DNA from: Cyanobium sp. ATX 6F1 | Lineage (GTDB): Bacteria > Cyanobacteriota > Cyanobacteriia > PCC-6307 > Cyanobiaceae | Assembly: GCF_024346315.1 (NCBI RefSeq) | Contig: NZ_JAGQCS010000001.1 | Span: 310,001 to 374,000, forward strand | Direction of reading: 5' to 3' | DNA length: 64,000 nucleotides | Position numbers and translations under genes: made by a program | In this document: positions 1 to 64,000 of the stretch, in pieces | Layout of the letters: the number at the start of each line of letters is the position of its first letter | Numbering within the stretch: position 1 is the first letter of the stretch | The notes under the pieces: generated by a model | The model's input: the letters and a program-made list of their open reading frames with translations, nothing else | The model's database searches: none | What the model was told of the DNA's origin: nothing

Positions 1-156
1 CTCCAGCTCCATGTTGTCGAGGAACTGGGCCTGCATGTCCCGCGCCGCCACGGTGCCGGTGGCCTGCAGCAGCCGGTCGGCCAGGGTCGATTTGCCGTGG
101 TCGATGTGGGCAATGATGCAGAAATTGCGGATCCGTGAAACGGGAACGTCGGTCAT
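1..156 (-). CDS. lepA: Elongation factor 4 (LepA), N-terminal part only
   Basis: The first 52 codons of a translational GTPase that back-translocates stalled ribosomes; the rest lies left of the window. The protein starts [20 protein letters not shown] and continues into the P-loop [10 protein letters not shown]. The [10 protein letters not shown]1 motif followed by the LepA-typical QFLDNMELE segment separates it from EF-G and TypA. The ATG at 156 sits just before the conserved [12 protein letters not shown] block, as is usual for LepA. It is transcribed leftwards, divergent from the nfu/serS genes. Confidence 0.93.
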
Positions 157-422
157 CGCGCCTTGAAAGCCCGCTCAGGGAAACCAGTGGGGCCGATCCT
201 AGGAATCAGAGGGCTAGTCCCCAGCACCTGGCCCACCTAGGCGTGACCCTGACCCTGATCCAGTCCGGTTCGATTTCCACCGCCGCCGCCGCTCGCCTCG
301 CCGACCTGCCGCTGCCCCGCTTCCTGGAGCTGCTCTCCAACCTGAAGCTTCCCCTTTGCTCCAGCGATCCGGCCGACACGCGCTCCGATCTGGAGGCCGC
401 CCGGCGCGGGCTCGGCCTGTAG
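135..422 (+). pseudogene. UPF0175-like fragment, N-terminally truncated
   Basis: The open frame encodes a C-terminal block resembling UPF0175 small proteins (often antitoxins): a helix [20 protein letters not shown] followed by PRFLELL and a C-terminal acidic stretch. UPF0175 proteins normally begin with a beta-strand-rich segment that is absent here. The nearest start codons are a GTG at 135, inside the 5' end of lepA, and a GTG at 243. No toxin partner is adjacent. I read it as a decayed remnant or a very short gene; the family assignment rests on pattern only. Confidence 0.35.
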
Positions 423-583
423 GCCCCTGCCTGCAACGGTTGCCCCCAGCTCCAACGCTTGATTCAGCGGTCAGCGCCGGTTCTGCGGGCGTTGAACGAG
501 CGCTGAAGGCGAAGCGAGCTCCCAGGCCCATCCGTCAGCCATGGAGGTGCCTCCCTAAGCTCAGTCCATCGCGCCAAATTCCC

Positions 584-841
584 ATGAGCACCGAAACCGT
601 TAACGACCCCCGCGCGCTCACGATCGAGAACGTCGAGCGGGTGCTCGATGAGTTGCGCCCCTACCTGATGGCCGATGGCGGCAACGTCGAGATCGTCGAG
701 ATCGACGGCCCGATCGTGAAGGTGCGCCTCCAGGGCGCCTGCGGCACCTGCCCCAGCAGCACCATGACCCTCAAGATGGGCATCGAGCGCAAGCTGCGCG
801 AGGAAATCCCCGAAGTGAACGAAGTCGTTCAGGTGCTCTGA
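584..841 (+). CDS. nfu: NifU-like (Nfu) iron-sulfur scaffold protein
   Basis: An 85-residue stand-alone Nfu domain that carries and transfers Fe-S clusters, essential in cyanobacteria for photosystem I and other Fe-S proteins. Visible signatures are [25 protein letters not shown] and the cluster-binding CxxC in the segment [20 protein letters not shown]. The ATG at 584 (MSTETVND) gives the standard cyanobacterial length; the frame remains open upstream but without Nfu similarity. It lies 59 nt before serS on the same strand. Confidence 0.93.
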
Positions 842-900
842 AGCCCTGCGGCCCAGCAAGGGCAGCCCCGTAAGCTCCCCTTTCCCCTGCCGCCTGCCCC

Positions 901-2181
901 GTGCTGGATCAGCGCCTGGTGCGCCAGAACCCTGAGCTGGTGGTGGAGCAGCTGGGGCGCCGCGGCCTCAAGCTCGATCTCACCGGCCTGCAGCTGATCG
1001 CCCAGCAGCAGCGCGACCTCGAAGAGCGCCTCAGCAGCCTCCAGGCCGAAGGCAACCGTGTGGGCAAGGAGGTGGGCCAGCGCATCCAGGCCGGCGCCGC
1101 GCCGACTGGCCCTGAAGTGAAGGAACTGCGCGAGCAGGGCAACCGGCTCAAACAGCAGGTCTCCGTGCTTGATGAGGAGGAGAAAACCCTCAGCGCCCGC
1201 CTGCGCGAGCAACTGCTGGGCCTGCCGAACCTGCCCTCGGCCCTCAGCCCCGAAGGCGTCAGCGAAGCCGACAACGTGGAGGTCAAGCGCTGGGGCAAAC
1301 CCCGGATCGAAGCGGGCCTGCTGGAGCACGGCGCCATCGCCGAACGGCTCGGCCTGCTCGACACCGAGCGCTCGGTGCGCATCGCCCAGAGCCGCTTCGT
1401 CACCCTCCTGGGCCAGGGGGCGCGGCTGGAGCGGGCGCTCATCAATTTCATGATCGACCTACACGCGCGCAAGGGCTACCGCGAAGTGCTGCCGCCGATC
1501 CTGGTGAATTCCGCCAGCCTCACGGGTTCCGGCCAGCTGCCCAAGTTCGCCGAGGAAAGCTTCCGCTGCGCCGACGACGACCTCTGGCTCACCCCCACCG
1601 CCGAGGTGCCGGTCACCGCGTTGCACCGCGACGAGATCATCCCGGCCGAGCAGCTGCCATTGCGGTATGTCGCCTTCACCCCCTGCTTCCGGCGCGAGGC
1701 CGGCTCCTACGGCCGCGACACCAAGGGCCTGATCCGTCTGCACCAGTTCCACAAGGTTGAGCTGTATTGGTTCAGCCATCCCGAGCACTCAGACGCCGCC
1801 CACGAGCAGCTCACCGGCGATGCCGAGGCGGTGCTCGAAGCCCTGGAGTTGCCCTACCGCCGCATCGAGCTCTGCACGGGCGATCTGGGCTTCTCCGCCG
1901 CCCGCACCTTCGATCTGGAGGTCTGGCTGGCGGGGGCGGGCACCTACCGGGAGATCTCCAGCTGCAGCACCTGCGCCGACTTCCAGGCCCGCCGCTCCGC
2001 CATCCGTTTCAAAGAAGGGAAAAGCACCCAGCTGCTGCACACCCTCAACGGCAGCGGCCTGGCGATCGGCCGCACCATGGCCGCCCTGCTGGAGCACGGC
2101 CAACAGGGCGATGGCTCGGTGGCCCTGCCGGCGGCGCTATGGAGCTATTTCGGCGCTGAGCGGATCACAGCGGAAGCCTGA
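901..2181 (+). CDS. serS: Seryl-tRNA synthetase
   Basis: Class II aminoacyl-tRNA synthetase charging tRNA-Ser, 426 residues, normal length. The N-terminal tRNA-binding coiled coil covers about residues 1-110 (MLDQRLVRQNPELV start). Motif 2 is near residue 262 (FRREAGSYGRDTKGLIRLHQ) and motif 3 near residue 383 (GSGLAIGRTMAALLE). The start is the GTG at 901, because the translated MLDQRLVRQNP sequence is the conserved beginning of the family. It is the first of a run of plus-strand housekeeping genes, followed 42 nt later by rseP. Confidence 0.97.
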   Translation: MLDQRLVRQNPELVVEQLGRRGLKLDLTGLQLIAQQQRDLEERLSSLQAEGNRVGKEVGQRIQAGAAPTGPEVKELREQGNRLKQQVSVLDEEEKTLSARLREQLLGLPNLPSALSPEGVSEADNVEVKRWGKPRIEAGLLEHGAIAERLGLLDTERSVRIAQSRFVTLLGQGARLERALINFMIDLHARKGYREVLPPILVNSASLTGSGQLPKFAEESFRCADDDLWLTPTAEVPVTALHRDEIIPAEQLPLRYVAFTPCFRREAGSYGRDTKGLIRLHQFHKVELYWFSHPEHSDAAHEQLTGDAEAVLEALELPYRRIELCTGDLGFSAARTFDLEVWLAGAGTYREISSCSTCADFQARRSAIRFKEGKSTQLLHTLNGSGLAIGRTMAALLEHGQQGDGSVALPAALWSYFGAERITAEA

Positions 2182-2223
2182 GCCACTGCGCCAGACTCAA
2201 CCATTCTCACGAGCTGTCACTGG

Positions 2224-3312
2224 ATGGGCGTCCTCACCGCACTGGCGATCCTGGCGGGCCTGATCGTCGTGCATGAGGCGGGCCACTTCTTTGCCGCCAC
2301 CTGGCAGGGCATCCGCGTCAGCAGCTTCTCGATCGGCTTCGGGCCGGTGCTGCTCGAGCGCCAACGCCGGGGCGTGCAGTTCGCCCTGCGCGCCCTTCCG
2401 CTCGGCGGCTTCGTGGCCTTCCCCGATGACGACGAGGACAGCGGCATCCCCAGCGATGACCCGGATCTGCTGCGCAACCGGCCGTTGCCCCAGCGGGCCC
2501 TGGTGATCGCCGCTGGCGTGCTCGCCAACCTGCTGCTGGCCTACGCGGTGCTGCTGGGCCAGGGCCTGGTGCTGGGCATCCCCTCGGGCTTCAGCGCCAC
2601 CCCCGGGGTGCTGGTGGTGGCCGTCCAACCGGGCCAGGCGGCCGCCAGCGCCGGCCTGCTGGCGGGTGATCGGATCGTGGCGCTCGGGGGCAGCGCGATC
2701 GCCGGCGGCCAGGAGGCCGTGGTCGGGGTGGTGGAGCAGATCAAGGGCGCCCCCGGCCAGGCGCTGCAGCTTGAGGTGGAGCGGGAGGGCCGGCGAATTC
2801 CCCTGCGCCTCACCCCGGTCGAGCGCAGCGGCAGCGGCCGCATCGGCGCCCAGCTGCAACCCAATGGCACGGAATCCTTCCGCGCCCCCAGCAGCCCCCT
2901 GGAGTTGATCGGCCAGGCCAACCGGGAGTTCTCCCAGCTGCTCGGCCGCACCGTCGATGGCTTCGTGACCCTCGCCACCCACTTCGGCGAGACCGCCGGC
3001 CAGGTGTCCGGGCCGGTGAAGATCGTTCAGATGGGGGCCTCGCTGGCCAAGCAGGGCGGCAGCAGCCTGTTCGTGTACACCGCCTTGATCTCCATCAACC
3101 TGGCGGTGCTCAACGCCCTGCCCCTGCCCCTGCTCGATGGCGGCCAGTTCCTGCTGCTGCTGCTCGAGGGCGTGCGCGGCAAGCCGATTCCCGAGCGCCT
3201 CCAGATGGCCTTCCTCCAATCGGGCTTCGTGCTGCTGGTGAGCCTGAGCGTGGTGCTGATCGTCAAGGACACCTCCCAGCTGCCGCTGGTGCAGCAACTG
3301 CTCAACCACTGA
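2224..3312 (+). CDS. rseP: RseP/S2P-family intramembrane zinc metalloprotease
   Basis: A 362-residue site-2 protease that cleaves membrane-anchored substrates such as anti-sigma factors within the membrane. The zinc motif HEAGH is at residues 17-21 in the first transmembrane helix. A single PDZ domain follows at about residues 115-190 (QPGQAAASAGLLAGDRIVAL). The second catalytic motif NALPLPLLDGGQ is near residue 298, inside the C-terminal helices. One PDZ and 360 residues is the usual cyanobacterial form. The local substrate cannot be inferred. Confidence 0.94.
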   Translation: MGVLTALAILAGLIVVHEAGHFFAATWQGIRVSSFSIGFGPVLLERQRRGVQFALRALPLGGFVAFPDDDEDSGIPSDDPDLLRNRPLPQRALVIAAGVLANLLLAYAVLLGQGLVLGIPSGFSATPGVLVVAVQPGQAAASAGLLAGDRIVALGGSAIAGGQEAVVGVVEQIKGAPGQALQLEVEREGRRIPLRLTPVERSGSGRIGAQLQPNGTESFRAPSSPLELIGQANREFSQLLGRTVDGFVTLATHFGETAGQVSGPVKIVQMGASLAKQGGSSLFVYTALISINLAVLNALPLPLLDGGQFLLLLLEGVRGKPIPERLQMAFLQSGFVLLVSLSVVLIVKDTSQLPLVQQLLNH

Positions 3313-3358
3313 TCCCCCGCTGATCGCGCCCGCCAGGCCTCCCCCAAGCCACCCGACC

Positions 3359-4009
3359 ATGCCCCGTTTCCCCAGCGCCCGCACCCGGGCGCCGCTGATC
3401 CTCGAGCGCCTGGGGGAGCTCTACCCCGAGGCCACCTGCTCGCTTGATTGGCGCACCCCCTGGGAGCTGCTGGTCGCCACCATGCTCTCGGCCCAGTGCA
3501 CCGACGAGCGCGTCAACAAGGTCACCCCGGCCCTGTTCGAGCGCTTTCCCGATGCGGCCGCCGCGGCCGCGGTGACCGGCCTCGCTGTGGAGCCCTATGT
3601 GAAATCCACGGGCTTCTTTCGCAACAAGGCCAAGAACATCGTCGCCAGCTCGCGCCTGCTGATGGAGCGCCACGGCGGCGCGGTGCCGCGCTCGATGGAG
3701 GAGCTGCTGGAGCTGCCCGGTGTGGCGCGCAAGACCGCCAATGTGGTGCTGGCCCACGCCTTCGGCATCAACGCCGGGGTCACGGTCGACACCCACGTCA
3801 AACGGCTCAGCAACCGCCTCGGGCTCACCAAACAGAGCGACCCGCGCCGGATCGAGCCGGAGCTGATGAAGCTGCTGCCCCAGCCGATGTGGGAAACCTT
3901 CTCGATCCGCCTGATCTTCCACGGCCGCGCCGTCTGCAACGCCCGCAAACCCGCCTGCGACGGCTGCCCCCTGGCCGACCTCTGCCCCAGCCATCCGCCG
4001 GGGCGGTAA
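3359..4009 (+). CDS. nth: Endonuclease III (DNA glycosylase/AP lyase)
   Basis: Base-excision repair enzyme removing oxidised pyrimidines, 216 residues. The helix-hairpin-helix [13 protein letters not shown] carries the catalytic lysine. The conserved aspartate is in [16 protein letters not shown]. The C-terminal [4Fe-4S] loop has the exact Cys-X6-Cys-X2-Cys-X5-Cys spacing ([17 protein letters not shown]). The ATG at 3359 follows rseP by 46 nt. The family call is secure. Confidence 0.96.
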
Positions 4010-4043
4010 GCTCAGCAATCTCCTGCTACCCAGCCCCAGCCGC

Positions 4044-4346
4044 ATGGCGAAGAAGTCGATGATCGCGCGTGATGTGAAGCGCAAGAAGATGGTCGAGCGC
4101 TTCTCTGTGAAGCGCGCTGCGCTCATGGAGGCCTTCGGGGCGGCGGCTGATCCGATGGCGCGCCTTGAGATCCACCGCAAGATCCAGGGCCTGCCCCGCA
4201 ACAGCGCCCCCAACCGCGTGCGCAACCGCTGCTGGGCCACCGGCAAGCCCCGGGGCTACTACCGCGATTTCGGCCTCTGCCGCAACCAGCTGCGCGAGCG
4301 TGCCCACAAGGGCCTGCTCCCCGGCGTCACCAAATCCAGCTGGTGA
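4044..4346 (+). CDS. rpsN: 30S ribosomal protein S14
   Basis: A 100-residue S14 of the long, zinc-free type used by cyanobacteria and plastids. It starts [20 protein letters not shown], and the conserved C-terminal block reads [20 protein letters not shown]. It helps assemble the 30S head. As in other cyanobacteria it lies outside the main ribosomal operons, and it is followed at once by a strong intrinsic terminator and pnp. Confidence 0.97.
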
Positions 4347-4382
4347 ACCAGCCGGCGGCCCCGCCGCCCAAGCTGAGCCAGG

Positions 4383-4410
4383 AGGGGTCCCCGTTGGGGG
4401 CCCCTTTTTT
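4383..4410 (+). terminator. Intrinsic terminator after rpsN
   Basis: A 10-bp stem (4383-4392 paired with 4396-4405, one T-G pair) closed by a GTT loop and followed by a run of T to 4410. It lies 37 nt after the rpsN stop and 70 nt before pnp, so it should end rpsN transcription. Confidence 0.85.
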
Positions 4411-4480
4411 GCGCCCCATCACGGGGAGTTCACACCGAATGCGAGAATGGCATTTGACAACAAAACGGACATAAGCGCAC

Positions 4481-6610
4481 GTGTCAGGACACATTCAGAC
4501 GGTCTCCTTCGATGGTCGGGAGATCCGGCTGACCACAGGTTTGTATGCCCCCCAGGCCGGGGGTTCGGTACTGGTTGAATGCGGTGATACCTCCGTGCTG
4601 GTGACGGCCACGCGTGCCAAGGGCCGCGAAGGCATTGATTTCCTCCCGCTCACCTGCGACTACGAAGAGCGCTTGTACGCCGCCGGTCGCATCCCCGGCA
4701 GCTTCTTCCGCCGTGAGGCCCGCCCCCCCGAGCGCGCCATCCTCACCACCCGCCTGATCGATCGCCCCCTGCGGCCCCTGTTCCCCTCCTGGCTGCGCGA
4801 CGACATCCAGGTGGTCGCCACCACCCTCTCCCTCGATGAGCGGGTGCCGCCCGATGTGCTCGCCGTCACCGGCGCCTCGATCGCCTGCCTGCTCGCCCGC
4901 ATGCCCTTCAGCGGCCCGATGGCGGCCGTGCGCGTGGGCCTGCTCGGCGACGACTTCGTGCTCAACCCCAGCTACCGGGAAATCGAGCGCAGCGAGCTCG
5001 ATCTGGTGGTGGCCGGCACCCCCTCCGGCGTGGTGATGGTGGAGGCGGGCGCCAACCAGCTGCCCGAGCAGGATGTGATCGAAGCGATCGACTTCGGCTA
5101 TGAGGCCGTGGGCGAGCTGATCAAGGCCCAGCTCAAGCTGCTCAGCGATCTGGGCATCGAGCAGGTGATCCCCGAGACCAAGATCGAAGACCCGGCCCTG
5201 CCCAACTTCCTTGAGCAGGAATGTGGCGCCGGCATCGCCGAGGTGCTCAAGCAGTACAGCCTCACCAAGCCTGAGCGCGACGCCAAGCTCGACGTCCTCA
5301 AGGGCGAAGTGGCTGCCAAGATCGCCACCCTCGGCGACGACGACCCGATCCGCCTGGCCGCCGCGGGCAAGGCCCTGGGCAACACCTACAAAGGTGTCAC
5401 CAAGAAGATGATGCGCGCCCAGATCATCAACGAGGGCAAGCGCGTCGATGGCCGCGACCTCGACCAGGTGCGCCCGATCACCGCCGCCGTCAGCGTGCTG
5501 CCCAAGCGCGTGCATGGCTCCGGCCTGTTCCAGCGCGGGCTCACCCAGGTGCTCTCCACCGCCACCTTGGGCACCCCCAGCGATGCCCAGGAACTGGACG
5601 ACCTCAACCCGTCCAGCGAGAAGACCTACCTGCACCACTACAACTTCCCCCCCTACTCCGTCGGTGAAACCCGGCCGATGCGCTCCCCCGGCCGCCGCGA
5701 GATCGGCCACGGCGCCCTCGCCGAACGGGCCCTGGTGCCCGTGCTGCCCGCCAAGGAAGACTTCCCCTACGTGCTGCGCGTGGTCTCGGAGTGCCTGAGC
5801 TCCAACGGCTCCACCTCCATGGCCTCGGTGTGCGGCAGCACCCTGGCGCTGCTGGATGCGGGCGTGCCCCTCAAGGCCCCCGTCGGCGGCGCCGCCATGG
5901 GCCTGATCAAGGAGGGCGAGGAGGTGCGCATCCTCACCGACATCCAGGGCATCGAAGACTTCCTCGGTGACATGGACTTCAAGGTGGCCGGCACCGAAAA
6001 GGGCATCACCGCCCTTCAGATGGACATGAAGATGGCCGGTCTGGCGGTCAAGACCATCGCTGAGGCCGTCAACCAGGCCCGCCCGGCCCGGCTGCACATT
6101 CTCGGCAAGATGCTCGAGGCGATCGACAAGCCGCGCGACACCCTCTCGCCCCACGCCCCGCGGCTGCTCAGCTTCCGCATCGACCCCGAGTTGATCGGCA
6201 CCGTGATCGGCCCCGGTGGCCGCACGATCAAGGGCATCACCGAGCGCACCAACACCAAGATCGACATCCAGGACGGCGGCATCGTCACGATCGCCAGCCA
6301 TGACGGCTCCGCCGCCGAGGAAGCCCAGCGGATCATCGAGGGCCTCACCCGCCGCATCAGCGAAGGGGAGCAGTTCAGCGGTCACGTCACCCGCGTGATC
6401 CCGATCGGCGCCTTCGTCGAGATCCTGCCCGGCAAGGAGGGGATGATCCACATCTCCCAGCTCTCCGAAGCCCGGGTGGAGAAGGTCGAAGATGTGATCA
6501 AGGTGGGCGATCAGGTGCGCGTGCGCGTGCGCGAAATCGACAACCGCGGCCGCATCAACCTCACCCTGCGCGGCGTCGACCAGGAAGAGCCCGTGGCCGT
6601 CACCGCCTGA
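4481..6610 (+). CDS. pnp: Polynucleotide phosphorylase
   Basis: 3'-to-5' phosphorolytic exoribonuclease and RNA polymerase of the RNA degradosome, 709 residues. Two RNase PH-like domains fill residues 1-550 and the helical linker lies between them. A KH domain is at about 565-620 ([15 protein letters not shown]) and an S1 domain at about 630-700 ([20 protein letters not shown]). The start is the GTG at 4481, giving [15 protein letters not shown], the conserved cyanobacterial N-terminus. The gene is monocistronic between two hairpins. Confidence 0.97.
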
Positions 6611-6623
6611 CCCCCTGCGGGGG
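6611..6623. terminator. Short G/C hairpin between convergent pnp and cysQ
   Basis: Five C, a three-base loop TGC and five G lie exactly between the stop codons of pnp and the convergent cysQ gene. There is no T-tract on either strand, so termination is plausible from position only. Confidence 0.3.
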
Positions 6624-6624
6624 G

Positions 6625-7566
6625 CTACACCGCGAAGCCGGGATCGATCTGCGCCAGCGCCGTCACGGCCCGATCGCAGATCCTCCCGTGGCTGAGGCCA
6701 TGGCTGGCCACCAGGCAACCGGCCTGGCGCACGTCGCCATCGTTGTAGGAGAGGGGGCGGCCGTCGGCATGGCTGAAGGCTCCACCGGCGGCGATCAGCA
6801 CCGCTTCCGGTGCCGCCATGTCCCAGTCCTTGGGGGCACTGCTGCCAGAGAGCGAGATGTAGAGGTCGGTTTCGCCGCGCAGAATCGTCGCCACCTTGCC
6901 GCCGACGCTGCCGATCGCCTTGGTGTCGCCCAGGGCCAGGGCCTCAAGAAGTTGCTCGAGCCGCTGGTCGCGGTGATTGCGGCTGGCCACCAGCACCAGC
7001 TCGCTTAGCTCGCGGCGGCCACTCAGGGCGGGCGGGAACTGCCCGCCGGAGCGGTCCTCCCGCCAGGCGCGGCCGCTGCCATCGGCGCCGAGCCAGCCGA
7101 TCCAGAGCTCGTCGAGCTCGGGCAGCAACACCACCCCCAGCACCGGGCGATGGTCCTTCACCAGGGCCAGATGCACGGCGTACTCACCGCTGCCCTGCAG
7201 AAAATCCTTGGTGCCATCGAGGGGATCGAGGATCCACAGCCACTCGGCCGCCAGGGGTTCGCCAGCATAGAGCTGCTCAGCGGCGGTCTCCTCGCTGAGC
7301 ACGGTCCAGCCGGCCTGCGGGAAGGCGGCGGCCAATCCTTCCAGCAACCAACTGTTCACCGCCAGATCCGCCGCTGACACGGGCCCTTCGCCGCCCTCCT
7401 CCACGCTCAGGGCACGGGGGAATCCATGGGGCGGCTGCTCGCCGCGGGCATAGGCCCGCAGGATGTCCGCCGCGCCCCAGCTCAAGCGACGCAGCTCTTG
7501 AAACAGCCCCTCGGGGTCAACGCCGGGGGGCATGGCCGCGGCGGCCGGCATCATGGAAGCGCTCAT
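6625..7566 (-). CDS. cysQ: Inositol-monophosphatase-family phosphatase, CysQ-like
   Basis: Probable 3'(2'),5'-bisphosphate nucleotidase that removes PAP during sulfate assimilation; 313 residues. The lithium-sensitive phosphatase metal site is visible: SEETAAEQ near residue 91, DPLDGTKDF at 114-122 and KDWDMAAPEA near 240. Three in-frame ATGs (7566, 7554, 7533) are possible. The last (MPPGVDPEGL) leaves more room for the divergent rsmI promoter, because only 9 nt separate the longest form from rsmI. SuhB-type inositol phosphatase activity is the alternative. Confidence 0.85.
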   Translation of the reverse strand: MSASMMPAAAAMPPGVDPEGLFQELRRLSWGAADILRAYARGEQPPHGFPRALSVEEGGEGPVSAADLAVNSWLLEGLAAAFPQAGWTVLSEETAAEQLYAGEPLAAEWLWILDPLDGTKDFLQGSGEYAVHLALVKDHRPVLGVVLLPELDELWIGWLGADGSGRAWREDRSGGQFPPALSGRRELSELVLVASRNHRDQRLEQLLEALALGDTKAIGSVGGKVATILRGETDLYISLSGSSAPKDWDMAAPEAVLIAAGGAFSHADGRPLSYNDGDVRQAGCLVASHGLSHGRICDRAVTALAQIDPGFAV

Positions 7567-7575
7567 CGGTGCATT

Positions 7576-8430
7576 GTGCAGGACCTGGAACCCGCCGCCG
7601 GCGTCCTCTACCTGGTGGGCACGCCGATCGGCAACCGTGACGACCTCTCCCCCCGGGCCCTCAAGGTGCTCGCCGGTGTGGACCGCATCGCCTGCGAAGA
7701 CACCCGCCACAGCGGCTTGCTGCTGGCGGGGTTCGGCATCCGCTCGAAGCTGATCAGCTTCCACGCCCACAACCACCTGGCCCGCATCCCCCAGCTGCTG
7801 GAGGCCCTGGAGCGGGGTGAGCGGCTGGCGGTGATCAGCGATGCGGGCCTGCCCGGCATCTGCGACCCCGGCGAGGAACTGGTGGCGGCGGCGCGCGCGG
7901 CCGGCCGCACGGTGATCTGCATCCCAGGCCCCTGCGCCCTGACCACGGCCCTGGTGAGCAGCGGCCTGCCCAGCGGCCGCTTCTGCTTCGAGGGCTTCCT
8001 TCCGCCCAAGCGCAACCCGCGCCGGGCGCGGCTGAAGGAGCTGGCCGATGAGCCACGCACCCTCGTGCTCTATGAGGCCCCCCACCGGCTGCTGGAGCTG
8101 CTGGAGGATCTGCTCGAAGCGCTGGGAGACCGCCCCTTGCAGGTGGCCCGGGAACTCACCAAGCGCCACGAGCAGCAGATCGGCCCCACGGTGGGCGCCG
8201 CCCTGGTCCATTTCAGGGGCACCCCTGCGCTCGGGGAATGCACCCTGGTGCTCGGCGGAGCGCCGCCGGTGATCGAAGCAGCCCCTGATGAACAGGAGCT
8301 GCTGGCGGAACTGCAGCGGCGGGTGGCGGCGGGCGCCAGTCCCCGGGATGCGGCCCGCCAGCTGGCGGAGGCCACGGGCCTCTCACGCCGGACCCTCTAC
8401 GGTTTGTTGCACCGGAACGGGGAACCCTGA
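7576..8430 (+). CDS. rsmI: 16S rRNA (cytidine-1402-2'-O)-methyltransferase
   Basis: RsmI methylates the ribose of C1402 in the ribosomal P site. The protein is 284 residues, the family norm. The tetrapyrrole-methylase fold is shown by LYLVGTPIGNRDDLSPRAL near residues 11-29, ACEDTRHSG near 39 and SDAGLPGICDPG near 88. The start is the GTG at 7576; the frame is open further upstream but unrelated, and antisense to cysQ. Its stop overlaps the next start (TGATG at 8428-8432). Confidence 0.94.
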   Translation: MQDLEPAAGVLYLVGTPIGNRDDLSPRALKVLAGVDRIACEDTRHSGLLLAGFGIRSKLISFHAHNHLARIPQLLEALERGERLAVISDAGLPGICDPGEELVAAARAAGRTVICIPGPCALTTALVSSGLPSGRFCFEGFLPPKRNPRRARLKELADEPRTLVLYEAPHRLLELLEDLLEALGDRPLQVARELTKRHEQQIGPTVGAALVHFRGTPALGECTLVLGGAPPVIEAAPDEQELLAELQRRVAAGASPRDAARQLAEATGLSRRTLYGLLHRNGEP

Positions 8431-8687
8431 TGCTGCTGCGCCTGCGCCTGCTGCTCGCCAGCGCCGGGGGGGGCCTGCTGCTGCTGCTGATTCTCTGCCT
8501 CGGGGCCCAGAACCTGAGTGATCGGCCCAGCCTGCAGCTGGGACTGGGCCGCAATGTGGCGCCGCTCCCCAGCGGCTTCCTGGTGGGCCTGGCGCTGGTG
8601 GTGGGGGTGATCAGCGGCGGTGTCAGCGCGGCCCTGCTGCTGCCGGGATCGGAATCAGACCGCGATCAGGAGCCGGGCAACGCGTAG
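8430..8687 (+). CDS. Small two-helix membrane protein (LapA-like)
   Basis: An 85-residue protein with a hydrophobic helix at about residues 3-26 and a second at about 49-71 (FLVGLALVVGVISGGVSAAL), ending in a charged tail. This hairpin layout resembles LapA/DUF1049 proteins, but the match is one of architecture only. Its ATG overlaps the rsmI stop by one base, so it is co-translated with rsmI. Its last 22 nt overlap the 3' end of the convergent HTH gene. Function unknown. Confidence 0.7.
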   Translation: MLLRLRLLLASAGGGLLLLLILCLGAQNLSDRPSLQLGLGRNVAPLPSGFLVGLALVVGVISGGVSAALLLPGSESDRDQEPGNA

Positions 8688-9469
8688 AGAGAACCCTCCA
8701 GCACCAGGCGGCTGATGCCCTGGGAGAGCAGGTAGGGGGCCGTGCGCTCGAGCACACCGCTGTCGGGCACCTTGATCACGCGCTGGCTGCGGCCGCAGTG
8801 GCGCTTGGCCTGGCGCGGGTTGGCGAACACCGCCAGGGCCTGGCGATCGCGTTCATCGGCGCTGAGCGAGCCCAGCTCGGGGAAATCCGTGAGCGGGCGG
8901 GCCTGCAGTTCCACGGTCTTGTCCACGAGCAGGTAGACGCTGCTGGGCAGCTCGACGCCGCTGAGGGGCTGGGCCGAGGCGGGGGGCCGTTCCTCGATCG
9001 GCTGGCCCACCACCGCCACGGTGACGAACTCGCTGGCCTCGAAGGGCTCAGAGTCGTCCTCGCCATCGAGATCGGGATCGTCCTGGGCATCCTCGCCAAA
9101 ATCATCGGCGTCATCGATGGCCAGCACCAGGTGTGGATCGCTCTCCAGAGACTCGGTCTCCTCCCCAGGGAGCGGATCCAAGGGCTCCAACGGATCAAGA
9201 AGATCGAGGGGATCTTCAAAGGCTTCGGCCCCCAGGGGCAATGAACTGGCCTCGGGCATCAGCGGCAGCTGCCCGGGGGCCGCAGCCCCCCGGGAGCGCT
9301 GCAGTTTGATCTCTGCGTAGGTAGCAGGATCCAGGGCCGCCTTGACCACCCGGCTGACGGTGTTGGGGCTGCAGCCGTAGGCCTCCGCCAGCACCAAGGT
9401 GGCCTCGCCCGCCCGGAAGCGCGCCACCAGCTCCTGTTTCTGGCTGTCGCTGAGCCGGGTGACCGCCAT
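8666..9469 (-). CDS. Helix-turn-helix protein of unknown function
   Basis: A 267-residue protein. Residues 1-50 form a transposase/recombinase-like HTH (LSDSQKQELVARFRAGEATL then YGCSPNTVSRVVKAAL). A long acidic low-complexity linker follows (about 75-160, rich in D, E, P, L). The C-terminal domain of about 95 residues contains ARPLTDFPELGSLS and VFANPRQAKRHCGRSQRVIK. The linker suggests two folded domains joined flexibly, perhaps a DNA-binding regulator. The start is the ATG at 9469, as the upstream extension is unlikely. Confidence 0.75.
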   Translation of the reverse strand: MAVTRLSDSQKQELVARFRAGEATLVLAEAYGCSPNTVSRVVKAALDPATYAEIKLQRSRGAAAPGQLPLMPEASSLPLGAEAFEDPLDLLDPLEPLDPLPGEETESLESDPHLVLAIDDADDFGEDAQDDPDLDGEDDSEPFEASEFVTVAVVGQPIEERPPASAQPLSGVELPSSVYLLVDKTVELQARPLTDFPELGSLSADERDRQALAVFANPRQAKRHCGRSQRVIKVPDSGVLERTAPYLLSQGISRLVLEGSLYALPGS

Positions 9470-9532
9470 GAAACACATTCGCTCAGCCAACCACCTTAAT
9501 TGCAATGGGCGCCTGAGGTTCCTGCCGGTGAC

Positions 9533-9931
9533 CTAACGCAGATCATCCAGCCGGCGCACCTGCATCGCATCCACCCAGGACACCTTGAAGTAGGGCGTGA
9601 GAAAGCTCTTCTGCGGCAGCCGACCGCCGATGAACATCAGGCCCATGAAGGTGGCCTGGGGGGCGGGCTCGATCCAGCGCAGCTCCACCACCAATATGAG
9701 CTGAGCTGGGCTGTGGGGATCGCACACCAGCAGCTCGCCGCGGCAGCCCACCCCGGTACCCACGCGGCTCGGGACCACCAGGCAGGCCCCCAGGGGGCTG
9801 ATGTCCCACATCTTGCCCTCAAGAGTCTCCTCCTGTGCTTCCGGAGAGAAATGCCCAACCACCGACGCCAGGGCTGAGGGCAAAATGTACCGCTGATGGC
9901 GGCGGGGGATCTCTGGCCCGGAACCGGTCAT
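9533..9931 (-). CDS. PilZ-domain protein A
   Basis: A 132-residue single PilZ domain, the family that binds cyclic di-GMP. The two hallmark motifs are present: an arginine cluster RRHQRY at residues 10-15 and a D-x-S-x-x-G motif (WDISPLGACL) near residue 43. It lies 18 nt downstream of a second PilZ gene on the same strand, so the pair is probably an operon. The C-termini of both (VSWVDAMQV here) share the W-V-D-x-M-Q-V end, showing tandem duplication. Confidence 0.85.
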   Translation of the reverse strand: MTGSGPEIPRRHQRYILPSALASVVGHFSPEAQEETLEGKMWDISPLGACLVVPSRVGTGVGCRGELLVCDPHSPAQLILVVELRWIEPAPQATFMGLMFIGGRLPQKSFLTPYFKVSWVDAMQVRRLDDLR

Positions 9932-9949
9932 CGCAGCCCCGAGGGCAAT

Positions 9950-10345
9950 TCAATTACCACCAGCTTCCCGGTAAACCTGCATCCGGTCCACCCAGGAGGC
10001 CTTCATGTAGTCATCCAGGAACGTGCCGGGCCCCAGAAGGCCATCGGAAAACACCAGACCCAGGAAGGTGACGTGACGGGCTGGGCACGACCAGCACACC
10101 TGGACGGGCAGAGAAAACTGATCGGAACTGAAGGGATGATGCAGCAGCAACAGGCCGAGGGCGTTCTCGGAGATGGGCACATGCTGGCGCAACTGCAGGC
10201 ACGCACCCGCTGAACTGACGTCCCAGAGTTGGCCGATCTGCCGGTCGCCTTGGGTGTCGTGGAATTCCGCCTCGACCATGGCGAGGGTGGCCGGAAGGGG
10301 ATGACGCTTGTGACGGCGGGGCGGTAAATCGCCAGAACGTGCCAT
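9950..10345 (-). CDS. PilZ-domain protein B
   Basis: A 131-residue PilZ protein, upstream partner of the gene at 9533-9931. The arginine motif is RRHKRH at residues 10-15 and the second motif is WDVSSAGACL near residue 41. The two proteins align over their length and both end in WVD-x-MQV, so they are paralogues that may have diverged in ligand affinity or target. No cyclic di-GMP synthase or phosphodiesterase is in the window. Confidence 0.85.
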   Translation of the reverse strand: MARSGDLPPRRHKRHPLPATLAMVEAEFHDTQGDRQIGQLWDVSSAGACLQLRQHVPISENALGLLLLHHPFSSDQFSLPVQVCWSCPARHVTFLGLVFSDGLLGPGTFLDDYMKASWVDRMQVYREAGGN

Positions 10346-10497
10346 GGCTCAGATTCCGCCTGGTTCTCATCCTGGCCCAGCCAGGCCAAGGTTCAAGTCA
10401 GCGGTGAACAGGATCCGATGGAACTCAATACTTCCAGGGGCCACGGGCGGCCGAAACAACAGGACTGTCACAATGCTGAAGCCCCAAGTGGGGCCCT

Positions 10498-10571
10498 GCT
10501 CCCTTAGCTCAGCTGGATAGAGCAGCTGCCTTCTAAGCAGCCGGTCGTGTGTTCGAATCACACAGGGGGCG
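10498..10571 (+). tRNA. tRNA-Arg (TCT anticodon)
   Basis: A complete 74-nt cloverleaf: a 7-bp acceptor stem 10498-10504 with 10564-10570 (one T-G pair), a TA-GCTC D-arm start, an anticodon loop CTTCTAA giving TCT, and a T-arm GTGTG-TTCGAAT-CACAC. The discriminator is G at 10571 and no CCA is encoded. Confidence 0.95.
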
Positions 10572-10626
10572 TCAGCCACAACGGCCGCGAAACGGCCGCG
10601 AAACGCCCGACGATGACAGCCTCGCG

Positions 10627-11157
10627 ATGACCGCCCCCGAGCCGGCCTCTACGCGAGCGCCGCTGCCCTACGCCACGGCCTACCGGCTCCGCCTCAAGGA
10701 ACGCCCCCTGGGCACCTGGCTGTGGGCCCTCGCCCAGAACGTTCCGGCGGCAGGTCTTGCCGCGCAGCTCTACTACGCCATCAGTCGGCGCACGATCACG
10801 CCGATGATCGGGGCCTCCGTGGGCCTGTTGGCGGGCCTGGGACTCGCGGGCATCGGCTACGGGGCCCTGGGCCATCCTTCGGCAAGCCTCGAGTGCCTGG
10901 CCTTCCTCGACCCGCTCGCCCCCCCGGACCAGCTGGAGCGCCAGGTCCGTGACTGCCTGCGCCGCTCCCTGCCCGATCACCTGGGCGGATCGCCCCTCCA
11001 TGGTTCAGGCCTGGAATGGGCGCTCGCAGGGCTGATCACGGCCGGCTCCGTGCTGGGGACCCATGTCGGCCAGACTCTGGCGATCAAGGACGCCCGGCGT
11101 CGACTCGAAGCCCATGAACCTTCGCCATCGCACCAGGGCCCAAGCCCAGGCACCTGA
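10627..11157 (+). CDS. Uncharacterised membrane protein
   Basis: A 176-residue protein with no family I recognise. Two hydrophobic segments are clear: about residues 60-82 (MIGASVGLLAGLGLAGIGYG) and about 135-160 (ALAGLITAGSVLGTHVGQTL). The segment between them (LECLAFLDPLAPPDQLERQV) is soluble and helical in character. It begins 56 nt after tRNA-Arg, and its last 44 nt overlap the start of the next gene in another frame. Confidence 0.65.
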   Translation: MTAPEPASTRAPLPYATAYRLRLKERPLGTWLWALAQNVPAAGLAAQLYYAISRRTITPMIGASVGLLAGLGLAGIGYGALGHPSASLECLAFLDPLAPPDQLERQVRDCLRRSLPDHLGGSPLHGSGLEWALAGLITAGSVLGTHVGQTLAIKDARRRLEAHEPSPSHQGPSPGT

Positions 11158-11461
11158 AACGCTCGTTGTTCTCGCCCGCCGCCTGGCGGCCCTGCTGCCG
11201 CTGGCGGCCATGGTGCCTGTGGCGGGCCTGCTGGCGCTCAGCGCCCCAGGGGCCCTGGCCCAGCCGATCACCGACTGCCGCCGTGAGGCCACCAACCGCG
11301 ATCCCCTCAGCGGAGCCGAAGCCTGGGCGATCGAAACCTGCACCACCACCGACCGCGTCACCGGCGCGTTCATCAAGGTGCAGACCTGCACCACCAACCG
11401 CCGCTACGCCACCACCGAATGCGTGGATCAGGTGCTGCCCAAGCCCGCCCAGAAACCTTGA
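11114..11461 (+). CDS. Small secreted cysteine-containing protein
   Basis: A 115-residue protein with a long signal peptide (hydrophobic core AALLPLAAMVPVAGLLALSA, probable cleavage after GALA-Q near residue 50). The mature part is about 65 residues with four cysteines (DCRRE, IETCTTTD, VQTCTTNR, TTECVDQ), suited to two disulfides in the periplasm. Function unknown. The start codon lies inside the upstream membrane-protein gene. Confidence 0.65.
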   Translation: MNLRHRTRAQAQAPETLVVLARRLAALLPLAAMVPVAGLLALSAPGALAQPITDCRREATNRDPLSGAEAWAIETCTTTDRVTGAFIKVQTCTTNRRYATTECVDQVLPKPAQKP

Positions 11462-11485
11462 GGCGCCCGGTGGGGAGCGCAGCAA

Positions 11486-11767
11486 TCAAAGCTCCGCCTG
11501 CACGCCCGCGCGGATGGTGCAATCGGCCAGCGGGTAGCTGACGCAGAGCAGGGCATAGCCCTGGGCGATCTGATCGTCGTCGAGAAAGCTCTGATCCGCC
11601 TGGTCGACGCTGCCGGCGAGCACCTGGCCGGCGCAGGTGCTGCAGGCGCCGGCACGGCAGGAACAGGGCAGATCGACGCCCTTTTCCTCAGCGGCATCGA
11701 GGATGTATTGATCGTCGCCACAGCTGAAGCTGCGACCGTCTTCGAGGCTGATCGTGTACGAAGCCAT
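11486..11767 (-). CDS. Plant-type [2Fe-2S] ferredoxin
   Basis: A 93-residue soluble electron carrier. The cluster loop is [14 protein letters not shown] (C-X4-C-X2-C between the second, third and fourth Cys), with the fourth ligand in ALLCVSYP. These are the standard plant-type spacings, and the C-terminus is slightly shortened. It diverges from hoxE with 101 nt between, next to a hydrogenase-PFOR operon, so it is a candidate carrier between NifJ and Hox. That role is inferred from position. Confidence 0.93.
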
Positions 11768-11868
11768 GGCAGCGCGAACGGGTGGCTGACCACGTTCTAG
11801 TCCTGTGAAGCGGCGGCGGACAGCGGCAACAGATCTGCTTATGGTGACGAAAGCGCCGGGTCCAGGCC
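11768..11868. promoter_or_regulatory. Divergent control region, ferredoxin / hox operon
   Basis: A 101-bp gap between two divergent starts; it must hold promoters for the ferredoxin gene and for the 15.7-kb hox-hyp operon unless transcripts begin inside genes. I see no confident -35/-10 pair. The fragment GCTTATGGTG at about 11837-11846 is the most AT-rich spot on the hoxE side. LexA and AbrB-type regulators are known to control hox in other cyanobacteria, but no such site is clear here. Confidence 0.35.
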
Positions 11869-12354
11869 GTGAGCGATGCCAATACCGAAGCCAGCACCAA
11901 AGCCAGCACCGAGACGTTCGCCGAGCTGGAGCCCAGCCTGCGGGAGTGCCACCGCCAGCCCTCCGCCCTGATCGAACTGCTCAACCGCGCCCAGGAGCTC
12001 TACGGCCACCTCAGCGGGCCGTTGCTGCGTCACCTGGCGGTGGCGCTGGAGCTGCCCCTCAGCCGCGTCTACGGCACGGCCAGCTTCTATCACCTGTTTC
12101 GCTTCCAGCCACCGGCCCCCCATCAGCTGGTGGTCTGCACCGGCACCGCCTGCCACGTGAAGGGCGCCGATGGGCTGCTGGCGGCACTGGCAGGGCGAGG
12201 GGCGGAAGGCGACCAGACGGCGGGATTCGAGTTGAGCCGTGTGCGCTGCCTGGGCACCTGCGGCGGCGCGCCCTTGGTGGTGGTGGACGGCACCGTCTGG
12301 ACCCACCAGAGCGCGACCTCCCTGCTCCAGCGGCTGCGGGCGCTTCCGCGATGA
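11869..12354 (+). CDS. hoxE: Bidirectional [NiFe] hydrogenase, subunit HoxE
   Basis: A 161-residue NuoE-like subunit with one [2Fe-2S] cluster, part of the diaphorase side of the Hox complex. Cluster cysteines are in [11 protein letters not shown] and, about 40 residues later, [11 protein letters not shown]. The thioredoxin-like fold begins after a helical N-terminus ([17 protein letters not shown]). The start is a GTG at 11869. The stop overlaps the hoxF start (ATGA, 12351-12354). Confidence 0.95.
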
Positions 12355-13970
12355 GCGGGTCTGCGGCCCCGGGGGCGCCGGCGAGTCTGCGGCTCTGCGC
12401 GGCGGCGGGCTGCCGAGCCTGCGGCAGCGAAGCGATCCGCTCCCATCTGGAGACGTCCCTCGCCGAACGAGGCCTGGCCCAGCGGCTGCGGCTGCGCAGC
12501 GTCGGCTGCCTCGGGCCGTGCGGCGCCGGCCCCCTGCTGGCTCTCGATTCCGGCGCTGATCGGGGTGGCGGTGATCAGGGTGGCGGTGTGATCTACGGCG
12601 GTGTGACGCTCGCCGATGCCGATGGCCTGATTGACGCCCTCGCTGCTGGTGCACTGGACACTGGTGCCCTCGACACCTGGAGACCAGCCACCGCCCAGCG
12701 ACTTGATCCGGAGCACCCCTTCTTCAAGCTGCAGAGGCGCATCGTGCTGGAGAACTGCGGCCAGCTCGACCCCGAAAACCTCGACGAGGCGATCGCCGCC
12801 GGCGCTTATGTCCAGTTGAAGCGTCTGCGCGCCGGCGTGAGCCCCGAGCAGGTGATCGAGCAGATCCGCCGCAGCGGCCTGCGCGGACGCGGCGGAGCCG
12901 GCTACCCCACCGGCCGGAAATGGCAGCTGGTGGCGGCCATGGCCGGCCCCGACAAGGTGGTGGTCTGCAACGCCGATGAGGGTGACCCCGGCGCCTTCAT
13001 GGACCGCACCGTGCTCGAAGGCGATCCCCACCGGGTGCTGGAGGGAATGGCGATCGCCGCCTACGCCGTCGGCGCCCGTCTGGGCTTCATCTACATCCGC
13101 GCCGAGTACGACCTGGCGATCGCCCACCTGCGCCGGGCGATCGAGCAGGCCCGCGGGCGCGATCTGCTCGGCGATGTCTCCCTTGAGCTGCGGGTGGGCG
13201 CCGGGGCCTATGTCTGCGGCGAGGAAACGGCGCTGATCCATTCGATCGAGGGCGGCCGGGGCACACCGCGGCCACGCCCCCCCTACCCGGCGGAGCACGG
13301 CCTCTGGGGCCGCCCCACCTTGATCAACAACGTCGAAACCTTCGCCAACGTGGTGCCGATCCTGCGCGAAGGCGCCGACTGGTTCGCCGCCATCGGCACC
13401 CCCACCAGTACCGGCACGAAGGTGTTCTCGCTCACCGGCCACGTGCGCCTGGCCGGGGTGCTGGAGGTGCCCATGGGCACCCCCCTGGCGACGGTGGTCG
13501 AGCAGATGGGCGGCGGCGCGCCGGGCGGGGTCCCCATCAAGGCCGTCCAGACCGGCGGCCCGTCGGGCGGCTGCGTGCCGGCGAAGCATCTGGACACGCC
13601 GGTCGACTACGAATCGCTCAAGGAGCTGGGCACGATCATGGGCTCCGGCGGCATGGTGGTGCTCGATCAGACCACCGACATGGTGGACCTGGCGGCCTTC
13701 TTCATGGGCTTCTGCCGGGAGGAATCCTGCGGCAAGTGCGTGCCCTGCCGCGCCGGCACGGTGCAGCTGCACGATCTGCTGCGCAAACACCTGGGGCGGC
13801 GCGCCACCGCCGCTGATCTCGTGCAACTGGAATCGCTCTGCCACATGGTCGCCGACACCAGCCTCTGCGGCCTGGGCCAGAGCGCCCCGAGGCCGGTGCT
13901 CAGCGCCCTGCGCCATTTCCGCGGCGACTTCCTCGCCCTGCTGCAGCCCGGCGCGAGCGCTGCCCCATGA
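12351..13970 (+). CDS. hoxF: Bidirectional hydrogenase diaphorase subunit HoxF
   Basis: A 539-residue NuoF-like subunit that oxidises or reduces NAD(H). The N-terminal [2Fe-2S] thioredoxin-like domain has CAAAGCRACG and VGCLGPCGAG. The NADH/FMN site follows: GLRGRGGAGYPTGRKW near residue 180 and CNADEGDPGAFMDR near 206. The C-terminal [4Fe-4S] motif is ESCGKCVPCRAGT with a distal Cys in TSLCGLGQSA. It is coupled at both ends by ATGA overlaps to hoxE and hoxU. The length matches other cyanobacterial HoxF. Confidence 0.97.
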   Translation: MSGSAAPGAPASLRLCAAAGCRACGSEAIRSHLETSLAERGLAQRLRLRSVGCLGPCGAGPLLALDSGADRGGGDQGGGVIYGGVTLADADGLIDALAAGALDTGALDTWRPATAQRLDPEHPFFKLQRRIVLENCGQLDPENLDEAIAAGAYVQLKRLRAGVSPEQVIEQIRRSGLRGRGGAGYPTGRKWQLVAAMAGPDKVVVCNADEGDPGAFMDRTVLEGDPHRVLEGMAIAAYAVGARLGFIYIRAEYDLAIAHLRRAIEQARGRDLLGDVSLELRVGAGAYVCGEETALIHSIEGGRGTPRPRPPYPAEHGLWGRPTLINNVETFANVVPILREGADWFAAIGTPTSTGTKVFSLTGHVRLAGVLEVPMGTPLATVVEQMGGGAPGGVPIKAVQTGGPSGGCVPAKHLDTPVDYESLKELGTIMGSGGMVVLDQTTDMVDLAAFFMGFCREESCGKCVPCRAGTVQLHDLLRKHLGRRATAADLVQLESLCHMVADTSLCGLGQSAPRPVLSALRHFRGDFLALLQPGASAAP

Positions 13971-14680
13971 CGGTCATCACCCTCACGATCGATGGCCGCA
14001 GCGTCGCCACAGCCAGCGGCGCCACCCTGCTGGAGGCGGCCCGCGCCGGGGGCAGCGCCATCCCCACCCTCTGCCACCTGGAGGGGCTGAGTCCGGTGGC
14101 CGCCTGCCGCCTCTGCCTGGTGGAGATCGACGGCGATTCGAGGTTGCAGCCCGCCTGCGTCACGGCCGCGGCCGACGGCATGGTGGTGCGCACCAGCAGC
14201 CCCCGGCTGGCGGAGCTGCGCCGCACCGTGATCGAACTGCTGTTCACTGAAGGCAATCACGTCTGTGCCATCTGCGTGGCCAACGGCCACTGCGAACTGC
14301 AGGACCTGGCTGTGGCCGTGGGCATGGACCACTCCCGCCTGCCCTACCGCTTCCCATCGCGATCGGTGGATCTCTCCCACCCCCTGTTCGGCCTCGATCA
14401 CAACCGCTGCATCCTCTGCACCCGTTGCGTGCGCGTCTGCGCTGAGGTGGAGGGGGCCCACGTCTGGGATGTGGGCTGGCGGGGCGAACACTGCCGGATC
14501 ATCTCCGGCCTCGATCAGCCCTGGGGGGCGGTGGACGCCTGCACCGACTGCGGCAAGTGCGTGCAGGTCTGCCCCACCGGTGCCCTGTTCCACAAGGGCG
14601 AAGGAACAGAGGAAAAGGAGGGGCACCCCGAACAGCTCCAGAACCTGGTGCGGGTCCGCCGGCAGGGGGGGTCGCCATGA
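13967..14680 (+). CDS. hoxU: Bidirectional hydrogenase subunit HoxU
   Basis: A 237-residue NuoG-N-like subunit relaying electrons between the diaphorase and hydrogenase halves. The N-terminal [2Fe-2S] ferredoxin domain has [21 protein letters not shown] His/Cys cluster follows ([15 protein letters not shown]). Two [4Fe-4S] motifs end the protein: [11 protein letters not shown] and [16 protein letters not shown]. It also resembles the part of HoxU that could accept electrons from ferredoxin. It overlaps both neighbours by 4 nt. Confidence 0.97.
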
Positions 14681-15225
14681 GCCGCCTCAACGTCGCCACC
14701 GTCTGGCTGGCCGGCTGCTCCGGCTGCCACATGTCGTTCCTCGATCTCGACGAATGGCTGCTGGAATTCGCCGAGCTGGCGAACGTCGTCTACAGCCCCG
14801 TGGCCTCCGACACCAAGATCTACCCCGAGGGCGTCGACATCGCCTTGGTGGAGGGCGGTGTGGCCAACCGCGACAACCTCGAGCTGATCCTGAAGGTGCG
14901 CGCGCGCACCCGCATCCTGGTGTCGTTCGGCGACTGCGCCATCACCGCCAACATCCCCGGCATGCGCAACATGCTCGGGGGGAGCGAACCGGTGCTGCGC
15001 CGGTCCTACCTGGAGCTGGCCGATGGCAGCGGCGCCCTGCCCCAGGCCCCGGGCCTGGTGCCGGAGCTGCTGGAGCAGGTGCTGCCCGTGCATCAAGTGG
15101 TGACGGTGGATGTCTACCTGCCCGGCTGCCCCCCCTCGGCCGATCGCATCCGCGCCTGCCTCGAGCCGCTGCTCCACGGCGAATGGCCCGTGATGGAAGG
15201 CGCCGAAATGATCCGCTTCGGCTGA
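14677..15225 (+). CDS. hoxY: [NiFe] hydrogenase small subunit HoxY
   Basis: A 182-residue short small subunit that holds the proximal [4Fe-4S] cluster next to the Ni-Fe site. The CxxC is in [18 protein letters not shown] near residue 14. Later ligands are in [17 protein letters not shown] and [12 protein letters not shown]. There is no Tat signal, as expected for the soluble NAD-linked enzyme. The ATG at 14677 overlaps the hoxU stop, and its stop shares one base with the hoxH ATG. Confidence 0.97.
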
Positions 15226-16679
15226 TGGACAGCCCCACCCCCGAAACCAGCCAGCCACGCACGGTCCTGATCGATCCGGTCACGCGCATCGAAGGCCACG
15301 CCAAGATCTCGATCCACCTGGACGCCAATGGCCAGGTGGAGACGGCCCGGTTTCACGTGGTGGAGTACCGCGGCTTCGAGAAGTTCTGCGAGGGCCGGCC
15401 GTTCACCGAGATGGCGGCGATCACCGCGCGCATCTGCGGCATCTGCCCGGTGAGCCATCTGCTGGCGGCCGCCAAAACCGGCGACAAGCTCCTGGCGGTG
15501 ACGATCCCTCCGGCGGCCGAGAAGCTGCGGCGGCTGATGAACCTGGCCCAGATCTGCCAGTCCCATGCCCTCTCGTTTTTTCACCTCAGCAGCCCCGATT
15601 TCCTGCTCGGCTGGGACAGCGATCCCGCCAAGCGCAATGTCTTCGGGCTGATCGCCGCCGACCCCGAACTGGCCCGCTCCGGCATCCGCCTGCGCCAGTT
15701 CGGCCAGGCCCTGATCGAAGCCCTCGGGGGCCGCAAAATCCATGCCGCCTGGGCGGTGCCCGGGGGGGTGCGTGCGCCCCTGGCCGAGGGGCTCAAGGAG
15801 CGCGTCCTGGGCCAGTTGCCGGAGATGTTCGCCATCGCCGAATTGGCCCTGGGCCTGTTCAAGCAACTGCTGGACACCCAGCTCGGCGAAGAGCTGGAGG
15901 TGTTCGGCTCCTTCCCGTCGCTGTTCATGGGCCTGGTGGGCAGCGATGGCCGCTGGGAGCACTACGGCGGCGGCCTGCGGATCATCAACGCCGAGGGCAG
16001 CGTGCTCGTCGATGGCCTGAGTGAAGACGCCTACGCCAGCGTGATCGCCGAGGCGGTGGAGCCCTGGAGCTACCTGAAGTTCCCCTACTACAAGCCCCTG
16101 GGCCCTGAAGCGGGCAGTTACCGGGTGGGCCCCCTGGCCCGCCTCAACCTCTGCGAGCGCATCGGCACCCCCCGGGCCGACCGGGAGCTGGCCGAGCTGC
16201 GCCAGCGGGGGGGGCGGGTGGTGAACGGCTCGCTGTACTACCACCTGGCCCGCCTGATCGAAATCGTCGCCTGCCTGGAGGGGATCGAAGCCCTGCTGAA
16301 CGATCCCGGCATCGGGGGGCGCCACGTGCGCGCCCGGGCCAGTGTGAACTGCCTTGAGGCCGTGGGGGTGAGCGAAGCGCCCCGGGGCACCTTGTTCCAC
16401 CACTACCGGGTGGACGCCAACGGCCTGATCGAGAAGGTGAACCTGATCATCGCCACGGGCCAGAACAACCGCGCCATGAACCGCACGGTCACCCAGATCG
16501 CCCGCCATTACCTCGATGGCGCCCATCTCAGTGAGGCCCTGCTCAACCGCGTGGAGGCGGGGATTCGCTGCTACGACCCCTGCCTGTCGTGCTCCACCCA
16601 CGCCGCCGGCTCCATGCCCCTGCAGGTGCGACTCTTTGGCGCCGATGGAGCGCTCATGGAGGAGCGGATCCGTGGTTGA
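15225..16679 (+). CDS. hoxH: [NiFe] hydrogenase large subunit HoxH
   Basis: The catalytic subunit, 484 residues, carrying the Ni-Fe(CN)2CO site. The N-terminal L1 ligand motif is [10 protein letters not shown] near residue 70. The C-terminal L2 motif is [12 protein letters not shown]. After it comes a 23-residue tail (SMPLQVRLF to RIRG), the extension HoxW removes once nickel is inserted. All four ligand cysteines are present, so the enzyme should be active. It overlaps hoxW by 8 nt. Confidence 0.98.
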
Positions 16680-17130
16680 GCTGGTGATCGGCCTCGGCAA
16701 CGACCTGCGCCGCGACGACGGTGTGGGCCCGCTCCTGGCCGAGGAGGTGCGGGCCTGGGGGCTCTCAGGCGTGGAGTCGATGGCCGTGCCACAGCTCACC
16801 CCTGAACTCGCCCCGCGCCTGGCCGGCTGCGTGCGGGTGCTGTTCATCGACGCCTGGTTGGGTGATGGTGGGGCCACCACCCCGCGCCTGGAGGCCATCG
16901 CCGCAGGTTCACCAGCGACAACCGCGCCTGCCACCCGCTTCAGCCACCACCACACCCCCGAGGCCCTGCTGCAGCTGGCCGAAGTGCTCTACGGCCAGCG
17001 GCCGCCAGCCTGGTGGCTGCGGGTCCCCGCCCACGACCTCGAACTTGGAGAAGGACTGTCGCCTGCCACCGCCGCCCAGCTGGCGCCGGCGCGGCGGGCC
17101 CTGTGCCGCTGGCTCGATCGCGATGCATGA
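16672..17130 (+). CDS. hoxW: Hydrogenase maturation endopeptidase HoxW
   Basis: A 152-residue HyaD/HycI-family protease that clips the HoxH C-terminus. The family start [20 protein letters not shown] holds the first conserved Asp/Glu region, and the second metal-ligand region is [11 protein letters not shown] histidine run in [15 protein letters not shown] supplies the later ligand. The GTG at 16672 is the only start that keeps the conserved V-I-G-L-G-N near the N-terminus. It overlaps hypA by 8 nt. Confidence 0.93.
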
Positions 17131-17464
17131 ACTGGCGCTGATGGAGGAGGTGCGCCGTTTGGCCGAAGAGCAGGCGGCGGCCCAGGGGGCGCTGCGCATC
17201 CACGCGCTGCACCTGCGCATCGGCAGCCTCTCGGGGGTGGACCCCGACGCCCTCGCCTTCGCCTTCGAGGTGGTGATGCAGGGGGGGGCGGCCCAGGGCG
17301 CAACGTTGCGTCTCGAAGTGATCCCCACGGTCTGCTTCTGCGGCCAGTGTGACCTGGAGTTCGCGCCGGTGGATGTGATCTACGCCTGCCCCAGCTGCGG
17401 CGCCTTGAGCCAGCGGATCCTCAGCGGCCGGGAGCTGGAGCTCACCTCCCTGGAGGTGTCCTGA
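17123..17464 (+). CDS. hypA: Nickel-insertion accessory protein HypA
   Basis: A 113-residue nickel donor to HoxH. The nickel-binding start [10 protein letters not shown] is exact. The structural zinc site is two Cys pairs: CFCGQC and, further on, YACPSCGA. The ATG at 17123 overlaps the hoxW stop, and one base separates its stop from hypB. It acts with HypB, encoded next door. Confidence 0.95.
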   Translation: MHELALMEEVRRLAEEQAAAQGALRIHALHLRIGSLSGVDPDALAFAFEVVMQGGAAQGATLRLEVIPTVCFCGQCDLEFAPVDVIYACPSCGALSQRILSGRELELTSLEVS

Positions 17465-17465
17465 G

Positions 17466-18170
17466 ATGTGCCGCGACTGTTCCTGCGGGCAACCTCCAGC
17501 CCCAGTCGAAGCCCTGACCCCGCCCCGGCGCACCGTCGTGCTGGAGGCGGGCCTGCTGGCCAAGAACGACCACCAGGCAGCCCACAACCGAGCGCGCTTC
17601 GCGGATCTGGGGCTCACGGTGGTGAACGTGCTCTCGGCGCCGGGCTCCGGCAAGACCGCCCTGCTGGAGCAGGTGAGCCAGCACTGGAAAGGCGGGCCCG
17701 TGGGCGTGATCGTGGGCGATCTCGCCACCGACAACGACGCCCGGCGCCTGCGCCGGGCCGGCGCCAAGGCCGTGCAGATCACCACCGGCCAGGGCTGCCA
17801 CCTGGAGGCTTCGATGGTGGCGCGGGCCCTGGAGCAGCTGGATCCGGCGGCCCTGGATCTGCTGCTGATCGAGAACGTGGGCAATCTGGTCTGCCCCACC
17901 GCCTTTGATCTGGGCGAGGGCCTGCGGCTGGCGCTCACGGCCGTGGGCGAGGGCGAGGACAAGCCGCTGAAGTACCCGGGCCTGTTCAAGTCAGCCGATG
18001 CCATCGTGATCAACAAGATCGACCTGGCGGAGGCCGTGGGCTTCCGGCGCGAGGAGTCCCTCGCCAACCTCGCCCAGGTGGCGCCCCAGGCGCGGATCTT
18101 CGAGGTGTCCGCCCGCACCGGCGCAGGGCTGGAGCCCCTGCTGGCCTGGCTGGCGGCGAAGGGCGTGTGA
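17466..18170 (+). CDS. hypB: Nickel-insertion GTPase HypB
   Basis: A 234-residue SIMIBI GTPase. The N-terminal metal motif is MCRDCSCG, a slight variant of the usual C-x-x-C-G-C form. The histidine-rich nickel-storage stretch found in many HypB proteins is absent. P-loop: VLSAPGSGKTALLEQ. Switch and G motifs: GDLATDNDARRL, LIENVGNLVCP and INKIDLAEAV. The stop overlaps hypF by 4 nt. Missing nickel storage is common in cyanobacterial HypB. Confidence 0.96.
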   Translation: MCRDCSCGQPPAPVEALTPPRRTVVLEAGLLAKNDHQAAHNRARFADLGLTVVNVLSAPGSGKTALLEQVSQHWKGGPVGVIVGDLATDNDARRLRRAGAKAVQITTGQGCHLEASMVARALEQLDPAALDLLLIENVGNLVCPTAFDLGEGLRLALTAVGEGEDKPLKYPGLFKSADAIVINKIDLAEAVGFRREESLANLAQVAPQARIFEVSARTGAGLEPLLAWLAAKGV

Positions 18171-20653
18171 CGGAGTTGGCGGAGCCTGCCCAGGGCAGGC
18201 AGCGGCTGCGGCTGGAGATCAGCGGGCTGGTGCAGGGGGTGGGCTTTCGGCCCCACTGCCACCGCCTCGCTACGGCGCTGGGACTGGGGGGCTGGGTGAG
18301 CAACGGCCCCGGCGGCGTGACCCTGGCACTGGAGGGAGAGCGCGAGCCACTGGAGCGGTTCCTGGCTCAGCTGCAACGGGCCCCGCCCGCCCACAGCCAG
18401 CTGGAGGCGGTGGAGCGCCGCTGGCAGGAGCCCATCGGGGAGACGGTCTTCTCGATTCGCCCCAGCGCCCACTCGGCTGGCGTCGAGGGCATAGGCGGCA
18501 GCCTGGTGCCCCCGGATCGGGCCCCCTGCCAGGACTGTCTGGCGGAACTGTCTGATCCCACCAACCGGCGCCATGGCGATCCGTTCATCAGCTGCTGCAG
18601 CTGCGGGCCGCGCTCCAGCCTGCTGCTCGGCCTGCCGTTCGAGCGGGAGCGCACCACCCTGGCGAGCTTTCCCCCCTGCGCCGCCTGCCGCGCCGAGTAC
18701 ACAGACCCCACAAGCCGTCGCTTCCACGCCCAGACCATCGGCTGCCCGGCCTGCGGGCCACAGCTGAGTTGGCGGGGAGGTGCCCCCTTGCCCCCCGAGG
18801 TGGAGGGCGCTGACCCCCTGGCCCAGGCGGTGGCGGCGTTGCGCTCCGGCCGGATCGTCGCGCTCAAGGGGCTGGGGGGCTACCAGCTGCTGGTGGAGGC
18901 CGGCAACGAGGCGGCGGTGCAGGAGCTTCGGCGGCGCAAGGGCCGGCCCACCAAGCCCCTGGCTCTGCTGGTGGCGGATCTCAAGGGCGCCCGCGCCCTG
19001 GCGGCGATCAACCCCGCCGAGGAAGCCCTGCTCAGCTCGGCGGCGGCGCCGATCGTGCTGCTGCGGCGCCCGCCATCACCCACTCGCCTGGACCCACTGG
19101 TGGCCCCATCGGTGGCCCCCGGCCTGGACAGCCTCGGGGTGATGCTGCCGGCCACGCCCCTGCACCACCTGCTCGCCAGGGCCTGCGGCGCCCCCCTGGT
19201 GGCCACCAGCGGCAACCGTTCCGGCGAACCGCTCTGCTTCGACGACGACGACGCCCTCGAACGGCTCGCTCCCCTCGCCGATGGCTTCCTGGTTCACAAC
19301 CGGCCGATCGCCCTGCCCTTCGATGACAGCGTCGTGCAGGTGGTGGCAGGGCGGACGCTGGTGCTGCGGCTGGCCCGGGGCCTGGCCCCCCTGGCGATCG
19401 ATCTCTCTGCGCTGCTGGACGAAGACGTTGATCTGCATGGGGCCCTGGCCCTGGGGGCGCAGCTCAAGAGCAGCCTCGCCCTCGGCCTCGGCCGCCAGGC
19501 GCTGCTCACCCCACACCTGGGGGAGCTGGAGAGCGAGGCGGGGGAGAGGCGGCTGCGCTGGAGCCTGGGGCGCTGGACGGAACTGCATGGCGTCCAGCCC
19601 TCCCGGCTGGCCTGTGATCAGCACCGGGGCTACGTCTCCAGCCGCCTCGCCCGAGAGCTGGCCGAGGCGGGCGCCGAGGCTGGCAAAGATCTGCCGCTGC
19701 TGGCGGTGCAGCACCACCACGCCCACCTGCTGGCCGTCATGGCCGAGCACGGCCTGGGGCCGCCACGGCTGGGGGTCGCCTGGGACGGGGCCGGACTCGG
19801 ACCCGACGGCAGCCTCTGGGGCGGTGAGCTGTTGCGGGTGAGCGCCGATGGCTACGAGCGCCTGGCCCGGTTGCGGCCCTTCCCCCTGCCCGGGGGCGAG
19901 CGGGCCCTGAAGGAACCACGCCGCGCCGCCCTTGGCCTGCTGTTCGCGGCCTACGGCCCAGCCGGCCTGGAGCGGCTGGGGCCCAGCGGGCCCTGGGGCT
20001 TCAGCACCGAAGAACGGGGCGTGCTCGCCCGAGCCATGGGCCAGGGGCTGAACAGTCCGCGCTGCAGCAGCATCGGGCGCCTGTTCGATGCCCTCTCGGC
20101 CCTGCTGGGGCTCTGCCCGATTAACCGCCATGAGGGGGAAGCGGCGATGGCCCTGGAGGCGGCCGCCTGGCGCTGGCAGGACGCCCACCCAGACCAGGAC
20201 AGCGGCTTCGCGCTGCGGGCCGGCGCCCCGGGCGAACCGCTGGAGATCGACTGGCGACCGCTGCTCGATGGCCTGCTGGCGGAGCGAGACCGGGGCACGT
20301 CCGCCGCGGCCCTGGCCCACCGCTTCCACGTCGCCCTGGCGAGGCTGCTGGTGGAGCTGGCCCAGCGGCTGGGGGCCAGGGAGCTGCTGCTGGCGGGCGG
20401 TTGCTTCCAGAACCGGCTGCTGCTGGAGTTGGCCAGCACCGCCCTGGAGCGGGCGGGCATCGCCCCGATCCGGCCCGAACGGCTCCCCTGCAACGACGGT
20501 GCCCTGGCGGTGGGTCAGCTGCTGGCGATCGCGTTGCAACGGGGCGCAACAGTTCCTGCGCAGGCGCCGGGGAGGCCTAGAAAGGAACCAGCCCCTTCCG
20601 GGGCCCTTGATGGCCCTGGGGAGGCGCCCGATGTGTCTGGCGGTGCCCGGTGA
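18167..20653 (+). CDS. hypF: Carbamoyltransferase HypF (cyanide-ligand synthesis)
   Basis: An 828-residue enzyme making the carbamoyl group that becomes the CN ligands of the Fe atom. Domains in order: acylphosphatase (about 10-90, LVQGVGFRPHCHRLA), two zinc fingers (about 110-200, APCQDCLAEL, SCCSCGPR, CAACRAEY, CPACGPQ), a YrdC domain (about 215-400, LKGLGGYQLL), and a Kae1-like domain (from about 440, with VQHHHAHLLAVMAEHG near 515). The start is a GTG at 18167. The 3' end overlaps hypC by 23 nt. Confidence 0.96.
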   Translation: MTELAEPAQGRQRLRLEISGLVQGVGFRPHCHRLATALGLGGWVSNGPGGVTLALEGEREPLERFLAQLQRAPPAHSQLEAVERRWQEPIGETVFSIRPSAHSAGVEGIGGSLVPPDRAPCQDCLAELSDPTNRRHGDPFISCCSCGPRSSLLLGLPFERERTTLASFPPCAACRAEYTDPTSRRFHAQTIGCPACGPQLSWRGGAPLPPEVEGADPLAQAVAALRSGRIVALKGLGGYQLLVEAGNEAAVQELRRRKGRPTKPLALLVADLKGARALAAINPAEEALLSSAAAPIVLLRRPPSPTRLDPLVAPSVAPGLDSLGVMLPATPLHHLLARACGAPLVATSGNRSGEPLCFDDDDALERLAPLADGFLVHNRPIALPFDDSVVQVVAGRTLVLRLARGLAPLAIDLSALLDEDVDLHGALALGAQLKSSLALGLGRQALLTPHLGELESEAGERRLRWSLGRWTELHGVQPSRLACDQHRGYVSSRLARELAEAGAEAGKDLPLLAVQHHHAHLLAVMAEHGLGPPRLGVAWDGAGLGPDGSLWGGELLRVSADGYERLARLRPFPLPGGERALKEPRRAALGLLFAAYGPAGLERLGPSGPWGFSTEERGVLARAMGQGLNSPRCSSIGRLFDALSALLGLCPINRHEGEAAMALEAAAWRWQDAHPDQDSGFALRAGAPGEPLEIDWRPLLDGLLAERDRGTSAAALAHRFHVALARLLVELAQRLGARELLLAGGCFQNRLLLELASTALERAGIAPIRPERLPCNDGALAVGQLLAIALQRGATVPAQAPGRPRKEPAPSGALDGPGEAPDVSGGAR

Positions 20654-20873
20654 ACTGATCCGGATCGAGGAGCACGACGATCCGCTCTGGCGGGTGGGGC
20701 AGGTGAGTTTCGCTGGGGTGCTGCGGGAGGTGAGCCTGGCCTGCGTGCCGGAGGCCCGCCTGGGGGATTTGGTGCTGGTGCATGTGGGCTTCGCCCTGGG
20801 GATCTGGCAACCAGGCGACGACGACGCCTCGGCTTTTGTGCAGCCGACTGAGCCACCAGCGGAGCTGCCATGA
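20631..20873 (+). CDS. hypC: Hydrogenase assembly chaperone HypC
   Basis: An 80-residue chaperone that, with HypD, builds the Fe(CN)2CO unit and delivers it to HoxH. The start MCLAVPGELI has the essential Cys2. The rest is a small OB-like barrel (VSFAGVLREVSLACV, GDLVLVHVGFALG). I chose the ATG at 20631 because Cys must follow the initiator; a longer in-frame reading is possible but lacks family support. It overlaps hypF upstream and nifJ downstream. Confidence 0.95.
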   Translation: MCLAVPGELIRIEEHDDPLWRVGQVSFAGVLREVSLACVPEARLGDLVLVHVGFALGIWQPGDDDASAFVQPTEPPAELP

Positions 20874-23800
20874 CCACCACCGCCCTCGCCACCATCGACG
20901 CCAACGAGGCGGTGGCGCGAGTCGCCTACCGGCTCAGCGAGGTGATGGCGATCTACCCGATCACCCCGGCCACCCCGATGGGCGAATCGGCCGATGCCTG
21001 GGCGGCGGCGGGCCGCCCCAACCTCTGGGGCACCGTGCCGGTGGTCGAGGAGATGCAGAGCGAGGCCGGGGCCGCCGGGGTGGTGCACGGGGCCCTGCAG
21101 AGCGGCGCCCTCACCACCACCTTCACAGCCTCCCAGGGGTTGCTGTTGATGATCCCCAACCTCTACAAGATCGCCGGAGAACTCACCGCCGCTGTGATCC
21201 ATGTGGCCTCAAGGGCCCTGGCCACCTCCGCCCTTTCGATCTTCGGAGACCACAGCGATGTGATGGCGACACGGGGCACGGGCTGCGCCCTGCTCTGCTC
21301 GGCCTCGGTGCAGGAGGCGGGAGACTTCGCCGCCATCGCCACCGCCGCCACCTTGCAGTGCCGCCTGCCGTTCCTGCATTGGTTCGATGGCTTCCGCACC
21401 TCCCATGAAATCCAGCGGGTCGCCCTGCTGGACGATGGCGACCTGCGCCAGCTGATCCCCCAGCCCCTGGTGGAGGCCCACCGCGCCCGGGGCCTGACCC
21501 CCGATCACCCGGTGCTGCGCGGCACCAGCCAGAACCCCGATGTGGCCTTCCAGGCCCGCGAAGCGGTCAACCCCACCACCGAGGCGGCACCGGCGGCGGT
21601 GCAGGCCGCCATGGACCACTTCGCGGCACTCACGAGGCGTGCCTACCGCCTGTTCGACTACCACGGCGCCGCCGATGCCGAGCGCGTGCTGGTGCTGATG
21701 GGCTCGGGATGCGAAACGGCCCAGGAAACCGTCGATGCGCTGATGGCCCGCGGCGAGCGGGTGGGGGTGCTGAAGGTGCGTCTGTTCCGCCCCTGGAGCA
21801 GCGAGGCCCTGTTGGCGGCGCTGCCCAACAGCGTGCGCGCCCTGGCGGTGCTGGACCGCTGCAAGGAACCCGGCAGCGGCGGTGAACCCCTCTACCTCGA
21901 TGTGCTCAATGCCCTGCACGAGGCCTGGCCCGGCGAGCGGCCGAAGCTGGTGGGCGGCCGCTACGGCCTGGCCTCGAAGGAATTCACCCCCGCCATGGTC
22001 AAGGCGGTGCTCGATCACCTCAAAGGGAGTGATCCGCTCAACCACTTCACGGTCGGCATCGACGATGACCTCACCCATCGCTCCCTGCCGGTCGACGAAG
22101 CCTTCGACACCGAAGCCGGCACGGTGTTCCGCGCCATCGTCTACGGCCTGGGCTCCGATGGCACCGTGGGCGCCAACAAGAACGCCATCAAGATCATCGG
22201 AGACGCCACCGGCCTCCAGGTCCAGGGCTACTTCGTCTACGACTCCAAGAAATCAGGCTCCGTCACGGTGTCGCACCTGCGCTTCGGGCCCCAGCCGATC
22301 CACTCCACCTACCTGATCCGCCGCGCCCAGCTGATCGCTTGCCACCACTGGGATTTCCTCGACTCCTTCGAGCTGCTCGAAGCGGCCCTGCCCGGCGCCA
22401 CCCTGCTGCTCAACAGCCCCTGGGGGGCTGAGGGCACCTGGGAGCGACTCCCCGAGCGCGTGCAGCGGCAGATCCTGGCCAGGAACCTCTCGGTGCAGGC
22501 GATCGACGCCAGCCGCCTGGCGCGGGAGCTGGGACTCGGGCCGGCGATCAACACCCTGATGCAGACTTGCTTCTTTGCCCTCGCCGGGGTGATGCCGCTG
22601 GAGCAGGCGCTGGAGGCGATCCGCGCCGCCATCCGCCACAGCTACGGCCGCAAGGGGGAGCGGATCGTGGCGGCCAACCTGGCGGCCGTGGACGCGGCCC
22701 TCAGCGAACTGAAGCCCGTGCCCCGGGGTCCGATCAAGGCGGCCGATCACCCCCCGCTCGAGCCTTTGGCGGGGGCGCCGGCCTGGGTGCGGGAGTTGAT
22801 CCAGCCCCAGCTGGAGCGCCAGGGCGACCGTTTGCCCGTGAGTGCCCTGCCCGCCGACGGCAGCTTCCCCTGCGGCACCGCCCGTTTCGAGAAGCGCAAC
22901 ATCGCCGCATCGATCCCGGTCTGGGATCCCGAGGTCTGCGTGCAATGCGCCAAGTGCGTGCTCGTGTGCCCCCATGCGGTGATCCGCGCCAAGGCCTACG
23001 ACCCCGCCCTGCTGGCCGCGGCGCCGGCCAGCTTCCGCAGCACCGACGCCCGTGATCACCACCTGGCCGGCCAGGCCTTCAGCCTGCAGGTGGCCGCCGA
23101 AGACTGCACGGGCTGTGGGCTCTGTGTGGAGGTCTGTCCGGCCCGCAACCGCCGTGAGCCGCGCCTCAAGGCGATCAACATGGCTCCCCAGCGGCCCCTG
23201 CGCGAGGAGGAGCGATCCAACTGGGACTTCTTCCTGCAACTGCCGGAGGCCGACCGCCAGACGCTGGACCTGCGCCACATCAACCAGCAGCAGCTGCAGC
23301 AACCGCTGTTCGAGTTCTCCGGCGCCTGCGCCGGCTGCGGGGAGACCCCCTACATCAAGTTGGCCACCCAGCTGTTCGGCGACCGCATGGTGGTGGCCAA
23401 CGCCACGGGCTGCTCCTCAATCTACGGCGGCAGCCTGCCCACCACACCCTGGAGCGCCAACGGCGAGGGGCGCGGCCCCGCCTGGTCGAACTCGCTGTTT
23501 GAAGACAACGCCGAATTCGGCCTCGGTTTCCGCCTCGGCTTCGACCAGCGCAAGGCCACCGCCGAGCGGCTGCTGAGGGAGCTGTCCGCCCCCGCCAGCA
23601 ACGGCGAGGGAAGCACGCCTGCACCCGCCGTGCCGCCGTCCCTGGCCGAGGGGTTGCTGACGGCCGACCAGAGCGATGAGGCCGGGATCTACGAGCAGCG
23701 CCAGCGGGTGGAGGCCCTCAAGCGGCAGCTGAACGCCCATTCAGGAGCAGACACCGACCCCCGACTCGCCACCCTGCTGAACCTGGCGGACGATCTTGTC

Positions 23801-24451
23801 AAGCGCAGCATCTGGATGATCGGCGGTGATGGCTGGGCCTACGACATCGGCTTTGGCGGGCTCGATCACGTCTTCGCCAGCGGCCACGACGTCAACATCC
23901 TTGTGCTCGACACGGAGGTGTACTCCAACACCGGTGGTCAGATGTCGAAGGCCACGCCGATGGGGGCCGTGGCCAAGTTCGCCAGCGGCGGCAAGCCCGC
24001 CGCCAAGAAAGATCTGGGCCTGATCGCGATGACCTACGGCAACGTCTACGTGGCCAGCGTCGCCATGGGCGCCAAAGATGAACACACCCTGCGCGCCTTT
24101 CTGGAGGCGGAGTCGTACCCCGGCCCGTCGCTGATCCTGGCCTACTCCCACTGCATCGCCCACGGCATCGACATGGCCAAGGGGCTGCAGCAACAGCGTC
24201 TGGCGGTGGACTCCGGCCGCTGGCTGCTCTACCGCCACGACCCGCGCCGCCGCGAACGCGGAGAATCGCCGTTGGTGGTGGATTCCCGTGCCCCAACCGT
24301 GCCCTTGGCCGAAGCCATGGCCACGGAGAACCGCTTCCGGATGCTGGGCCTGAGCCAGCCGGAGCGTGCCCGGGAGCTCAGCCGCGCGGCCCAGGAGAAC
24401 GTGTCCCGGCGCTGGGATCTCTACCACCGCCTGGCGGAGCAGGAGCCATGA
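20870..24451 (+). CDS. nifJ: Pyruvate:ferredoxin (flavodoxin) oxidoreductase
   Basis: A 1193-residue single-chain PFOR converting pyruvate plus CoA to acetyl-CoA, CO2 and reduced ferredoxin/flavodoxin. Domains: N-terminal pyrimidine-binding domain (YPITPATPMGESADAWAA near residue 26), CoA/central domains (about 260-640), a dicluster ferredoxin domain near 688-760 (CVQCAKCVLVCP, CTGCGLCVEVCPARN), and a C-terminal TPP domain from about 817 (SGACAGCGETPY, NATGCSSIYGG, GGDGWAYDIGFGG). It sits inside the hydrogenase maturation operon with 4-nt overlaps on both sides. Confidence 0.97.
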   Translation: MTTTALATIDANEAVARVAYRLSEVMAIYPITPATPMGESADAWAAAGRPNLWGTVPVVEEMQSEAGAAGVVHGALQSGALTTTFTASQGLLLMIPNLYKIAGELTAAVIHVASRALATSALSIFGDHSDVMATRGTGCALLCSASVQEAGDFAAIATAATLQCRLPFLHWFDGFRTSHEIQRVALLDDGDLRQLIPQPLVEAHRARGLTPDHPVLRGTSQNPDVAFQAREAVNPTTEAAPAAVQAAMDHFAALTRRAYRLFDYHGAADAERVLVLMGSGCETAQETVDALMARGERVGVLKVRLFRPWSSEALLAALPNSVRALAVLDRCKEPGSGGEPLYLDVLNALHEAWPGERPKLVGGRYGLASKEFTPAMVKAVLDHLKGSDPLNHFTVGIDDDLTHRSLPVDEAFDTEAGTVFRAIVYGLGSDGTVGANKNAIKIIGDATGLQVQGYFVYDSKKSGSVTVSHLRFGPQPIHSTYLIRRAQLIACHHWDFLDSFELLEAALPGATLLLNSPWGAEGTWERLPERVQRQILARNLSVQAIDASRLARELGLGPAINTLMQTCFFALAGVMPLEQALEAIRAAIRHSYGRKGERIVAANLAAVDAALSELKPVPRGPIKAADHPPLEPLAGAPAWVRELIQPQLERQGDRLPVSALPADGSFPCGTARFEKRNIAASIPVWDPEVCVQCAKCVLVCPHAVIRAKAYDPALLAAAPASFRSTDARDHHLAGQAFSLQVAAEDCTGCGLCVEVCPARNRREPRLKAINMAPQRPLREEERSNWDFFLQLPEADRQTLDLRHINQQQLQQPLFEFSGACAGCGETPYIKLATQLFGDRMVVANATGCSSIYGGSLPTTPWSANGEGRGPAWSNSLFEDNAEFGLGFRLGFDQRKATAERLLRELSAPASNGEGSTPAPAVPPSLAEGLLTADQSDEAGIYEQRQRVEALKRQLNAHSGADTDPRLATLLNLADDLVKRSIWMIGGDGWAYDIGFGGLDHVFASGHDVNILVLDTEVYSNTGGQMSKATPMGAVAKFASGGKPAAKKDLGLIAMTYGNVYVASVAMGAKDEHTLRAFLEAESYPGPSLILAYSHCIAHGIDMAKGLQQQRLAVDSGRWLLYRHDPRRRERGESPLVVDSRAPTVPLAEAMATENRFRMLGLSQPERARELSRAAQENVSRRWDLYHRLAEQEP

Positions 24452-25464
24452 GCCGCATCGATTTGAGCACGTCCTGGCTCGGGCTGCCCCTGGCCTCCCC
24501 CCTGGTGGTCGGGGCCTGCGCGCCCCTGAGCGCCGATCCCGACCGGATCCCGCTGCTGGCCGAGCACGGTGCCGCCGCCGTGGTGCTCCATTCCCTGTTC
24601 CTCGAGCAGGTCGAACGCGACTGGCTGGAGTGGGAGCACCACCACCAGCTCGGCTCCCAGAGCCATCCGGAATCCATCAGCTACCAGCCCAGCATTGATC
24701 CGGCCCACCTGGGCCTGGATGGCTACCTGCGGGAGATCGAAACCGCCCGGCGCCGGGTCGACATCCCGATCCTCGCCAGCCTCAACGGCCTGCGGCCGGG
24801 CCATTGGGCCGAGGCGGCCAGGGCCATCGAGCAGGCCGGCGCCAGCGCCCTCGAACTCAACCTCTACAGCGTGCCCACCGACCCACGGCTGCCGGGCGCC
24901 GAGATCGAAGCGCAGCATGTGGCGATCGTGCGCGCCGTCGGCGCCGCAGTGGCCCTGCCGCTGGCGGTCAAGCCAAGCCCCAGCTACACCAACCTGGCCC
25001 ACATGGCCGCCCAGTTCCAGGCGGCGGGGGCCAGTGGTCTGGTGCTGTTCAACCGTTTTTACCAACCCGACATCGACATCGAAACCCTGGAGATCCGCCC
25101 CAACCCGCTGCTGAGCACGGCCGCCGACCTGCGGGCGCCCCTGCGCTGGATCGCCCTGCTGGAGGGCCGCCTCGAGCTGGAGCTGGCCGCCAGCGGTGGC
25201 GTCGAGAGCGGCAGCGATGTGGTGCGGCTGTTGATGGTGGGGGCACGGATCACCCAGGTGGTCAGCGCCCTGCTGCGCCACGGCCCGGGCCACCTGCGCC
25301 AACTGGAGAGCGAGTTGCGCGCCTGGCTCGAGGCGCACGGCCACCTCTCGCTGAGGGAGTTGCGCGGCTGCATGAGCCAGCGGCGCAGCCCCGACCCGGA
25401 GGAGTTCGAGCGGGCCCAGTACATGCGCGCCCTGGGCAGCTATGCCCAGCAGGGGCCCTGGTGA
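24448..25464 (+). CDS. Dihydroorotate-dehydrogenase-like flavoprotein
   Basis: A 338-residue FMN TIM-barrel related to class 1 dihydroorotate dehydrogenases. It has LGLPLASPLVVGACAPLS at the N-terminus, an ASLNGLRPGHW strand, a lysine in LAVKPSPSYTN and a phosphate site ELAASGGVESGSD. This PyrD-like family commonly accompanies PFOR genes in cyanobacteria. Its substrate is not established, so I do not call it pyrD. It is translationally coupled to nifJ (ATGA) and hypD (GTGA). Confidence 0.88.
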   Translation: MSRIDLSTSWLGLPLASPLVVGACAPLSADPDRIPLLAEHGAAAVVLHSLFLEQVERDWLEWEHHHQLGSQSHPESISYQPSIDPAHLGLDGYLREIETARRRVDIPILASLNGLRPGHWAEAARAIEQAGASALELNLYSVPTDPRLPGAEIEAQHVAIVRAVGAAVALPLAVKPSPSYTNLAHMAAQFQAAGASGLVLFNRFYQPDIDIETLEIRPNPLLSTAADLRAPLRWIALLEGRLELELAASGGVESGSDVVRLLMVGARITQVVSALLRHGPGHLRQLESELRAWLEAHGHLSLRELRGCMSQRRSPDPEEFERAQYMRALGSYAQQGPW

Positions 25465-26561
25465 GCCAACGACTCGATCCGCCCCAGGTGGCCCAGGTTC
25501 AGGCGTTGCTGGCGTCGATCCGCGCCCGCCTCACCCGGCCCTGGACCCTGATGGAGGTCTGCGGCGGCCAGACCCACGCGATCCTGCGCCATGGCCTCGA
25601 CCAGCTGCTGCCCCCGGAACTGGAGTTGATCCACGGCCCGGGTTGCCCGGTCTGCGTCACCGACGCCGCCGTGATCGATCGGGCCCAGGCCCTGGCCGCC
25701 ACCCCCGGCGTGCTCCTGTGCACCTACGGCGACATGCTGCGGGTGCCGGGCTCCAGCGGCAACGATCTGCTCACGGTGCGCTCAGGCGGCGGCCGGGTGC
25801 GGATCGTCTACGCCCCCCTCGACGTGCTGGCCATCGCCCGCGCCCACCCCGAGCTCACGGTGGTGTTTCTGGCGGTGGGCTTCGAAACCACCGCGCCCGC
25901 CACCGCCCTGCTGGCCCACCACGCCTGGAGCGAGGGGCTCAGCAACCTGAAGCTGCTGGTGTCCCTGGTGCGGGTGCCGCCGGCCCTGGAGGCGATCCTG
26001 GCCGAGCCAGCGGCGCGGGTGCAGGGATTCCTCGCCGCCGGCCACGTGGCGGCGGTGATGGGCCTGGCGGAGTACGAGCCGATCGCCCAGCGCCACCGGG
26101 TGCCGATCGTGGCCACCGGCTTCGGGGCGATCGAACTGCTCGAAGGGGTGCTGCGCTGCGTGAGCCAACTGGAGCAGGGGGAGCACCGGGTGGAGAACGC
26201 CTACCTCCAGGGAGCCCCAGACGGGGGCAACGGCGCCGCCCAGGCGCTGATCGAACGGGTGTTCGTGCCCTGCGACCGAATCTGGCGGGGCCTCGGGGTG
26301 CTCAGATTGAGCGGCCTGTGCCTGCGCGCCCCCTACGACGCCCTGGCTGCCGATGGGCCGCACCAAAGTGCCGCGAGCACCGAATCGACACCAGCCGCGC
26401 AAGACGAGCCCGTCTGCCTCAGCGGCCGGGTGCTGCAGGGGCTGGCCAGGCCCACGGATTGCCCCAGCTTCGGAACGCACTGCAGCCCCGATCGGCCCCT
26501 GGGGGCGCCGATGGTGTCGTCGGAGGGGGCCTGTGCCGCCTACCACCGCTACCGCCCCTGA
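25461..26561 (+). CDS. hypD: Hydrogenase assembly protein HypD
   Basis: A 366-residue [4Fe-4S] protein that, with HypC, holds the Fe atom while CN and CO ligands are attached. Signature blocks: MEVCGGQTHAI near residue 34, HGPGCPVCVTD near 59, GFETTAPATALLA near 140 and GFGAIELLEGV near 225. Cysteines near the C-terminus (DCPSFGTHC) bind the cluster. The start is the GTG at 25461, overlapping the previous stop. A low-conservation insert around residues 295-315 is the only unusual stretch. Confidence 0.96.
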   Translation: MSQRLDPPQVAQVQALLASIRARLTRPWTLMEVCGGQTHAILRHGLDQLLPPELELIHGPGCPVCVTDAAVIDRAQALAATPGVLLCTYGDMLRVPGSSGNDLLTVRSGGGRVRIVYAPLDVLAIARAHPELTVVFLAVGFETTAPATALLAHHAWSEGLSNLKLLVSLVRVPPALEAILAEPAARVQGFLAAGHVAAVMGLAEYEPIAQRHRVPIVATGFGAIELLEGVLRCVSQLEQGEHRVENAYLQGAPDGGNGAAQALIERVFVPCDRIWRGLGVLRLSGLCLRAPYDALAADGPHQSAASTESTPAAQDEPVCLSGRVLQGLARPTDCPSFGTHCSPDRPLGAPMVSSEGACAAYHRYRP

Positions 26562-26564
26562 GCC

Positions 26565-27593
26565 ATGACCTCAGGTTGCCCGATACCAACAGAACCCTCC
26601 GGCACCATCCAGCTGGGCCACGGTGGCGGCGGCCGCCTCAGCCGCCAGCTGCTCGAGACCCTGATCCTGCCCATCCTGGGCACTCCCGCAGGGGGCGCCC
26701 TCGATGCGGCGCTGCTGCCGGCCCAGGAAGGCCCGCTGGCCTTCACCACCGACAGCTATGTGGTGCGGCCGCTGGAGTTCCCCGGGGGCGACATCGGTTC
26801 CCTGGCGGTGTACGGCACCGTGAATGATCTGGCCATGGTGGGGGCCCAGCCCCTGGCCCTCAGCCTCGGCCTGATCCTGGAGGAGGGCCTGCCCCTGGCC
26901 ACCTTGGAACGGGTGCTCCATTCGCTGCGGGCGGCGGCCGAGCGCTGCGGCGTGGCGGTGGTCACCGGGGACACCAAGGTGGTGGAGCGGGGCAAGGGGG
27001 ACGGCATGTTCCTCAACACCGCCGGCATCGGCCGCATTGAGCACAGCCTGGCGATCGGCCCGGCGGCGATCCGCCCCGGCGACGCCCTGCTGGTGAGCGG
27101 CGACCTGGGCCGCCACGGGGTGGCGATCCTGGCCGCCCGCCATGAACTGGGCTTCAGCAGCCCCCTGCCCAGTGACCTGGCACCCCTGCACGAAGACGTG
27201 CAAGCCCTGCTGGCCGCGGGCCTGGAACTCCACGGCCTGCGGGACCTCACCCGCGGCGGCCTGGCGGCGGCCCTCGATGAACTGGCGGCGGCGGCCGGCC
27301 TCGACATGCTGGTGCTGGAGGAAGCCGTGCCGGTGGCCGCCGCCGTGGGCAGCGCCTGCGACCTGCTGGGGCTTGAACCCCTGGCCATGGCCAACGAGGG
27401 TCGCTTCCTGGTGGCGCTGCCGGACTCCCAGGCGGAGGCCGCCCTCGCCCTGCTCAGGCAGGTGCAGCCGACGGCCCAGCGGATCGGCCAGGTGGAGGGT
27501 CCTGGGACCGGCAAGGTGCGCCTGGAGAACGCCATGGGGGTGAGGCGCTGGCTGGATCCAGGCCGGGGGGAGCAGCTGCCAAGGATCTGTTGA
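26565..27593 (+). CDS. hypE: Hydrogenase maturation protein HypE
   Basis: A 342-residue PurM-like enzyme that dehydrates the carbamoyl group on its own C-terminal cysteine to give cyanide. It has IQLGHGGGGRLSRQLL, an ATP-site loop VYGTVNDLAMVGA and LRDLTRGGLAAALDEL. It ends exactly with the catalytic PRIC. It is the last gene of the Hox-Hyp operon. With hoxW, hypA, B, F, C and D upstream, the maturation set is complete. Confidence 0.97.
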   Translation: MTSGCPIPTEPSGTIQLGHGGGGRLSRQLLETLILPILGTPAGGALDAALLPAQEGPLAFTTDSYVVRPLEFPGGDIGSLAVYGTVNDLAMVGAQPLALSLGLILEEGLPLATLERVLHSLRAAAERCGVAVVTGDTKVVERGKGDGMFLNTAGIGRIEHSLAIGPAAIRPGDALLVSGDLGRHGVAILAARHELGFSSPLPSDLAPLHEDVQALLAAGLELHGLRDLTRGGLAAALDELAAAAGLDMLVLEEAVPVAAAVGSACDLLGLEPLAMANEGRFLVALPDSQAEAALALLRQVQPTAQRIGQVEGPGTGKVRLENAMGVRRWLDPGRGEQLPRIC

Positions 27594-27610
27594 AGCCTGA
27601 GGGATTCAGC

Positions 27611-27877
27611 TCAGCTCTGGTTGCCACCCAACATCTGATCCACCCCCTGGTAGGGGTTGAACTCATCCCAGCCGGGGCTGGCGTCGTTGAACAGACCGAA
27701 GCGGGCTGCCTCGTCGTTGAGCAAGGTGTTGCCTTCGGGGCGGGTGTCGCAGGTGATGCCACCACCTGGAGCCGGCGTGCAGTTCTGAAAACGCACATCG
27801 GCGCGGGAGCCCGCCGGCGCGGCCAGACAACCCAGCAACAGGGCGCTGGCGAGCAGGGGGCGAAACCTTCGAACCAT
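27611..27877 (-). CDS. Small secreted protein
   Basis: An 88-residue protein with a signal peptide (MVRRFRPLLASALLLGCLAA, cleavage probably near GSRA-D) and a mature region of about 60 residues with two cysteines (RFQNCTPAP, GITCDTRPE). The end is rich in aromatic and acidic residues (WDEFNPYQGVDQMLGG). Function unknown. The ATG at 27877 is preferred to upstream starts because it puts the signal sequence at the N-terminus. It converges on hypE. Confidence 0.65.
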   Translation of the reverse strand: MVRRFRPLLASALLLGCLAAPAGSRADVRFQNCTPAPGGGITCDTRPEGNTLLNDEAARFGLFNDASPGWDEFNPYQGVDQMLGGNQS

Positions 27878-27901
27878 GTTCAGCGCGGACCCTTCAAGGT
27901 A

Positions 27902-28048
27902 ATGATGGCAGAGGTCTCCTTCCACGCAGCGATGTACACCGACTGGACCGCCGTCATCTTGCTGCTGCTCACCGCCGCCCCGCTGGCGGTGGTGGTGGCC
28001 ACCGCGGTCTTCTTCATCGCGAAGAAACCCGCAAAGCCCCCGCGCTGA
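27902..28048 (+). CDS. Very small single-helix membrane protein
   Basis: A 48-residue reading frame (MMAEVSFHAAMYTDWTAVIL start) with one strong transmembrane helix (LLLLTAAPLAVVVATAVFFI) and a basic proline-rich tail KKPAKPPR. The size and topology are like small photosynthetic or respiratory complex subunits, but I match it to none. It starts 24 nt from the divergent secreted-protein gene, and its end overlaps the convergent zinc-motif gene. Confidence 0.5.
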   Translation: MMAEVSFHAAMYTDWTAVILLLLTAAPLAVVVATAVFFIAKKPAKPPR

Positions 28049-28292
28049 CCTCGGCCTCCCCCACCACCCCGGGCGCGATGGGAGCAGCCTTGCTCTCCCC
28101 GCTGAGGAGGCGGGTCAGCTCTGGGCTGGCGCTGAACTGCGGCAGCACCCCCTGACCGAGACAATCCAGGCAGGTGCGAAAACGATGGTGGCTCATCCGG
28201 AGCACACCGCTCCCGCCGCAGGCTTGGCAGCAGGGACGATCACCAGGGCTGGGTGATGGGGAGTCTGGTGATGGGGTGAGCGGGTCGCTCAT
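28014..28292 (-). CDS. Small protein with two CxxCxGxG motifs
   Basis: A 92-residue protein containing DnaJ-type zinc motifs CQACGGSG and CLDCLGQG, 14 residues apart, enough for one zinc ion. Other parts are proline/serine-rich and variable. Stand-alone mini zinc proteins of this type are common in cyanobacteria. A thiol or assembly-factor role is possible but not shown. It lies 8 nt upstream of the gluQ 3' end on the same strand. Confidence 0.6.
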   Translation of the reverse strand: MSDPLTPSPDSPSPSPGDRPCCQACGGSGVLRMSHHRFRTCLDCLGQGVLPQFSASPELTRLLSGESKAAPIAPGVVGEAEVSAGALRVSSR

Positions 28293-28300
28293 CAAAACAA

Positions 28301-29371
28301 TCAGGAGTTGAACCCAGTTTCGGACCCCAGGGCGCCCTTGATCCCGAAGCCTTTGTTAAGACTCAGGGCCCGCTCGAACGCCTCCAGGCTCAGTTGCTCC
28401 AGCAGAGCCCTGGCGCTCAGCGCGCTGGGCCTAGCCACAAGGCCGAGGCTCCCCGCCAGTCGCCCGATCACCTCGGGGGCGCCCAGCCCCTCGCTCCTCC
28501 AGGCCGCCAGGCCCTCAGCCCCCTGGCGTTTGGCCAGGCGCTCCCCCGAGGGCTGGCGCCAGAGGGGCACATGGGCGTAGCTGGGGGCCACTCCCCCCAA
28601 CGCCTCGATCACCGCCACCTGGGGGGCCGTGGAGGCCCAGAGATCCTCCCCGCGCACCACGGTTGTGATGCCCAGGGCCAGCTCATCCACCGCCGTGGTC
28701 AGGTGGTAGGCCAGCACCCCGTCGGCGCGGCGCAGCACCGGATCGCCCACCTGCCGGGCCGCCTGCAGGATTCCAGGGGCCGCCAGCCGCTCCCGCCACT
28801 GGATCGGCGCGTCCGGCAGGCGCAGGCGCCAACTGGGCAGGCGCCCCGCCTCGATCCCCCACCGGTTCGGCCGCCCCCGGCAGGTGCCCGGATAGACCGG
28901 CGCCTCGCCGTGGGGCGCTGAAGGGTCCGCCAGCATCCGCCTGCTGCAGCGGCAGGGGTAGAGCTCGCCCGAGCGCCGCAGGGCCGAGAGCACCGAGCCA
29001 TAGAGGCCCCGCCGCTCGCTCTGGCGCAGCAGCGGACCATCCCAGTGGAGCCCCAGCCAGTCCAGATCCCGCAGGATGGCGTCCTCGGCGCCGACACGGT
29101 TGCGGGGCCGATCGAGATCGTCGAAGCGCAGCAACCATTCGCCCCGATGCAGCCGGGCGTCGAGCCAGCTGAGCAGGGCGGTGCGCAGGTTGCCCCAGTG
29201 CAGCTCTCCGGTGGGGGAGGGGGCGAAGCGACCGCGGTAGGGCGCCGGCCCAGCGACCTCGGCCGGGTTCCGCCCAGGGGCGGGCCGCAGCAGGGGCACC
29301 AGATGGGCCGGCAACGCCACCGCTGGGCCAGCAAAAAGGCGGCCCAGCGGGCCGCCCAGCTCAGCCGCCAA
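28301..29371 (-). CDS. gluQ: Glutamyl-Q tRNA(Asp) synthetase
   Basis: A 356-residue enzyme that glutamylates queuosine in tRNA-Asp; it resembles the catalytic half of GluRS. HIGH-type motif: YRGRFAPSPTGELHWGNLRT near residue 45. Zinc ligands: PCRCSRR and YPGTCRGRP. KMSKS-like loop: SGERLAKRQGAEGL. The anticodon-binding half of GluRS is missing, as expected for GluQ. The first 40 residues precede the usual family start and may not be translated. Confidence 0.88.
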   Translation of the reverse strand: MAAELGGPLGRLFAGPAVALPAHLVPLLRPAPGRNPAEVAGPAPYRGRFAPSPTGELHWGNLRTALLSWLDARLHRGEWLLRFDDLDRPRNRVGAEDAILRDLDWLGLHWDGPLLRQSERRGLYGSVLSALRRSGELYPCRCSRRMLADPSAPHGEAPVYPGTCRGRPNRWGIEAGRLPSWRLRLPDAPIQWRERLAAPGILQAARQVGDPVLRRADGVLAYHLTTAVDELALGITTVVRGEDLWASTAPQVAVIEALGGVAPSYAHVPLWRQPSGERLAKRQGAEGLAAWRSEGLGAPEVIGRLAGSLGLVARPSALSARALLEQLSLEAFERALSLNKGFGIKGALGSETGFNS

Positions 29372-29380
29372 GGGGCGGAT

Positions 29381-29683
29381 TCATTTCTTCTTGGTCTTCT
29401 TCGACTCGGTCTGGACCCGGTCCTTGAACAGCTTGCCGGCGGTGAAGGCGGGCACGTGCTTGGCGGGAATGGCGATCTTCTCGCCGGTCTTGGGGTTCAG
29501 ACCCTGGCGGGCGGAGCGCTCGCGGGCTTCGAAGGAACCGAAACCAAGGATGGATACCTTTTCTCCTCCCACCACCGAATCGATGATGGTTTCGATGGCA
29601 GTATCGATCACCAGGGACACATCGGTTTTGGTGAGCTCGGTGCGGAGGGCAACGAGGTTGACGAGATCAGCTTTGTTGGTCAT
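29381..29683 (-). CDS. hup: HU-family DNA-binding protein
   Basis: A 100-residue histone-like protein that bends and compacts DNA. It has the family start MTNKADLVNLVA, the central GFGSFEARERSARQGLNPKT and the beta-arm tip NPKTGEKIAIPA. The end is a lysine-rich tail (KKTKKK). The 217 nt upstream have no other gene and should hold its promoter. Confidence 0.95.
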   Translation of the reverse strand: MTNKADLVNLVALRTELTKTDVSLVIDTAIETIIDSVVGGEKVSILGFGSFEARERSARQGLNPKTGEKIAIPAKHVPAFTAGKLFKDRVQTESKKTKKK

Positions 29684-29900
29684 CGGGAACGGAATCCTCC
29701 GGATCAGCGGAAGCCGTGCGGGTCGGAGAGTCCCTTGCGGCCGTGGGTGTGAGCGCGCTAATCGTATGGGTGTTCGCGGCCCCAGGCAACCGGAACATCA
29801 ATCTCAGCCATAGTTTTGGCCCCGCACGAACGCTCAAGGGGGGCCTTTGGTTGCCCAGGGCACACAATCGAGCTTCGCCGTGGGCCGATCGGCGAACGGC

Positions 29901-30587
29901 TCATTCGCCTTCCCTTGCGGCCTGAGCGGCCAGATCCTCCAGCAGGTCCTCCAGGAGCCGGCGGCCGCCGCTGATCAGCTTTTCGCCCCGCAGCGCCCCC
30001 AGCCCCGCCCCACTGGCGATCCAGTCGGGGGCCCCGGGGGGGAGCCAGCGGCGCAGGCGCTCCAGGCTGCGCCGCTGCCGCGGCCAGTGGAAGGTGCGGG
30101 CCGTGCGCAGGGGGGCCAGCTGGTTCACGCCGGTGGGCACCAGCAGGCGTCCGCAGAACAGCCCGCCCGCCTCCAACGCCAGCACGACGCAGGCCCCCGG
30201 CGTGGGCCCCGGTGTCCAGAGCAGGCGCACCCCGGGCTGGGGCTCGGCCTCCTCGGCAAACGTCTCCAGCCGGGCCACCCCCGGCAGCAGATAGGCCTCC
30301 TGCTCCTGCACCAGCACCGGCCAACCGAGCGCCTCCTGGAAACGCCGGCAGCGGCCATGGCCCTCGCGGCTGGTGAGCAGGATCCTGCCGCTCTGGCGCT
30401 CGCGCAGAAAGGTCAGGTTGGCCTCGGTGTACCCCGGGCAATCGATCAGCACGCCGCCACCGCCGCCCGGCAGGGCCTGCCACCAGGCGGTGCCCCCCTG
30501 GCTGTCGCGGCTGGGGGCGAACACCCACAGGTTGTCTTGCACCGGCTGGGGTGGTCGTCCGGTTTCGCTGGGGCTGGCGATGGCCAT
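29901..30587 (-). CDS. Metallo-beta-lactamase-fold protein with a degenerate metal site
   Basis: A 228-residue protein (ATG at 30587; an ATG at 30629 would add 14 residues). The fold is recognisable: DNLWVFAPSRD, GVLIDCPGYTEANLTFL, LLWTPGPTPGACVVLAL, GLFCGRLLV. Where active enzymes have HxHxDH, this one reads LLTSREGHGRCRRF. The usual first two histidines are missing, and the later GHTPG-type histidine is also gone (TPGPTPG). It may be a non-catalytic relative. It diverges from glgX with 54 nt between. Confidence 0.75.
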   Translation of the reverse strand: MAIASPSETGRPPQPVQDNLWVFAPSRDSQGGTAWWQALPGGGGGVLIDCPGYTEANLTFLRERQSGRILLTSREGHGRCRRFQEALGWPVLVQEQEAYLLPGVARLETFAEEAEPQPGVRLLWTPGPTPGACVVLALEAGGLFCGRLLVPTGVNQLAPLRTARTFHWPRQRRSLERLRRWLPPGAPDWIASGAGLGALRGEKLISGGRRLLEDLLEDLAAQAAREGE

Positions 30588-30641
30588 GGAGTCACCGAAC
30601 CGGATCACCGACCTAGCTTGTGACGCCATCTGCGCGGGCCC

Positions 30642-32693
30642 TTGGCGTCGATCCAACTGGGACACCCCTGGCCCCTGGGGGCGAGTCTGACCGCCGCTGG
30701 CGTGAACTTCTCGGTGGTGGCGCCCCGGGCCACCCGGGTGGAACTGCTGCTGTTTGAGCGCGGCGATTCCCCCGAACCCGATCGGGTGATTGCCCTGGAT
30801 GGGCGCCACCGCTCCGGCGACCACTGGCATGTGGAGGTGCCGGGGCTGGGGCTGGGGGCCTGCTACGGCTACCGGGTCTTCGGGCCCCTGCTGCCCGGCC
30901 AGCACAATTTCGATCCCTCCAAGGTGCTGCTCGATCCCTGCGCCCGGGCGATCGACGGCTGGCAGGTCTACCGCCGTGGCGCCGCCGCCGGCGCCGCCCC
31001 CAACACCAGCAGCTGCCTCAAGGGTGTGGTGACCGAACGGGACCGCTTCGATTTCGAGGCGGCGCCGCGGCCCCGCCACAGCTGGTCGCGCACCGTGATC
31101 TATGAACTGCACGTGGGCGGCTTCACCCAGGGCCCCGGCTGCCCGGTGAGCCGGGCGCTGCAGGGCACCTATCTCGGGCTGATCGAGGTGCTCGGCGAGC
31201 TCAAGGCGTTGGGGGTCACCGCCCTGGAACTGCTGCCGGTGATGGCCTTCGATCCCCACGACGCCCCCGACGGCCGGCTGAACCACTGGGGTTACAGCCC
31301 CCTGAGCTGGCTGGCGCCCCACCACGCCTACGTCGCCGGCGGTGATCCGCTCACGGCCCGGGGGCAGGTGCGCCGGCTGGTGAGCGCCTGCCACCAGCTC
31401 GGCCTCGAGGTGCTGGTGGATGTGGTCTACAACCACACCACCGAAGGCAACCAGGAGGGCCCGACCCTCAGCTGGCGGGGCTTCGACGACCGGCTCTATT
31501 ACCACCAGACCGCCAAGGGGGAGTACCTGGATGTGAGCGGTTGCGGCAACACCGTGGCGGCCAACCGGCCCCTGGTGCGGCGGCTGATCCTGGAATCGAT
31601 GCGCTGCTGGGCCCTGGAGCTGGGGGTGGATGGTTTTCGCTTCGATCTGGGCATTGCCCTCTCGCGGGGGGAGGGTCTCGCCCCCCTCGACCAGCCGCCC
31701 CTGTTCGAGGACATCGAGGCCGACCCGGAACTGAGCGATCTCAAGCTCGTGAGCGAGCCCTGGGACTGCGGCGGCCTCTACCGGCTGAGCGATTTTCCGG
31801 CCCGGCGGGTGGCCGCCTGGAACGGCCGCTTCCGCGATGACCTGCGCAGCTTCTGGAAAGGCGATGAAAAGACCAGCTGGTCGATGGCCCAGCGGCTCAA
31901 CGGCAGCCCGGATCTGTTTGGCGGCCAGCCGGCGGAGGCCGGCCGCTGCATCACCTTCATCACCGCCCACGATGGCTTCACCCTGGCGGACCTGGTCAGC
32001 TACAACCGCAAGCACAACCTCGCCAACGGCGAGGACGACCGCGACGGTGACAACCACAACAACAGCTGGAACCACGGGGTGGAGGGCCCCAGCAGCGACC
32101 ATGCGGTGGTGGCCCTGCGGGAGCGGCAGCTGCGCAACCTGCTGGCCTCCCTGCTGCTGGCACCGGGGGTGCCGATGCTGCTGATGGGCGATGAGGTGCG
32201 CCGCAGCCAGGGGGGCAACAACAACGCCTGGTGCCAGAACAACCCGATCGGCTGGATGCACTGGCGCGCCAACGCCCAAGACCTGGCCCTGCGGCAATTC
32301 TGTCGCCGGCTGCTGCGGCTACGGGAGCGGCTGACACCGCTGCTCAACCCCGACCAGGCCACCCTCGAGGAGCTCCCGGTCCAACGCCACTGGCACGGGG
32401 TGGAGCTGAATGCCCCCGATTGGGCCAAGTGGTCCCACTCCCTGGCCTGGAGCCTGGAGACCCCCCACCAGGGGGCGCTGCTCTGGTGCGGCATGAACGC
32501 CTACTTCAAGGCCATGCACTTCGATCTGCCCCCCTGCCCCGGCGGCTGGCTGCGGGTGATCGACACCGCCCTGCCCGCCGGTCAGGACCTGCCCGAGCGG
32601 CCCGAACGCTGGAGTCCGCCGGGGGCGCCGCTGGAGAGCCGCAGCCTGATGCTGCTGGTGGCCGCCCCGCTGCTGGCAGGAGTGAGGCTCTGA
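30642..32693 (+). CDS. glgX: Glycogen debranching isoamylase, GlgX type
   Basis: A 683-residue GH13 enzyme hydrolysing alpha-1,6 branches of glycogen. The N-terminal CBM48 covers residues 1-130 (GVNFSVVAPRATRVELLLF). The catalytic barrel has VDVVYNHTTEGN, the nucleophile in DGFRFDLGIAL, the acid in LVSEPWDCGG and the stabiliser in ITAHDGFTLADLVSYN. The TTG at 30642 gives the expected N-terminus; no ATG is near. It supplies glucan chains for fermentation, linking loosely to the PFOR-Hox pathway. Confidence 0.92.
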   Translation: MASIQLGHPWPLGASLTAAGVNFSVVAPRATRVELLLFERGDSPEPDRVIALDGRHRSGDHWHVEVPGLGLGACYGYRVFGPLLPGQHNFDPSKVLLDPCARAIDGWQVYRRGAAAGAAPNTSSCLKGVVTERDRFDFEAAPRPRHSWSRTVIYELHVGGFTQGPGCPVSRALQGTYLGLIEVLGELKALGVTALELLPVMAFDPHDAPDGRLNHWGYSPLSWLAPHHAYVAGGDPLTARGQVRRLVSACHQLGLEVLVDVVYNHTTEGNQEGPTLSWRGFDDRLYYHQTAKGEYLDVSGCGNTVAANRPLVRRLILESMRCWALELGVDGFRFDLGIALSRGEGLAPLDQPPLFEDIEADPELSDLKLVSEPWDCGGLYRLSDFPARRVAAWNGRFRDDLRSFWKGDEKTSWSMAQRLNGSPDLFGGQPAEAGRCITFITAHDGFTLADLVSYNRKHNLANGEDDRDGDNHNNSWNHGVEGPSSDHAVVALRERQLRNLLASLLLAPGVPMLLMGDEVRRSQGGNNNAWCQNNPIGWMHWRANAQDLALRQFCRRLLRLRERLTPLLNPDQATLEELPVQRHWHGVELNAPDWAKWSHSLAWSLETPHQGALLWCGMNAYFKAMHFDLPPCPGGWLRVIDTALPAGQDLPERPERWSPPGAPLESRSLMLLVAAPLLAGVRL

Positions 32694-32766
32694 GGACGAA
32701 GCGGAACCGCCCGTCACATCAGGAGAGGAACCCCCAACACAACGGGCGTCGTGCCAACAAAACAAG

Positions 32767-32813
<47 letters not shown>

Positions 32814-33120
32814 CTATAAAATGCCCAGTCTCATTGCTGTGACTGGTTTCTCAATTACAAAAATCGGCCATGTGAGATGTTATGTGAGATGTTTTGGCGC
32901 AGGCGTTGTCAATAAGCCCCGGCGGCAAAAATCGAGCAGGGGGTTCTTGGGAGTTGGCGAGACAGCTTCTGGACCTCCGAGACGAAGGCAGTCGGACGCC
33001 ACGCCGTTGACCTAAGACCCCAAGCGCAAGCAGACCACTCCTTGCCGCCCCTATTAAAGGCAAGCCTGCTTTCCTTGAATAAGCTTCGGCTGTGTTCAAG
33101 GTTCGTCGAGGGACGTTCCC
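32814..33120. other. Gene-free island border
   Basis: About 300 nt between the tRNA fragment and fic. It is more AT-rich than its surroundings and contains a short direct repeat (ATGTGAGATGT near 32870 and again near 32882). A short antisense frame exists but has no protein-like features. No integrase or excisionase gene is visible here. Confidence 0.5.
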
Positions 33121-34293
33121 ATGCGGCGCGAGTCCACAGGTCGCTACGAAATCAGCACCACCACAGGAGAATCCGTGCGGGCCTTCGTGCCGGCGTCGCT
33201 ACCTCCTCATCCACCGATCACTCTTGAAGGGCCGCTTCAGGCCCTGCACGAGCGAGCCCTGTTGGCTTGCGGACGTCTGGACGGAGTCTCGGCGCTGCTG
33301 CCGGATCCAGAGCTTTTCCTCTACACCTACGTGCGGCGAGAGGCGCTGCTCTCCTCCCAGATCGAGGGCACCCAGTCGTCCCTCTCCGATCTGCTGCTCT
33401 TTGAACTGGAAGAGGCGCCTGGTGTTCCCTTTGATGACGTGGTGGAGGTTTCCAGCTACGTGGCCGGCCTTGAGCATGGTCTGGCGCGGCTGCGGGAAGG
33501 ATTCCCTCTGTCCTCCCGCCTGCTGCGGGAGATCCACGCCAAGCTGCTGGCACGGGGCCGCGGGGCCGATCGGCTTCCTGGTGAATTTCGCCGCAGCCAG
33601 AACTGGATCGGCGGCACCCGGCCCGGCAATGCAAGCTTCGTGCCGCCGCCACCGGGCCTAGTGGAGGACTGCATGGCGCAGTTGGAGCACTTCATCCATG
33701 GAACCGCCCAAAACGAGCACGAGCTGCCGGTGCTGGTGCGTGCCGCCCTGGCCCACGTGCAGTTCGAGACGATCCACCCATTCCTCGACGGCAATGGTCG
33801 CTTGGGCAGGCTCCTGATCGTGCTGGTGCTGATCGATGCCGGCGTTCTGCAGCAGCCCTTGCTCTACCTCAGCTTGTTTTTCAAGCAGCACCGCAGCCGC
33901 TACTACGAGCTGCTGGAAGGTGTTCGCCGCGAGGGCGACTGGGAGGCCTGGATCGATTTCTTCCTGGAGGGAATCGTGACCACCGCGAGCTCAGCCGTCG
34001 CCACCGCACACCGGCTGCTGGCGCTTTTTCGCGGCGACGAGGCCAGGCTCACGGGCCTGGGGCGGTCTGGTCCGAGCGTGCGCCAGATCTTCCAAGCCCT
34101 GCGCCAGCGCCCACTGACCAGCATCGGCCAGATCCGAGCGATGAGCGGCCTGAGCTTTCCCACCATCAGCAAAGCCATCGAGACCCTGGTCGAGCTCGGG
34201 ATCGCCCGCGAGATCACCGGTGGGCGGCGCAATCGCCTGTTCGCCTACGACGCCTATCTGGCCATCCTCAGCGAGGGCACTGAGCCGCTCTGA
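33121..34293 (+). CDS. fic: Fic-family AMP-transferase with wHTH domain
   Basis: A 390-residue class II Fic protein, expected to modify target proteins with AMP. The inhibitory helix motif is SSQIEGTQSS near residue 77, N-terminal to the Fic core. The catalytic loop is complete: HPFLDGNGRLGRLL near residue 219. The C-terminal part is a winged helix (LTSIGQIRAMSGLSFPTISK) for DNA binding. This architecture is common in islands. No separate antitoxin is adjacent, consistent with the built-in inhibitory helix. Confidence 0.92.
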   Translation: MRRESTGRYEISTTTGESVRAFVPASLPPHPPITLEGPLQALHERALLACGRLDGVSALLPDPELFLYTYVRREALLSSQIEGTQSSLSDLLLFELEEAPGVPFDDVVEVSSYVAGLEHGLARLREGFPLSSRLLREIHAKLLARGRGADRLPGEFRRSQNWIGGTRPGNASFVPPPPGLVEDCMAQLEHFIHGTAQNEHELPVLVRAALAHVQFETIHPFLDGNGRLGRLLIVLVLIDAGVLQQPLLYLSLFFKQHRSRYYELLEGVRREGDWEAWIDFFLEGIVTTASSAVATAHRLLALFRGDEARLTGLGRSGPSVRQIFQALRQRPLTSIGQIRAMSGLSFPTISKAIETLVELGIAREITGGRRNRLFAYDAYLAILSEGTEPL

Positions 34294-34338
34294 GCCATGA
34301 AGGCCCACCCCGGGAGCGGGGAGTGATGGTGTCACACG

Positions 34339-34392
34339 GCGCAAGGGCTGCGCGAGTCGATGAGGCCGCTGCGCGGTCACCGACCCTTGCGC
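34339..34392. repeat. Dispersed hairpin element, copy 1
   Basis: Outer arms GCGCAAGGG (34339-34347) and CCCTTGCGC (34384-34392) pair perfectly, and inner G/C segments can extend the fold. It shares the CAAGGGCTGCGC core with copies near 50.6, 51.4, 53.9, 54.4 and 57.3 kb. Unlike those, it is not close to a start codon. Confidence 0.6.
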
Positions 34393-34832
34393 TCGCGTGA
34401 TCTCTTCGCTCCTCGCCGCCACCGGGATGGGTGGCTGAGGTCACGCCTGCACGGCGCCTCTCCCGCGGCTGCGGTGCCGCTGCTCATCCGGCCGGCTGGT
34501 GCTTGATGGATCAGGTGTGCTGATTGCAAGAGGTTCCCTCGCGCGGCTGCGCGGGCTATCAATCAGGCCTGGAGCACCAAGCTGGCCACAAAGATGGCCA
34601 GTTGGACGCCACTCAATTCAGCCGTGGAGCGTGAGCTGTGACCCCTCAAATTCCAGTGATTGCAGTGGCTCTGGCCTGCATAAAGTGGATTTGTACTGCT
34701 AAGATTAGGTCAGCGCCAAAGGCCCCGAGCCCATCGCCTGCGGCAACGTCATCCCCTGATCTCGCCATCACCGCCGCATTCGTATCAGCGGCATGATGCC
34801 CCGATCAGTTGTCACCTGCGGCAACTGATTCC
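34393..34832. other. Gene-free stretch before the SLOG gene
   Basis: About 440 nt with no credible coding frame. It goes from very G/C-rich DNA with palindromic runs (near 34535-34555) to a more AT-rich part (about 34640-34720) that may include the promoter of the next operon. I see no clear -35/-10 pair. Confidence 0.4.
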
Positions 34833-35330
34833 ATGGCTGTTTGTACTTCATCCAGGCCTGAAGTGGGCCCCGGTCGCTCCCTTGTGATCGTGGCCGGCGG
34901 CGGCCGAGATCTGGCCTGGCCCCATCAGCGGGTGGCTGCTGAGCTGCTGGCCCGCAGCAGCGGCCGGCTCGTTCATCTGCTGCTCCATGGCGGAGCACGC
35001 GGAGCCGATGCCGCCATCGCCCGCGCCGCCCATCAGCTGGGTTGGTCGGCACTGGTCATGCCTGCCGAGTGGCGGCGCCATGGCCGGGCTGCCGGGCCGA
35101 TCCGTAATCGGGAACTGCTCGAACTGGCCGTTGCCCGGGCCTTGTCCCACTCCTCCCCCGGTGTCTCCACCTCGGTGCTGGTGGTGGCCTTCCCCGGCGG
35201 GCCAGGCACCGCCTCCCTGGTGCAGCAGGCCCGCCGGATGGCCTCACGCTCCCCGGTGCCGATCGCCGTGGTGGAAGTCAGCCCATCCGCCGGTCGCTGG
35301 GCCCATCCCGCTGCTGCCGCTCGCTGTTGA
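34833..35330 (+). CDS. SLOG-domain protein (DUF2493/YspA-like)
   Basis: A 165-residue Rossmann-like protein of the SLOG superfamily, which binds nucleotide-derived ligands. Diagnostic blocks: IVAGGGRDLAWP at the N-terminus, LLLHGGARGADAAIARAA near residue 50, WRRHGRAAGPIRNRELLELA near 80 and VVAFPGGPGTASLV near 115. Such proteins are frequent in phages and defence-linked loci. The ATG at 34833 is preferred to a TTG 24 nt upstream. It is followed 48 nt later by the Gp157-like gene. Confidence 0.85.
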   Translation: MAVCTSSRPEVGPGRSLVIVAGGGRDLAWPHQRVAAELLARSSGRLVHLLLHGGARGADAAIARAAHQLGWSALVMPAEWRRHGRAAGPIRNRELLELAVARALSHSSPGVSTSVLVVAFPGGPGTASLVQQARRMASRSPVPIAVVEVSPSAGRWAHPAAAARC

Positions 35331-35378
35331 AGCCTTCCGCGCCTGTTGCTGCCTCCGTTCCCCATTCCTCTCAACGAC

Positions 35379-36020
35379 ATGGCTGTTCTCACCCCCATCC
35401 CGATCGCTTCCGTCTCTCCGGCCATTGCCCCACCGGTAGCTGCTTCTGAATCCGCCGGTCCCGCCTGCGCCTTGCAGCGCAACGGTTCCCTCTGGCAGCT
35501 GGGCATCGAGGCCCAGGAGCTCACCACCGCCATCGGCCAGCTGGCCGAGCAGCTTGAGGCCGATGACGACGATTCCCGCAGTCAGGCCCTCGCTGAGCTG
35601 GAGGCCGCCCTGCTGGCTGAGGAGGGCAACAAGCAGGCCCTGGCGGCCAAGGCCGATGCCACCTGCTGGGTGATCGAGCATCTGCGCGGCCAGGCCGCCT
35701 ATCGCCAGCAGCAGGCCAAGCGCCTCACGGAGCTTTCCCGCTCCGATGTCGGCCGGGCCGATGCCTTGGAGGAATCGCTGGTGCTGGTGCTCACCCGGCT
35801 ACAGCCCGGCGCCACCGCCTTCTCTTTCCCCAATCACGAGCTCAGCAGCCGCAAATCCCAGGCCGTCGAGATCGAGGACGAGGAGACCCTGGCGCGGGAG
35901 TGGCAGTCCTCCACCACCAGCTGGAAGCCGGATCGCCTGCTCATCAAAGACGCGCTTAAGGCAGGCCAGGACGTCCCAGGCGCCCAGCTGATCAGCCGCC
36001 GCAGCTGGCGCATCCGCTGA
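35379..36020 (+). CDS. Phage Gp157-like protein
   Basis: A 213-residue protein resembling the siphovirus Gp157 family of early phage genes. Its helical region has LAAKADATCWVIEHLRGQAA and QQAKRLTELSRSDVGRADAL. The conserved C-terminal half includes FSFPNHELSSRKSQAVEIED and ends PGAQLISRRSWRIR. The N-terminal 45 residues are low-complexity. It precedes a Rad52-like recombinase gene, matching phage replication/recombination modules. Biochemical role unknown. Confidence 0.8.
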   Translation: MAVLTPIPIASVSPAIAPPVAASESAGPACALQRNGSLWQLGIEAQELTTAIGQLAEQLEADDDDSRSQALAELEAALLAEEGNKQALAAKADATCWVIEHLRGQAAYRQQQAKRLTELSRSDVGRADALEESLVLVLTRLQPGATAFSFPNHELSSRKSQAVEIEDEETLAREWQSSTTSWKPDRLLIKDALKAGQDVPGAQLISRRSWRIR

Positions 36021-36087
36021 CCGGCCAGAGCTGTTTCAACCGGGCCGCTGCCTGGCGGCCCACTGCACCCCCCTTACAGAACAAGCC

Positions 36088-36873
36088 ATGACCAGCAGCA
36101 CCTTTACTGCCGAGCAGATCGCCACCCTCACTGCACCCCTCGATCGCGCCAAGGTGCGTCAGCGGGAGCAGGGCCGGACCACCGTCAGCTACCTGGAGGG
36201 ATGGCAGGTGATCGCGGAAGCCAACCGCATCTTTGGCTTTGACGGTTGGACGCGAGAAACAACCTCAGTCCGCTGCGTCAACCAGAGCGAGCGCAGCATC
36301 GGCCGGGACAACCGCCCTGGCTGGGGCGTCACCTACACAGCCCGGGTTCGCATCACCGTCGGCCATCTGGGCACCGCCCCACTGATCCGCGAGGGAACCG
36401 GCGCCGGCCACGGCATTGACGTGGACCTGGGCCAGGCCCATGAATCGGCCATCAAGGAGTCCGAAACCGATGCCATGAAGCGTGCCCTGATGACCTTCGG
36501 GAACCCGTTCGGGCTGGCGCTTTATGACAAGCAGCAGCGGGAGGTCACCCAATCGGAAGGGGACAGAGCCCATCAAGTCCCTGCCAGCAACGGCAAGAGG
36601 TCGATCCATCGCCGCCCGTCCCCCGCGGCACAGAACGCCGCAGCGGAAGCCACAGGCGACCCAAGCCTGTCGCCCCTCGATCCGGCCACCATCAGCCAGA
36701 TGTTGGCCACCCTGCGCAGTCTGCCGAGGCCGGTGCTGGAGGGGTTCACCAAGGCTTTCCGCAAGCGCTTTCAGGTCCCGGAGGACGCCACCTCCATCGC
36801 CGATCGGATTTGTCAGAAGCGTCACCACGACTGGATCGAGGCGTATTTGGTTCAGCACCAGAGCGTTGTCTGA
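36088..36873 (+). CDS. Rad52/22-like single-strand annealing protein
   Basis: A 261-residue phage-type recombinase that anneals complementary strands. The Rad52/22 core is seen in YLEGWQVIAEANRIFGFDGW, YTARVRITVG, GTGAGHGIDVDLGQAHESAI and SETDAMKRALMTFGNPFGLA. A variable linker (about 150-190) leads to a C-terminal segment TKAFRKRFQVPEDATSIADR near residue 228, which is duplicated downstream at 37.5-37.9 kb. An exonuclease partner is not adjacent. Confidence 0.85.
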   Translation: MTSSTFTAEQIATLTAPLDRAKVRQREQGRTTVSYLEGWQVIAEANRIFGFDGWTRETTSVRCVNQSERSIGRDNRPGWGVTYTARVRITVGHLGTAPLIREGTGAGHGIDVDLGQAHESAIKESETDAMKRALMTFGNPFGLALYDKQQREVTQSEGDRAHQVPASNGKRSIHRRPSPAAQNAAAEATGDPSLSPLDPATISQMLATLRSLPRPVLEGFTKAFRKRFQVPEDATSIADRICQKRHHDWIEAYLVQHQSVV

Positions 36874-36943
36874 GATCCAGTGATCCGGCAGCTCAGATCG
36901 GATGAGCTGCCTACCATTCATGAGACCGGCCGCCCTAAGGGCC

Positions 36944-37186
36944 ATGACCACGCAAACCGATCTGGGCTGGGCAGGCTGCAGTGCTGTGGAGATGGATCCT
37001 CAGCGCGTGAGCGGAGCCTGGGTGTTCCGCGGTACCCGGATTCCGGTGGCGGCTCTGTTCGAAAACCTGGAAGACGGTGTCTCCTTGGCTGAATTCGTCG
37101 AACTGTTCCCAGGGGTGAGCCTCGAGCAGTCACGGCTAGTCCTGGAGCACGCCGCTCGGAGCACCGCTGCTGCCGCACTGGCCTGA
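36944..37186 (+). CDS. DUF433-family antitoxin
   Basis: An 80-residue DUF433 protein. The domain is shown by SGAWVFRGTRIPVAALFENL and DGVSLAEFVELFPGVSLEQS, a small helical DNA-binding fold. It is usually the antitoxin partner of a PIN-like DUF5615 protein, which follows at once: its stop at 37184-37186 abuts the next GTG. The ATG at 36944 gives the usual length. Confidence 0.85.
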   Translation: MTTQTDLGWAGCSAVEMDPQRVSGAWVFRGTRIPVAALFENLEDGVSLAEFVELFPGVSLEQSRLVLEHAARSTAAAALA

Positions 37187-37507
37187 GTGCGGATCCTGTT
37201 TGACCAGGGGACACCCGTTCCCCTCCGCCGCTCATTGACCGGCCATGTGGTGGTCACGGCCTATGAGCTGGGTTGGTCGACCGTCACCAATGGCGAGCTG
37301 ATTCGCCTGGCGGAGCGGGAGGGCTACGAGCTCCTGATGACCACCGATACGAACCTGCGATATCAGCAGAACCTGAGCGGGCGCAGCAACGCGATCCTGG
37401 TGCTGACAACAACCAGCTGGCCGCGGATTCGGGAGGTCACAGGCGAGCTCCAGGCAGCGGTCGCCGCCATTGAAAGCGGTGGCTACGAGGAACTGTTCAT
37501 TCCCTGA
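37187..37507 (+). CDS. DUF5615 PIN-like toxin
   Basis: A 106-residue PIN-like predicted nuclease. It starts MRILFDQGTPVPLRRSL, with an acidic residue at the usual first site; then TAYELGWSTVTNGELIRLAE, and LMTTDTNLRYQQNLSGR, which carries the second acidic site. It begins with a GTG directly after the DUF433 stop. The pair sits between a Rad52-like gene and a copy of that gene's 3' part. Confidence 0.85.
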   Translation: MRILFDQGTPVPLRRSLTGHVVVTAYELGWSTVTNGELIRLAEREGYELLMTTDTNLRYQQNLSGRSNAILVLTTTSWPRIREVTGELQAAVAAIESGGYEELFIP

Positions 37508-37529
37508 ACACCTCAGCGCCGCAGTCGCG

Positions 37530-37883
37530 AACATCCCTTCGCGGCGCCCAGCAGCTGGCAACGGCCACGCTCCCAACCGCCTGCCCGCAGGTTTGCCATC
37601 CGATGCTGCACCGACCGATGGCGCCGACTCAGCCATCGAGGACCAGGCGCTGCTGCCCCTCGATGGCGCCACGATCCAGCGGATTCACGCCACCATTCGC
37701 AGCCTTTCCCAGCCTCAGCTGGAGGGGTACCGCTCCGCGGAAGACTCCGTCTTCACCAAAGCATTCCGCAAGCGGTTTCAGGTCCCGGAGGAGGCAACTT
37801 CCATCGCCGATCGGATGCTGCAGAAGCGGCATCACGATTGGATCGAGGCCTTCCTGGTGCAGCACGCAGCTGTTCCAGCGTGA
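37530..37883 (+). pseudogene. Duplicated 3' part of the Rad52-like gene
   Basis: The frame repeats the C-terminus of the protein at 36088-36873: TKAFRKRFQVPEEATSIADR and QKRHHDWIEAFLVQH match the upstream copy almost residue for residue, with a small insert (YRSAEDSVF) and a divergent linker. There is no Rad52 core and no clear start; the frame runs back into the toxin gene. I read it as a remnant left when the toxin-antitoxin pair entered, or by recombination with a related phage. Confidence 0.7.
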
Positions 37884-37950
37884 TTCCAGGAGTAGAAGCG
37901 GCTGTGCTACTTGTGGGCACCTTCATTGCACCCAATTACGCCCGAGTGGG

Positions 37951-38265
37951 TCAGTGCCCAGTCCGCATGAACTGTTGCAGCAAGAGCAGGGAACGTTGCT
38001 CAGCAACCTGATGCTGAACTTCCTCGCTCTGGACCTTTAGCGGCAGCACCTCGAGACAAGCGCTCCCAGGTGCCAGAGCGAGCTCTTGGCCTGTCATCAA
38101 TGGGAGAAGATCCAGGTCCCCGAAGTGGTCGGAGGTCGCGAACGCCAGGAGCTTGTCGCCCTCACGATCTTCGAAGTAGGCAACGGTATAGGAGGTGCCA
38201 AAGGGCCCTTCCGCTGTCGTTACCACCTTGTGGAGCAGGGCTCGCGTCGGTTGATCCGTCGTCAT
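37951..38265 (-). CDS. Hypothetical protein
   Basis: A 104-residue frame of balanced composition (LLHKVVTTAEGPFGTSYTVA, YFEDREGDKLLAFATSDHFG) ending in a helix with glutamine and leucine runs (VAEQRSLLLLQQFMRTGH). The N-terminal half looks like a small beta-rich domain. No family is recognised and there are no close neighbours on the same strand. Real coding is probable but not certain. Confidence 0.45.
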   Translation of the reverse strand: MTTDQPTRALLHKVVTTAEGPFGTSYTVAYFEDREGDKLLAFATSDHFGDLDLLPLMTGQELALAPGSACLEVLPLKVQSEEVQHQVAEQRSLLLLQQFMRTGH

Positions 38266-39098
38266 CGTTCAGCTCTCCGCTCACACGCGATCGACTGCCG
38301 TTCTCGCCCTAGACATCTCCATCGATGTCACCTGGCGGGAGCGGATGAGCAAAGCAGGCGCAGTCCCCCGCCATGGGTGGGCGGTTGTTGAGTTGTACGG
38401 ATCGGGCTCCGGTGACTGCCGGGAATGATTCAGCATGAAAAGGCTCCAGAACATGTGGAGTGGCCCGCAAGGGGAGGCTCAGGGAGGTCAGATTCCCTGG
38501 GCCCTTCTTGCGTAGAAGGGCCGTCCCGTGCGGAGTTCAAGGTCTAGCACCGGCTTCTGGGCCAAGACGGGCGGCAAACACCAGGAGTGGTGTAAGGGCC
38601 CTCAGCGATTGCCAGATTTGGTGGTTGTCCGTAGGATCGCCCCCTTGTGATCTGGTTGTGAGAGCCCGTCTGGCTGGGCATCCCGAGAACCGGCGCAACC
38701 TCATTCCAGTAACACCGCGCAAAGGCACTGCAGCGCAACGGTTCTCATCGTTCTCAATAAGGCGCGTGTGACAACCGAAGAAGTGGCGGCTCCTCGGACG
38801 GTCTTCGGTCGAGCCGGAGTCGAGCCAGTGCAGGCGTGGGCAACTGATCGGTGATGGCGGTTCTTCCTCCCCGGCAGATAGCGCAAGCTGTTCGGCTCAA
38901 GATGTCGATCGACGAGCGGCCCTACCTCCATGTCACGGCTGACGCTGCCAGGGGCATCTGCAAACCCTGTCGGCCTGTTCCGCTTGCCAGGGAGGCTCGG
39001 TATAAACCGGGTAATCCTTTCAGCCAATGCCCAGCCACACCGCCGGCACTGCCTTGGGCAGCGATCCTTGCGCAGGCATGGGAGGCAACGCCACCCGC
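38266..39098. other. Long gene-poor stretch (about 830 nt)
   Basis: Short frames are present on both strands but none has family features, good starts or consistent composition. Several G/C-rich inverted segments occur. No tRNA, CRISPR repeat or transposase remnant is recognised. It may be decayed sequence or hold untranslated RNA. Confidence 0.4.
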
Positions 39099-39122
39099 CT
39101 ACCTGCTGCAGCCAGCAGGTAG
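39099..39122 (+). promoter_or_regulatory. Perfect 10-bp hairpin abutting a start codon
   Basis: CTACCTGCTG (39099-39108), loop CAGC, CAGCAGGTAG (39113-39122), then three bases and the ATG at 39126. The right arm contains AGCAGG, the only ribosome-binding-like sequence available, so the hairpin would hide it. It could be an operator or a translational brake on the two-gene unit that follows. There is no T-run, so it is not a terminator. Confidence 0.55.
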
Positions 39123-39125
39123 CGC

Positions 39126-39578
39126 ATGCCCGTCCCAGGTTTTGATCGGTATGGCCTGCTTCCAGGTGGAGTTCATGGATGCACGATGCAGGAAGTGGAG
39201 GCCGCCCTTGCTTGGAATGCCCAACGGCGTCAGCTGACCTCGCTGCTGAGGGAATTCATCACGGAGGAACTGTCACCTCGCTTTTCTGTGCTTCCTCCCG
39301 TGGTGCTGGACGGCAGTTATGTGACCTCGGAGGAGAACCCAGCCGACATCAACCTCGTCATGGAGCTGCAGGAATTTCCTGATCAGCAAAAGATGCAGGC
39401 ACTTGAGCTTTGCCAACGATGCCCTGACATCCTGCTGCGTTATCGGATCGACCTGAAAACAGCGCTGCAGCGATCGGGGGCAGACCTTGTTGCTTACTTC
39501 AGCTCTTTGGATCCCAGGGAGGCAATCGCCATGAATCTGTATCACGACCACAAAAAAGGTCTGTTGAGGTTGCGGTGA
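39126..39578 (+). CDS. DUF6932-like protein with a degenerate nucleotidyltransferase motif
   Basis: A 150-residue protein. The N-terminal PGFDRYGLLPGGVHGCTMQE is typical of DUF6932 proteins, often annotated beside nucleotidyltransferases. The core VVLDGSYVTSEENPADINLV looks like the G-S-x(n)-D-x-D metal site of a minimal nucleotidyltransferase, but the second Asp is Asn (DIN). A later acidic site may be YRIDLKTAL. Its stop overlaps the partner start (TGATG at 39576-39580). The name is assigned from pattern memory. Confidence 0.65.
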   Translation: MPVPGFDRYGLLPGGVHGCTMQEVEAALAWNAQRRQLTSLLREFITEELSPRFSVLPPVVLDGSYVTSEENPADINLVMELQEFPDQQKMQALELCQRCPDILLRYRIDLKTALQRSGADLVAYFSSLDPREAIAMNLYHDHKKGLLRLR

Positions 39579-40585
39579 TGGGCGGCTGGATCGACGCGAC
39601 TGAGGGCAAGGCCCGCATCATCCACCAGGAGTTACTGGCGGCGCGTGAGCTAGCCGTGCGCATGGGCAAAGATCCCGATGAAATCAGCTCTCCCTATTTC
39701 GAGCTGCTCGCGAAGCTCTATCGGGATGATTTCCCCATTGCCTTCCTGGCGGATCATTCGGATTTGGTCGCTCGCTTTACGGGGCCAGGGGTTCTCAATC
39801 ACGAGCCGCCGGTTTCGCTGGTCACCGGAGCCTTCTCCAAGCTGCGCACGCAGATTCAGCACATCGCCAAATCGATCGCAGGGCTGGAAGAGAAGAAGGT
39901 GCGTTGGCCTGAGCATCTCGATCCCAACCTGTCCGGGTTGGCCTACGGAAGCCTGGTGGTGGGGATGCGGGTGCCGCGCCCTGGGGAACTGGACTCCCAG
40001 GGGCAGTTGGTTCTCGAAGGCGTCACCGACGGGCTTTACCAAGCCGTGCGTGACGCTGTCCGCAGCCTTCCCATCATCCCAAGGCTGATCGAGGATGACG
40101 GTGTCAGTGAAGAGGTTTATTCCCTGTTTCCTGATCCTGCCGTACGAGACACGATCATGCTGGCTGCCCACAAGCTGGCCCCATCCTCCAAGAACAAAGG
40201 CATCACCAATTTGTACCTGAGTTGCCCAGGAGAAGACGAGCTGGCACCCACTGCGCTGACCAAGAAGAGCCGGGAGATCTTGAGGAAAAGCTTGAACGAA
40301 CCGTCCTGGAAGCGCTCCAGTGGCACCGATTCCTTTGAGGGTGTGGTGCGGGAAATCGATCTGGATGCCTTTCGCTTTGAGATCCGCGGCGCCCGGTATC
40401 TGCGCGGCATCCGTTGCATGTACGACGAGCGGTATAAGACAAAAGTCAAGGAGATTCTTGATTGCACCGTCCGGGTCAGCGGCAGCTATGAGGCGGCTGC
40501 CGACAAGCAGCCCAGTCTTGTGGCGGTGGAATCCATTGAGATTCTGCGCAGGGCCGACGAACAGCTGGACCTGCTTGGGCACTGA
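39578..40585 (+). CDS. Unknown partner of the DUF6932-like gene
   Basis: A 335-residue protein with no recognised family. The N-terminal 110 residues are helical (ARELAVRMGKDPDEISSPYF, LRTQIQHIAKSIAGLEEKKV). The middle is mixed. The C-terminal 90 residues look like a small beta-barrel (SFEGVVREIDLDAFRFEIRG, then ILDCTVRVSGSYE). The ATG at 39578 overlaps the upstream stop, so the two are co-translated. No nuclease or ATPase motif is visible. Soluble, no signal peptide. Confidence 0.7.
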   Translation: MGGWIDATEGKARIIHQELLAARELAVRMGKDPDEISSPYFELLAKLYRDDFPIAFLADHSDLVARFTGPGVLNHEPPVSLVTGAFSKLRTQIQHIAKSIAGLEEKKVRWPEHLDPNLSGLAYGSLVVGMRVPRPGELDSQGQLVLEGVTDGLYQAVRDAVRSLPIIPRLIEDDGVSEEVYSLFPDPAVRDTIMLAAHKLAPSSKNKGITNLYLSCPGEDELAPTALTKKSREILRKSLNEPSWKRSSGTDSFEGVVREIDLDAFRFEIRGARYLRGIRCMYDERYKTKVKEILDCTVRVSGSYEAAADKQPSLVAVESIEILRRADEQLDLLGH

Positions 40586-40748
40586 GATCTGCCAGCTGGC
40601 TGCTCCGATCCCCAGGTGCTGCATTGGTCCCAATGGCGGAGGTGCTGGCTGAGGCAGACCTGGGTGGTGCGGTCCAGCCGGAAGTCACTGCCGATCAACA
40701 CGGCTCCTGGGGCTTCGCTGCAGTCGGATCGTCAGCACCCGTAGGAGA

Positions 40749-41945
40749 TCACGACGTCCCCCTCGGCCACAGCACCCCGCTGCTGGGCCTGCTGCCACCA
40801 CCGCCCCCGCCGCTGCCCTGCAGTTGCTTGGCATAGAACGGGTGCTGGCGCACCCCAGCGGCGCCGAGCGCCGACATGCTCCAGTCGGTCAGGAAGTCCG
40901 GCGCAGCGGCCGGACCCATCCCAAGGGCCTGCAGCGGCGCCAGCGGGCAGAAGCTCAGGCGATCCGGCACCGTTTCCCACGGCAGTGAGCCGACGGTGCT
41001 CCAGAGCGCCAACGCCGCAGGCGTCCCCGTTGGCTGCAGGAACCACAGATCAGTGGCACCGCCATAGGCCGCCGCCAGCTGATAGAAGGTGCCGCCGCCG
41101 GCCGGACTGCTGACCCGGCCCAGGCGGCGCGGGCTGCTGAGCTGGTTGTCCCCCAACCACAAGCAATCGGGCAGCACCACCCGGGGCTGAATCGTCCCCG
41201 GCTGGAACAGACCGCTGGTGGGGTTCGCATACAACCCATAGCCTTGACTCAGCTGCTGAACACCACCGAGCGCATACGGCATCACAGAACATGACACCAA
41301 CGTGTTGTTGTTCCAGATGTAGCTGTTCTGCGAATAGAACATGCCGACATAGGCATTGGAGCGGTTGAAGAACACATTCCAGCCTGATGTTGCCGGCGAC
41401 CTGAACAGAACCATCGTGTGGTTCTGCGTGTAGGTGTCCGCGCCGATCGGTGCAATCGAGTAGCAGAAAAACTCACGGCCAGGTGCCGTGTCCATCAGCA
41501 CCAGCAACATCGCGCCGTAATCAATCGCCGGCGATCCATCCGCCGCGTAATGAGACAGACCAGCACTGACGCTGTGCAAAGTGGAAGCGAACGTGCCGTA
41601 GCCGCCGTTGCTGCTGTCGATGGTGTAGGCGCTCTCCAGGCCCAGCCGCAACAGAGCCGTGCTCGAAGATGCGTTGTAGCCCTGGACTTTGCTGGTGTTG
41701 TAGAAGCTCAAGAGCACCGGATTAACCGGATGGCCGAGGCGCCACACATACCCGAAGTTCGTTACTCCCGACGCGGAATTGTGATCCTTGACGACCTGCA
41801 ACTGCAGAGCAGCATTGGCCGGCGTGGCGTTCACCACCGCCGCGAACGCCGAGAAGGCCTCGCTCAGCCGCAGGCCAGGGCTGCCGACTGCCTTGCTGGT
41901 CCAGTTCCAGGAGGCCCACTGTTGGGCTGAAGTGGCAAGGGCCAT
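40749..41945 (-). CDS. Virion-type protein, Gly-rich C-terminus
   Basis: A 398-residue protein at the 3' end of the minus-strand structural block. Composition is Ala/Ser/Gly/aromatic-rich, as in phage tail or head-decoration proteins. A central block (APGREFFCYSIAPIGADTYT) resembles TPGQEFFAFGLTQHAFTNRQ in the next gene, so the two are diverged paralogues. The tail is a glycine linker (GSGGGGGGS). No enzyme motif. The role in a particle is inferred from neighbours. Confidence 0.6.
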   Translation of the reverse strand: MALATSAQQWASWNWTSKAVGSPGLRLSEAFSAFAAVVNATPANAALQLQVVKDHNSASGVTNFGYVWRLGHPVNPVLLSFYNTSKVQGYNASSSTALLRLGLESAYTIDSSNGGYGTFASTLHSVSAGLSHYAADGSPAIDYGAMLLVLMDTAPGREFFCYSIAPIGADTYTQNHTMVLFRSPATSGWNVFFNRSNAYVGMFYSQNSYIWNNNTLVSCSVMPYALGGVQQLSQGYGLYANPTSGLFQPGTIQPRVVLPDCLWLGDNQLSSPRRLGRVSSPAGGGTFYQLAAAYGGATDLWFLQPTGTPAALALWSTVGSLPWETVPDRLSFCPLAPLQALGMGPAAAPDFLTDWSMSALGAAGVRQHPFYAKQLQGSGGGGGGSRPSSGVLWPRGTS

Positions 41946-41965
41946 AGGGAAGAACTGCGCTGGAA

Positions 41966-42841
41966 TCAGGTGGTGGGATTAACGACCCGCACCGCCAGGC
42001 GCGAGGGGCCGAGCTGCAGCCATTCGCTGCCGTCAGCCGCCTTGAAATAACCGAGCGTGACGAAGGTGCGGTTGTAGGTCGCCAGGTCCTGTGGCAACAC
42101 CACCGGATCCCACCACTGCACCGGCGGCAGTGGCGTTGCAAAGGCCACGCCGGGTGTGATCGGGAGCCACTGCGCCGGCCGGGCGAGCAGGAACGGAGGA
42201 CCGCTGGCCGTCCAGTCATTGCGGAAACCCCCAGACAGCAGCACCTGCGGCAGGTTGCGGCTCCAGGCCGCCGTGTTGATCACAGCGGCCATGTCGGTGT
42301 TCGAGAGGTGCCAGTCACCAGTGGTGACGTCCTTGGCGATCAGCAGCGGCAAGGCCTGGCGGTTAGTAAAGGCGTGCTGAGTGAGGCCAAAAGCGAAAAA
42401 CTCCTGGCCCGGTGTCAGGCTCCAGGCCGTCGCCGCACCAATCGGCATCGGCAACGTCACCGTGCCCGCTGTGTTCGTCGTGCCCCGACCACCGGAGAGC
42501 AACCCGTGGTTACCCAAGCCGCCAGCGGGCGCGTGGCCCGCAGCCAGGCCCGCATGGGCGTTCACCGCCGCCGTGGAGGTGTTCATCACCCACTGGCTCA
42601 TCAGCTCCACCGGCGAGCCGAGGTTCTGAGCGGTGAGCCGTGCCTTGATCGTCCAACCGAGGAAACCGGGCGCTGCCGCGCTGTTGGTGCTCAGGGTCAG
42701 CAGCTGAGCCAGGTTCTGAGAGTTGGCCGCACTGATCCAGGTGGCCAGCTCCATGTCCACCTGCGCCGCCATCGCGCTCAGCGCACCCAAGGCGTTTGGC
42801 TCGTCACCGCGGCGTGAGAGATCGCGGATCGTTGCCGCCAT
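41966..42841 (-). CDS. Virion-type protein, paralogue of its neighbour
   Basis: A 291-residue protein. The N-terminus is helical (MAATIRDLSRRGDEPNALGA) and the remainder beta-rich, with TPGQEFFAFGLTQHAF aligning to the downstream gene product. Its ATG overlaps the stop of the upstream gene (42839-42843), so translation is coupled. No enzymatic motif is seen. I infer a tail or surface protein from the adjacent collagen-like fibre and capsid-like genes. Confidence 0.6.
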   Translation of the reverse strand: MAATIRDLSRRGDEPNALGALSAMAAQVDMELATWISAANSQNLAQLLTLSTNSAAAPGFLGWTIKARLTAQNLGSPVELMSQWVMNTSTAAVNAHAGLAAGHAPAGGLGNHGLLSGGRGTTNTAGTVTLPMPIGAATAWSLTPGQEFFAFGLTQHAFTNRQALPLLIAKDVTTGDWHLSNTDMAAVINTAAWSRNLPQVLLSGGFRNDWTASGPPFLLARPAQWLPITPGVAFATPLPPVQWWDPVVLPQDLATYNRTFVTLGYFKAADGSEWLQLGPSRLAVRVVNPTT

Positions 42842-43263
42842 CAGGACGGCACCGTGTCGTGCTCGACCAGGGCCCGCACCGTCACCGTCGCCGCATGGGC
42901 CACGTTCAGCGCAGTGCGCACCCGAGCGAAGAGCCGCGCCTTGAGCGGCGTCTCGCCATTGGAATAGGTCGAGCCCGGTGCAGGCCACAGCCACGGGATC
43001 ACGCCATCGAAGCTCAGATCCAGCAGCACTCCGCTTGAGAGCGGCGGATCCTCCACGATCGGCCGCGCCGTATCAGCGTTCCGCGCCTGCGCGCTCGCAT
43101 AAAAGGTGATCCAGGCGGCGATGTCACAACCGACCGCCAGGAAGCGGCCATCAGTGCCCAGCTCCACGAAGGTCAGATCCAGCACCGACGGCGCCGTGAC
43201 AGTCGCCGTGACCCGCTGCTCCTCCACGCGCCGAGGCGTGTCGATCCGGGGAACCCAGCCCAT
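42841..43263 (-). CDS. Hypothetical virion-cluster protein
   Basis: A 140-residue protein starting MGWVPRIDTPRR. It is beta-rich (TATVTAPSVLDLTFVELGTD, LLDLSFDGVIPWLWPAPG), with no recognised family. Start and stop overlap both neighbours, a tightly packed phage-like arrangement. Probably a small baseplate or tail component, by position only. Confidence 0.55.
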   Translation of the reverse strand: MGWVPRIDTPRRVEEQRVTATVTAPSVLDLTFVELGTDGRFLAVGCDIAAWITFYASAQARNADTARPIVEDPPLSSGVLLDLSFDGVIPWLWPAPGSTYSNGETPLKARLFARVRTALNVAHAATVTVRALVEHDTVPS

Positions 43264-44522
43264 CAGGGCACCACAGGGATTTTGCGGATGGCGCGAGTGG
43301 TCTGGCTGAAGCTCTTGCTGATGGGCCCCCACGAGCCGTAATACCAGTCCTGGCAGATCGCCGTGGTGGCCTGATCCTCAGTCGAGGTCCACATGTTCCC
43401 CTCGAAGAACGCCTGAGCACCACCAATGGAGAAGCCCGTCACCACGGTTTGGGCCGGGATCGACAGGCTGTAGTTCGCCGTGGTCACCGGCACCGCGTAG
43501 GGGTTGGCGCCATAGCCCGGAGTGCTGCCATCGGTGTTGTCGGGCTTGAACCTCCGGTACAGGATCTCCAGCTCGTAGAGCGCCGGCACATACCAGTCGC
43601 TGTAGCCGCCGATCGTGAGCGCCCGCGCCCACTGGGCAGCGGGGTGGCCCGCATCGTTGGCGGCGTTGCTGTTGGCCAGCCCATCGAACGTGCTCGTGGC
43701 CCCGGCCGTGGCCGTATTGGCGGTCTTGAGCACCTTCAGGGCCTGACCCGTGGACTTGGGCGAAATGATCAGCGCATGGGTGGCCACCCCATTCGCCGTA
43801 GCCGAGATCAGCCCGCCGTAGTAGCCCCCCTCATAGGCAGAACCGATCGCCGGCAGGCTGCCAACCGGAGTGCCAGCACTCACCGTCAGCTTGTAGACGG
43901 TGCCCGACACGTTGTCGAGGTACATGTCCCCGTCGATCTGGCCGGGGATGTTGGCCGGTGGCGGCCCGGATCCCACAAACCAGCCCGTGCCGCGGGAGCC
44001 CACCGCGCCAGTGGTGCCAGCCACGCCAGCAGGGCCCTGGATGCCAGCCGATCCAGCCGTACCAGCCGGGCCCTGGGGGCCAGCGGCGCCAGCCGGACCT
44101 TGGGCACCTGCTGTTCCAGCGGGGCCCGTCGGACCGGCCGGGCCTTGGATCTGACCTGCGTTGACCCAGTTGCTGCCAGCGGCGTTCCAGGAATAGAGCG
44201 TGTCGCCCTCGTCTTGAACGATGTAGGCGTCACCCTGCTGCCGGTTCGAGGTCGGCAGCGCCGAGTAGGTGGCGACCGAGCCCTTGAGGTTGATGCCGGT
44301 GCCGGCCGCGCCTTGCGGGCCAGTCGGACCGGCTGCTCCAGGAGCTCCAGCCGTGCCAGCCGGACCTTGCGGGCCAGTGCTGCCAGCTGTACCTGCTGTG
44401 CCGGCGGTGCCCTGCGGGCCGGCTGGACCTTGCGGGCCGGCTGACCCGGGTGCGCCCGCCGTGCCGGTCGGTCCAGGGGAACCCTGCGGACCCAGCAGGG
44501 AGCCGGTGTTATTCCAGGGCAT
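43263..44522 (-). CDS. Collagen-like fibre protein with a C-terminal lectin-type domain
   Basis: A 419-residue protein. Collagen Gly-X-Y repeats occupy about residues 11-74 and 128-172, separated by a beta insert (GDAYIVQDEGDTLYSWNAAG). A fibre motif GQIDGDMYLDNVSGTVYKL follows near 190. The C-terminal 150 residues resemble a DUF1566/Lcl or C-type-lectin fold (ARALTIGGYSDWYVPALYEL, GNMWTSTEDQATTAICQDWY). Phage tail fibres with this layout bind host surfaces. A TGGCAATAG motif lies 27 nt upstream. Confidence 0.75.
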   Translation of the reverse strand: MPWNNTGSLLGPQGSPGPTGTAGAPGSAGPQGPAGPQGTAGTAGTAGSTGPQGPAGTAGAPGAAGPTGPQGAAGTGINLKGSVATYSALPTSNRQQGDAYIVQDEGDTLYSWNAAGSNWVNAGQIQGPAGPTGPAGTAGAQGPAGAAGPQGPAGTAGSAGIQGPAGVAGTTGAVGSRGTGWFVGSGPPPANIPGQIDGDMYLDNVSGTVYKLTVSAGTPVGSLPAIGSAYEGGYYGGLISATANGVATHALIISPKSTGQALKVLKTANTATAGATSTFDGLANSNAANDAGHPAAQWARALTIGGYSDWYVPALYELEILYRRFKPDNTDGSTPGYGANPYAVPVTTANYSLSIPAQTVVTGFSIGGAQAFFEGNMWTSTEDQATTAICQDWYYGSWGPISKSFSQTTRAIRKIPVVP

Positions 44523-44549
44523 CGAAGCCAGGCCGCATCACGTCACCAG

Positions 44550-44558
44550 CTATTGCCA
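44550..44558 (-). promoter_or_regulatory. TGGCAATAG motif, copy before the fibre gene
   Basis: On the minus strand TGGCAATAG, then CTGGTGACG, 27 nt before the ATG at 44522. The copy at 49786-49794 has the same 9-mer followed by GTGGTGACG. Function unknown; a promoter element or mRNA signal is possible. Confidence 0.5.
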
Positions 44559-44567
44559 CTGACGTGC

Positions 44568-46111
44568 TCACCGCTGAGCGGCAATCGAGAACAGCAGCGT
44601 GCCTGTGTTGATCAAGGCATGGAGGAACGGCAGCTTGGTGGACCCATCCACGAAAAAGCTCATCGCCAACTTGGCGCCCACCAATGCGGCGCCCTGGGGA
44701 TAGCGCAGGTAGGTCCAGGGCTCCAGCACCCGGTTGCGCAAGTCAAAGCGCGCAAACCGCTGGGTGCCGTTGATGCTCAGGTAGAGATAGCGCCCGCCAT
44801 TCGCCAGTGGGTCATGGGCACCGCAGGTGCCCGTGGTGAAGGTCGTCAGCCCCTTGTTGCCGTAGGCGATATCCGCCGACCACACCCCGGTGGCGCCGCC
44901 GGCCAGATCAAACAGGTCGATGATGTTCGCAGCACCACCACGGATCCGGTAGATGAAGCTGTGGCGTGCATTGCCGGAGGGATCACGGCCAATCCCGAAG
45001 CTGTGCTCACAGAAGATCCCAGCACCACCAGCGACAGCCGCCGCCGCAAAGCTGGACGTGTCCCAGCTGTTGGCGGTGATGTTGTAGGTGAAGACGCTGG
45101 TCTGGTTCGTGAACAGCAGGATCTTGTCGTCGTCGTTCTCGACCACGAACTTGGCGGTGGCCGATGGCGTCACCGTCCAGGCCGTCGCCACGGTCCAGAT
45201 GGGCGAGCCGCCGGCCGTGTGAGACGCAATCCGGCGCCGTTGGCCCACCGCCGTCGGCGTGGCGGTGTCCTCCGTAATCCGGATCTGGAAGTTGCGGTAC
45301 TCGTTGAGCAGCAGCGCCGGGACCGACGCGGTGCCCTGCACGATCGTGGTGCTCGTCGCGCCCGTTGTGGCGCTCAGCACTCCCAGGAAACCGGCGCCGG
45401 GTAGGAGATCGTTCGGGACGTAGCCCTCGCTCAGGGCCACCAGCGACGAGTCACTGCCGATCGTCGCCGGCAGGTTGGTGGTGGCCAGGTTGCCGCTGTA
45501 GCTGTTCGTGGCGATGTCGTAGTGCTTCCAGATCCCGGCCGCCAGGGTGCCCGCCGAGAGCAGGAACACCCGCCCCGAAAGGATCTCGTAGGTGTCACCC
45601 ACCGCCGGCGTGAAGGTCAGCGCCGCATCGAGCGTGAGGGTCGGAGTGGTGCCAGCCGTGTTGGCCACGATCAGCCGTTCTTCCGTCTTGCCAGAACCAC
45701 CGGCGGCACTGCCGATCACCCGCAGGGTGAAACCCACCCCATCACCACGGTTGGCGAGCTGGTTGACGGCCACGGCGGCAGGAAGCGCCGTGGAGAGCAC
45801 CACAGAGGTGGTGGTATTGCCAGCCGCGAGGCTGCCGCGGGGCCCCTGGTGGGGTGAACAATCGAGCTCGCTCCCGCCCCGAAGGCGCCTGCCAGCGCCG
45901 GGCTGCTCAGCCCGATCCATTCATCGTTCTGCGGGCTGTAGGCCGAGAACGTGGTGGCATTGCTCAGCAGGTAGTGGAGCGGGTGCGCCTTGCCGCCGCC
46001 GCGCATGTCGAAGGCCAGCGAACTCCCGGCCGCTGATGCCGCAGGCGCAGGAGCCAGCGGCCGCCACTTGGGCAGATCGAGGATGTCCTTGAAGGCAAGC
46101 GTGGTGGGCAT
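44568..46111 (-). CDS. Tail-type structural protein read through a -1 frameshift
   Basis: Two overlapping frames make one protein: 46111 to about 45839 in the first frame (MPTTLAFKDILDLPKWRPLA, then TTFSAYSPQNDEWIGLSSPA) and 45839 to 44568 in the -1 frame (from RGSLAAGNTTTSVVL onward). Joined, they give about 514 residues. The second frame has no start codon of its own nearby, and the first loses protein-like character right after the junction. The body is beta-rich and repetitive (ITANSWDTSSFAAAAVAGGA), as in tail or spike proteins. Confidence 0.65.
45839..45845 (-). other. Candidate slippery heptamer GGGCCCC
   Basis: In the first frame this reads G-GGC-CCC, fitting X-XXY-YYZ exactly. A -1 slip re-pairs as GGG-CCC and enters the frame that encodes the rest of the protein. 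A sequencing or real 1-base loss in the same G/C run would look identical. Confidence 0.5.
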
Positions 46112-46152
46112 CGCGGTCGCTCAGAGGGGCGGAAAGAGTTGGGCGCTCGGGT

Positions 46153-46485
46153 TCATGTGATCCGCCCCCGGATGGACGTAGACCAGCTGGTCTCCATGCT
46201 CTCGAGCACCATCCCGGCGGCGTTCACACCACCGATCGAGGCCAGGTTCGTGACCGCGCCCACGGTCGTCACCGTCGAGCAGGTCGTCACCGTCGCAACG
46301 GTCGTCACCGCCGACACCGTGCCCACTGTCGTCACGGTCGGGAGCGTTTCACCGGTGAGCGAGACGCGGAGCTTGGCGCCCGCCGTGTCGAAGGTCATCG
46401 ACAGGTCGGCCAGCACAGAGGCGACCTGATTGAGGCGCAGGGCCAGTCCCTCGGAGACCAGATTGGAGAAGGCGTTGCGCAGCAT
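46153..46485 (-). CDS. Small protein with Val/Thr repeats
   Basis: A 110-residue protein. The first 45 residues are helical (MLRNAFSNLVSEGLALRLNQ). A stretch of repeated V-x-T-V units follows (TVTTVGTVSAVTTVATVTTC, then TVTTVGAV), then LASIGGVNAAGMVLESMETS. The pattern suggests a beta-helix or fibre stalk. It lies inside the virion-type block, and its start overlaps the stop of the upstream collagen-like gene by one base. Confidence 0.65.
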   Translation of the reverse strand: MLRNAFSNLVSEGLALRLNQVASVLADLSMTFDTAGAKLRVSLTGETLPTVTTVGTVSAVTTVATVTTCSTVTTVGAVTNLASIGGVNAAGMVLESMETSWSTSIRGRIT

Positions 46486-46739
46486 CAGGTTCCGTCCTCG
46501 ATCCAGCAGGTGAGATCAGGGCCCAGCAGCTGCCACCACTCGTAGCGAGTGGCGCCGCTCAGTTCGCCGAAAGTTGGCTGGGCTGCCTGAATGAAGATCG
46601 GCTGACCCGGGCCGCTCGGCTCACCCTGGATCCCCTGGGGGCCCTGGGCGCCGGGCGCACCATCAGCACCAGCAGGGCCAACGGCCCCGCCAGCACCTGC
46701 CGGTCCCTTGATCGAATCGCCGGTGGAGTCCCAGCCCAT
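46485..46739 (-). CDS. Short collagen-like phage protein
   Basis: An 84-residue protein starting MGWDSTGDSIKGPAGAGGAV, with about ten Gly-X-Y repeats (to residue 44) and a 35-residue C-terminal domain containing two tryptophan-rich spots (YEWWQLLGPDLTCWIEDG). Probably a fibre connector. A TGGCAATAG motif lies 21 nt before its ATG. Confidence 0.7.
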   Translation of the reverse strand: MGWDSTGDSIKGPAGAGGAVGPAGADGAPGAQGPQGIQGEPSGPGQPIFIQAAQPTFGELSGATRYEWWQLLGPDLTCWIEDGT

Positions 46740-46760
46740 GTGCTCCTGGCTCTACGACCC

Positions 46761-46769
46761 CTATTGCCA
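46761..46769 (-). promoter_or_regulatory. TGGCAATAG motif, copy before the short collagen-like gene
   Basis: Minus-strand TGGCAATAG followed by GGGTCG, 21 nt before the ATG at 46739. It is one of five clear copies placed upstream of phage-like genes. Confidence 0.5.
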
Positions 46770-46783
46770 TTGCCCAGCAATCC

Positions 46784-47569
46784 CTAGGCGCCCGGCATCA
46801 GCTCGTACACCTGGCCATTCAGGCGATTGAGGTAGAGATCGCCCGGAGCAGGCGGCGGATTCAGCGCCGCGCTCACGGGCGGCCCATCACCGGAATACCA
46901 GCGGGTGCCGCGACTGGCGGCGCCGCTGCCGTACATCACCGCCAGCGCAGGCTTGCCATCCACCGGGCTCGGCAGCAGCGCCAAGCCACCGTCCGGGTGC
47001 AGGCGCAGCCGCCACAGCTCCGTGGTGGAGCCGTTGTAGGCGCGCCCATCGAGGCCATCGCCCGGCACAAGGGGCTCCACACCGGCCAGGCCGCCGCTTC
47101 CATCGCCACCGCCGGAGAGCCCCTGCTGCACCACGCTCGGCGGAACCGGGCAACCCAGCAGCGCCACAGGCAAGCTGGCCACCGTCAGGCCGATCGACAC
47201 CGTCACCGTCAGATCCACCCGATCGAGGTACACATGCCGCGGCATCGGCACCTCCCGCGAGAGGGCATCCCAGCCGATCGTCTCGATGCTTCCATCGCCC
47301 CAGTCCACCTGGATCGGCTGGGGCGCCTTGATCAACGGATCGATCGAGAGCGTGATCGGCGCTACAGCTATCGGATCACTCCAGAGCCGATCAGAGGGCA
47401 TCCAGAACAACTCCAGCGCCTGGGCTGGCACCGTCCCCACCCGAAAGCCCAGCTGCAGCCATCGGTCGGCCTCGTGGTGCAAGACCCACTCCTCTTTACC
47501 CGGGCAGCCGTACGGAGGAAGCAGCCGCACCCGGCCGCTCTCATCGATGGGAGGCAAGGGGTAAGGCAT
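46784..47569 (-). CDS. Virion-cluster protein with a fibre motif
   Basis: A 261-residue protein. The N-terminal part has PPIDESGRVRLLPPYGCPGK and a PKD-like segment (IQVDWGDGSIETIGWDALSR, with WGDG typical of beta-sandwich PKD folds). The C-terminus ends in a motif shared with the collagen-like fibre (RWYSGDGPPVSAAL, then GDLYLNRLNGQVYELMPGA). A tail or adhesion role is likely. A weaker TGGCAAAGG copy lies 37 nt upstream (47607-47615). Confidence 0.65.
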   Translation of the reverse strand: MPYPLPPIDESGRVRLLPPYGCPGKEEWVLHHEADRWLQLGFRVGTVPAQALELFWMPSDRLWSDPIAVAPITLSIDPLIKAPQPIQVDWGDGSIETIGWDALSREVPMPRHVYLDRVDLTVTVSIGLTVASLPVALLGCPVPPSVVQQGLSGGGDGSGGLAGVEPLVPGDGLDGRAYNGSTTELWRLRLHPDGGLALLPSPVDGKPALAVMYGSGAASRGTRWYSGDGPPVSAALNPPPAPGDLYLNRLNGQVYELMPGA

Positions 47570-47626
47570 GAGCAGGCGGTTCCTCGCGGGAGGTTGGCGC
47601 TATCTCCCTTTGCCAGCTGGCAGGGA

Positions 47627-48346
47627 TCAGCCCAACAGGTCAGCGGGAATCGACGTGTCGAGTTCTGTGCTCGGAGCATCGAGGCCAGGGACTGGCTGGG
47701 GCGTCGGCTCGGTCGCCAGCGTCTCGGCCTGCTCCACCAGCTCGCTCTTGGTCTGAGAGGGGTCCAGGGCGACGCCATAGGTGGCCTCGACCTCCGCAAC
47801 GATCTGAGCCTTCGTCATCGACGCGAAATCAGTCGCATCGGCAGGCGGCACCTCAGGCACAACAGGTTCGACTGCATCCGGGAGTGCTCCCGGAAGTGTC
47901 TCCACTGGTGGCAGCTCAGGCACCTCAGGCACAACAGGATCCACAGGCAGCTCGGGCACCTCAGGCTCAGCACGATCCTCAACGCCCGCGCTCGGATCGA
48001 CGTTCACCGGCGGATGCACCTTCCAGCCTTCCGCCGCCCAGCGGTCGGAATGGACTGGGTACACGAACTGATCGTGTCGGCCCGATTTGGAGATGCGCAG
48101 CATCCCCTCGGGCGGCAGTTCCAGCACTGGATCGGTGTCTGTCAGTTCAAGGGGCACGGTCGGATCGCTGGGGGTGGTGGGGTCGGTCGGCTCCTCTGGG
48201 GGAGCATCTGGTGTCGGTGCGGTCGGAACCGTTGGATCCGTGCCCTCCACCTCCGGCTGCGGCGGCGCCCAGGGCCGCCCTGGCTTGGTCGGCTTGATCA
48301 CCGGCTTGCCTGGCTTGTCAGGCTTGTCTTTATCGAGGTCGCTCAT
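47627..48346 (-). CDS. Pro/Thr/Glu-rich protein with a small C-terminal domain
   Basis: A 239-residue protein. Residues 1-75 and 115-165 are proline-rich, low complexity (PDKPGKPVIKPTKPGRP; PVVPEVPELPPVETL). Two small ordered parts are visible: MLRISKSGRHDQFVYPVHSD (a short beta domain near 80) and FASMTKAQIVAEVEATYGVA with SQTKSELVEQAE (a HeH/SAP-like helical motif near 180). Similar extended proteins occur in phage structural operons. Function unknown. Confidence 0.6.
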   Translation of the reverse strand: MSDLDKDKPDKPGKPVIKPTKPGRPWAPPQPEVEGTDPTVPTAPTPDAPPEEPTDPTTPSDPTVPLELTDTDPVLELPPEGMLRISKSGRHDQFVYPVHSDRWAAEGWKVHPPVNVDPSAGVEDRAEPEVPELPVDPVVPEVPELPPVETLPGALPDAVEPVVPEVPPADATDFASMTKAQIVAEVEATYGVALDPSQTKSELVEQAETLATEPTPQPVPGLDAPSTELDTSIPADLLG

Positions 48347-48353
48347 GGCCGCC

Positions 48354-48776
48354 TCAGTAGGTGAGGCTGACGTGGGCGCCGTTCGGGGTCGACGGCGTCA
48401 ACGTGGCCTTGGCGTAGAAGAAGGCCGGCAGTTCCACGTTGGCGGCATCAGCAGGTGCCACCGCCAAACTGCCGCCCGCGATCGGGGCCTCCACCTGACC
48501 ACCGGCGGCGGGGATCGCCACGGTGGCCGCCGTCACCCAGGTGCCGACGGTGCCGTCCTTGAGCAGCGGCGCCAGTTGGAGCACCACCGTCACCGCAACC
48601 GCAGCACCGGGGTGGCTGGCCAGCAGCGTGAACGCTCCGGCGGCATCGAGCGGCGTGGTCAGCCGCACCACCTCAGCGCTGACGCGGGTGCGCTCAAACG
48701 GATCGGTGGCGTTGTAGTTGACCCAGCCAACCAAGGTGGTGGCGGCGTCGATCAGTTTGTTGCCCTGTTGGGCCAT
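48354..48776 (-). CDS. Hypothetical virion-cluster protein
   Basis: A 140-residue beta-rich protein (AATTLVGWVNYNATDPFERT; AFTLLASHPGAAVAVTVVLQ; FFYAKATLTPSTPNGAHVSL). The composition suits a head-decoration or tail protein. It lies 72 nt downstream of the capsid-like gene, the usual place for a decoration protein. No family recognised. Confidence 0.55.
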   Translation of the reverse strand: MAQQGNKLIDAATTLVGWVNYNATDPFERTRVSAEVVRLTTPLDAAGAFTLLASHPGAAVAVTVVLQLAPLLKDGTVGTWVTAATVAIPAAGGQVEAPIAGGSLAVAPADAANVELPAFFYAKATLTPSTPNGAHVSLTY

Positions 48777-48848
48777 GGTCGTGTCCTCTAGAGATGAAGA
48801 GATCAGGGGTGTGGCCTTCTGGGCCTATGGCCCTGGGGCCTATGGCCC

Positions 48849-49748
48849 TCAGGCCACAGCGGGGCCGACGTTGTACAGGCGACCGATCGCCTTGTCGTGA
48901 ACCACCGCGTAGCCCACGTACCAATCGACGCGGGTGCGGAACACCGGGGCGTCCTGTACTTCGCCGAAGTCCCGCACCGAGATCCCGTAGCGGCCCTCGA
49001 ACGGCCCCTGGATGCCGGTCATCAGCTCATCGCCAAGCGCCACGCAGTAGATCGAAGTGGTGTTCGCCGCCTCGCCAAAGCCCAGCACTTCATGGCCCTG
49101 GGCGTCCTGATCCACGACCAGGATCTCGGTGTCCTCGAACCAGTGGCGGCCGTCGATCACCTGATACAGATCGCCGCCCGCCTCACGCGAGGCATGGCTG
49201 ATCTGGCGCCGGCCGGCCTTGCTGGTGAGGATCACCTTCTCGCCGCCCAGGGCGTTGACCGAATCGACCAGCGCCTCCAGCTTGGTGAGCTTGACGGTGC
49301 CGCTGATGTTGTCGACGGTCTGGGCCCCGCCAGGGACCAGCCGCTTGCTCAGGCCGTTGAACGCCCGCGGATCAAAGGTGGCGTCACCATTGATGATCGC
49401 CGCCTCCAGGGTGAGCCGCATCGAGCGCACCTTCTGCTCGGTCTGAGAAGCACGGGCCTCGGGGCCGTTGAGGTCAACGATCGAGCGGTCCACATCGAGA
49501 TCACCACCAAAGAGGTGAACGAACTCGCTCTCCTGCGCCACCGCGCCGTAATCACGGCGGTAGCCCTCGTTCACGGCACGAAAGCCGACGCGGGGCAATT
49601 TCTTTTCCTTGGCGAACTGCAGGGCGCCGCCCGAGAGATTGCGGAACGGCAAACGACGAAGCAGCTGACCTTCCGTGAAGGTCTTGGCAACCGCGAGCCT
49701 GTCGACTCGGGTTTCGTGCTTCATCGCCTCGATCAACGTGAGGCCCAT
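48849..49748 (-). CDS. HK97-fold-like major capsid protein (probable)
   Basis: A 299-residue protein. Its N-terminal segment (MGLTLIEAMKHETRVDRLAV) and central beta/alpha pattern (LRRLPFRNLSGGALQFAKEK, MRLTLEAAIINGDATFDPRA, YQVIDGRHWFEDTEILVVDQ) resemble phage major capsid proteins. The start ATG at 49748 has a GGGAG ribosome site; a GTG at 49754 is the alternative. It heads the structural block. I saw no portal, terminase or prohead protease nearby. The identification is by pattern, not by a diagnostic motif. Confidence 0.6.
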   Translation of the reverse strand: MGLTLIEAMKHETRVDRLAVAKTFTEGQLLRRLPFRNLSGGALQFAKEKKLPRVGFRAVNEGYRRDYGAVAQESEFVHLFGGDLDVDRSIVDLNGPEARASQTEQKVRSMRLTLEAAIINGDATFDPRAFNGLSKRLVPGGAQTVDNISGTVKLTKLEALVDSVNALGGEKVILTSKAGRRQISHASREAGGDLYQVIDGRHWFEDTEILVVDQDAQGHEVLGFGEAANTTSIYCVALGDELMTGIQGPFEGRYGISVRDFGEVQDAPVFRTRVDWYVGYAVVHDKAIGRLYNVGPAVA

Positions 49749-49785
49749 GGTCACTCCCGGGGCCTGACCCCAGCAACGTCACCAC

Positions 49786-49794
49786 CTATTGCCA
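49786..49794 (-). promoter_or_regulatory. TGGCAATAG motif, copy before the capsid-like gene
   Basis: Minus-strand TGGCAATAG followed by GTGGTGACG, 37 nt before the chosen ATG. It is nearly identical over 18 nt to the copy before the fibre gene. Confidence 0.5.
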
Positions 49795-49818
49795 TGGGCG
49801 AGCACGGGGGTTGGTGAG

Positions 49819-50241
49819 TCAGTCGCGGAGGAACACTTCGACGGTCGCGGTCACCCAGGTGGCCACTCCTGTGCCGAAAAAGTCCTGGTCCTCGCTCCAG
49901 ATGGGACATTCCAGCTGAATGGCCAGAGCCAGTGCCGGCCAATCGCTCGGATCACGGATCCTTGCCTCGGCCTCCTGCTGCGCGGATTCGAGAGCTGAGT
50001 CATCCACGACCTGGACGATTCGCATCAAGCGCAGAAACGCCTCGTTGGTGATCTCAGGGTTCAGCTTCCGCTTCTCGCTCAACTCAGCGATGTAGTGGGC
50101 GGCTTCCTCCGTGTTGGCCTGGGCGACAAAGAAGTCGACACGATCGGCGTACTCGGCGATCAGAGCACTGACGCGGACGCCGAAAACGCCTCGGATCAAG
50201 ATGTTGGCGTCGAGAACCAGGCGCTTGCGCTCTTTGCTCAC
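49819..50241 (-). CDS. PIN-domain toxin
   Basis: A 140-residue PIN ribonuclease-like toxin. Acidic residues occur at the expected places: VLDANILIRGVFG near residue 10, NTEEAAHYIAEL near 43 and DPSDWPALALAIQLECPIWS near 98, ending EDQDFFGTGV. It overlaps the upstream antitoxin by 4 nt. It belongs to the PIN group paired with Phd/YefM-like antitoxins. Confidence 0.88.
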   Translation of the reverse strand: MSKERKRLVLDANILIRGVFGVRVSALIAEYADRVDFFVAQANTEEAAHYIAELSEKRKLNPEITNEAFLRLMRIVQVVDDSALESAQQEAEARIRDPSDWPALALAIQLECPIWSEDQDFFGTGVATWVTATVEVFLRD

Positions 50242-50513
50242 GCCTTGTTCCTGGCACCCCGGGTCTGGTGCTGACGCCAGCCCTTGAAGTCAGTGGCAAT
50301 GTCTTCTTCCGAGAGGCCGAGGCGCAGAAGCTCAGCCTGCATCTGACGGCTGGCCTCGATCAGCTGCTCCCGTTCGCTGAGATCAGGGTGCTGCGGCAGT
50401 GGAACGTAGAGGCCGATCGTGCGGCCGTGGCGGGTCACCTCGATCGGCGTCGAGGTTTCCAGATGAGAGGAGAGCTGTGCCCTGAGCTCCCGGATGCCGA
50501 CGCGGCTCGCCAT
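50238..50513 (-). CDS. Phd/YefM-family antitoxin
   Basis: A 91-residue antitoxin. The N-terminal DNA-binding Phd fold is MASRVGIRELRAQLSSHLET then EVTRHGRTIGLYVPL. The C-terminal half is helical and should bind the PIN toxin encoded 4 nt inside its 3' end. The ATG at 50513 is preferred to an upstream start at 50552, because family members begin at this segment. Confidence 0.88.
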   Translation of the reverse strand: MASRVGIRELRAQLSSHLETSTPIEVTRHGRTIGLYVPLPQHPDLSEREQLIEASRQMQAELLRLGLSEEDIATDFKGWRQHQTRGARNKA

Positions 50514-50592
50514 CACTGGATCCTGCTGATTGTGTACACACTTTAACGGCAAAAAGGTTGGGGCTCAGGGGATCCGCAGTGTCCACAGCGGC

Positions 50593-50626
50593 GCAAGGGC
50601 TACGCAAGCGGCTACGCCGCCCTTGC
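50593..50626. repeat. Dispersed hairpin element, copy 2
   Basis: Arms GCAAGGGC (50593-50600) and GCCCTTGC (50619-50626), with inner GCAAGCGGC-type sequence. It ends 41 nt before the ATG at 50668. Confidence 0.6.
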
Positions 50627-50667
50627 CCTCGCCGTGGTGGGTCTGCGGGTCCATCGCCCTGCCTGGC

Positions 50668-51306
50668 ATGTCCATCCATCTGCTGCTGATCTCCCGCGAG
50701 GAGCGCCCGAGCTTCTCCTTCTCGCGGCTCCGGCTCGTGATCGCGCCCACCCCAGAGCTTGATCTGGCCACGCTGAGCTGGATGATCGATTGCCCGGCCA
50801 AGGCCATCGAGTTCACCCGCGTCGGGCCGGTTGAACTGGCCCATGGCGGCCAATGGGCCAAAAGGCGCCAGCTCGATTCCCTGCGTTGGCCGTTCCTGGA
50901 TCAGCCCGTCATCCACGGCCGCGCCATCGGCCTGCGCATGGGAGCGCGCTGGCCTGGAGAGTCCGCCTGTCACGAGCCCTTTGCGATGCGGCCGCTCACC
51001 GAGTGGGAGGGCCGCAATGCGCTCCGTTGGCTGCGGGATGAAGCCCAGCCACTCAGCCCGCTTCTCTGCCCGGTGGATCAAGCCTTCGCTGGCAGCATCT
51101 GCCATCCGCTGCTTGTGGAGTATCGAGCGGCCGATCAGGCCGGCAAGCTCGCCATCCGCCTGCGGGTGTTGGCCGAGCGCAAGGCAGCCGCCGATCTGCT
51201 CAAGCCAAAGATCGAGGCTCAGATAGCTGCCGATCGGATCAAGTATCCGGTCGGTGCCTGGATGGCGCAGCAAAAGGTGGGCATGCAAGAGCTCTCGCGC
51301 CGCTGA
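50668..51306 (+). CDS. Hypothetical island protein
   Basis: A 212-residue protein with no recognised family. Visible parts: MSIHLLLISREERPSFSFSR, WMIDCPAKAIEFTRVGPVEL, WPFLDQPVIHGRAIGLRMGA and a C-terminal helical segment (KLAIRLRVLAERKAAADLLK, KIEAQIAADRIKYPVG). Ordinary composition suggests a soluble folded protein. A hairpin repeat copy lies just upstream, as for several island genes of unknown function. Confidence 0.65.
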   Translation: MSIHLLLISREERPSFSFSRLRLVIAPTPELDLATLSWMIDCPAKAIEFTRVGPVELAHGGQWAKRRQLDSLRWPFLDQPVIHGRAIGLRMGARWPGESACHEPFAMRPLTEWEGRNALRWLRDEAQPLSPLLCPVDQAFAGSICHPLLVEYRAADQAGKLAIRLRVLAERKAAADLLKPKIEAQIAADRIKYPVGAWMAQQKVGMQELSRR

Positions 51307-51394
51307 TGGCGGCGGGCCGGCCACTGGCCGGTTCAATCCCTGACGCCACTGTTCGTTGGTTGGTGGGTTGGCGTTGCGCAGGCCGCTGCATGGT

Positions 51395-51451
51395 GCGGGG
51401 TGGCCTCAAGGGCTGACGCAAGCGGCGGTGCCGCCCTTGACCCCACCCCGC
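51395..51451. repeat. Dispersed hairpin element, copy 3
   Basis: The longest fold: GCGGGGTGG-x2-TCAAGGGC (51395-51413) against GCCCTTGA-x2-CCACCCCGC (51433 onward), with CTGACGCAAGCGGC inside. It ends 29 nt before the ATG at 51481. Confidence 0.65.
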
Positions 51452-51480
51452 GCTCCCATGGCGTCCTTCTCAACGCCCCA

Positions 51481-51678
51481 ATGGCTTCTTCCTTCCGCCG
51501 CTCCGCTCTGGAGCGCCACAGCTCCGATTCGCTGGATCGCCTGAGCTTCTGCTGCCGCACGGCCCTGGTGCCACTGCCCCGGCTCGCGGATCTCGCCGAG
51601 CAGATCCTCTTTGAGCGCCAGCTGCTCACGCCCGCCAGCTTCCCGGCCTGGATGGAGCTGGAGCAGCTGCCCTATTGA
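51481..51678 (+). CDS. Small hypothetical protein
   Basis: A 65-residue frame (MASSFRRSALERHSSDSLDR start; then LADLAEQILFERQLLTPASF; end PAWMELEQLPY). It looks helical and soluble. Evidence for coding is the spacing after a hairpin repeat copy, identical to other island genes, and a sensible amphipathic sequence. No family. Confidence 0.45.
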   Translation: MASSFRRSALERHSSDSLDRLSFCCRTALVPLPRLADLAEQILFERQLLTPASFPAWMELEQLPY

Positions 51679-51707
51679 GCGCAGCTCCGGCCCGGCTGCG
51701 GCCGGGC

Positions 51708-51977
51708 TTATTCGTAGTGCGTCCACAGCCTCAGCACCTTCACGATCCTTTCCTCGCGGAGCACCTCGTAGACGAGCCGGTGCTGGATGTTGAGCCGACG
51801 GGAGAAGGCTCCGCGCAGATCACCCACCAGCGCCTCATAGGGCGGTGGCTGCCGGAAGGGATCCTCTGCTAGGAGTTGCAGCAGCTGCTCGGCCTTGGCC
51901 TTCAAGGCAGGTGAGGCGGCAGCGAGCTTGCGGGCGTCCTTCTGCGCCTGCCTGGTGAAGCGAACGCTCCAGCTCAC
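51708..51977 (-). CDS. yoeB: Txe/YoeB-family mRNA endonuclease toxin
   Basis: An 89-residue RelE-superfamily toxin that cleaves mRNA at the ribosome. It starts MSWSVRFTRQAQKDARKLAA, and the C-terminal catalytic part is SRRLNIQHRLVYEVLREERI ending LRLWTHYE. The family Glu, Arg and terminal His-Tyr are present. It overlaps the antitoxin stop by 4 nt. Confidence 0.9.
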   Translation of the reverse strand: MSWSVRFTRQAQKDARKLAAASPALKAKAEQLLQLLAEDPFRQPPPYEALVGDLRGAFSRRLNIQHRLVYEVLREERIVKVLRLWTHYE

Positions 51978-52216
51978 CAGCCGGGCTGATCGCTGAGATC
52001 TTCTGCCGGTGTGGCCAAGCCATCGAGGATCGACTCGCGCATCCCCGGGATTGAAACCAGGTGCAGGGTCTCCTGGATGGCATTCCAGTCGGCCTCCGAG
52101 AGCAGCACGGCATTGCCGCGCTTGCCGGTGATCTGCACCGGCTCATGGGAGTCGCCGACCTCGTCGATCAGGGCATACAACCGCTTGCGAGCTTCTGTCG
52201 CGGAAATGCTGGCCAC
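51974..52216 (-). CDS. yefM: YefM/Phd-family antitoxin
   Basis: An 80-residue antitoxin to the YoeB-like toxin. Family start ISATEARKRLYALIDEVGDS, then PVQITGKRGNAVLLSEADWN, then the toxin-binding helix IQETLHLVSIPGMRESI. Translationally coupled to the toxin. Confidence 0.9.
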   Translation of the reverse strand: MASISATEARKRLYALIDEVGDSHEPVQITGKRGNAVLLSEADWNAIQETLHLVSIPGMRESILDGLATPAEDLSDQPGW

Positions 52217-52264
52217 CAGAGCAGAGCGTCAGGCACGTACGTCAAAGCGTACCGCTATCGCACA

Positions 52265-52273
52265 TGGCAATGG
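52265..52273 (+). promoter_or_regulatory. TGGCAATGG motif, copy before the YkuD gene
   Basis: Plus-strand TGGCAATGG, 26 nt before the ATG at 52300. It is the same motif and spacing as the minus-strand copies, but on the opposite strand. Confidence 0.45.
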
Positions 52274-52299
52274 GTTGGAGCTGAGAGCCCCTTGCCGCC

Positions 52300-53040
52300 A
52301 TGTCCAGCACCATGACCCCCGAGCGGTTCCAGGACCGCTGGGAAGCCTTCAAGGGGGAACCCCAACAGGTCTCCGGCGTCTGGCTCCTCCACTCCGCCAT
52401 TGCAGATCTCCCAGGCAGCGAGGTCGTGCTCGACGAGCAAGCCGTCTGGGCCCTCAAGTTCAGCGAGAAACCACCGGCTCCACCGGCTCCCCCAGCTCCC
52501 ACCGGAGGCCTTGATCCACGCGGTTCAGAAGAAGCAGGCCTGGTGGGCCCGAAGATCGCCGCACCGGTCAAACAGGGCGATTCCTACCTGCTCGTCAACG
52601 ACCGCGACGAGGACCTGGAGGCGTTTGATCACTCCGGCACGTTCCTGTGGAAGGTCCCCTGTCTGGCGCGGGGTCAGGGTGCCGACAACGACTGGAAACA
52701 CACCAGCACCGACACCCCGCCTGGGCTCTACAAGCTCAGCACCGTCTACCCGGATTACGAGCACAACCACAACCCCCCCTGCAGCGATACCGCCATGTCC
52801 TACGGCTGGTACAGCTTCGATCTGGTGGAGCTGGAAAACCAGGAGGTGAAGGTCGGGCGCGCCGGGATCATGCTCCATGGCGGCGGCTCCGGTTGCGGTT
52901 GGCCCGGAGCCTGGGCCGCGAATCAGCCTCTGCTGCCGACGCTCGGCTGCATCCGCCTGCAGAACGTCGACCTGCGTGACAAGGTGCTGCCGCTCTACGA
53001 GAAGGGCACGGTCTATGTCGGCGTCTTCCAGGAGCCCTGA
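52300..53040 (+). CDS. YkuD (L,D-transpeptidase-fold) protein
   Basis: A 246-residue protein. The catalytic YkuD motif is intact at the C-terminus: HGGGSGCGWPG with LPTLGCIRLQNVDLRD near residue 220 (His plus the G-C-I-R nucleophile). The first 60 residues and a Pro linker (PPAPPAPPAPTGG) form a separate part. There is no signal peptide, unlike periplasmic cross-linking enzymes. In a phage-like setting with a small membrane protein encoded next, a lysis or cell-wall role is possible. Confidence 0.8.
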   Translation: MSSTMTPERFQDRWEAFKGEPQQVSGVWLLHSAIADLPGSEVVLDEQAVWALKFSEKPPAPPAPPAPTGGLDPRGSEEAGLVGPKIAAPVKQGDSYLLVNDRDEDLEAFDHSGTFLWKVPCLARGQGADNDWKHTSTDTPPGLYKLSTVYPDYEHNHNPPCSDTAMSYGWYSFDLVELENQEVKVGRAGIMLHGGGSGCGWPGAWAANQPLLPTLGCIRLQNVDLRDKVLPLYEKGTVYVGVFQEP

Positions 53041-53302
53041 GCAAGTGGAGCAGCGGCCGTTCAACCGCGAGCGCTTCCTGCTGCGTCTGGTCGCCGTGGT
53101 GCTGATCGCTGAGGTCTCGCTCTACTCCTTTGGCGCCGGTGTCTGCGCCTGGCGCGGCGCTCAACAACTGGTGCCCCAGGGGGGGCTGTGTACCCGCCTT
53201 GACAACGCCGTCCACACCGCCTTCGGCGTCGCACTCAACACGCTGCTGGCCTTGCTCGGCGGCAAGGCCTTGAGCGACAGCAACAGGCCGCCAGCTCCGT
53301 AG
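53015..53302 (+). CDS. Small two-helix membrane protein (holin-like?)
   Basis: A 95-residue protein overlapping the YkuD gene by 26 nt. It has a hydrophobic helix at about residues 22-45 (FLLRLVAVVLIAEVSLYSFG) and a second weaker one at about 72-90 (AFGVALNTLLALLGGKAL), with two cysteines between them. Size and topology fit a holin or spanin-like partner of the YkuD protein, but no sequence family is recognised. Confidence 0.55.
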   Translation: MSASSRSPEQVEQRPFNRERFLLRLVAVVLIAEVSLYSFGAGVCAWRGAQQLVPQGGLCTRLDNAVHTAFGVALNTLLALLGGKALSDSNRPPAP

Positions 53303-53340
53303 GGCCATGCCGGACTTCGCACGATCGGCAGGGGGCCCAC

Positions 53341-53778
53341 ATGCAGCTTTGGCTCTCCTGCTGCCAGATCACTGAATCGATCACAGCCCCCGCCTACCTG
53401 AGCCGCTGCATCAAAGGCGCCTTGCTCCATCACCTCCGCGATCACGGCCGCCTGGTCCGCGTCTCCCGCAGGGAGCACGAGAAGGGCATCCACCCCTGGG
53501 GGCACCACAGCCTGGATGTCACCGCAGCAGGCGCTTTCAGAAGCGCCCTCGATCTCATCGAGTCCCCCGATTCAGCCCCCCAGGAGGATGAGCCCACCTC
53601 CGCAGAAATCGAGGCGCTGCTCGATCAGCTGCCCGCCGCTCAGGCCGCGGTGATCCGGCTCCACATCCTCCAGGGCCGCTCCCTCCGCCAAGTGGCGGCC
53701 GAGCTGGGCATCAGTCCGATGAGCGCCCATCGCCGGGAGAAGGCCGGCCTGGCCACCCTGCGCTGTGAGCTGGCCTAA
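53341..53778 (+). CDS. Sigma-factor-like protein, regions 3 and 4 only
   Basis: A 145-residue protein. Residues 15-50 (APAYLSRCIKGALLHHLRDH then GRLVRVSRREHEKG) match the sigma region 3 YLRxxVRGALLDYLRD-type helix. Residues 90-140 (ALLDQLPAAQAAVIRLHILQ then GRSLRQVAAELGISPMSAHR) match region 4 with its HTH. The region 2 that opens the -10 element is absent. It may be a phage-encoded selectivity factor or anti-sigma partner, working with or against the host sigma. Confidence 0.7.
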   Translation: MQLWLSCCQITESITAPAYLSRCIKGALLHHLRDHGRLVRVSRREHEKGIHPWGHHSLDVTAAGAFRSALDLIESPDSAPQEDEPTSAEIEALLDQLPAAQAAVIRLHILQGRSLRQVAAELGISPMSAHRREKAGLATLRCELA

Positions 53779-53940
53779 AGGCCCGAGGCCAGCGGGCCAG
53801 CTGCGGCTGGCCCAGCAGCCATCACAGCGGCAGATTCGGGGAGCATGTCTTCCAAATTCGGGGAGCTGCCGAGCCAAATTCGGGGAGCAGTTCGGGGAGC
53901 TAAACGCCTGGGGGTACGCCGCGCAGGCCCTCCCATGGTT

Positions 53941-53999
53941 CCCGGCGGGGCAAGGGCTGCGCAAGCGGCTCGTGCCTCGCCGCCCTGGCCCACGCCGGG
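53941..53999. repeat. Dispersed hairpin element, copy 4
   Basis: Outer arms CCCGGCG (53941-53947) and CGCCGGG (53993-53999); inner GGGCAAGGGC (53948-53957) with GCCCTGGCCC (53982-53991), one mismatch and a one-base bulge. It ends 31 nt before the ATG at 54031. Confidence 0.65.
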
Positions 54000-54030
54000 A
54001 TGGTCCATGGGGTCCTGCGCCTGGCTTCCC

Positions 54031-54318
54031 ATGCCCCGCAACACCTTCCGATCCGATGAGCTGCTCGATCTGCTGCAAAGCTGCGGCTCTGATCTCGATG
54101 CCCTGCCCCTGGGTGCCTTCCACCTGCTGAGGGTGCTGATCACCCATGTCAGGGAGCAGGATCACCGCATCAGCGAGCTGGAGCTCCGCTGCAAGGAGCT
54201 GGAGCGCAAGCTGGCCCAGCTCACGGATGCCACCAGCCAGCCAGATTTCATCGAACTCCCGGCTTCTCTGTTCGAGGAGGCGTTCGCCGATGGCGAGGAG
54301 CCCCAGAAGAGCAGCTGA
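54031..54318 (+). CDS. Small coiled-coil hypothetical protein
   Basis: A 95-residue protein: helical N-terminus (MPRNTFRSDELLDLLQSCGS), a heptad-like middle (VREQDHRISELELRCKELER) and an acidic end (LPASLFEEAFADGEE). Probably dimeric through the coiled coil. Preceded by a hairpin repeat copy. No family recognised. Confidence 0.55.
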   Translation: MPRNTFRSDELLDLLQSCGSDLDALPLGAFHLLRVLITHVREQDHRISELELRCKELERKLAQLTDATSQPDFIELPASLFEEAFADGEEPQKSS

Positions 54319-54390
54319 GTCCGTTGGGGTCGCTGCTCGGAGCGACCCCTTGCTGGGGAGGCTGTGCCGGGTTGCCGCAGTCTCCGCCGG

Positions 54391-54443
54391 GGGCAAGGGC
54401 TGCGCGAGGCGGCCTGGCCGCTGCGCGGTGGCCGCCCCTTGCC
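54391..54443. repeat. Dispersed hairpin element, copy 5
   Basis: GGGCAAGGGCTGCGCGAGGC (54391-54410) with GCCCCTTGCC (54434-54443) and inner GGCGGCC/GGCCGCTGCGCGG segments that fold on themselves. It ends 54 nt before the ATG at 54498. Confidence 0.6.
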
Positions 54444-54497
54444 TTCCCGACGGACTGGCGGGCGTCCCGTCACAGCGCCCCCGAGGCGCTACCTGCC

Positions 54498-54809
54498 ATG
54501 TCCTGCTATCTCGATGCGATCACCCGCAAGGATCCCGTCGCCGTGATCGAGCAGTGCCACCTGCACCTGCTGCAGATCCTGCGCTCTCAGCAATGCAACC
54601 CGATCCAGCGCTCCTGGATCAGCGATCAGCCCTATGGAGAAGAGGAGATCACCCTGCTGGAAGAAGAGTTGATCCCTGCGATGGAGGAGTTCCTCTCCCG
54701 CATCAAGGAGATCGATGATTGCCTCCTGGCGAAGCAGGAATTTCTGGAGAGGTGCCAGCTGGAGGCCGTTCGTGATCGCGCTCCTGCCACTGAGGCAGCC
54801 GCCGCCTGA
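54498..54809 (+). CDS. Small helical hypothetical protein
   Basis: A 103-residue, mostly helical protein (MSCYLDAITRKDPVAVIEQC; EEEITLLEEELIPAMEEFLS; EFLERCQLEAVRDR). It carries three cysteines and a Glu-rich centre. Like its upstream neighbour it is preceded by a hairpin repeat and has no recognised family. Confidence 0.55.
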   Translation: MSCYLDAITRKDPVAVIEQCHLHLLQILRSQQCNPIQRSWISDQPYGEEEITLLEEELIPAMEEFLSRIKEIDDCLLAKQEFLERCQLEAVRDRAPATEAAAA

Positions 54810-54870
54810 GGCGATCAGGGGCTGCCACGCGCCAGCCCTTTTGGGGCTCTGTCCCTCGGGGCCATGCCCC

Positions 54871-55062
54871 TCACCAGGCTTTGCCCTTGCGTAGGTAGCT
54901 CTCCAGTTCCGCCTTGCGGATCACCCGCGACTCGTGGTTGTTGCTGATCTGAACTAGGCCACCGGTCATGGCAGCCGTGGCTCGCCATGGGCCGGGTTCA
55001 GTCGGGACCGGCCTCGGGCACTCACCCAACAAGGCCGCCAGCTCGTCTCGTGCTCCAACCAC
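54871..55062 (-). CDS. Small basic protein, copy A of a flanking pair
   Basis: A 63-residue frame starting at GTG 55062. Its end (GGLVQISNNHESRVIRKAEL then ESYLRKGKAW) is nearly the same as that of the gene at 55928-56134, and both have an E-P-x-G-P-W-R block before it. The two lie on either side of a vapBC pair. The core looks like one beta hairpin and one helix. Unknown function, but conservation between copies argues it is real. Confidence 0.55.
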   Translation of the reverse strand: MVGARDELAALLGECPRPVPTEPGPWRATAAMTGGLVQISNNHESRVIRKAELESYLRKGKAW

Positions 55063-55128
55063 CTGTCATCGTGCCGCTCACTTCTGTTGCCAGGCCCAGC
55101 AGGTCGAGCGATCTGACGGTGGGGGTGT

Positions 55129-55168
55129 GTCGCGCGGGCTTCCTCATGGTCGCCCCACGGGCAAGGGC
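55129..55168 (+). repeat. 40-bp exact repeat, left half of the hairpin element
   Basis: Identical to 57236-57275, starting GTCGCGCGGGCTTCCTCATG and ending at GCAAGGGC. The matching right half of the hairpin (GCCCTTGCC) is missing here, so this looks like a truncated copy. Confidence 0.8.
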
Positions 55169-55257
55169 AATCGGGCGAGCGCAGCTGGCCTTGTCGCCGT
55201 GAGTCGAGTTCCAGCCGTGGTAGCTACCATGGGTCATTACCAGATCAGGGGCATCCG

Positions 55258-55491
55258 ATGGACACCGCACGTCTGTTCCAATCGGGCCGCAGCCAGGCGG
55301 TACGGCTCCCGAAGGACTACCGCTTCAGCGGCAACGAGGTGGTGGTGAAGCATTTCGGCAACGGCGTGCTGCTGCTGCCCATCGATGACCCCTGGCAAAC
55401 CCTGGAGGCGGGGCTGGCAGCCTTTGAGCCGGGGTTTGTGATCACGCGCGAGCAACCCGAAGAGCAGATCCGAGAAGCGATCAGCCCATGA
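55258..55491 (+). CDS. vapB: VapB antitoxin (AbrB/MazE fold)
   Basis: A 77-residue antitoxin with the swapped-hairpin DNA-binding start MDTARLFQSGRSQAVRLPKD and EVVVKHFGNGVLLLPIDD. The C-terminal part contacts the toxin. Its stop overlaps the vapC start by 4 nt. Confidence 0.92.
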   Translation: MDTARLFQSGRSQAVRLPKDYRFSGNEVVVKHFGNGVLLLPIDDPWQTLEAGLAAFEPGFVITREQPEEQIREAISP

Positions 55492-55889
55492 TCTTGCTCG
55501 ATACCAACATCTGTATTTACATCATCAATGCCAAACCAGCCGCTGTGCTGGAGCGGTTCAAGAACTACCGACTTGGAGAGATTGGCCTCTGCAGTGTGGT
55601 AGCTGCCGAGCTGGCCTTTGGTGTTGCCAAGAGTAGTTCGGCACGCAACCGTCAGGCTCTGGAGATGTTTCTGGCCCCACTAACGATACTGCCCTTTGAC
55701 GAGCGCGCCGCCTGGGCCTACGGCGACCTGCGTGCGGAGCTGGAACGCCGGGGTACACCGATTGGTTCACTCGACACGATGATCGCGGCCCATGCCCTGA
55801 GCCTGCAGGCCACGCTGATCACCAACAACACCCGTGAGTTTGCCCAAGTGCCCGGTCTGCATGTTGATAACTGGGCACCAACGGCGTAA
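55488..55889 (+). CDS. vapC: VapC toxin (PIN-domain ribonuclease)
   Basis: A 133-residue PIN toxin, usually cutting initiator tRNA or rRNA. Acidic residues: LLDTNICIYI (Asp5), VVAAELAFGV (Glu near 40) and GSLDTMIAAHAL (Asp near 100), then TNNTREFAQVPGL. All catalytic positions are intact. More AT-rich and less codon-biased than neighbours, suggesting recent arrival. Confidence 0.94.
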   Translation: MILLDTNICIYIINAKPAAVLERFKNYRLGEIGLCSVVAAELAFGVAKSSSARNRQALEMFLAPLTILPFDERAAWAYGDLRAELERRGTPIGSLDTMIAAHALSLQATLITNNTREFAQVPGLHVDNWAPTA

Positions 55890-55927
55890 GGCGCCGCACA
55901 GGCGCTTTGAACTCCACAGGATTCGAA

Positions 55928-56134
55928 TCACCAGGCCTTGCCGCTCCGCAGGTAGGCCTCCACCTCAGATTTGCGGATCACCCGCGACTCGTTGTTGTTG
56001 CTGATCTGCAGCAGGCCGCCACTGATCCTGGCCGACACGCGCCAGGGGCCAGCTGGTTCCTGTGGCGGCGGTTCACGGTTGGCAGAGCCACGGCTGGCAG
56101 AGCCACGAATGGCCGGAGGCATCAGCGCAGCCAC
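55928..56134 (-). CDS. Small basic protein, copy B of a flanking pair
   Basis: A 68-residue frame (GTG at 56134; an ATG at 56122 is possible). Its last 45 residues (PQEPAGPWRVSARISGGLLQ, ISNNNESRVIRKSEVEAYLR, SGKAW) closely match the gene at 54871-55062. Both copies point the same way with vapBC between them. Function unknown. Confidence 0.55.
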   Translation of the reverse strand: MAALMPPAIRGSASRGSANREPPPQEPAGPWRVSARISGGLLQISNNNESRVIRKSEVEAYLRSGKAW

Positions 56135-56171
56135 AAGACGTCAACACCCCTTGCCAGCGGCAACCGTGGCC

Positions 56172-56180
56172 TGGCAATGG
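56172..56180 (+). promoter_or_regulatory. TGGCAATGG motif, copy before a small gene
   Basis: Plus-strand TGGCAATGG, 24 nt before the ATG at 56205. It is the fifth clear copy of the motif. Confidence 0.4.
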
Positions 56181-56204
56181 AGCCTGAACACAAGGAGCCC
56201 AGCC

Positions 56205-56453
56205 ATGCCCGCCACCATGATCAGCGCCAGGTCGATGAAGGCCCCGGCTCAGGTCGCCCGGGTCCACGCCAAACCCCGCACCGGCATCTGGCCCCAGCAG
56301 GTGGTCGGCGCACCGGGCGTTGCCTTTTCCGTCGCCATGGCCCCCTCGCGGGGCAGCTTCGATCGGCAGATGACGAAGACCACCCTGCCTGTGCCGTCAC
56401 GGGTGCGGCGCACCGGTGGCTGGAGCAGCGGCAATCTGCTCAGGATCTCTTGA
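56205..56453 (+). CDS. Small basic hypothetical protein
   Basis: An 82-residue Arg/Lys-rich, acid-poor protein (MPATMISARSMKAPAQVARV; TKTTLPVPSRVRRTGGWSSG). The basic character suggests nucleic-acid contact, or a frame that is not expressed. Support is limited to the upstream TGGCAATGG motif and a GGAG ribosome site. Confidence 0.35.
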   Translation: MPATMISARSMKAPAQVARVHAKPRTGIWPQQVVGAPGVAFSVAMAPSRGSFDRQMTKTTLPVPSRVRRTGGWSSGNLLRIS

Positions 56454-56548
56454 GCGCTGGACGAACGGGGCGGTGCACCCCATAGCCACGGCACAGGCAC
56501 GGATTCAGCCTGAGTCCTCGAAGCAAGCAAGCCGAACGATCGCTCTGC

Positions 56549-56941
56549 TTACAGGGGGTTGAGGGATCGTTGGTTGGCCATCACCCAGCGGGTGAAGGTT
56601 TCACGATTCAGTTGACCACTGGCGACGGCCAGCACAACCGCCTCGGCAGCATCCACGCTGGCGGAAAGCTCAAATCCATTGAGCACCAAGGTGGTCTCCA
56701 TGGCGGCATGGCCGACGCGCTTGTTCCCGTCCACGAAGGGGTGGTTCTGGATCAGCGAAAAGCCCAGAGCTGCTGCTTTCGCGATCAACCCTGGGTAGAG
56801 ATCAACACCGGCAAAGCTTTGGCGAGGCTGGGCCAGAGAGGCCTCCAGCAAGCCCAGATCGCGTAGGCCGGTCATGCCACCACTCTGGTGAATCAGGCGA
56901 CGGTGCAGTTCCAGCACCTCTGCCAAGTGCAGCCAACGCAT
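56549..56941 (-). CDS. doc: Doc-family toxin (Fic fold)
   Basis: A 130-residue death-on-curing toxin, typically a kinase of elongation factor Tu. The Fic-like core is ALGFSLIQNHPFVDGNKRVG near residue 67. The N-terminal family start is MRWLHLAEVLELHRRLIHQS. The ATG at 56941 overlaps the stop of the antitoxin (ATGA). Confidence 0.9.
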   Translation of the reverse strand: MRWLHLAEVLELHRRLIHQSGGMTGLRDLGLLEASLAQPRQSFAGVDLYPGLIAKAAALGFSLIQNHPFVDGNKRVGHAAMETTLVLNGFELSASVDAAEAVVLAVASGQLNRETFTRWVMANQRSLNPL

Positions 56942-57135
56942 CAAGCCAGGCGTTGATAGAGCACCTGGTTCTTCTCAAGAACCCGTTGCGCGGCAGCATC
57001 GAAATCGGCGGACTGATGAGCCAGCAGATCCCGTACGGCTGCAGCGGCCAACTCCGCCTCTGGTACCTGGAGCCGAGCGGCAGCCTCGCTGAGCGCCTGG
57101 GCCTGGTGGTCGCTGAGTTCGATCGCGATCGCCAT
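56941..57135 (-). CDS. Antitoxin of the Doc pair
   Basis: A 64-residue helical protein (MAIAIELSDHQAQALSEAAA; LQVPEAELAAAAVRDLLAHQ; RVLEKNQVLYQRLA). Position and size fit the CopG-like/Phd-like antitoxins coupled to Doc, and its C-terminal helix should occupy the Doc active site. The longer frame upstream runs through the hairpin repeat and is not coding. Confidence 0.8.
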   Translation of the reverse strand: MAIAIELSDHQAQALSEAAARLQVPEAELAAAAVRDLLAHQSADFDAAAQRVLEKNQVLYQRLA

Positions 57136-57235
57136 GGAAGCTTCTACTCGCTTTCCAACGATGGCACCTTCCTCGGCTGATAGTGCCCCGTGAACCACCA
57201 GAAGGGCCATTGGGGACTGACTCACCTGGGGATGG

Positions 57236-57318
57236 GTCGCGCGGGCTTCCTCATGGTCGCCCCACGGGCAAGGGCTGACGCAAGCGGCTCGGCGACAGGC
57301 GCCGTCGCCGCCCTTGCC
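57236..57318 (+). repeat. Dispersed hairpin element, copy 6, with 40-bp repeat
   Basis: The 40-bp sequence shared with 55129-55168 runs to 57275 and ends in the left arm GGCAAGGGC (57267-57275). The right arm GCCCTTGCC is at 57310-57318. It ends 40 nt before the ardC-like start at 57359. Confidence 0.7.
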
Positions 57319-57358
57319 TGCGCGGGGCACCACTCGGGCGTCCCGCGCTTTGCCTTTC

Positions 57359-58306
57359 ATGGCCGCGTCCAAGTCCCGCTCACACAAAACCTTCGCTGGT
57401 CCCACGGCTGAGGAAAAGATTCTCGCCTCGTTGATCGAGTTGATGGAGGCCGGTTCAGCTCCCTGGCGCCGGCCATGGGATGGCAGCGGCGGCGGCCACC
57501 ACGTCAACTTGATCTCGGGTCATCGCTACCGCGGCGCCAATCCGATCATGCTCACACTTGGGATGCACGTTCGGGGATCGGCCCTGCCGTTCTGGTGCGG
57601 CTTTGCCGAGGCCAGGAAGCTGGGGATCTTCCCCAAGAAGGGCAGCAAGGCGGTCTGCATCCTGCGGCCCCAGCTACACAGCTGCGAGGAGGCAAGCGTT
57701 GGCGGTGAAGTCAACGTGCGTAGCTGGGCCAGCTACCGGCCGGTGGCGGTCTTCAATGCATCTGATCTTGAGGGAGCAGCACTGGCTGGCCTGATCGAAG
57801 CCCGCAATGCAGCGGAAGGCGTGGAGTCCAAGCCGGAGCCCGAGCGCCTGGGGGCCGCCGAGGCCGTGCTGGGTGCCTGGCCGGCGCCGGTCAGCTTCGG
57901 GGGTGATCGAGCCTGCTATCTGCCGGCGATCGATCGGATCCAACTCCCTGATCGCGCCAGCTTCCACTCACCAGCGGCGTTCTGCGCCACCTGGGCCCAT
58001 GAAGCCGTCCACTCCACCGGCCATGAGTCGCGCCTGAAGCGGGATCTCGGCGGTGTCTTCGGGAAGGCGCGTTATGCCCGCGAGGAACTTGTTGCTGAGT
58101 TGGGGGCGGTGCTGCTGGGTGATCGGTTGGAGATCGGCAGCGAGATCGAGAGTCATGCCGCCTATCTCGGCCACTGGATCGAGCTGCTCAAGGAATCGCC
58201 CAGGGTGCTGTTTCAGGTGCTCAGCGAGGCGCGGCAGGCGGCGGATCTGATTTGTCCTGAGGCGGCTGGGCAGCTGGAGTCCCAGGGCCTGGCCCTGCCC
58301 ACTTGA
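57359..58306 (+). CDS. ArdC-family antirestriction protein
   Basis: A 315-residue protein: an N-terminal ssDNA-binding domain (EEKILASLIELMEAGSAPWR, GHRYRGANPIMLTL) and a C-terminal zincin-like domain with the metal motif WAHEAVHSTGHESRL near residue 217, plus a distal YAREELVAELGAVLL. ArdC proteins protect incoming mobile DNA from restriction, or serve in conjugative/phage elements. It lies immediately before a BREX operon on the same strand. Confidence 0.88.
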   Translation: MAASKSRSHKTFAGPTAEEKILASLIELMEAGSAPWRRPWDGSGGGHHVNLISGHRYRGANPIMLTLGMHVRGSALPFWCGFAEARKLGIFPKKGSKAVCILRPQLHSCEEASVGGEVNVRSWASYRPVAVFNASDLEGAALAGLIEARNAAEGVESKPEPERLGAAEAVLGAWPAPVSFGGDRACYLPAIDRIQLPDRASFHSPAAFCATWAHEAVHSTGHESRLKRDLGGVFGKARYAREELVAELGAVLLGDRLEIGSEIESHAAYLGHWIELLKESPRVLFQVLSEARQAADLICPEAAGQLESQGLALPT

Positions 58307-58566
58307 ATGGTTACGAACCGTTCTCTCAGCTGGAGGCCCTGAAGCTGAGGTGAAGCACATCAGCGAAAGCTGGCCATGGTTGCTGGTTGCAGGAATCTGG
58401 TGCTTCGCAGGAAACGCCGACCAAAACACGCTGAGCCCCCATAACTTGCGTTGACACGAAACGGCATGGGGGAATTGGCTTGTTGGACCTGGGGGCTTCC
58501 CTGGCGATGCCAGGATCAGGGCAAAGGGGGTGGCTGGGGGCGTTGGCGGAAGCTGCAGTCGGATCC

Positions 58567-59247
58567 ATGCGCTACTGCCTGAGCTTCACCGCCGCCAGCC
58601 TGAGGCCCGAACTGGCGGCCGTGATCGCCAAAGTGCACCTGCAAGAGGGGGATTGGCGCAAGACCAAGGCGGCCGTCTTGGAGAGCAACGCCCTCCAAGC
58701 CCGATCCGCCAGCACCGCAAAAAGGCTGGAGTCGGAATTGCGGCAGCGCTTGCAGACCCTCACGCCTGCCCAAATGGAACTGCTGGCCAGGGGGACGAGC
58801 GAGGAGCGCAGGGCGATGGCCTGGCTGGCGGTGCTCAAGCGGATCCAGCTGGCCTGCGATCTAGTGCAGGAGGTGCTGGCCAAGAAGCTGGTCGGGATGG
58901 ATCCGGTGTTACGCCGCTCCGAAATGGTCGCGTTCTATGACCTGCAGGAACGCCACCACCCGGAGCTGGCCAAGGTGGCCCCGTCCTCGCAGCAGAAGAT
59001 CCGCTCCACCCTGTTGCACATGCTCCGCGAAGCGGGGCTACTCGCCGGTAAGTCCGGAAAAGGAGGAACACTTGGAATGGTGCAGAGCTCCTCGCTCACA
59101 GCTCAGGCCCAGCAGCTGGTGACGGAAGACGATCCAGCTCTGTTAGGCGGCTTCCTACTCAGCCCACCGAGCCTGCGAGCGATTCAACCCACCGCGGCGA
59201 AGCCAGCAAGCCGTAAGCCAGCAAGCCGCACCAAGAGGACGGCATGA
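58567..59247 (+). CDS. brxA: BREX protein BrxA
   Basis: A 226-residue DUF1819 protein, first gene of type 1 BREX phage defence; DNA-binding in known cases. Blocks: MRYCLSFTAASLRPELAAVI, LESNALQARSASTAKRLESE, LTPAQMELLARGTSEERRAM and SQQKIRSTLLHMLREAGLL. The ATG at 58567 starts exactly at the conserved MRY-x-L-S-F; an ATG at 58507 would be longer. The 260 nt upstream have no gene; a TTGACA at 58451 may be a -35. It overlaps brxB (ATGA). Confidence 0.9.
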   Translation: MRYCLSFTAASLRPELAAVIAKVHLQEGDWRKTKAAVLESNALQARSASTAKRLESELRQRLQTLTPAQMELLARGTSEERRAMAWLAVLKRIQLACDLVQEVLAKKLVGMDPVLRRSEMVAFYDLQERHHPELAKVAPSSQQKIRSTLLHMLREAGLLAGKSGKGGTLGMVQSSSLTAQAQQLVTEDDPALLGGFLLSPPSLRAIQPTAAKPASRKPASRTKRTA

Positions 59248-59858
59248 GCAGCAGCGTCGCCGGCCTCGACAAGCGTCTGCAAGAGATCCTCATGCGGCCG
59301 GAGTTCCTTGAGATGCGTGGCGTCGCCAAGGAAGTGCCGATTTTCATTCAGACCTACAACCCCGCCGATGAAGATCAGCTGCGGTTGGTGGTGAGGGGGG
59401 TGGAGCAGCACCTGCGCAAGCAGGGTCTGCGAGTGAAGCAGGTGGACCTGTTTGAGCTGGTGCTGCAGCTGCTGGAGGCCAAGGGATACCTGGATGTGGT
59501 GCTGCAGGAGGAGGCGAGTTGGAGCAAGAGCGATCTATTCGACACCCTGCAGAACGTGGCTGAACCCACATCGGCCCTGGTGCCCAAGCTGATGGCTGAC
59601 CTGGGCGATGACACCCAAGTCAGCCTGATCACCGGCTCCGGCCGCGTTTACCCGTTCCTGCGAACCCACACGATCCTGGAGGCACTGCAGCCGGCGATGG
59701 TGCGCCATCCGGTGGTGATCTTTTTCCCCGGCGAGTATTCGCAGGACGCCGACGGCGGCTCCTACCTGCGCCTGTTCGGCACCAGTGCCACCACCAAGAT
59801 CGAAAACCCGCATTACCGCGCCACCAACCTCGACTACTTCGACATCAAGAGCTCATGA
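59244..59858 (+). CDS. brxB: BREX protein BrxB
   Basis: A 204-residue DUF1788 protein. Blocks: MSSSVAGLDKRLQEILMRPE, VEQHLRKQGLRVKQVDLFEL, LITGSGRVYPFLRTHTILEA and VVIFFPGEYSQDADGGSYLR. It is required for BREX, and its molecular role is not settled. It overlaps brxA and brxC by 4 nt each. Confidence 0.93.
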   Translation: MSSSVAGLDKRLQEILMRPEFLEMRGVAKEVPIFIQTYNPADEDQLRLVVRGVEQHLRKQGLRVKQVDLFELVLQLLEAKGYLDVVLQEEASWSKSDLFDTLQNVAEPTSALVPKLMADLGDDTQVSLITGSGRVYPFLRTHTILEALQPAMVRHPVVIFFPGEYSQDADGGSYLRLFGTSATTKIENPHYRATNLDYFDIKSS

Positions 59859-62800
59859 CTGCCTCCACCATCCGCGAGCTGTTTGCCAAGCCGGTTGATC
59901 GCCCGATCGACGGGGTGATCAAGGCCGACGACGAGCGCCACCTCGAGATCGAGCTCGACGAGTACGTCGTGACCCGGGAGGTCAGCAAAGGCCTGGGTGC
60001 CTTCACCGACGCCTACTTGCACAACCCCACCGCCAACGGTGTGTGGATCTCAGGGTTCTTTGGCTCGGGCAAGTCGCACCTGCTGAAGATGCTCTCGCTG
60101 ATGCTCGATGGCGAGAAACGGGTAGGTGAGCAGGGCAGATTGCCGGTGGAGATCCTCCTGCCCAAGGTGGAGGATGAGATCATCCGAGCCGATCTCAAGA
60201 AAGCAGCGGCGATCCCGGCCCGCAGCCTGCTGTTCAACATCGATCAGAAGTTCGATGGCATCGGCGGCACCCACGAGGCACCGATCCTCGAGGTGTTCAT
60301 GAAGGTGCTCAACGAGCTGCAGGGCTACTACGGCAACCAGGGCTATGTGGCCCAGCTGGAGCACGACCTCGACACGCGCGGCCAGTTCGAGGCCTTCAAG
60401 CAGACGTATCAGCGCCTCAATGGCCGCAGCTGGGAGCAAGACCGCGACGCCCTGGCCACGGTGACCAAGCGCAGCTTCGCGCGGGCCTATGCCGAACAGT
60501 TCGGCGGCAGCGAAGACGATGCCGTGAAGGTCATCAATGACGCCAAGGACAGCTACCGCCTCTCGATCGAGGGTTTTGCCGCCCGCGTCAAGCAGTATCT
60601 CGACAGCCAGCCAGCAGGCTTTCGGCTCAATTTCTTCGTGGATGAGGCGGGTCAGTTCATCGGCCAGGAACGCAGCCGCCTGCTGAATCTGCAGACCGTG
60701 GTGGAAAGCCTGGCCACCGCCACCGATGGGCGGGCCGCGGTGTTCATCACCTCCCAGGCCGACCTGGAGAACATCCTGGGGCAGGTGAAGTTCGAGCAAG
60801 CCGATGATCTGAGCAAGATCCAGGGCCGCTTCAAGACCAAGCTCACCCTGGCCAGCGCTGATGTGCAGGAGGTGATCCAGCGGCGCCTGCTGGCCAAAAC
60901 ACCCGATGAGCCTGAACAGCTGATCGAGATCTACGAACAGGAGAAGGACAACTTCACCACCCTGTTCCGCTTTGGCGATGGCTCCCTGCAGCTGAAGGGC
61001 TGGGGCGACTGCCAGAGCTTCTGCGGCCTCTATCCCTTCCATCCCTACCAGCTGAGCCTGTTCCAACAGGCGATTCAGAGCCTCGCGGCCCACAGCGTGT
61101 TCGAAGGGCGCAACATGGCGGTGGGGGAGCGCTCGATGCTCTCGGTGTTCCAGGAAGTGGCCAAGGCGATCAAGGAGCTACCCGTGGGGCGCCTGGCCAG
61201 CTTTGACCAGCTCTATGACGGTATCCGCGATGTGATCCGGGCCGACAAGCAGCAAACGATGGTGCTGGCCCAGAACCAGGTGGGTCCGCTGGAGCTGCGC
61301 ATCCTCAAGGCCCTGTTCCTGCTCAAGTGGGTGCCCCAGTTCAAGAGCACGGCGCGCAACATCGCCATCCTGCTCATCGATGAACCAAGTTTCGACATCC
61401 GCGCCCATGAGCAGGCGATCAAAGAGGCCCTGATCAATCTCGATTCGCAGTCGTACCTACAGCGCAGCGGAGAGCTCTACGAATTCCTCACCGACAAGGA
61501 AAAGGATGTGGAGCAGGAGATCAAGCGCACCGAGGTGGCGGATTCTCAGGTGATCAAGGCCCTGCACGGGGTGGTGTTTGACGACGTGCTGCGCAGCAAC
61601 AAGATTCGTTTTGAAGACAACGGCAACGACTACCCGTTTGCCCAGAAGATCGACGACGGGCTGGTGAAGGGCAAGGAGTCTGATGTGGCTGTGAACCTGG
61701 TGACGCCGGAGCACCCCCATTACAGCAGCGAGGCGGTGCTGCACAGCCGCAACTTCGGTGGCACCGAGCTGATGGCGATCCTGCCGTCAGAAGGCCGGCT
61801 GCTCGATCAGATCCGAAGCTACCTGAAGACCGACCTCTACATCCGCCAGAACACTGGCGGCGACGACGAGACGCTGAACGCGATCCTCGGCGTCAGGGCC
61901 CGGCAGAACACCAGCCGGCGCCAGGAGATCAACTTGCAAGCGGCCGCCCTGCTGCGCAAGGCCACCCTGGTGGTGAATGGCCAGACCCTCTCGGCGGGAG
62001 AAGGGGAACCGGCCACCCGCTTCAGCAAGGCGTATCAGGAGCTGATCCGCTCGGCCTTCCCCAAGCTCAAGATGATCCACGGCAACTTCAGTGAAGCCAC
62101 CGTGGCCAAGGTGGTGAAGGAGCAGGACGACCTGCTGGAGGGCTCGGCGATTCAGCTCTCAGAAGCGGAGCAAGAGGTGCTCGTGGAGGTGGAGCGCCAG
62201 CAGAAGCTGGGCGAGCGGCTCAGTGCGGAAGATCTGGTGCGCAAGTTTGAGGCCAGGCCTTACGGGTGGGGCAACTGGGCGACGCTCACCTTTGTGGCGC
62301 GGTTGTATCGGCTCGGGAAGCTCGAGCTGCGGGAGAAGGAACTGCTGAGCAACGCCCAGGTGATCGAGGCGCTCACCAACAGCCGCCGGCTGGCTGGTGT
62401 GGGCGTGCGCAAGCAGGAGCAGTTCGATGCCAGTGCGGTGAATGCGCTCAAGCGTTTCCACCAGGAGCTGTTTGGCGTGCAGAGCAGCGGCACCGATGCT
62501 CGCAGCACCGGTGAATCGTTCAGAATGGTGATGGCGAATGAAGCACAGGAGCTGCGGGAGATCGCCACCAAGGCTGATGCCTATCCCTTCCTGGCCGAGC
62601 TGAAGCCCTGGGCCGCGAAGGCTGAGGAGCTGAGCAAGAAAGACGACGCTCATCTGCTCAACCAACTGACCAGCTTCAAGGGCGACTGGCTGGACGGCGA
62701 GCAAGAGCTGCTGACCCCGATCAAGCAATTCCTCAAGGGCAACCAGAAGGCGGTGTTTGACCAGGTGAAGGCCTTCGAGGCCAGCTACCGCGATGAATTC

Positions 62801-63340
62801 GCCGACTTGCCAGAACAGCTGGTGAAGAGCCTGACCACCTTGCTGGCGAGCACGAGGCCCTTTGCCGGTGGTCTCGTCCCCCAGGCCAACAACGCCATGG
62901 TGGAACTGCAAGGCCAGCTCAAGCAAAAGCTGCAACAGGCCCAGGCTGCAGCCCTACTGGTGCTCGAGGAGCAGGAAACCCGCCTGAAGGCAGATGCCGC
63001 CTTCCAGAAGCTCAACGACGAACAACAGAGCCAGGTGCTTCAGGCCACCACCCAGGCGAAAGCGGATGTGAAAACCGCCGCACAACCGGGCCGCGTGGCC
63101 CTGCGGGTGAACCGTTACCGGCAGGAGGAGGTGCCCCGGCAACTGCAGCGGATCGCGGCCTTGAGCATGCCTCAGGGAGTCGAAGCGGTGGCGCCGATCA
63201 AGGTGGTAGCGGCCTCGAACCTGAAGGTGAACTGCCCGCTCAGCCAGATCACCAGCGGCCAGGAGCTGCAGCAGTGGCTCGATGCCCTACGGACAGCAGC
63301 CCAAACCGAGCTGGATCAGGGGCATCGGATCAGCCTTTGA
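59855..63340 (+). CDS. brxC: BREX ATPase BrxC
   Basis: A large P-loop ATPase of 1161 residues (DUF499/PglY-like). Walker A is VWISGFFGSGKSHLLKML near residue 68. The Walker B-like RLNFFVDEAGQFIGQ is near residue 264. Long helical regions fill the C-terminal half (ALLVLEEQETRLKADAAFQK, EEVPRQLQRIAALSM). It is the second-largest BREX component and is coupled to brxB by ATGA. Full length, no frameshift. Confidence 0.95.
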   Translation: MTASTIRELFAKPVDRPIDGVIKADDERHLEIELDEYVVTREVSKGLGAFTDAYLHNPTANGVWISGFFGSGKSHLLKMLSLMLDGEKRVGEQGRLPVEILLPKVEDEIIRADLKKAAAIPARSLLFNIDQKFDGIGGTHEAPILEVFMKVLNELQGYYGNQGYVAQLEHDLDTRGQFEAFKQTYQRLNGRSWEQDRDALATVTKRSFARAYAEQFGGSEDDAVKVINDAKDSYRLSIEGFAARVKQYLDSQPAGFRLNFFVDEAGQFIGQERSRLLNLQTVVESLATATDGRAAVFITSQADLENILGQVKFEQADDLSKIQGRFKTKLTLASADVQEVIQRRLLAKTPDEPEQLIEIYEQEKDNFTTLFRFGDGSLQLKGWGDCQSFCGLYPFHPYQLSLFQQAIQSLAAHSVFEGRNMAVGERSMLSVFQEVAKAIKELPVGRLASFDQLYDGIRDVIRADKQQTMVLAQNQVGPLELRILKALFLLKWVPQFKSTARNIAILLIDEPSFDIRAHEQAIKEALINLDSQSYLQRSGELYEFLTDKEKDVEQEIKRTEVADSQVIKALHGVVFDDVLRSNKIRFEDNGNDYPFAQKIDDGLVKGKESDVAVNLVTPEHPHYSSEAVLHSRNFGGTELMAILPSEGRLLDQIRSYLKTDLYIRQNTGGDDETLNAILGVRARQNTSRRQEINLQAAALLRKATLVVNGQTLSAGEGEPATRFSKAYQELIRSAFPKLKMIHGNFSEATVAKVVKEQDDLLEGSAIQLSEAEQEVLVEVERQQKLGERLSAEDLVRKFEARPYGWGNWATLTFVARLYRLGKLELREKELLSNAQVIEALTNSRRLAGVGVRKQEQFDASAVNALKRFHQELFGVQSSGTDARSTGESFRMVMANEAQELREIATKADAYPFLAELKPWAAKAEELSKKDDAHLLNQLTSFKGDWLDGEQELLTPIKQFLKGNQKAVFDQVKAFEASYRDEFADLPEQLVKSLTTLLASTRPFAGGLVPQANNAMVELQGQLKQKLQQAQAAALLVLEEQETRLKADAAFQKLNDEQQSQVLQATTQAKADVKTAAQPGRVALRVNRYRQEEVPRQLQRIAALSMPQGVEAVAPIKVVAASNLKVNCPLSQITSGQELQQWLDALRTAAQTELDQGHRISL

Positions 63341-63399
63341 GGTTCCAGACCGTTTTCATTGACCACGCGATTGACCCACCTGCTAACCCCTCCTGATCC

Positions 63400-64000
63400 A
63401 TGACCGTCAACACCGCTGCCCTGAAATCTTTCGCGCCGGCGATGCGCCGTCAGCTACTGGTGGCCGTGGGCCGAAAGCTCGATCTGCTGCTCAACAGCCA
63501 GACGACCGACACTCTGGCGACCTACGCCAGCCAGATCGCACAGCTTCGCGAGCAGGAGGCGGAAAACCGAGCGGTGCTGCTGGAGCGGGTGGCCTACAGC
63601 TGGTTCAACCGGCTGGCTGCGCTGCGATACCTAGATGCCAAAGGCTGGCATCCGTTTGGCTGCAGGGTTCTTATGCCCGCCAGTGAAGCCGAAACCCAGC
63701 CGGAGCTGCTCAAGCTGATGCGCTCGGGAGGCCTGCCAGCCGAGCTCAAGCTGCACACCAACGAAGATCGGCTCCATGGCCTACTCAATGGCCAGATCCC
63801 ACCGGCCATCGCTGGCGCCGACCCCCAGGGGGAGGTGTATCGGGAGCTGGTGCTGGCGGTGTGCCGCTTCTATCACCAGCTGCTACCAAACCTGTTCGAG
63901 GGGCTTGATGACGCCACTGAGCTGCTGCTGCCCGACGACCTGCTCACCGAAGGCTCGATCGCGGCAGGCTTCCGCCACTCGATCAGCGACACCGACTGCG
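63400..64000 (+). CDS. pglX: BREX methyltransferase PglX, N-terminal part only
   Basis: The first 200 codons of the BREX adenine-specific DNA methyltransferase; the gene continues past the window. The family start is MTVNTAALKSFAPAMRRQLL then VAVGRKLDLLLNSQTTDTLA, followed by AYSWFNRLAALRYLDAKGWH and LLPDDLLTEGSIAAGFRHSI. The methyltransferase motifs lie further on. The ATG at 63400 is 59 nt after brxC. pglZ and brxL should follow if this is a complete type 1 system. Confidence 0.9.
   Translation, partial: MTVNTAALKSFAPAMRRQLLVAVGRKLDLLLNSQTTDTLATYASQIAQLREQEAENRAVLLERVAYSWFNRLAALRYLDAKGWHPFGCRVLMPASEAETQPELLKLMRSGGLPAELKLHTNEDRLHGLLNGQIPPAIAGADPQGEVYRELVLAVCRFYHQLLPNLFEGLDDATELLLPDDLLTEGSIAAGFRHSISDTDC

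Follow-up and report, generated by a model that had tools for sequence, protein, structure and literature searches.

The window, the whole 64-kb stretch of Cyanobium sp. ATX 6F1 DNA analysed here, contains two overlapping genes, A and B, which are preceded by a short leader open reading frame (ORF) and a promoter-like box. The features considered, all on the forward strand, are listed below in window coordinates.

34809..36873, + strand: SLOG (YAcAr), Sipho_Gp157 and Rad52_Rad22 genes located 5' of the pair, assigned by Pfam
39000..39006, + strand: GTATAAA box, conserved across loci, probable promoter element (-10) of the operon
39027..39122, + strand: leader ORF of 31 codons, with a TAG stop 3 nt ahead of gene A
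39099..39122, + strand: hairpin with a 10-bp stem over the gene A ribosome-binding region, its 3' arm ending with the leader stop codon
39126..39578, + strand: gene A, encoding a 150-aa DUF6932 protein (apparent pseudo-nucleotidyltransferase), matching PF22014 and PDC-M63A
39312..39353, + strand: GS...DxN motif of gene A (residues 63–76), the second carboxylate being N or V in all copies
39578..40585, + strand: gene B, 335 aa, with N-terminal helices, a middle domain with a GS-strand motif and a predicted C-terminal OB fold
40316..40567, + strand: predicted C-terminal OB fold of gene B (residues 247–330), from two predicted models with Z about 10

The stop codon of gene A and the start codon of gene B share one base in the sequence TGATG, as the first-pass annotation had described, and the coupling it proposed for the two genes is borne out by a survey of co-occurrence. 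A profile of gene B matched 17 of 300 genomes of the family Cyanobiaceae, with the named contigs belonging to Cyanobium and Synechococcus, and 13 genomes hold a total of 14 intact loci. A DUF6932 gene lies directly upstream of gene B in all 14; gene order never varies, and the junction is TGATG-like or close. The gene B homologue of genome G562 is truncated, and only short remnants are found in G468 and G267; an apparent decay of the family in G538 was rejected, since both pieces sit at contig ends. The pair was found on chromosomes and, once, on an IMG/VR contig (L049/L050). In pairwise comparisons (NG86), dN is well below dS for both genes; between the window and locus L035, dN and dS are 0.118/0.877 for gene A and 0.056/0.249 for gene B. 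Both genes are under purifying selection, and A and B are a real, conserved two-protein unit of some freshwater cyanobacteria. One genome, G554, carries two copies of the pair, L036 and L037, on a single contig (C18) at a distance of about 56 kb; in the alignments the two copies do not differ in their A and B proteins.

Gene A matches PF22014 (DUF6932) with an E-value of 2.5e-18 (67.3 bits, against a gathering score of 27) and the PADLOC model PDC-M63A with an E-value of 3.1e-9. Residues 63–76 read GSYVTSEENPADIN, with DxN in place of DxD, which agrees with the G-S...D-x-N site and the degenerate, nucleotidyltransferase-like character noted previously. Across 13 aligned copies of gene A the second carboxylate is replaced by N, or by V in two, and most copies in the clade are also without the first carboxylate. 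The DxD motif is intact in DUF6932 relatives from prophages and other cyanobacteria; membership of the Pfam family is set by its profile, of which this motif is no defining part. The assignment of DUF6932 to a nucleotidyltransferase fold is tentative. It draws on the motif and on weak profile matches to PDB entries at the GS..DxD region (CD-NTases, E 0.08 and 0.64; poly(A) polymerase, E 0.32), which occur among unrelated matches. As selection on gene A has been kept while the motif was lost, a non-catalytic role is indicated, and gene A is apparently a non-catalytic DUF6932 subunit. HEPN-MNT and MenAT toxin-antitoxin (TA) systems combine a catalytically competent nucleotidyltransferase with a known type of partner; the pair described here lies outside that class, as the gene A motif is lost and gene B has no Pfam match.

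Gene B was described at first pass as unrecognised, and searches of its sequence against Pfam, NCBIfam, PADLOC, PHROGs and PDB sequences were indeed all negative, which rules out a known sequence family in these five databases. A search for plasmid relatives of gene B also returned none. The first AlphaFold model (mean pLDDT 51, pTM 0.34) was confident mainly in the C-terminal domain and low in the middle region, and its OB domain was close to AsnRS/AspRS, RPA and Stn1-Ten1 (Z about 10). A second model, built after B-like rows were added to an input alignment that excluded sequences from plasmid records, reached a pLDDT of 72.8 and a pTM of 0.60, and its OB domain matched PriB, SSB and RPA (Z about 10). 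AlphaFold confidence can climb from a deeper alignment alone. The structural matches listed for the two models span the OB domain and leave out the middle domain. In the models, then, the C-terminus of gene B appears as an OB fold of the single-strand-binding type, through which the protein may bind single-stranded nucleic acid. The first-pass annotation had held that placing the partner in a known family by structure would speak against a new system, and the predicted OB fold goes part of the way towards such a placement. The best viral Foldseek match of the second model is a protein annotated as DUF6575 (E 1.7e-7, with a TM-score of only 0.29). DUF6575 features in an E. coli system with validated anti-phage activity (PMC9519451); the Pfam search gave no sequence match of gene B to DUF6575 (PF20215).

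Among IMG/VR loci with B-like genes, DUF6932 adjoins the B-like gene in 36 of 36, with DxD intact. The DUF6932 partners from these loci and from proteobacterial plasmids are collinear with gene B, sharing an F-x-G-x-x-V segment, the GS strand and the FEG...RFEI start of the OB region. The gene B profile aligned to the profile of the prophage B-like family with E-values of 0.11 and 0.086, below significance; a further hhalign comparison, of alignment A11 with A8, was discarded as circular because A11 includes members of A8. On the strength of the predicted models and collinearity, gene B is likely to be remotely related to the prophage DUF6932 partners. One B-like member matches the PADLOC model PDC-M63B (E 3e-4), and the wider DUF6932 pair thus corresponds to PDC-M63AB, a candidate phage-defence pair of a DUF6932 protein and a partner of about 310 aa.

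The window pair resembles PDC-M63AB in gene order, with DUF6932 first, in its overlapping or abutting genes, in the collinear partner with a similar C-terminal region and in having prophage relatives. It differs in that gene A is without DxD and gene B has no match to the PDC-M63B models, its similarity being remote only, and in its location on chromosomes and one IMG/VR contig. The A-B pair is probably a diverged relative of this known candidate kind. The earlier suggestion of an undescribed system therefore holds in part, since the wider pair of DUF6932 and an OB protein is already a computational candidate. When PDC-M63AB was deleted in E. coli NILS69, no effect could be detected with any of the phages tested (PMC12409345). 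Taken with the place of DUF6575 in a validated system, this result leaves the class suspected, rather than proven, to act in defence.

Two further arrangements share one half of the pair. DUF6932 genes followed by a close partner gene occur in other cyanobacteria; in contrast to the window, DxD is intact and the partner gene encodes an HTH protein of XRE type. In Sinorhizobium the corresponding partner is an XRE-HTH and Peptidase_M78 protein; the cyanobacterial and Sinorhizobium loci together are L051–L061, L063–L065 and L074. Conversely, the P0004-type proteins (G322, G095) are homologous to gene B (hhalign E 1.5e-5) and are likewise encoded in overlapping two-gene units, but their small partner is an unrelated protein of 176–182 aa instead of DUF6932. 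The one such partner scanned, P0006, had no match in Pfam. Loci L004 and L077 combine a gene B homologue with a small P0006-type partner whose conserved LEVSG...K segment is, by eye only, possibly nuclease-like.

Alignment of the upstream regions revealed GGTATAAA in 13 of 14 loci, with CTATAAC in L041, and the distance from this TATAA-type box to the leader start is constant at 27–30 nt. The box probably serves the operon as its -10 promoter element. The leader ORF, overlooked in the first-pass annotation, is present in all 14 intact loci, where it falls into five sequence groups and ends 2–3 nt before gene A. Its length is 31–32 codons in 12 of 14 loci and 17 codons in L047 and L031. The stop codons and their contexts vary by group (TAGCGCATG, TAGCGGATG, TGAGCATG, TGATGTATG and TGAAGAATG). 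When the intervening sequence was shuffled, the chance of such a leader stop was 0.010, 0.011, 0.039, 0.010 and 0.079 for the five group representatives, and an abutting upstream ORF of at least 12 codons precedes only 7 of 118 background genes. Being short, abutting a gene and conserved in position at every intact locus, the leader has the anatomy of a regulatory upstream ORF. A longer open frame upstream of gene A in L036–L040 was rejected as coding, since the MPIP start of gene A is conserved and the extension overlies the leader region. The peptide sequences are unrelated between groups, and pairwise dN/dS (NG86) within groups is about 1; translation of the leader, rather than its product, therefore seems to matter. 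The simplest reading is that the leader would act through being translated, by termination-reinitiation.

The perfect 10-bp hairpin reported 3 nt before the first gene was confirmed. Its arms, CTACCTGCTG (39099–39108) and CAGCAGGTAG (39113–39122), enclose the loop CAGC and are followed by CGC and the gene A ATG at 39126. No other perfect 10-bp stem with a loop of 3–8 nt exists in the window; after dinucleotide shuffling of the whole stretch, a mean of 1.0 such stems arises by chance, so that only the position of the hairpin is unusual. The hairpin occurs in two of 14 loci, the window and L035 (with one U-G pair in the latter), and is absent from the others, whereas the leader is present in all 14. 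It was ruled out as a general conserved regulatory element, and the hairpin control proposed earlier is not supported as the general mechanism. The leader stop forms the last three bases of the hairpin in the window and closes its 3' arm also in L035; a terminating ribosome would thus open it. Precedents for control by a leader exist in toiL, the upstream ORF of the E. coli topAI-yjhQ TA operon (PMC12121999), and in mgtQ (PMC8092293). The toiL arrangement has in common with the window a short upstream ORF and a structure over the next ribosome-binding region, the latter shared only by the window and L035. In contrast to toiL, the window leader abuts its gene, and this conserved feature suggests termination-reinitiation.

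The pair is not isolated, as had been assumed: the roughly 6 kb upstream of it include SLOG, Gp157, Rad52, DUF433/DUF5615 and Fic genes. In Cyanobiaceae the SLOG-Gp157-Rad52 module is multi-copy and dispersed, and its gene order is constant in all 20 further copies examined (L145–L164). The neighbours of these copies are unrelated (among them transposases, an Abi_2 protein, DUF5615 and housekeeping genes), and the module has the look of a recombination unit that is mobile or derived from a phage. In the window, DUF433 and DUF5615 directly follow Rad52 and precede a partial second copy of the Rad52 C-terminus with 68% identity (36902–37874); the same DUF433/DUF5615 stretch after Rad52 is found in L159 with 81% DNA identity. 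DuOB and DUF488 genes adjoin the pair in L033 (chromosome) and L049 (IMG/VR contig), suggesting a shared accessory island. Downstream of the pair, a long ORF on the minus strand (43263–44522) encodes collagen-like GPQGPAGTAG repeats.

These observations can be assembled into a leader-coupled complex of a pseudo-nucleotidyltransferase and an OB protein, encoded by an accessory leader-A-B operon of defence or TA type, a reading in which our confidence and our doubt are about equal. Transcription would probably start just after the GTATAAA box. A ribosome would translate the short leader and terminate in the gene A start region, where in the window it would have to melt the hairpin that hides the gene A ribosome-binding site, and could then reinitiate at the ATG, which begins after another 3 nt. 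Through the TGATG overlap, translation of gene B would be coupled to that of gene A. The gene A protein would most likely bind and control the gene B protein, which may in turn bind ssDNA or RNA through its predicted C-terminal OB fold, and the pair would probably serve as defence or TA-type cargo. The likeness to TA or defence units that had been proposed stands as a resemblance, seen in the PDC-M63A match, the prophage relatives and the island-type neighbours.

A classical two-protein TA system, in which one protein is toxic (B being the likeliest, through action of its OB fold on RNA or tRNA) and A neutralises it by binding, would account for the overlapping bicistron with the smaller gene first, for the patchy spread with its truncated copy and remnants, for the nearby DUF433/DUF5615 and Fic genes and for the pairing of DUF6932 with HTH proteins in other cyanobacteria. 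However, neither A nor B matches a known toxin, B exceeds the usual size of type II toxins and the catalytic site of A is lost, and we consider such a system possible but somewhat improbable. The neighbourhood offers a different reading, in which B is an SSB-like protein that works, with A as its partner, alongside the SLOG-Gp157-Rad52 annealing module and not in defence. Rad52 lies upstream of the pair in 12 of 14 loci, as close as 0.16 kb; Rad52 anneals single strands, and the modelled OB fold of B is closest to PriB, SSB and RPA. Yet Rad52 occurs in 58 of 201 genomes (up to 14 matches in G506) compared with 17 of 300 for gene B, most copies of the module are without the pair, neither A nor B was found near any of the 20 further copies, and in L038 and L041 no Rad52 adjoins the pair within the stretch examined; a recombination unit is thus unlikely. 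The leader could also encode a small protein that is a true third component, instead of being a regulatory element, as its constant position and prevailing length would allow, but the dN/dS near 1, the unrelated sequences of the groups and the 17-codon versions in two loci make this very improbable.

The leader-coupled complex can be extended to a bolder and quite unlikely proposal, a new sub-type of system in which a protein with a nucleotidyltransferase fold, permanently without catalysis, would be the regulatory subunit of an OB-fold nucleic-acid sensor. The operon would be gated by a sequence-unconstrained leader acting as a reporter of translation, and translation stress (e.g. phage shut-off) would thereby set the supply of A relative to B. 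For the preferred reading itself, the analysis connects a cyanobacterial pair that had been an orphan with the prophage pair of DUF6932 and an OB protein, which is widespread and functionally untyped, and predicts that the functional core would be the partner protein and not nucleotidyl transfer. The natural catalysis-free variant and the conserved leader ORF may thereby serve as handles on how this candidate defence system works.
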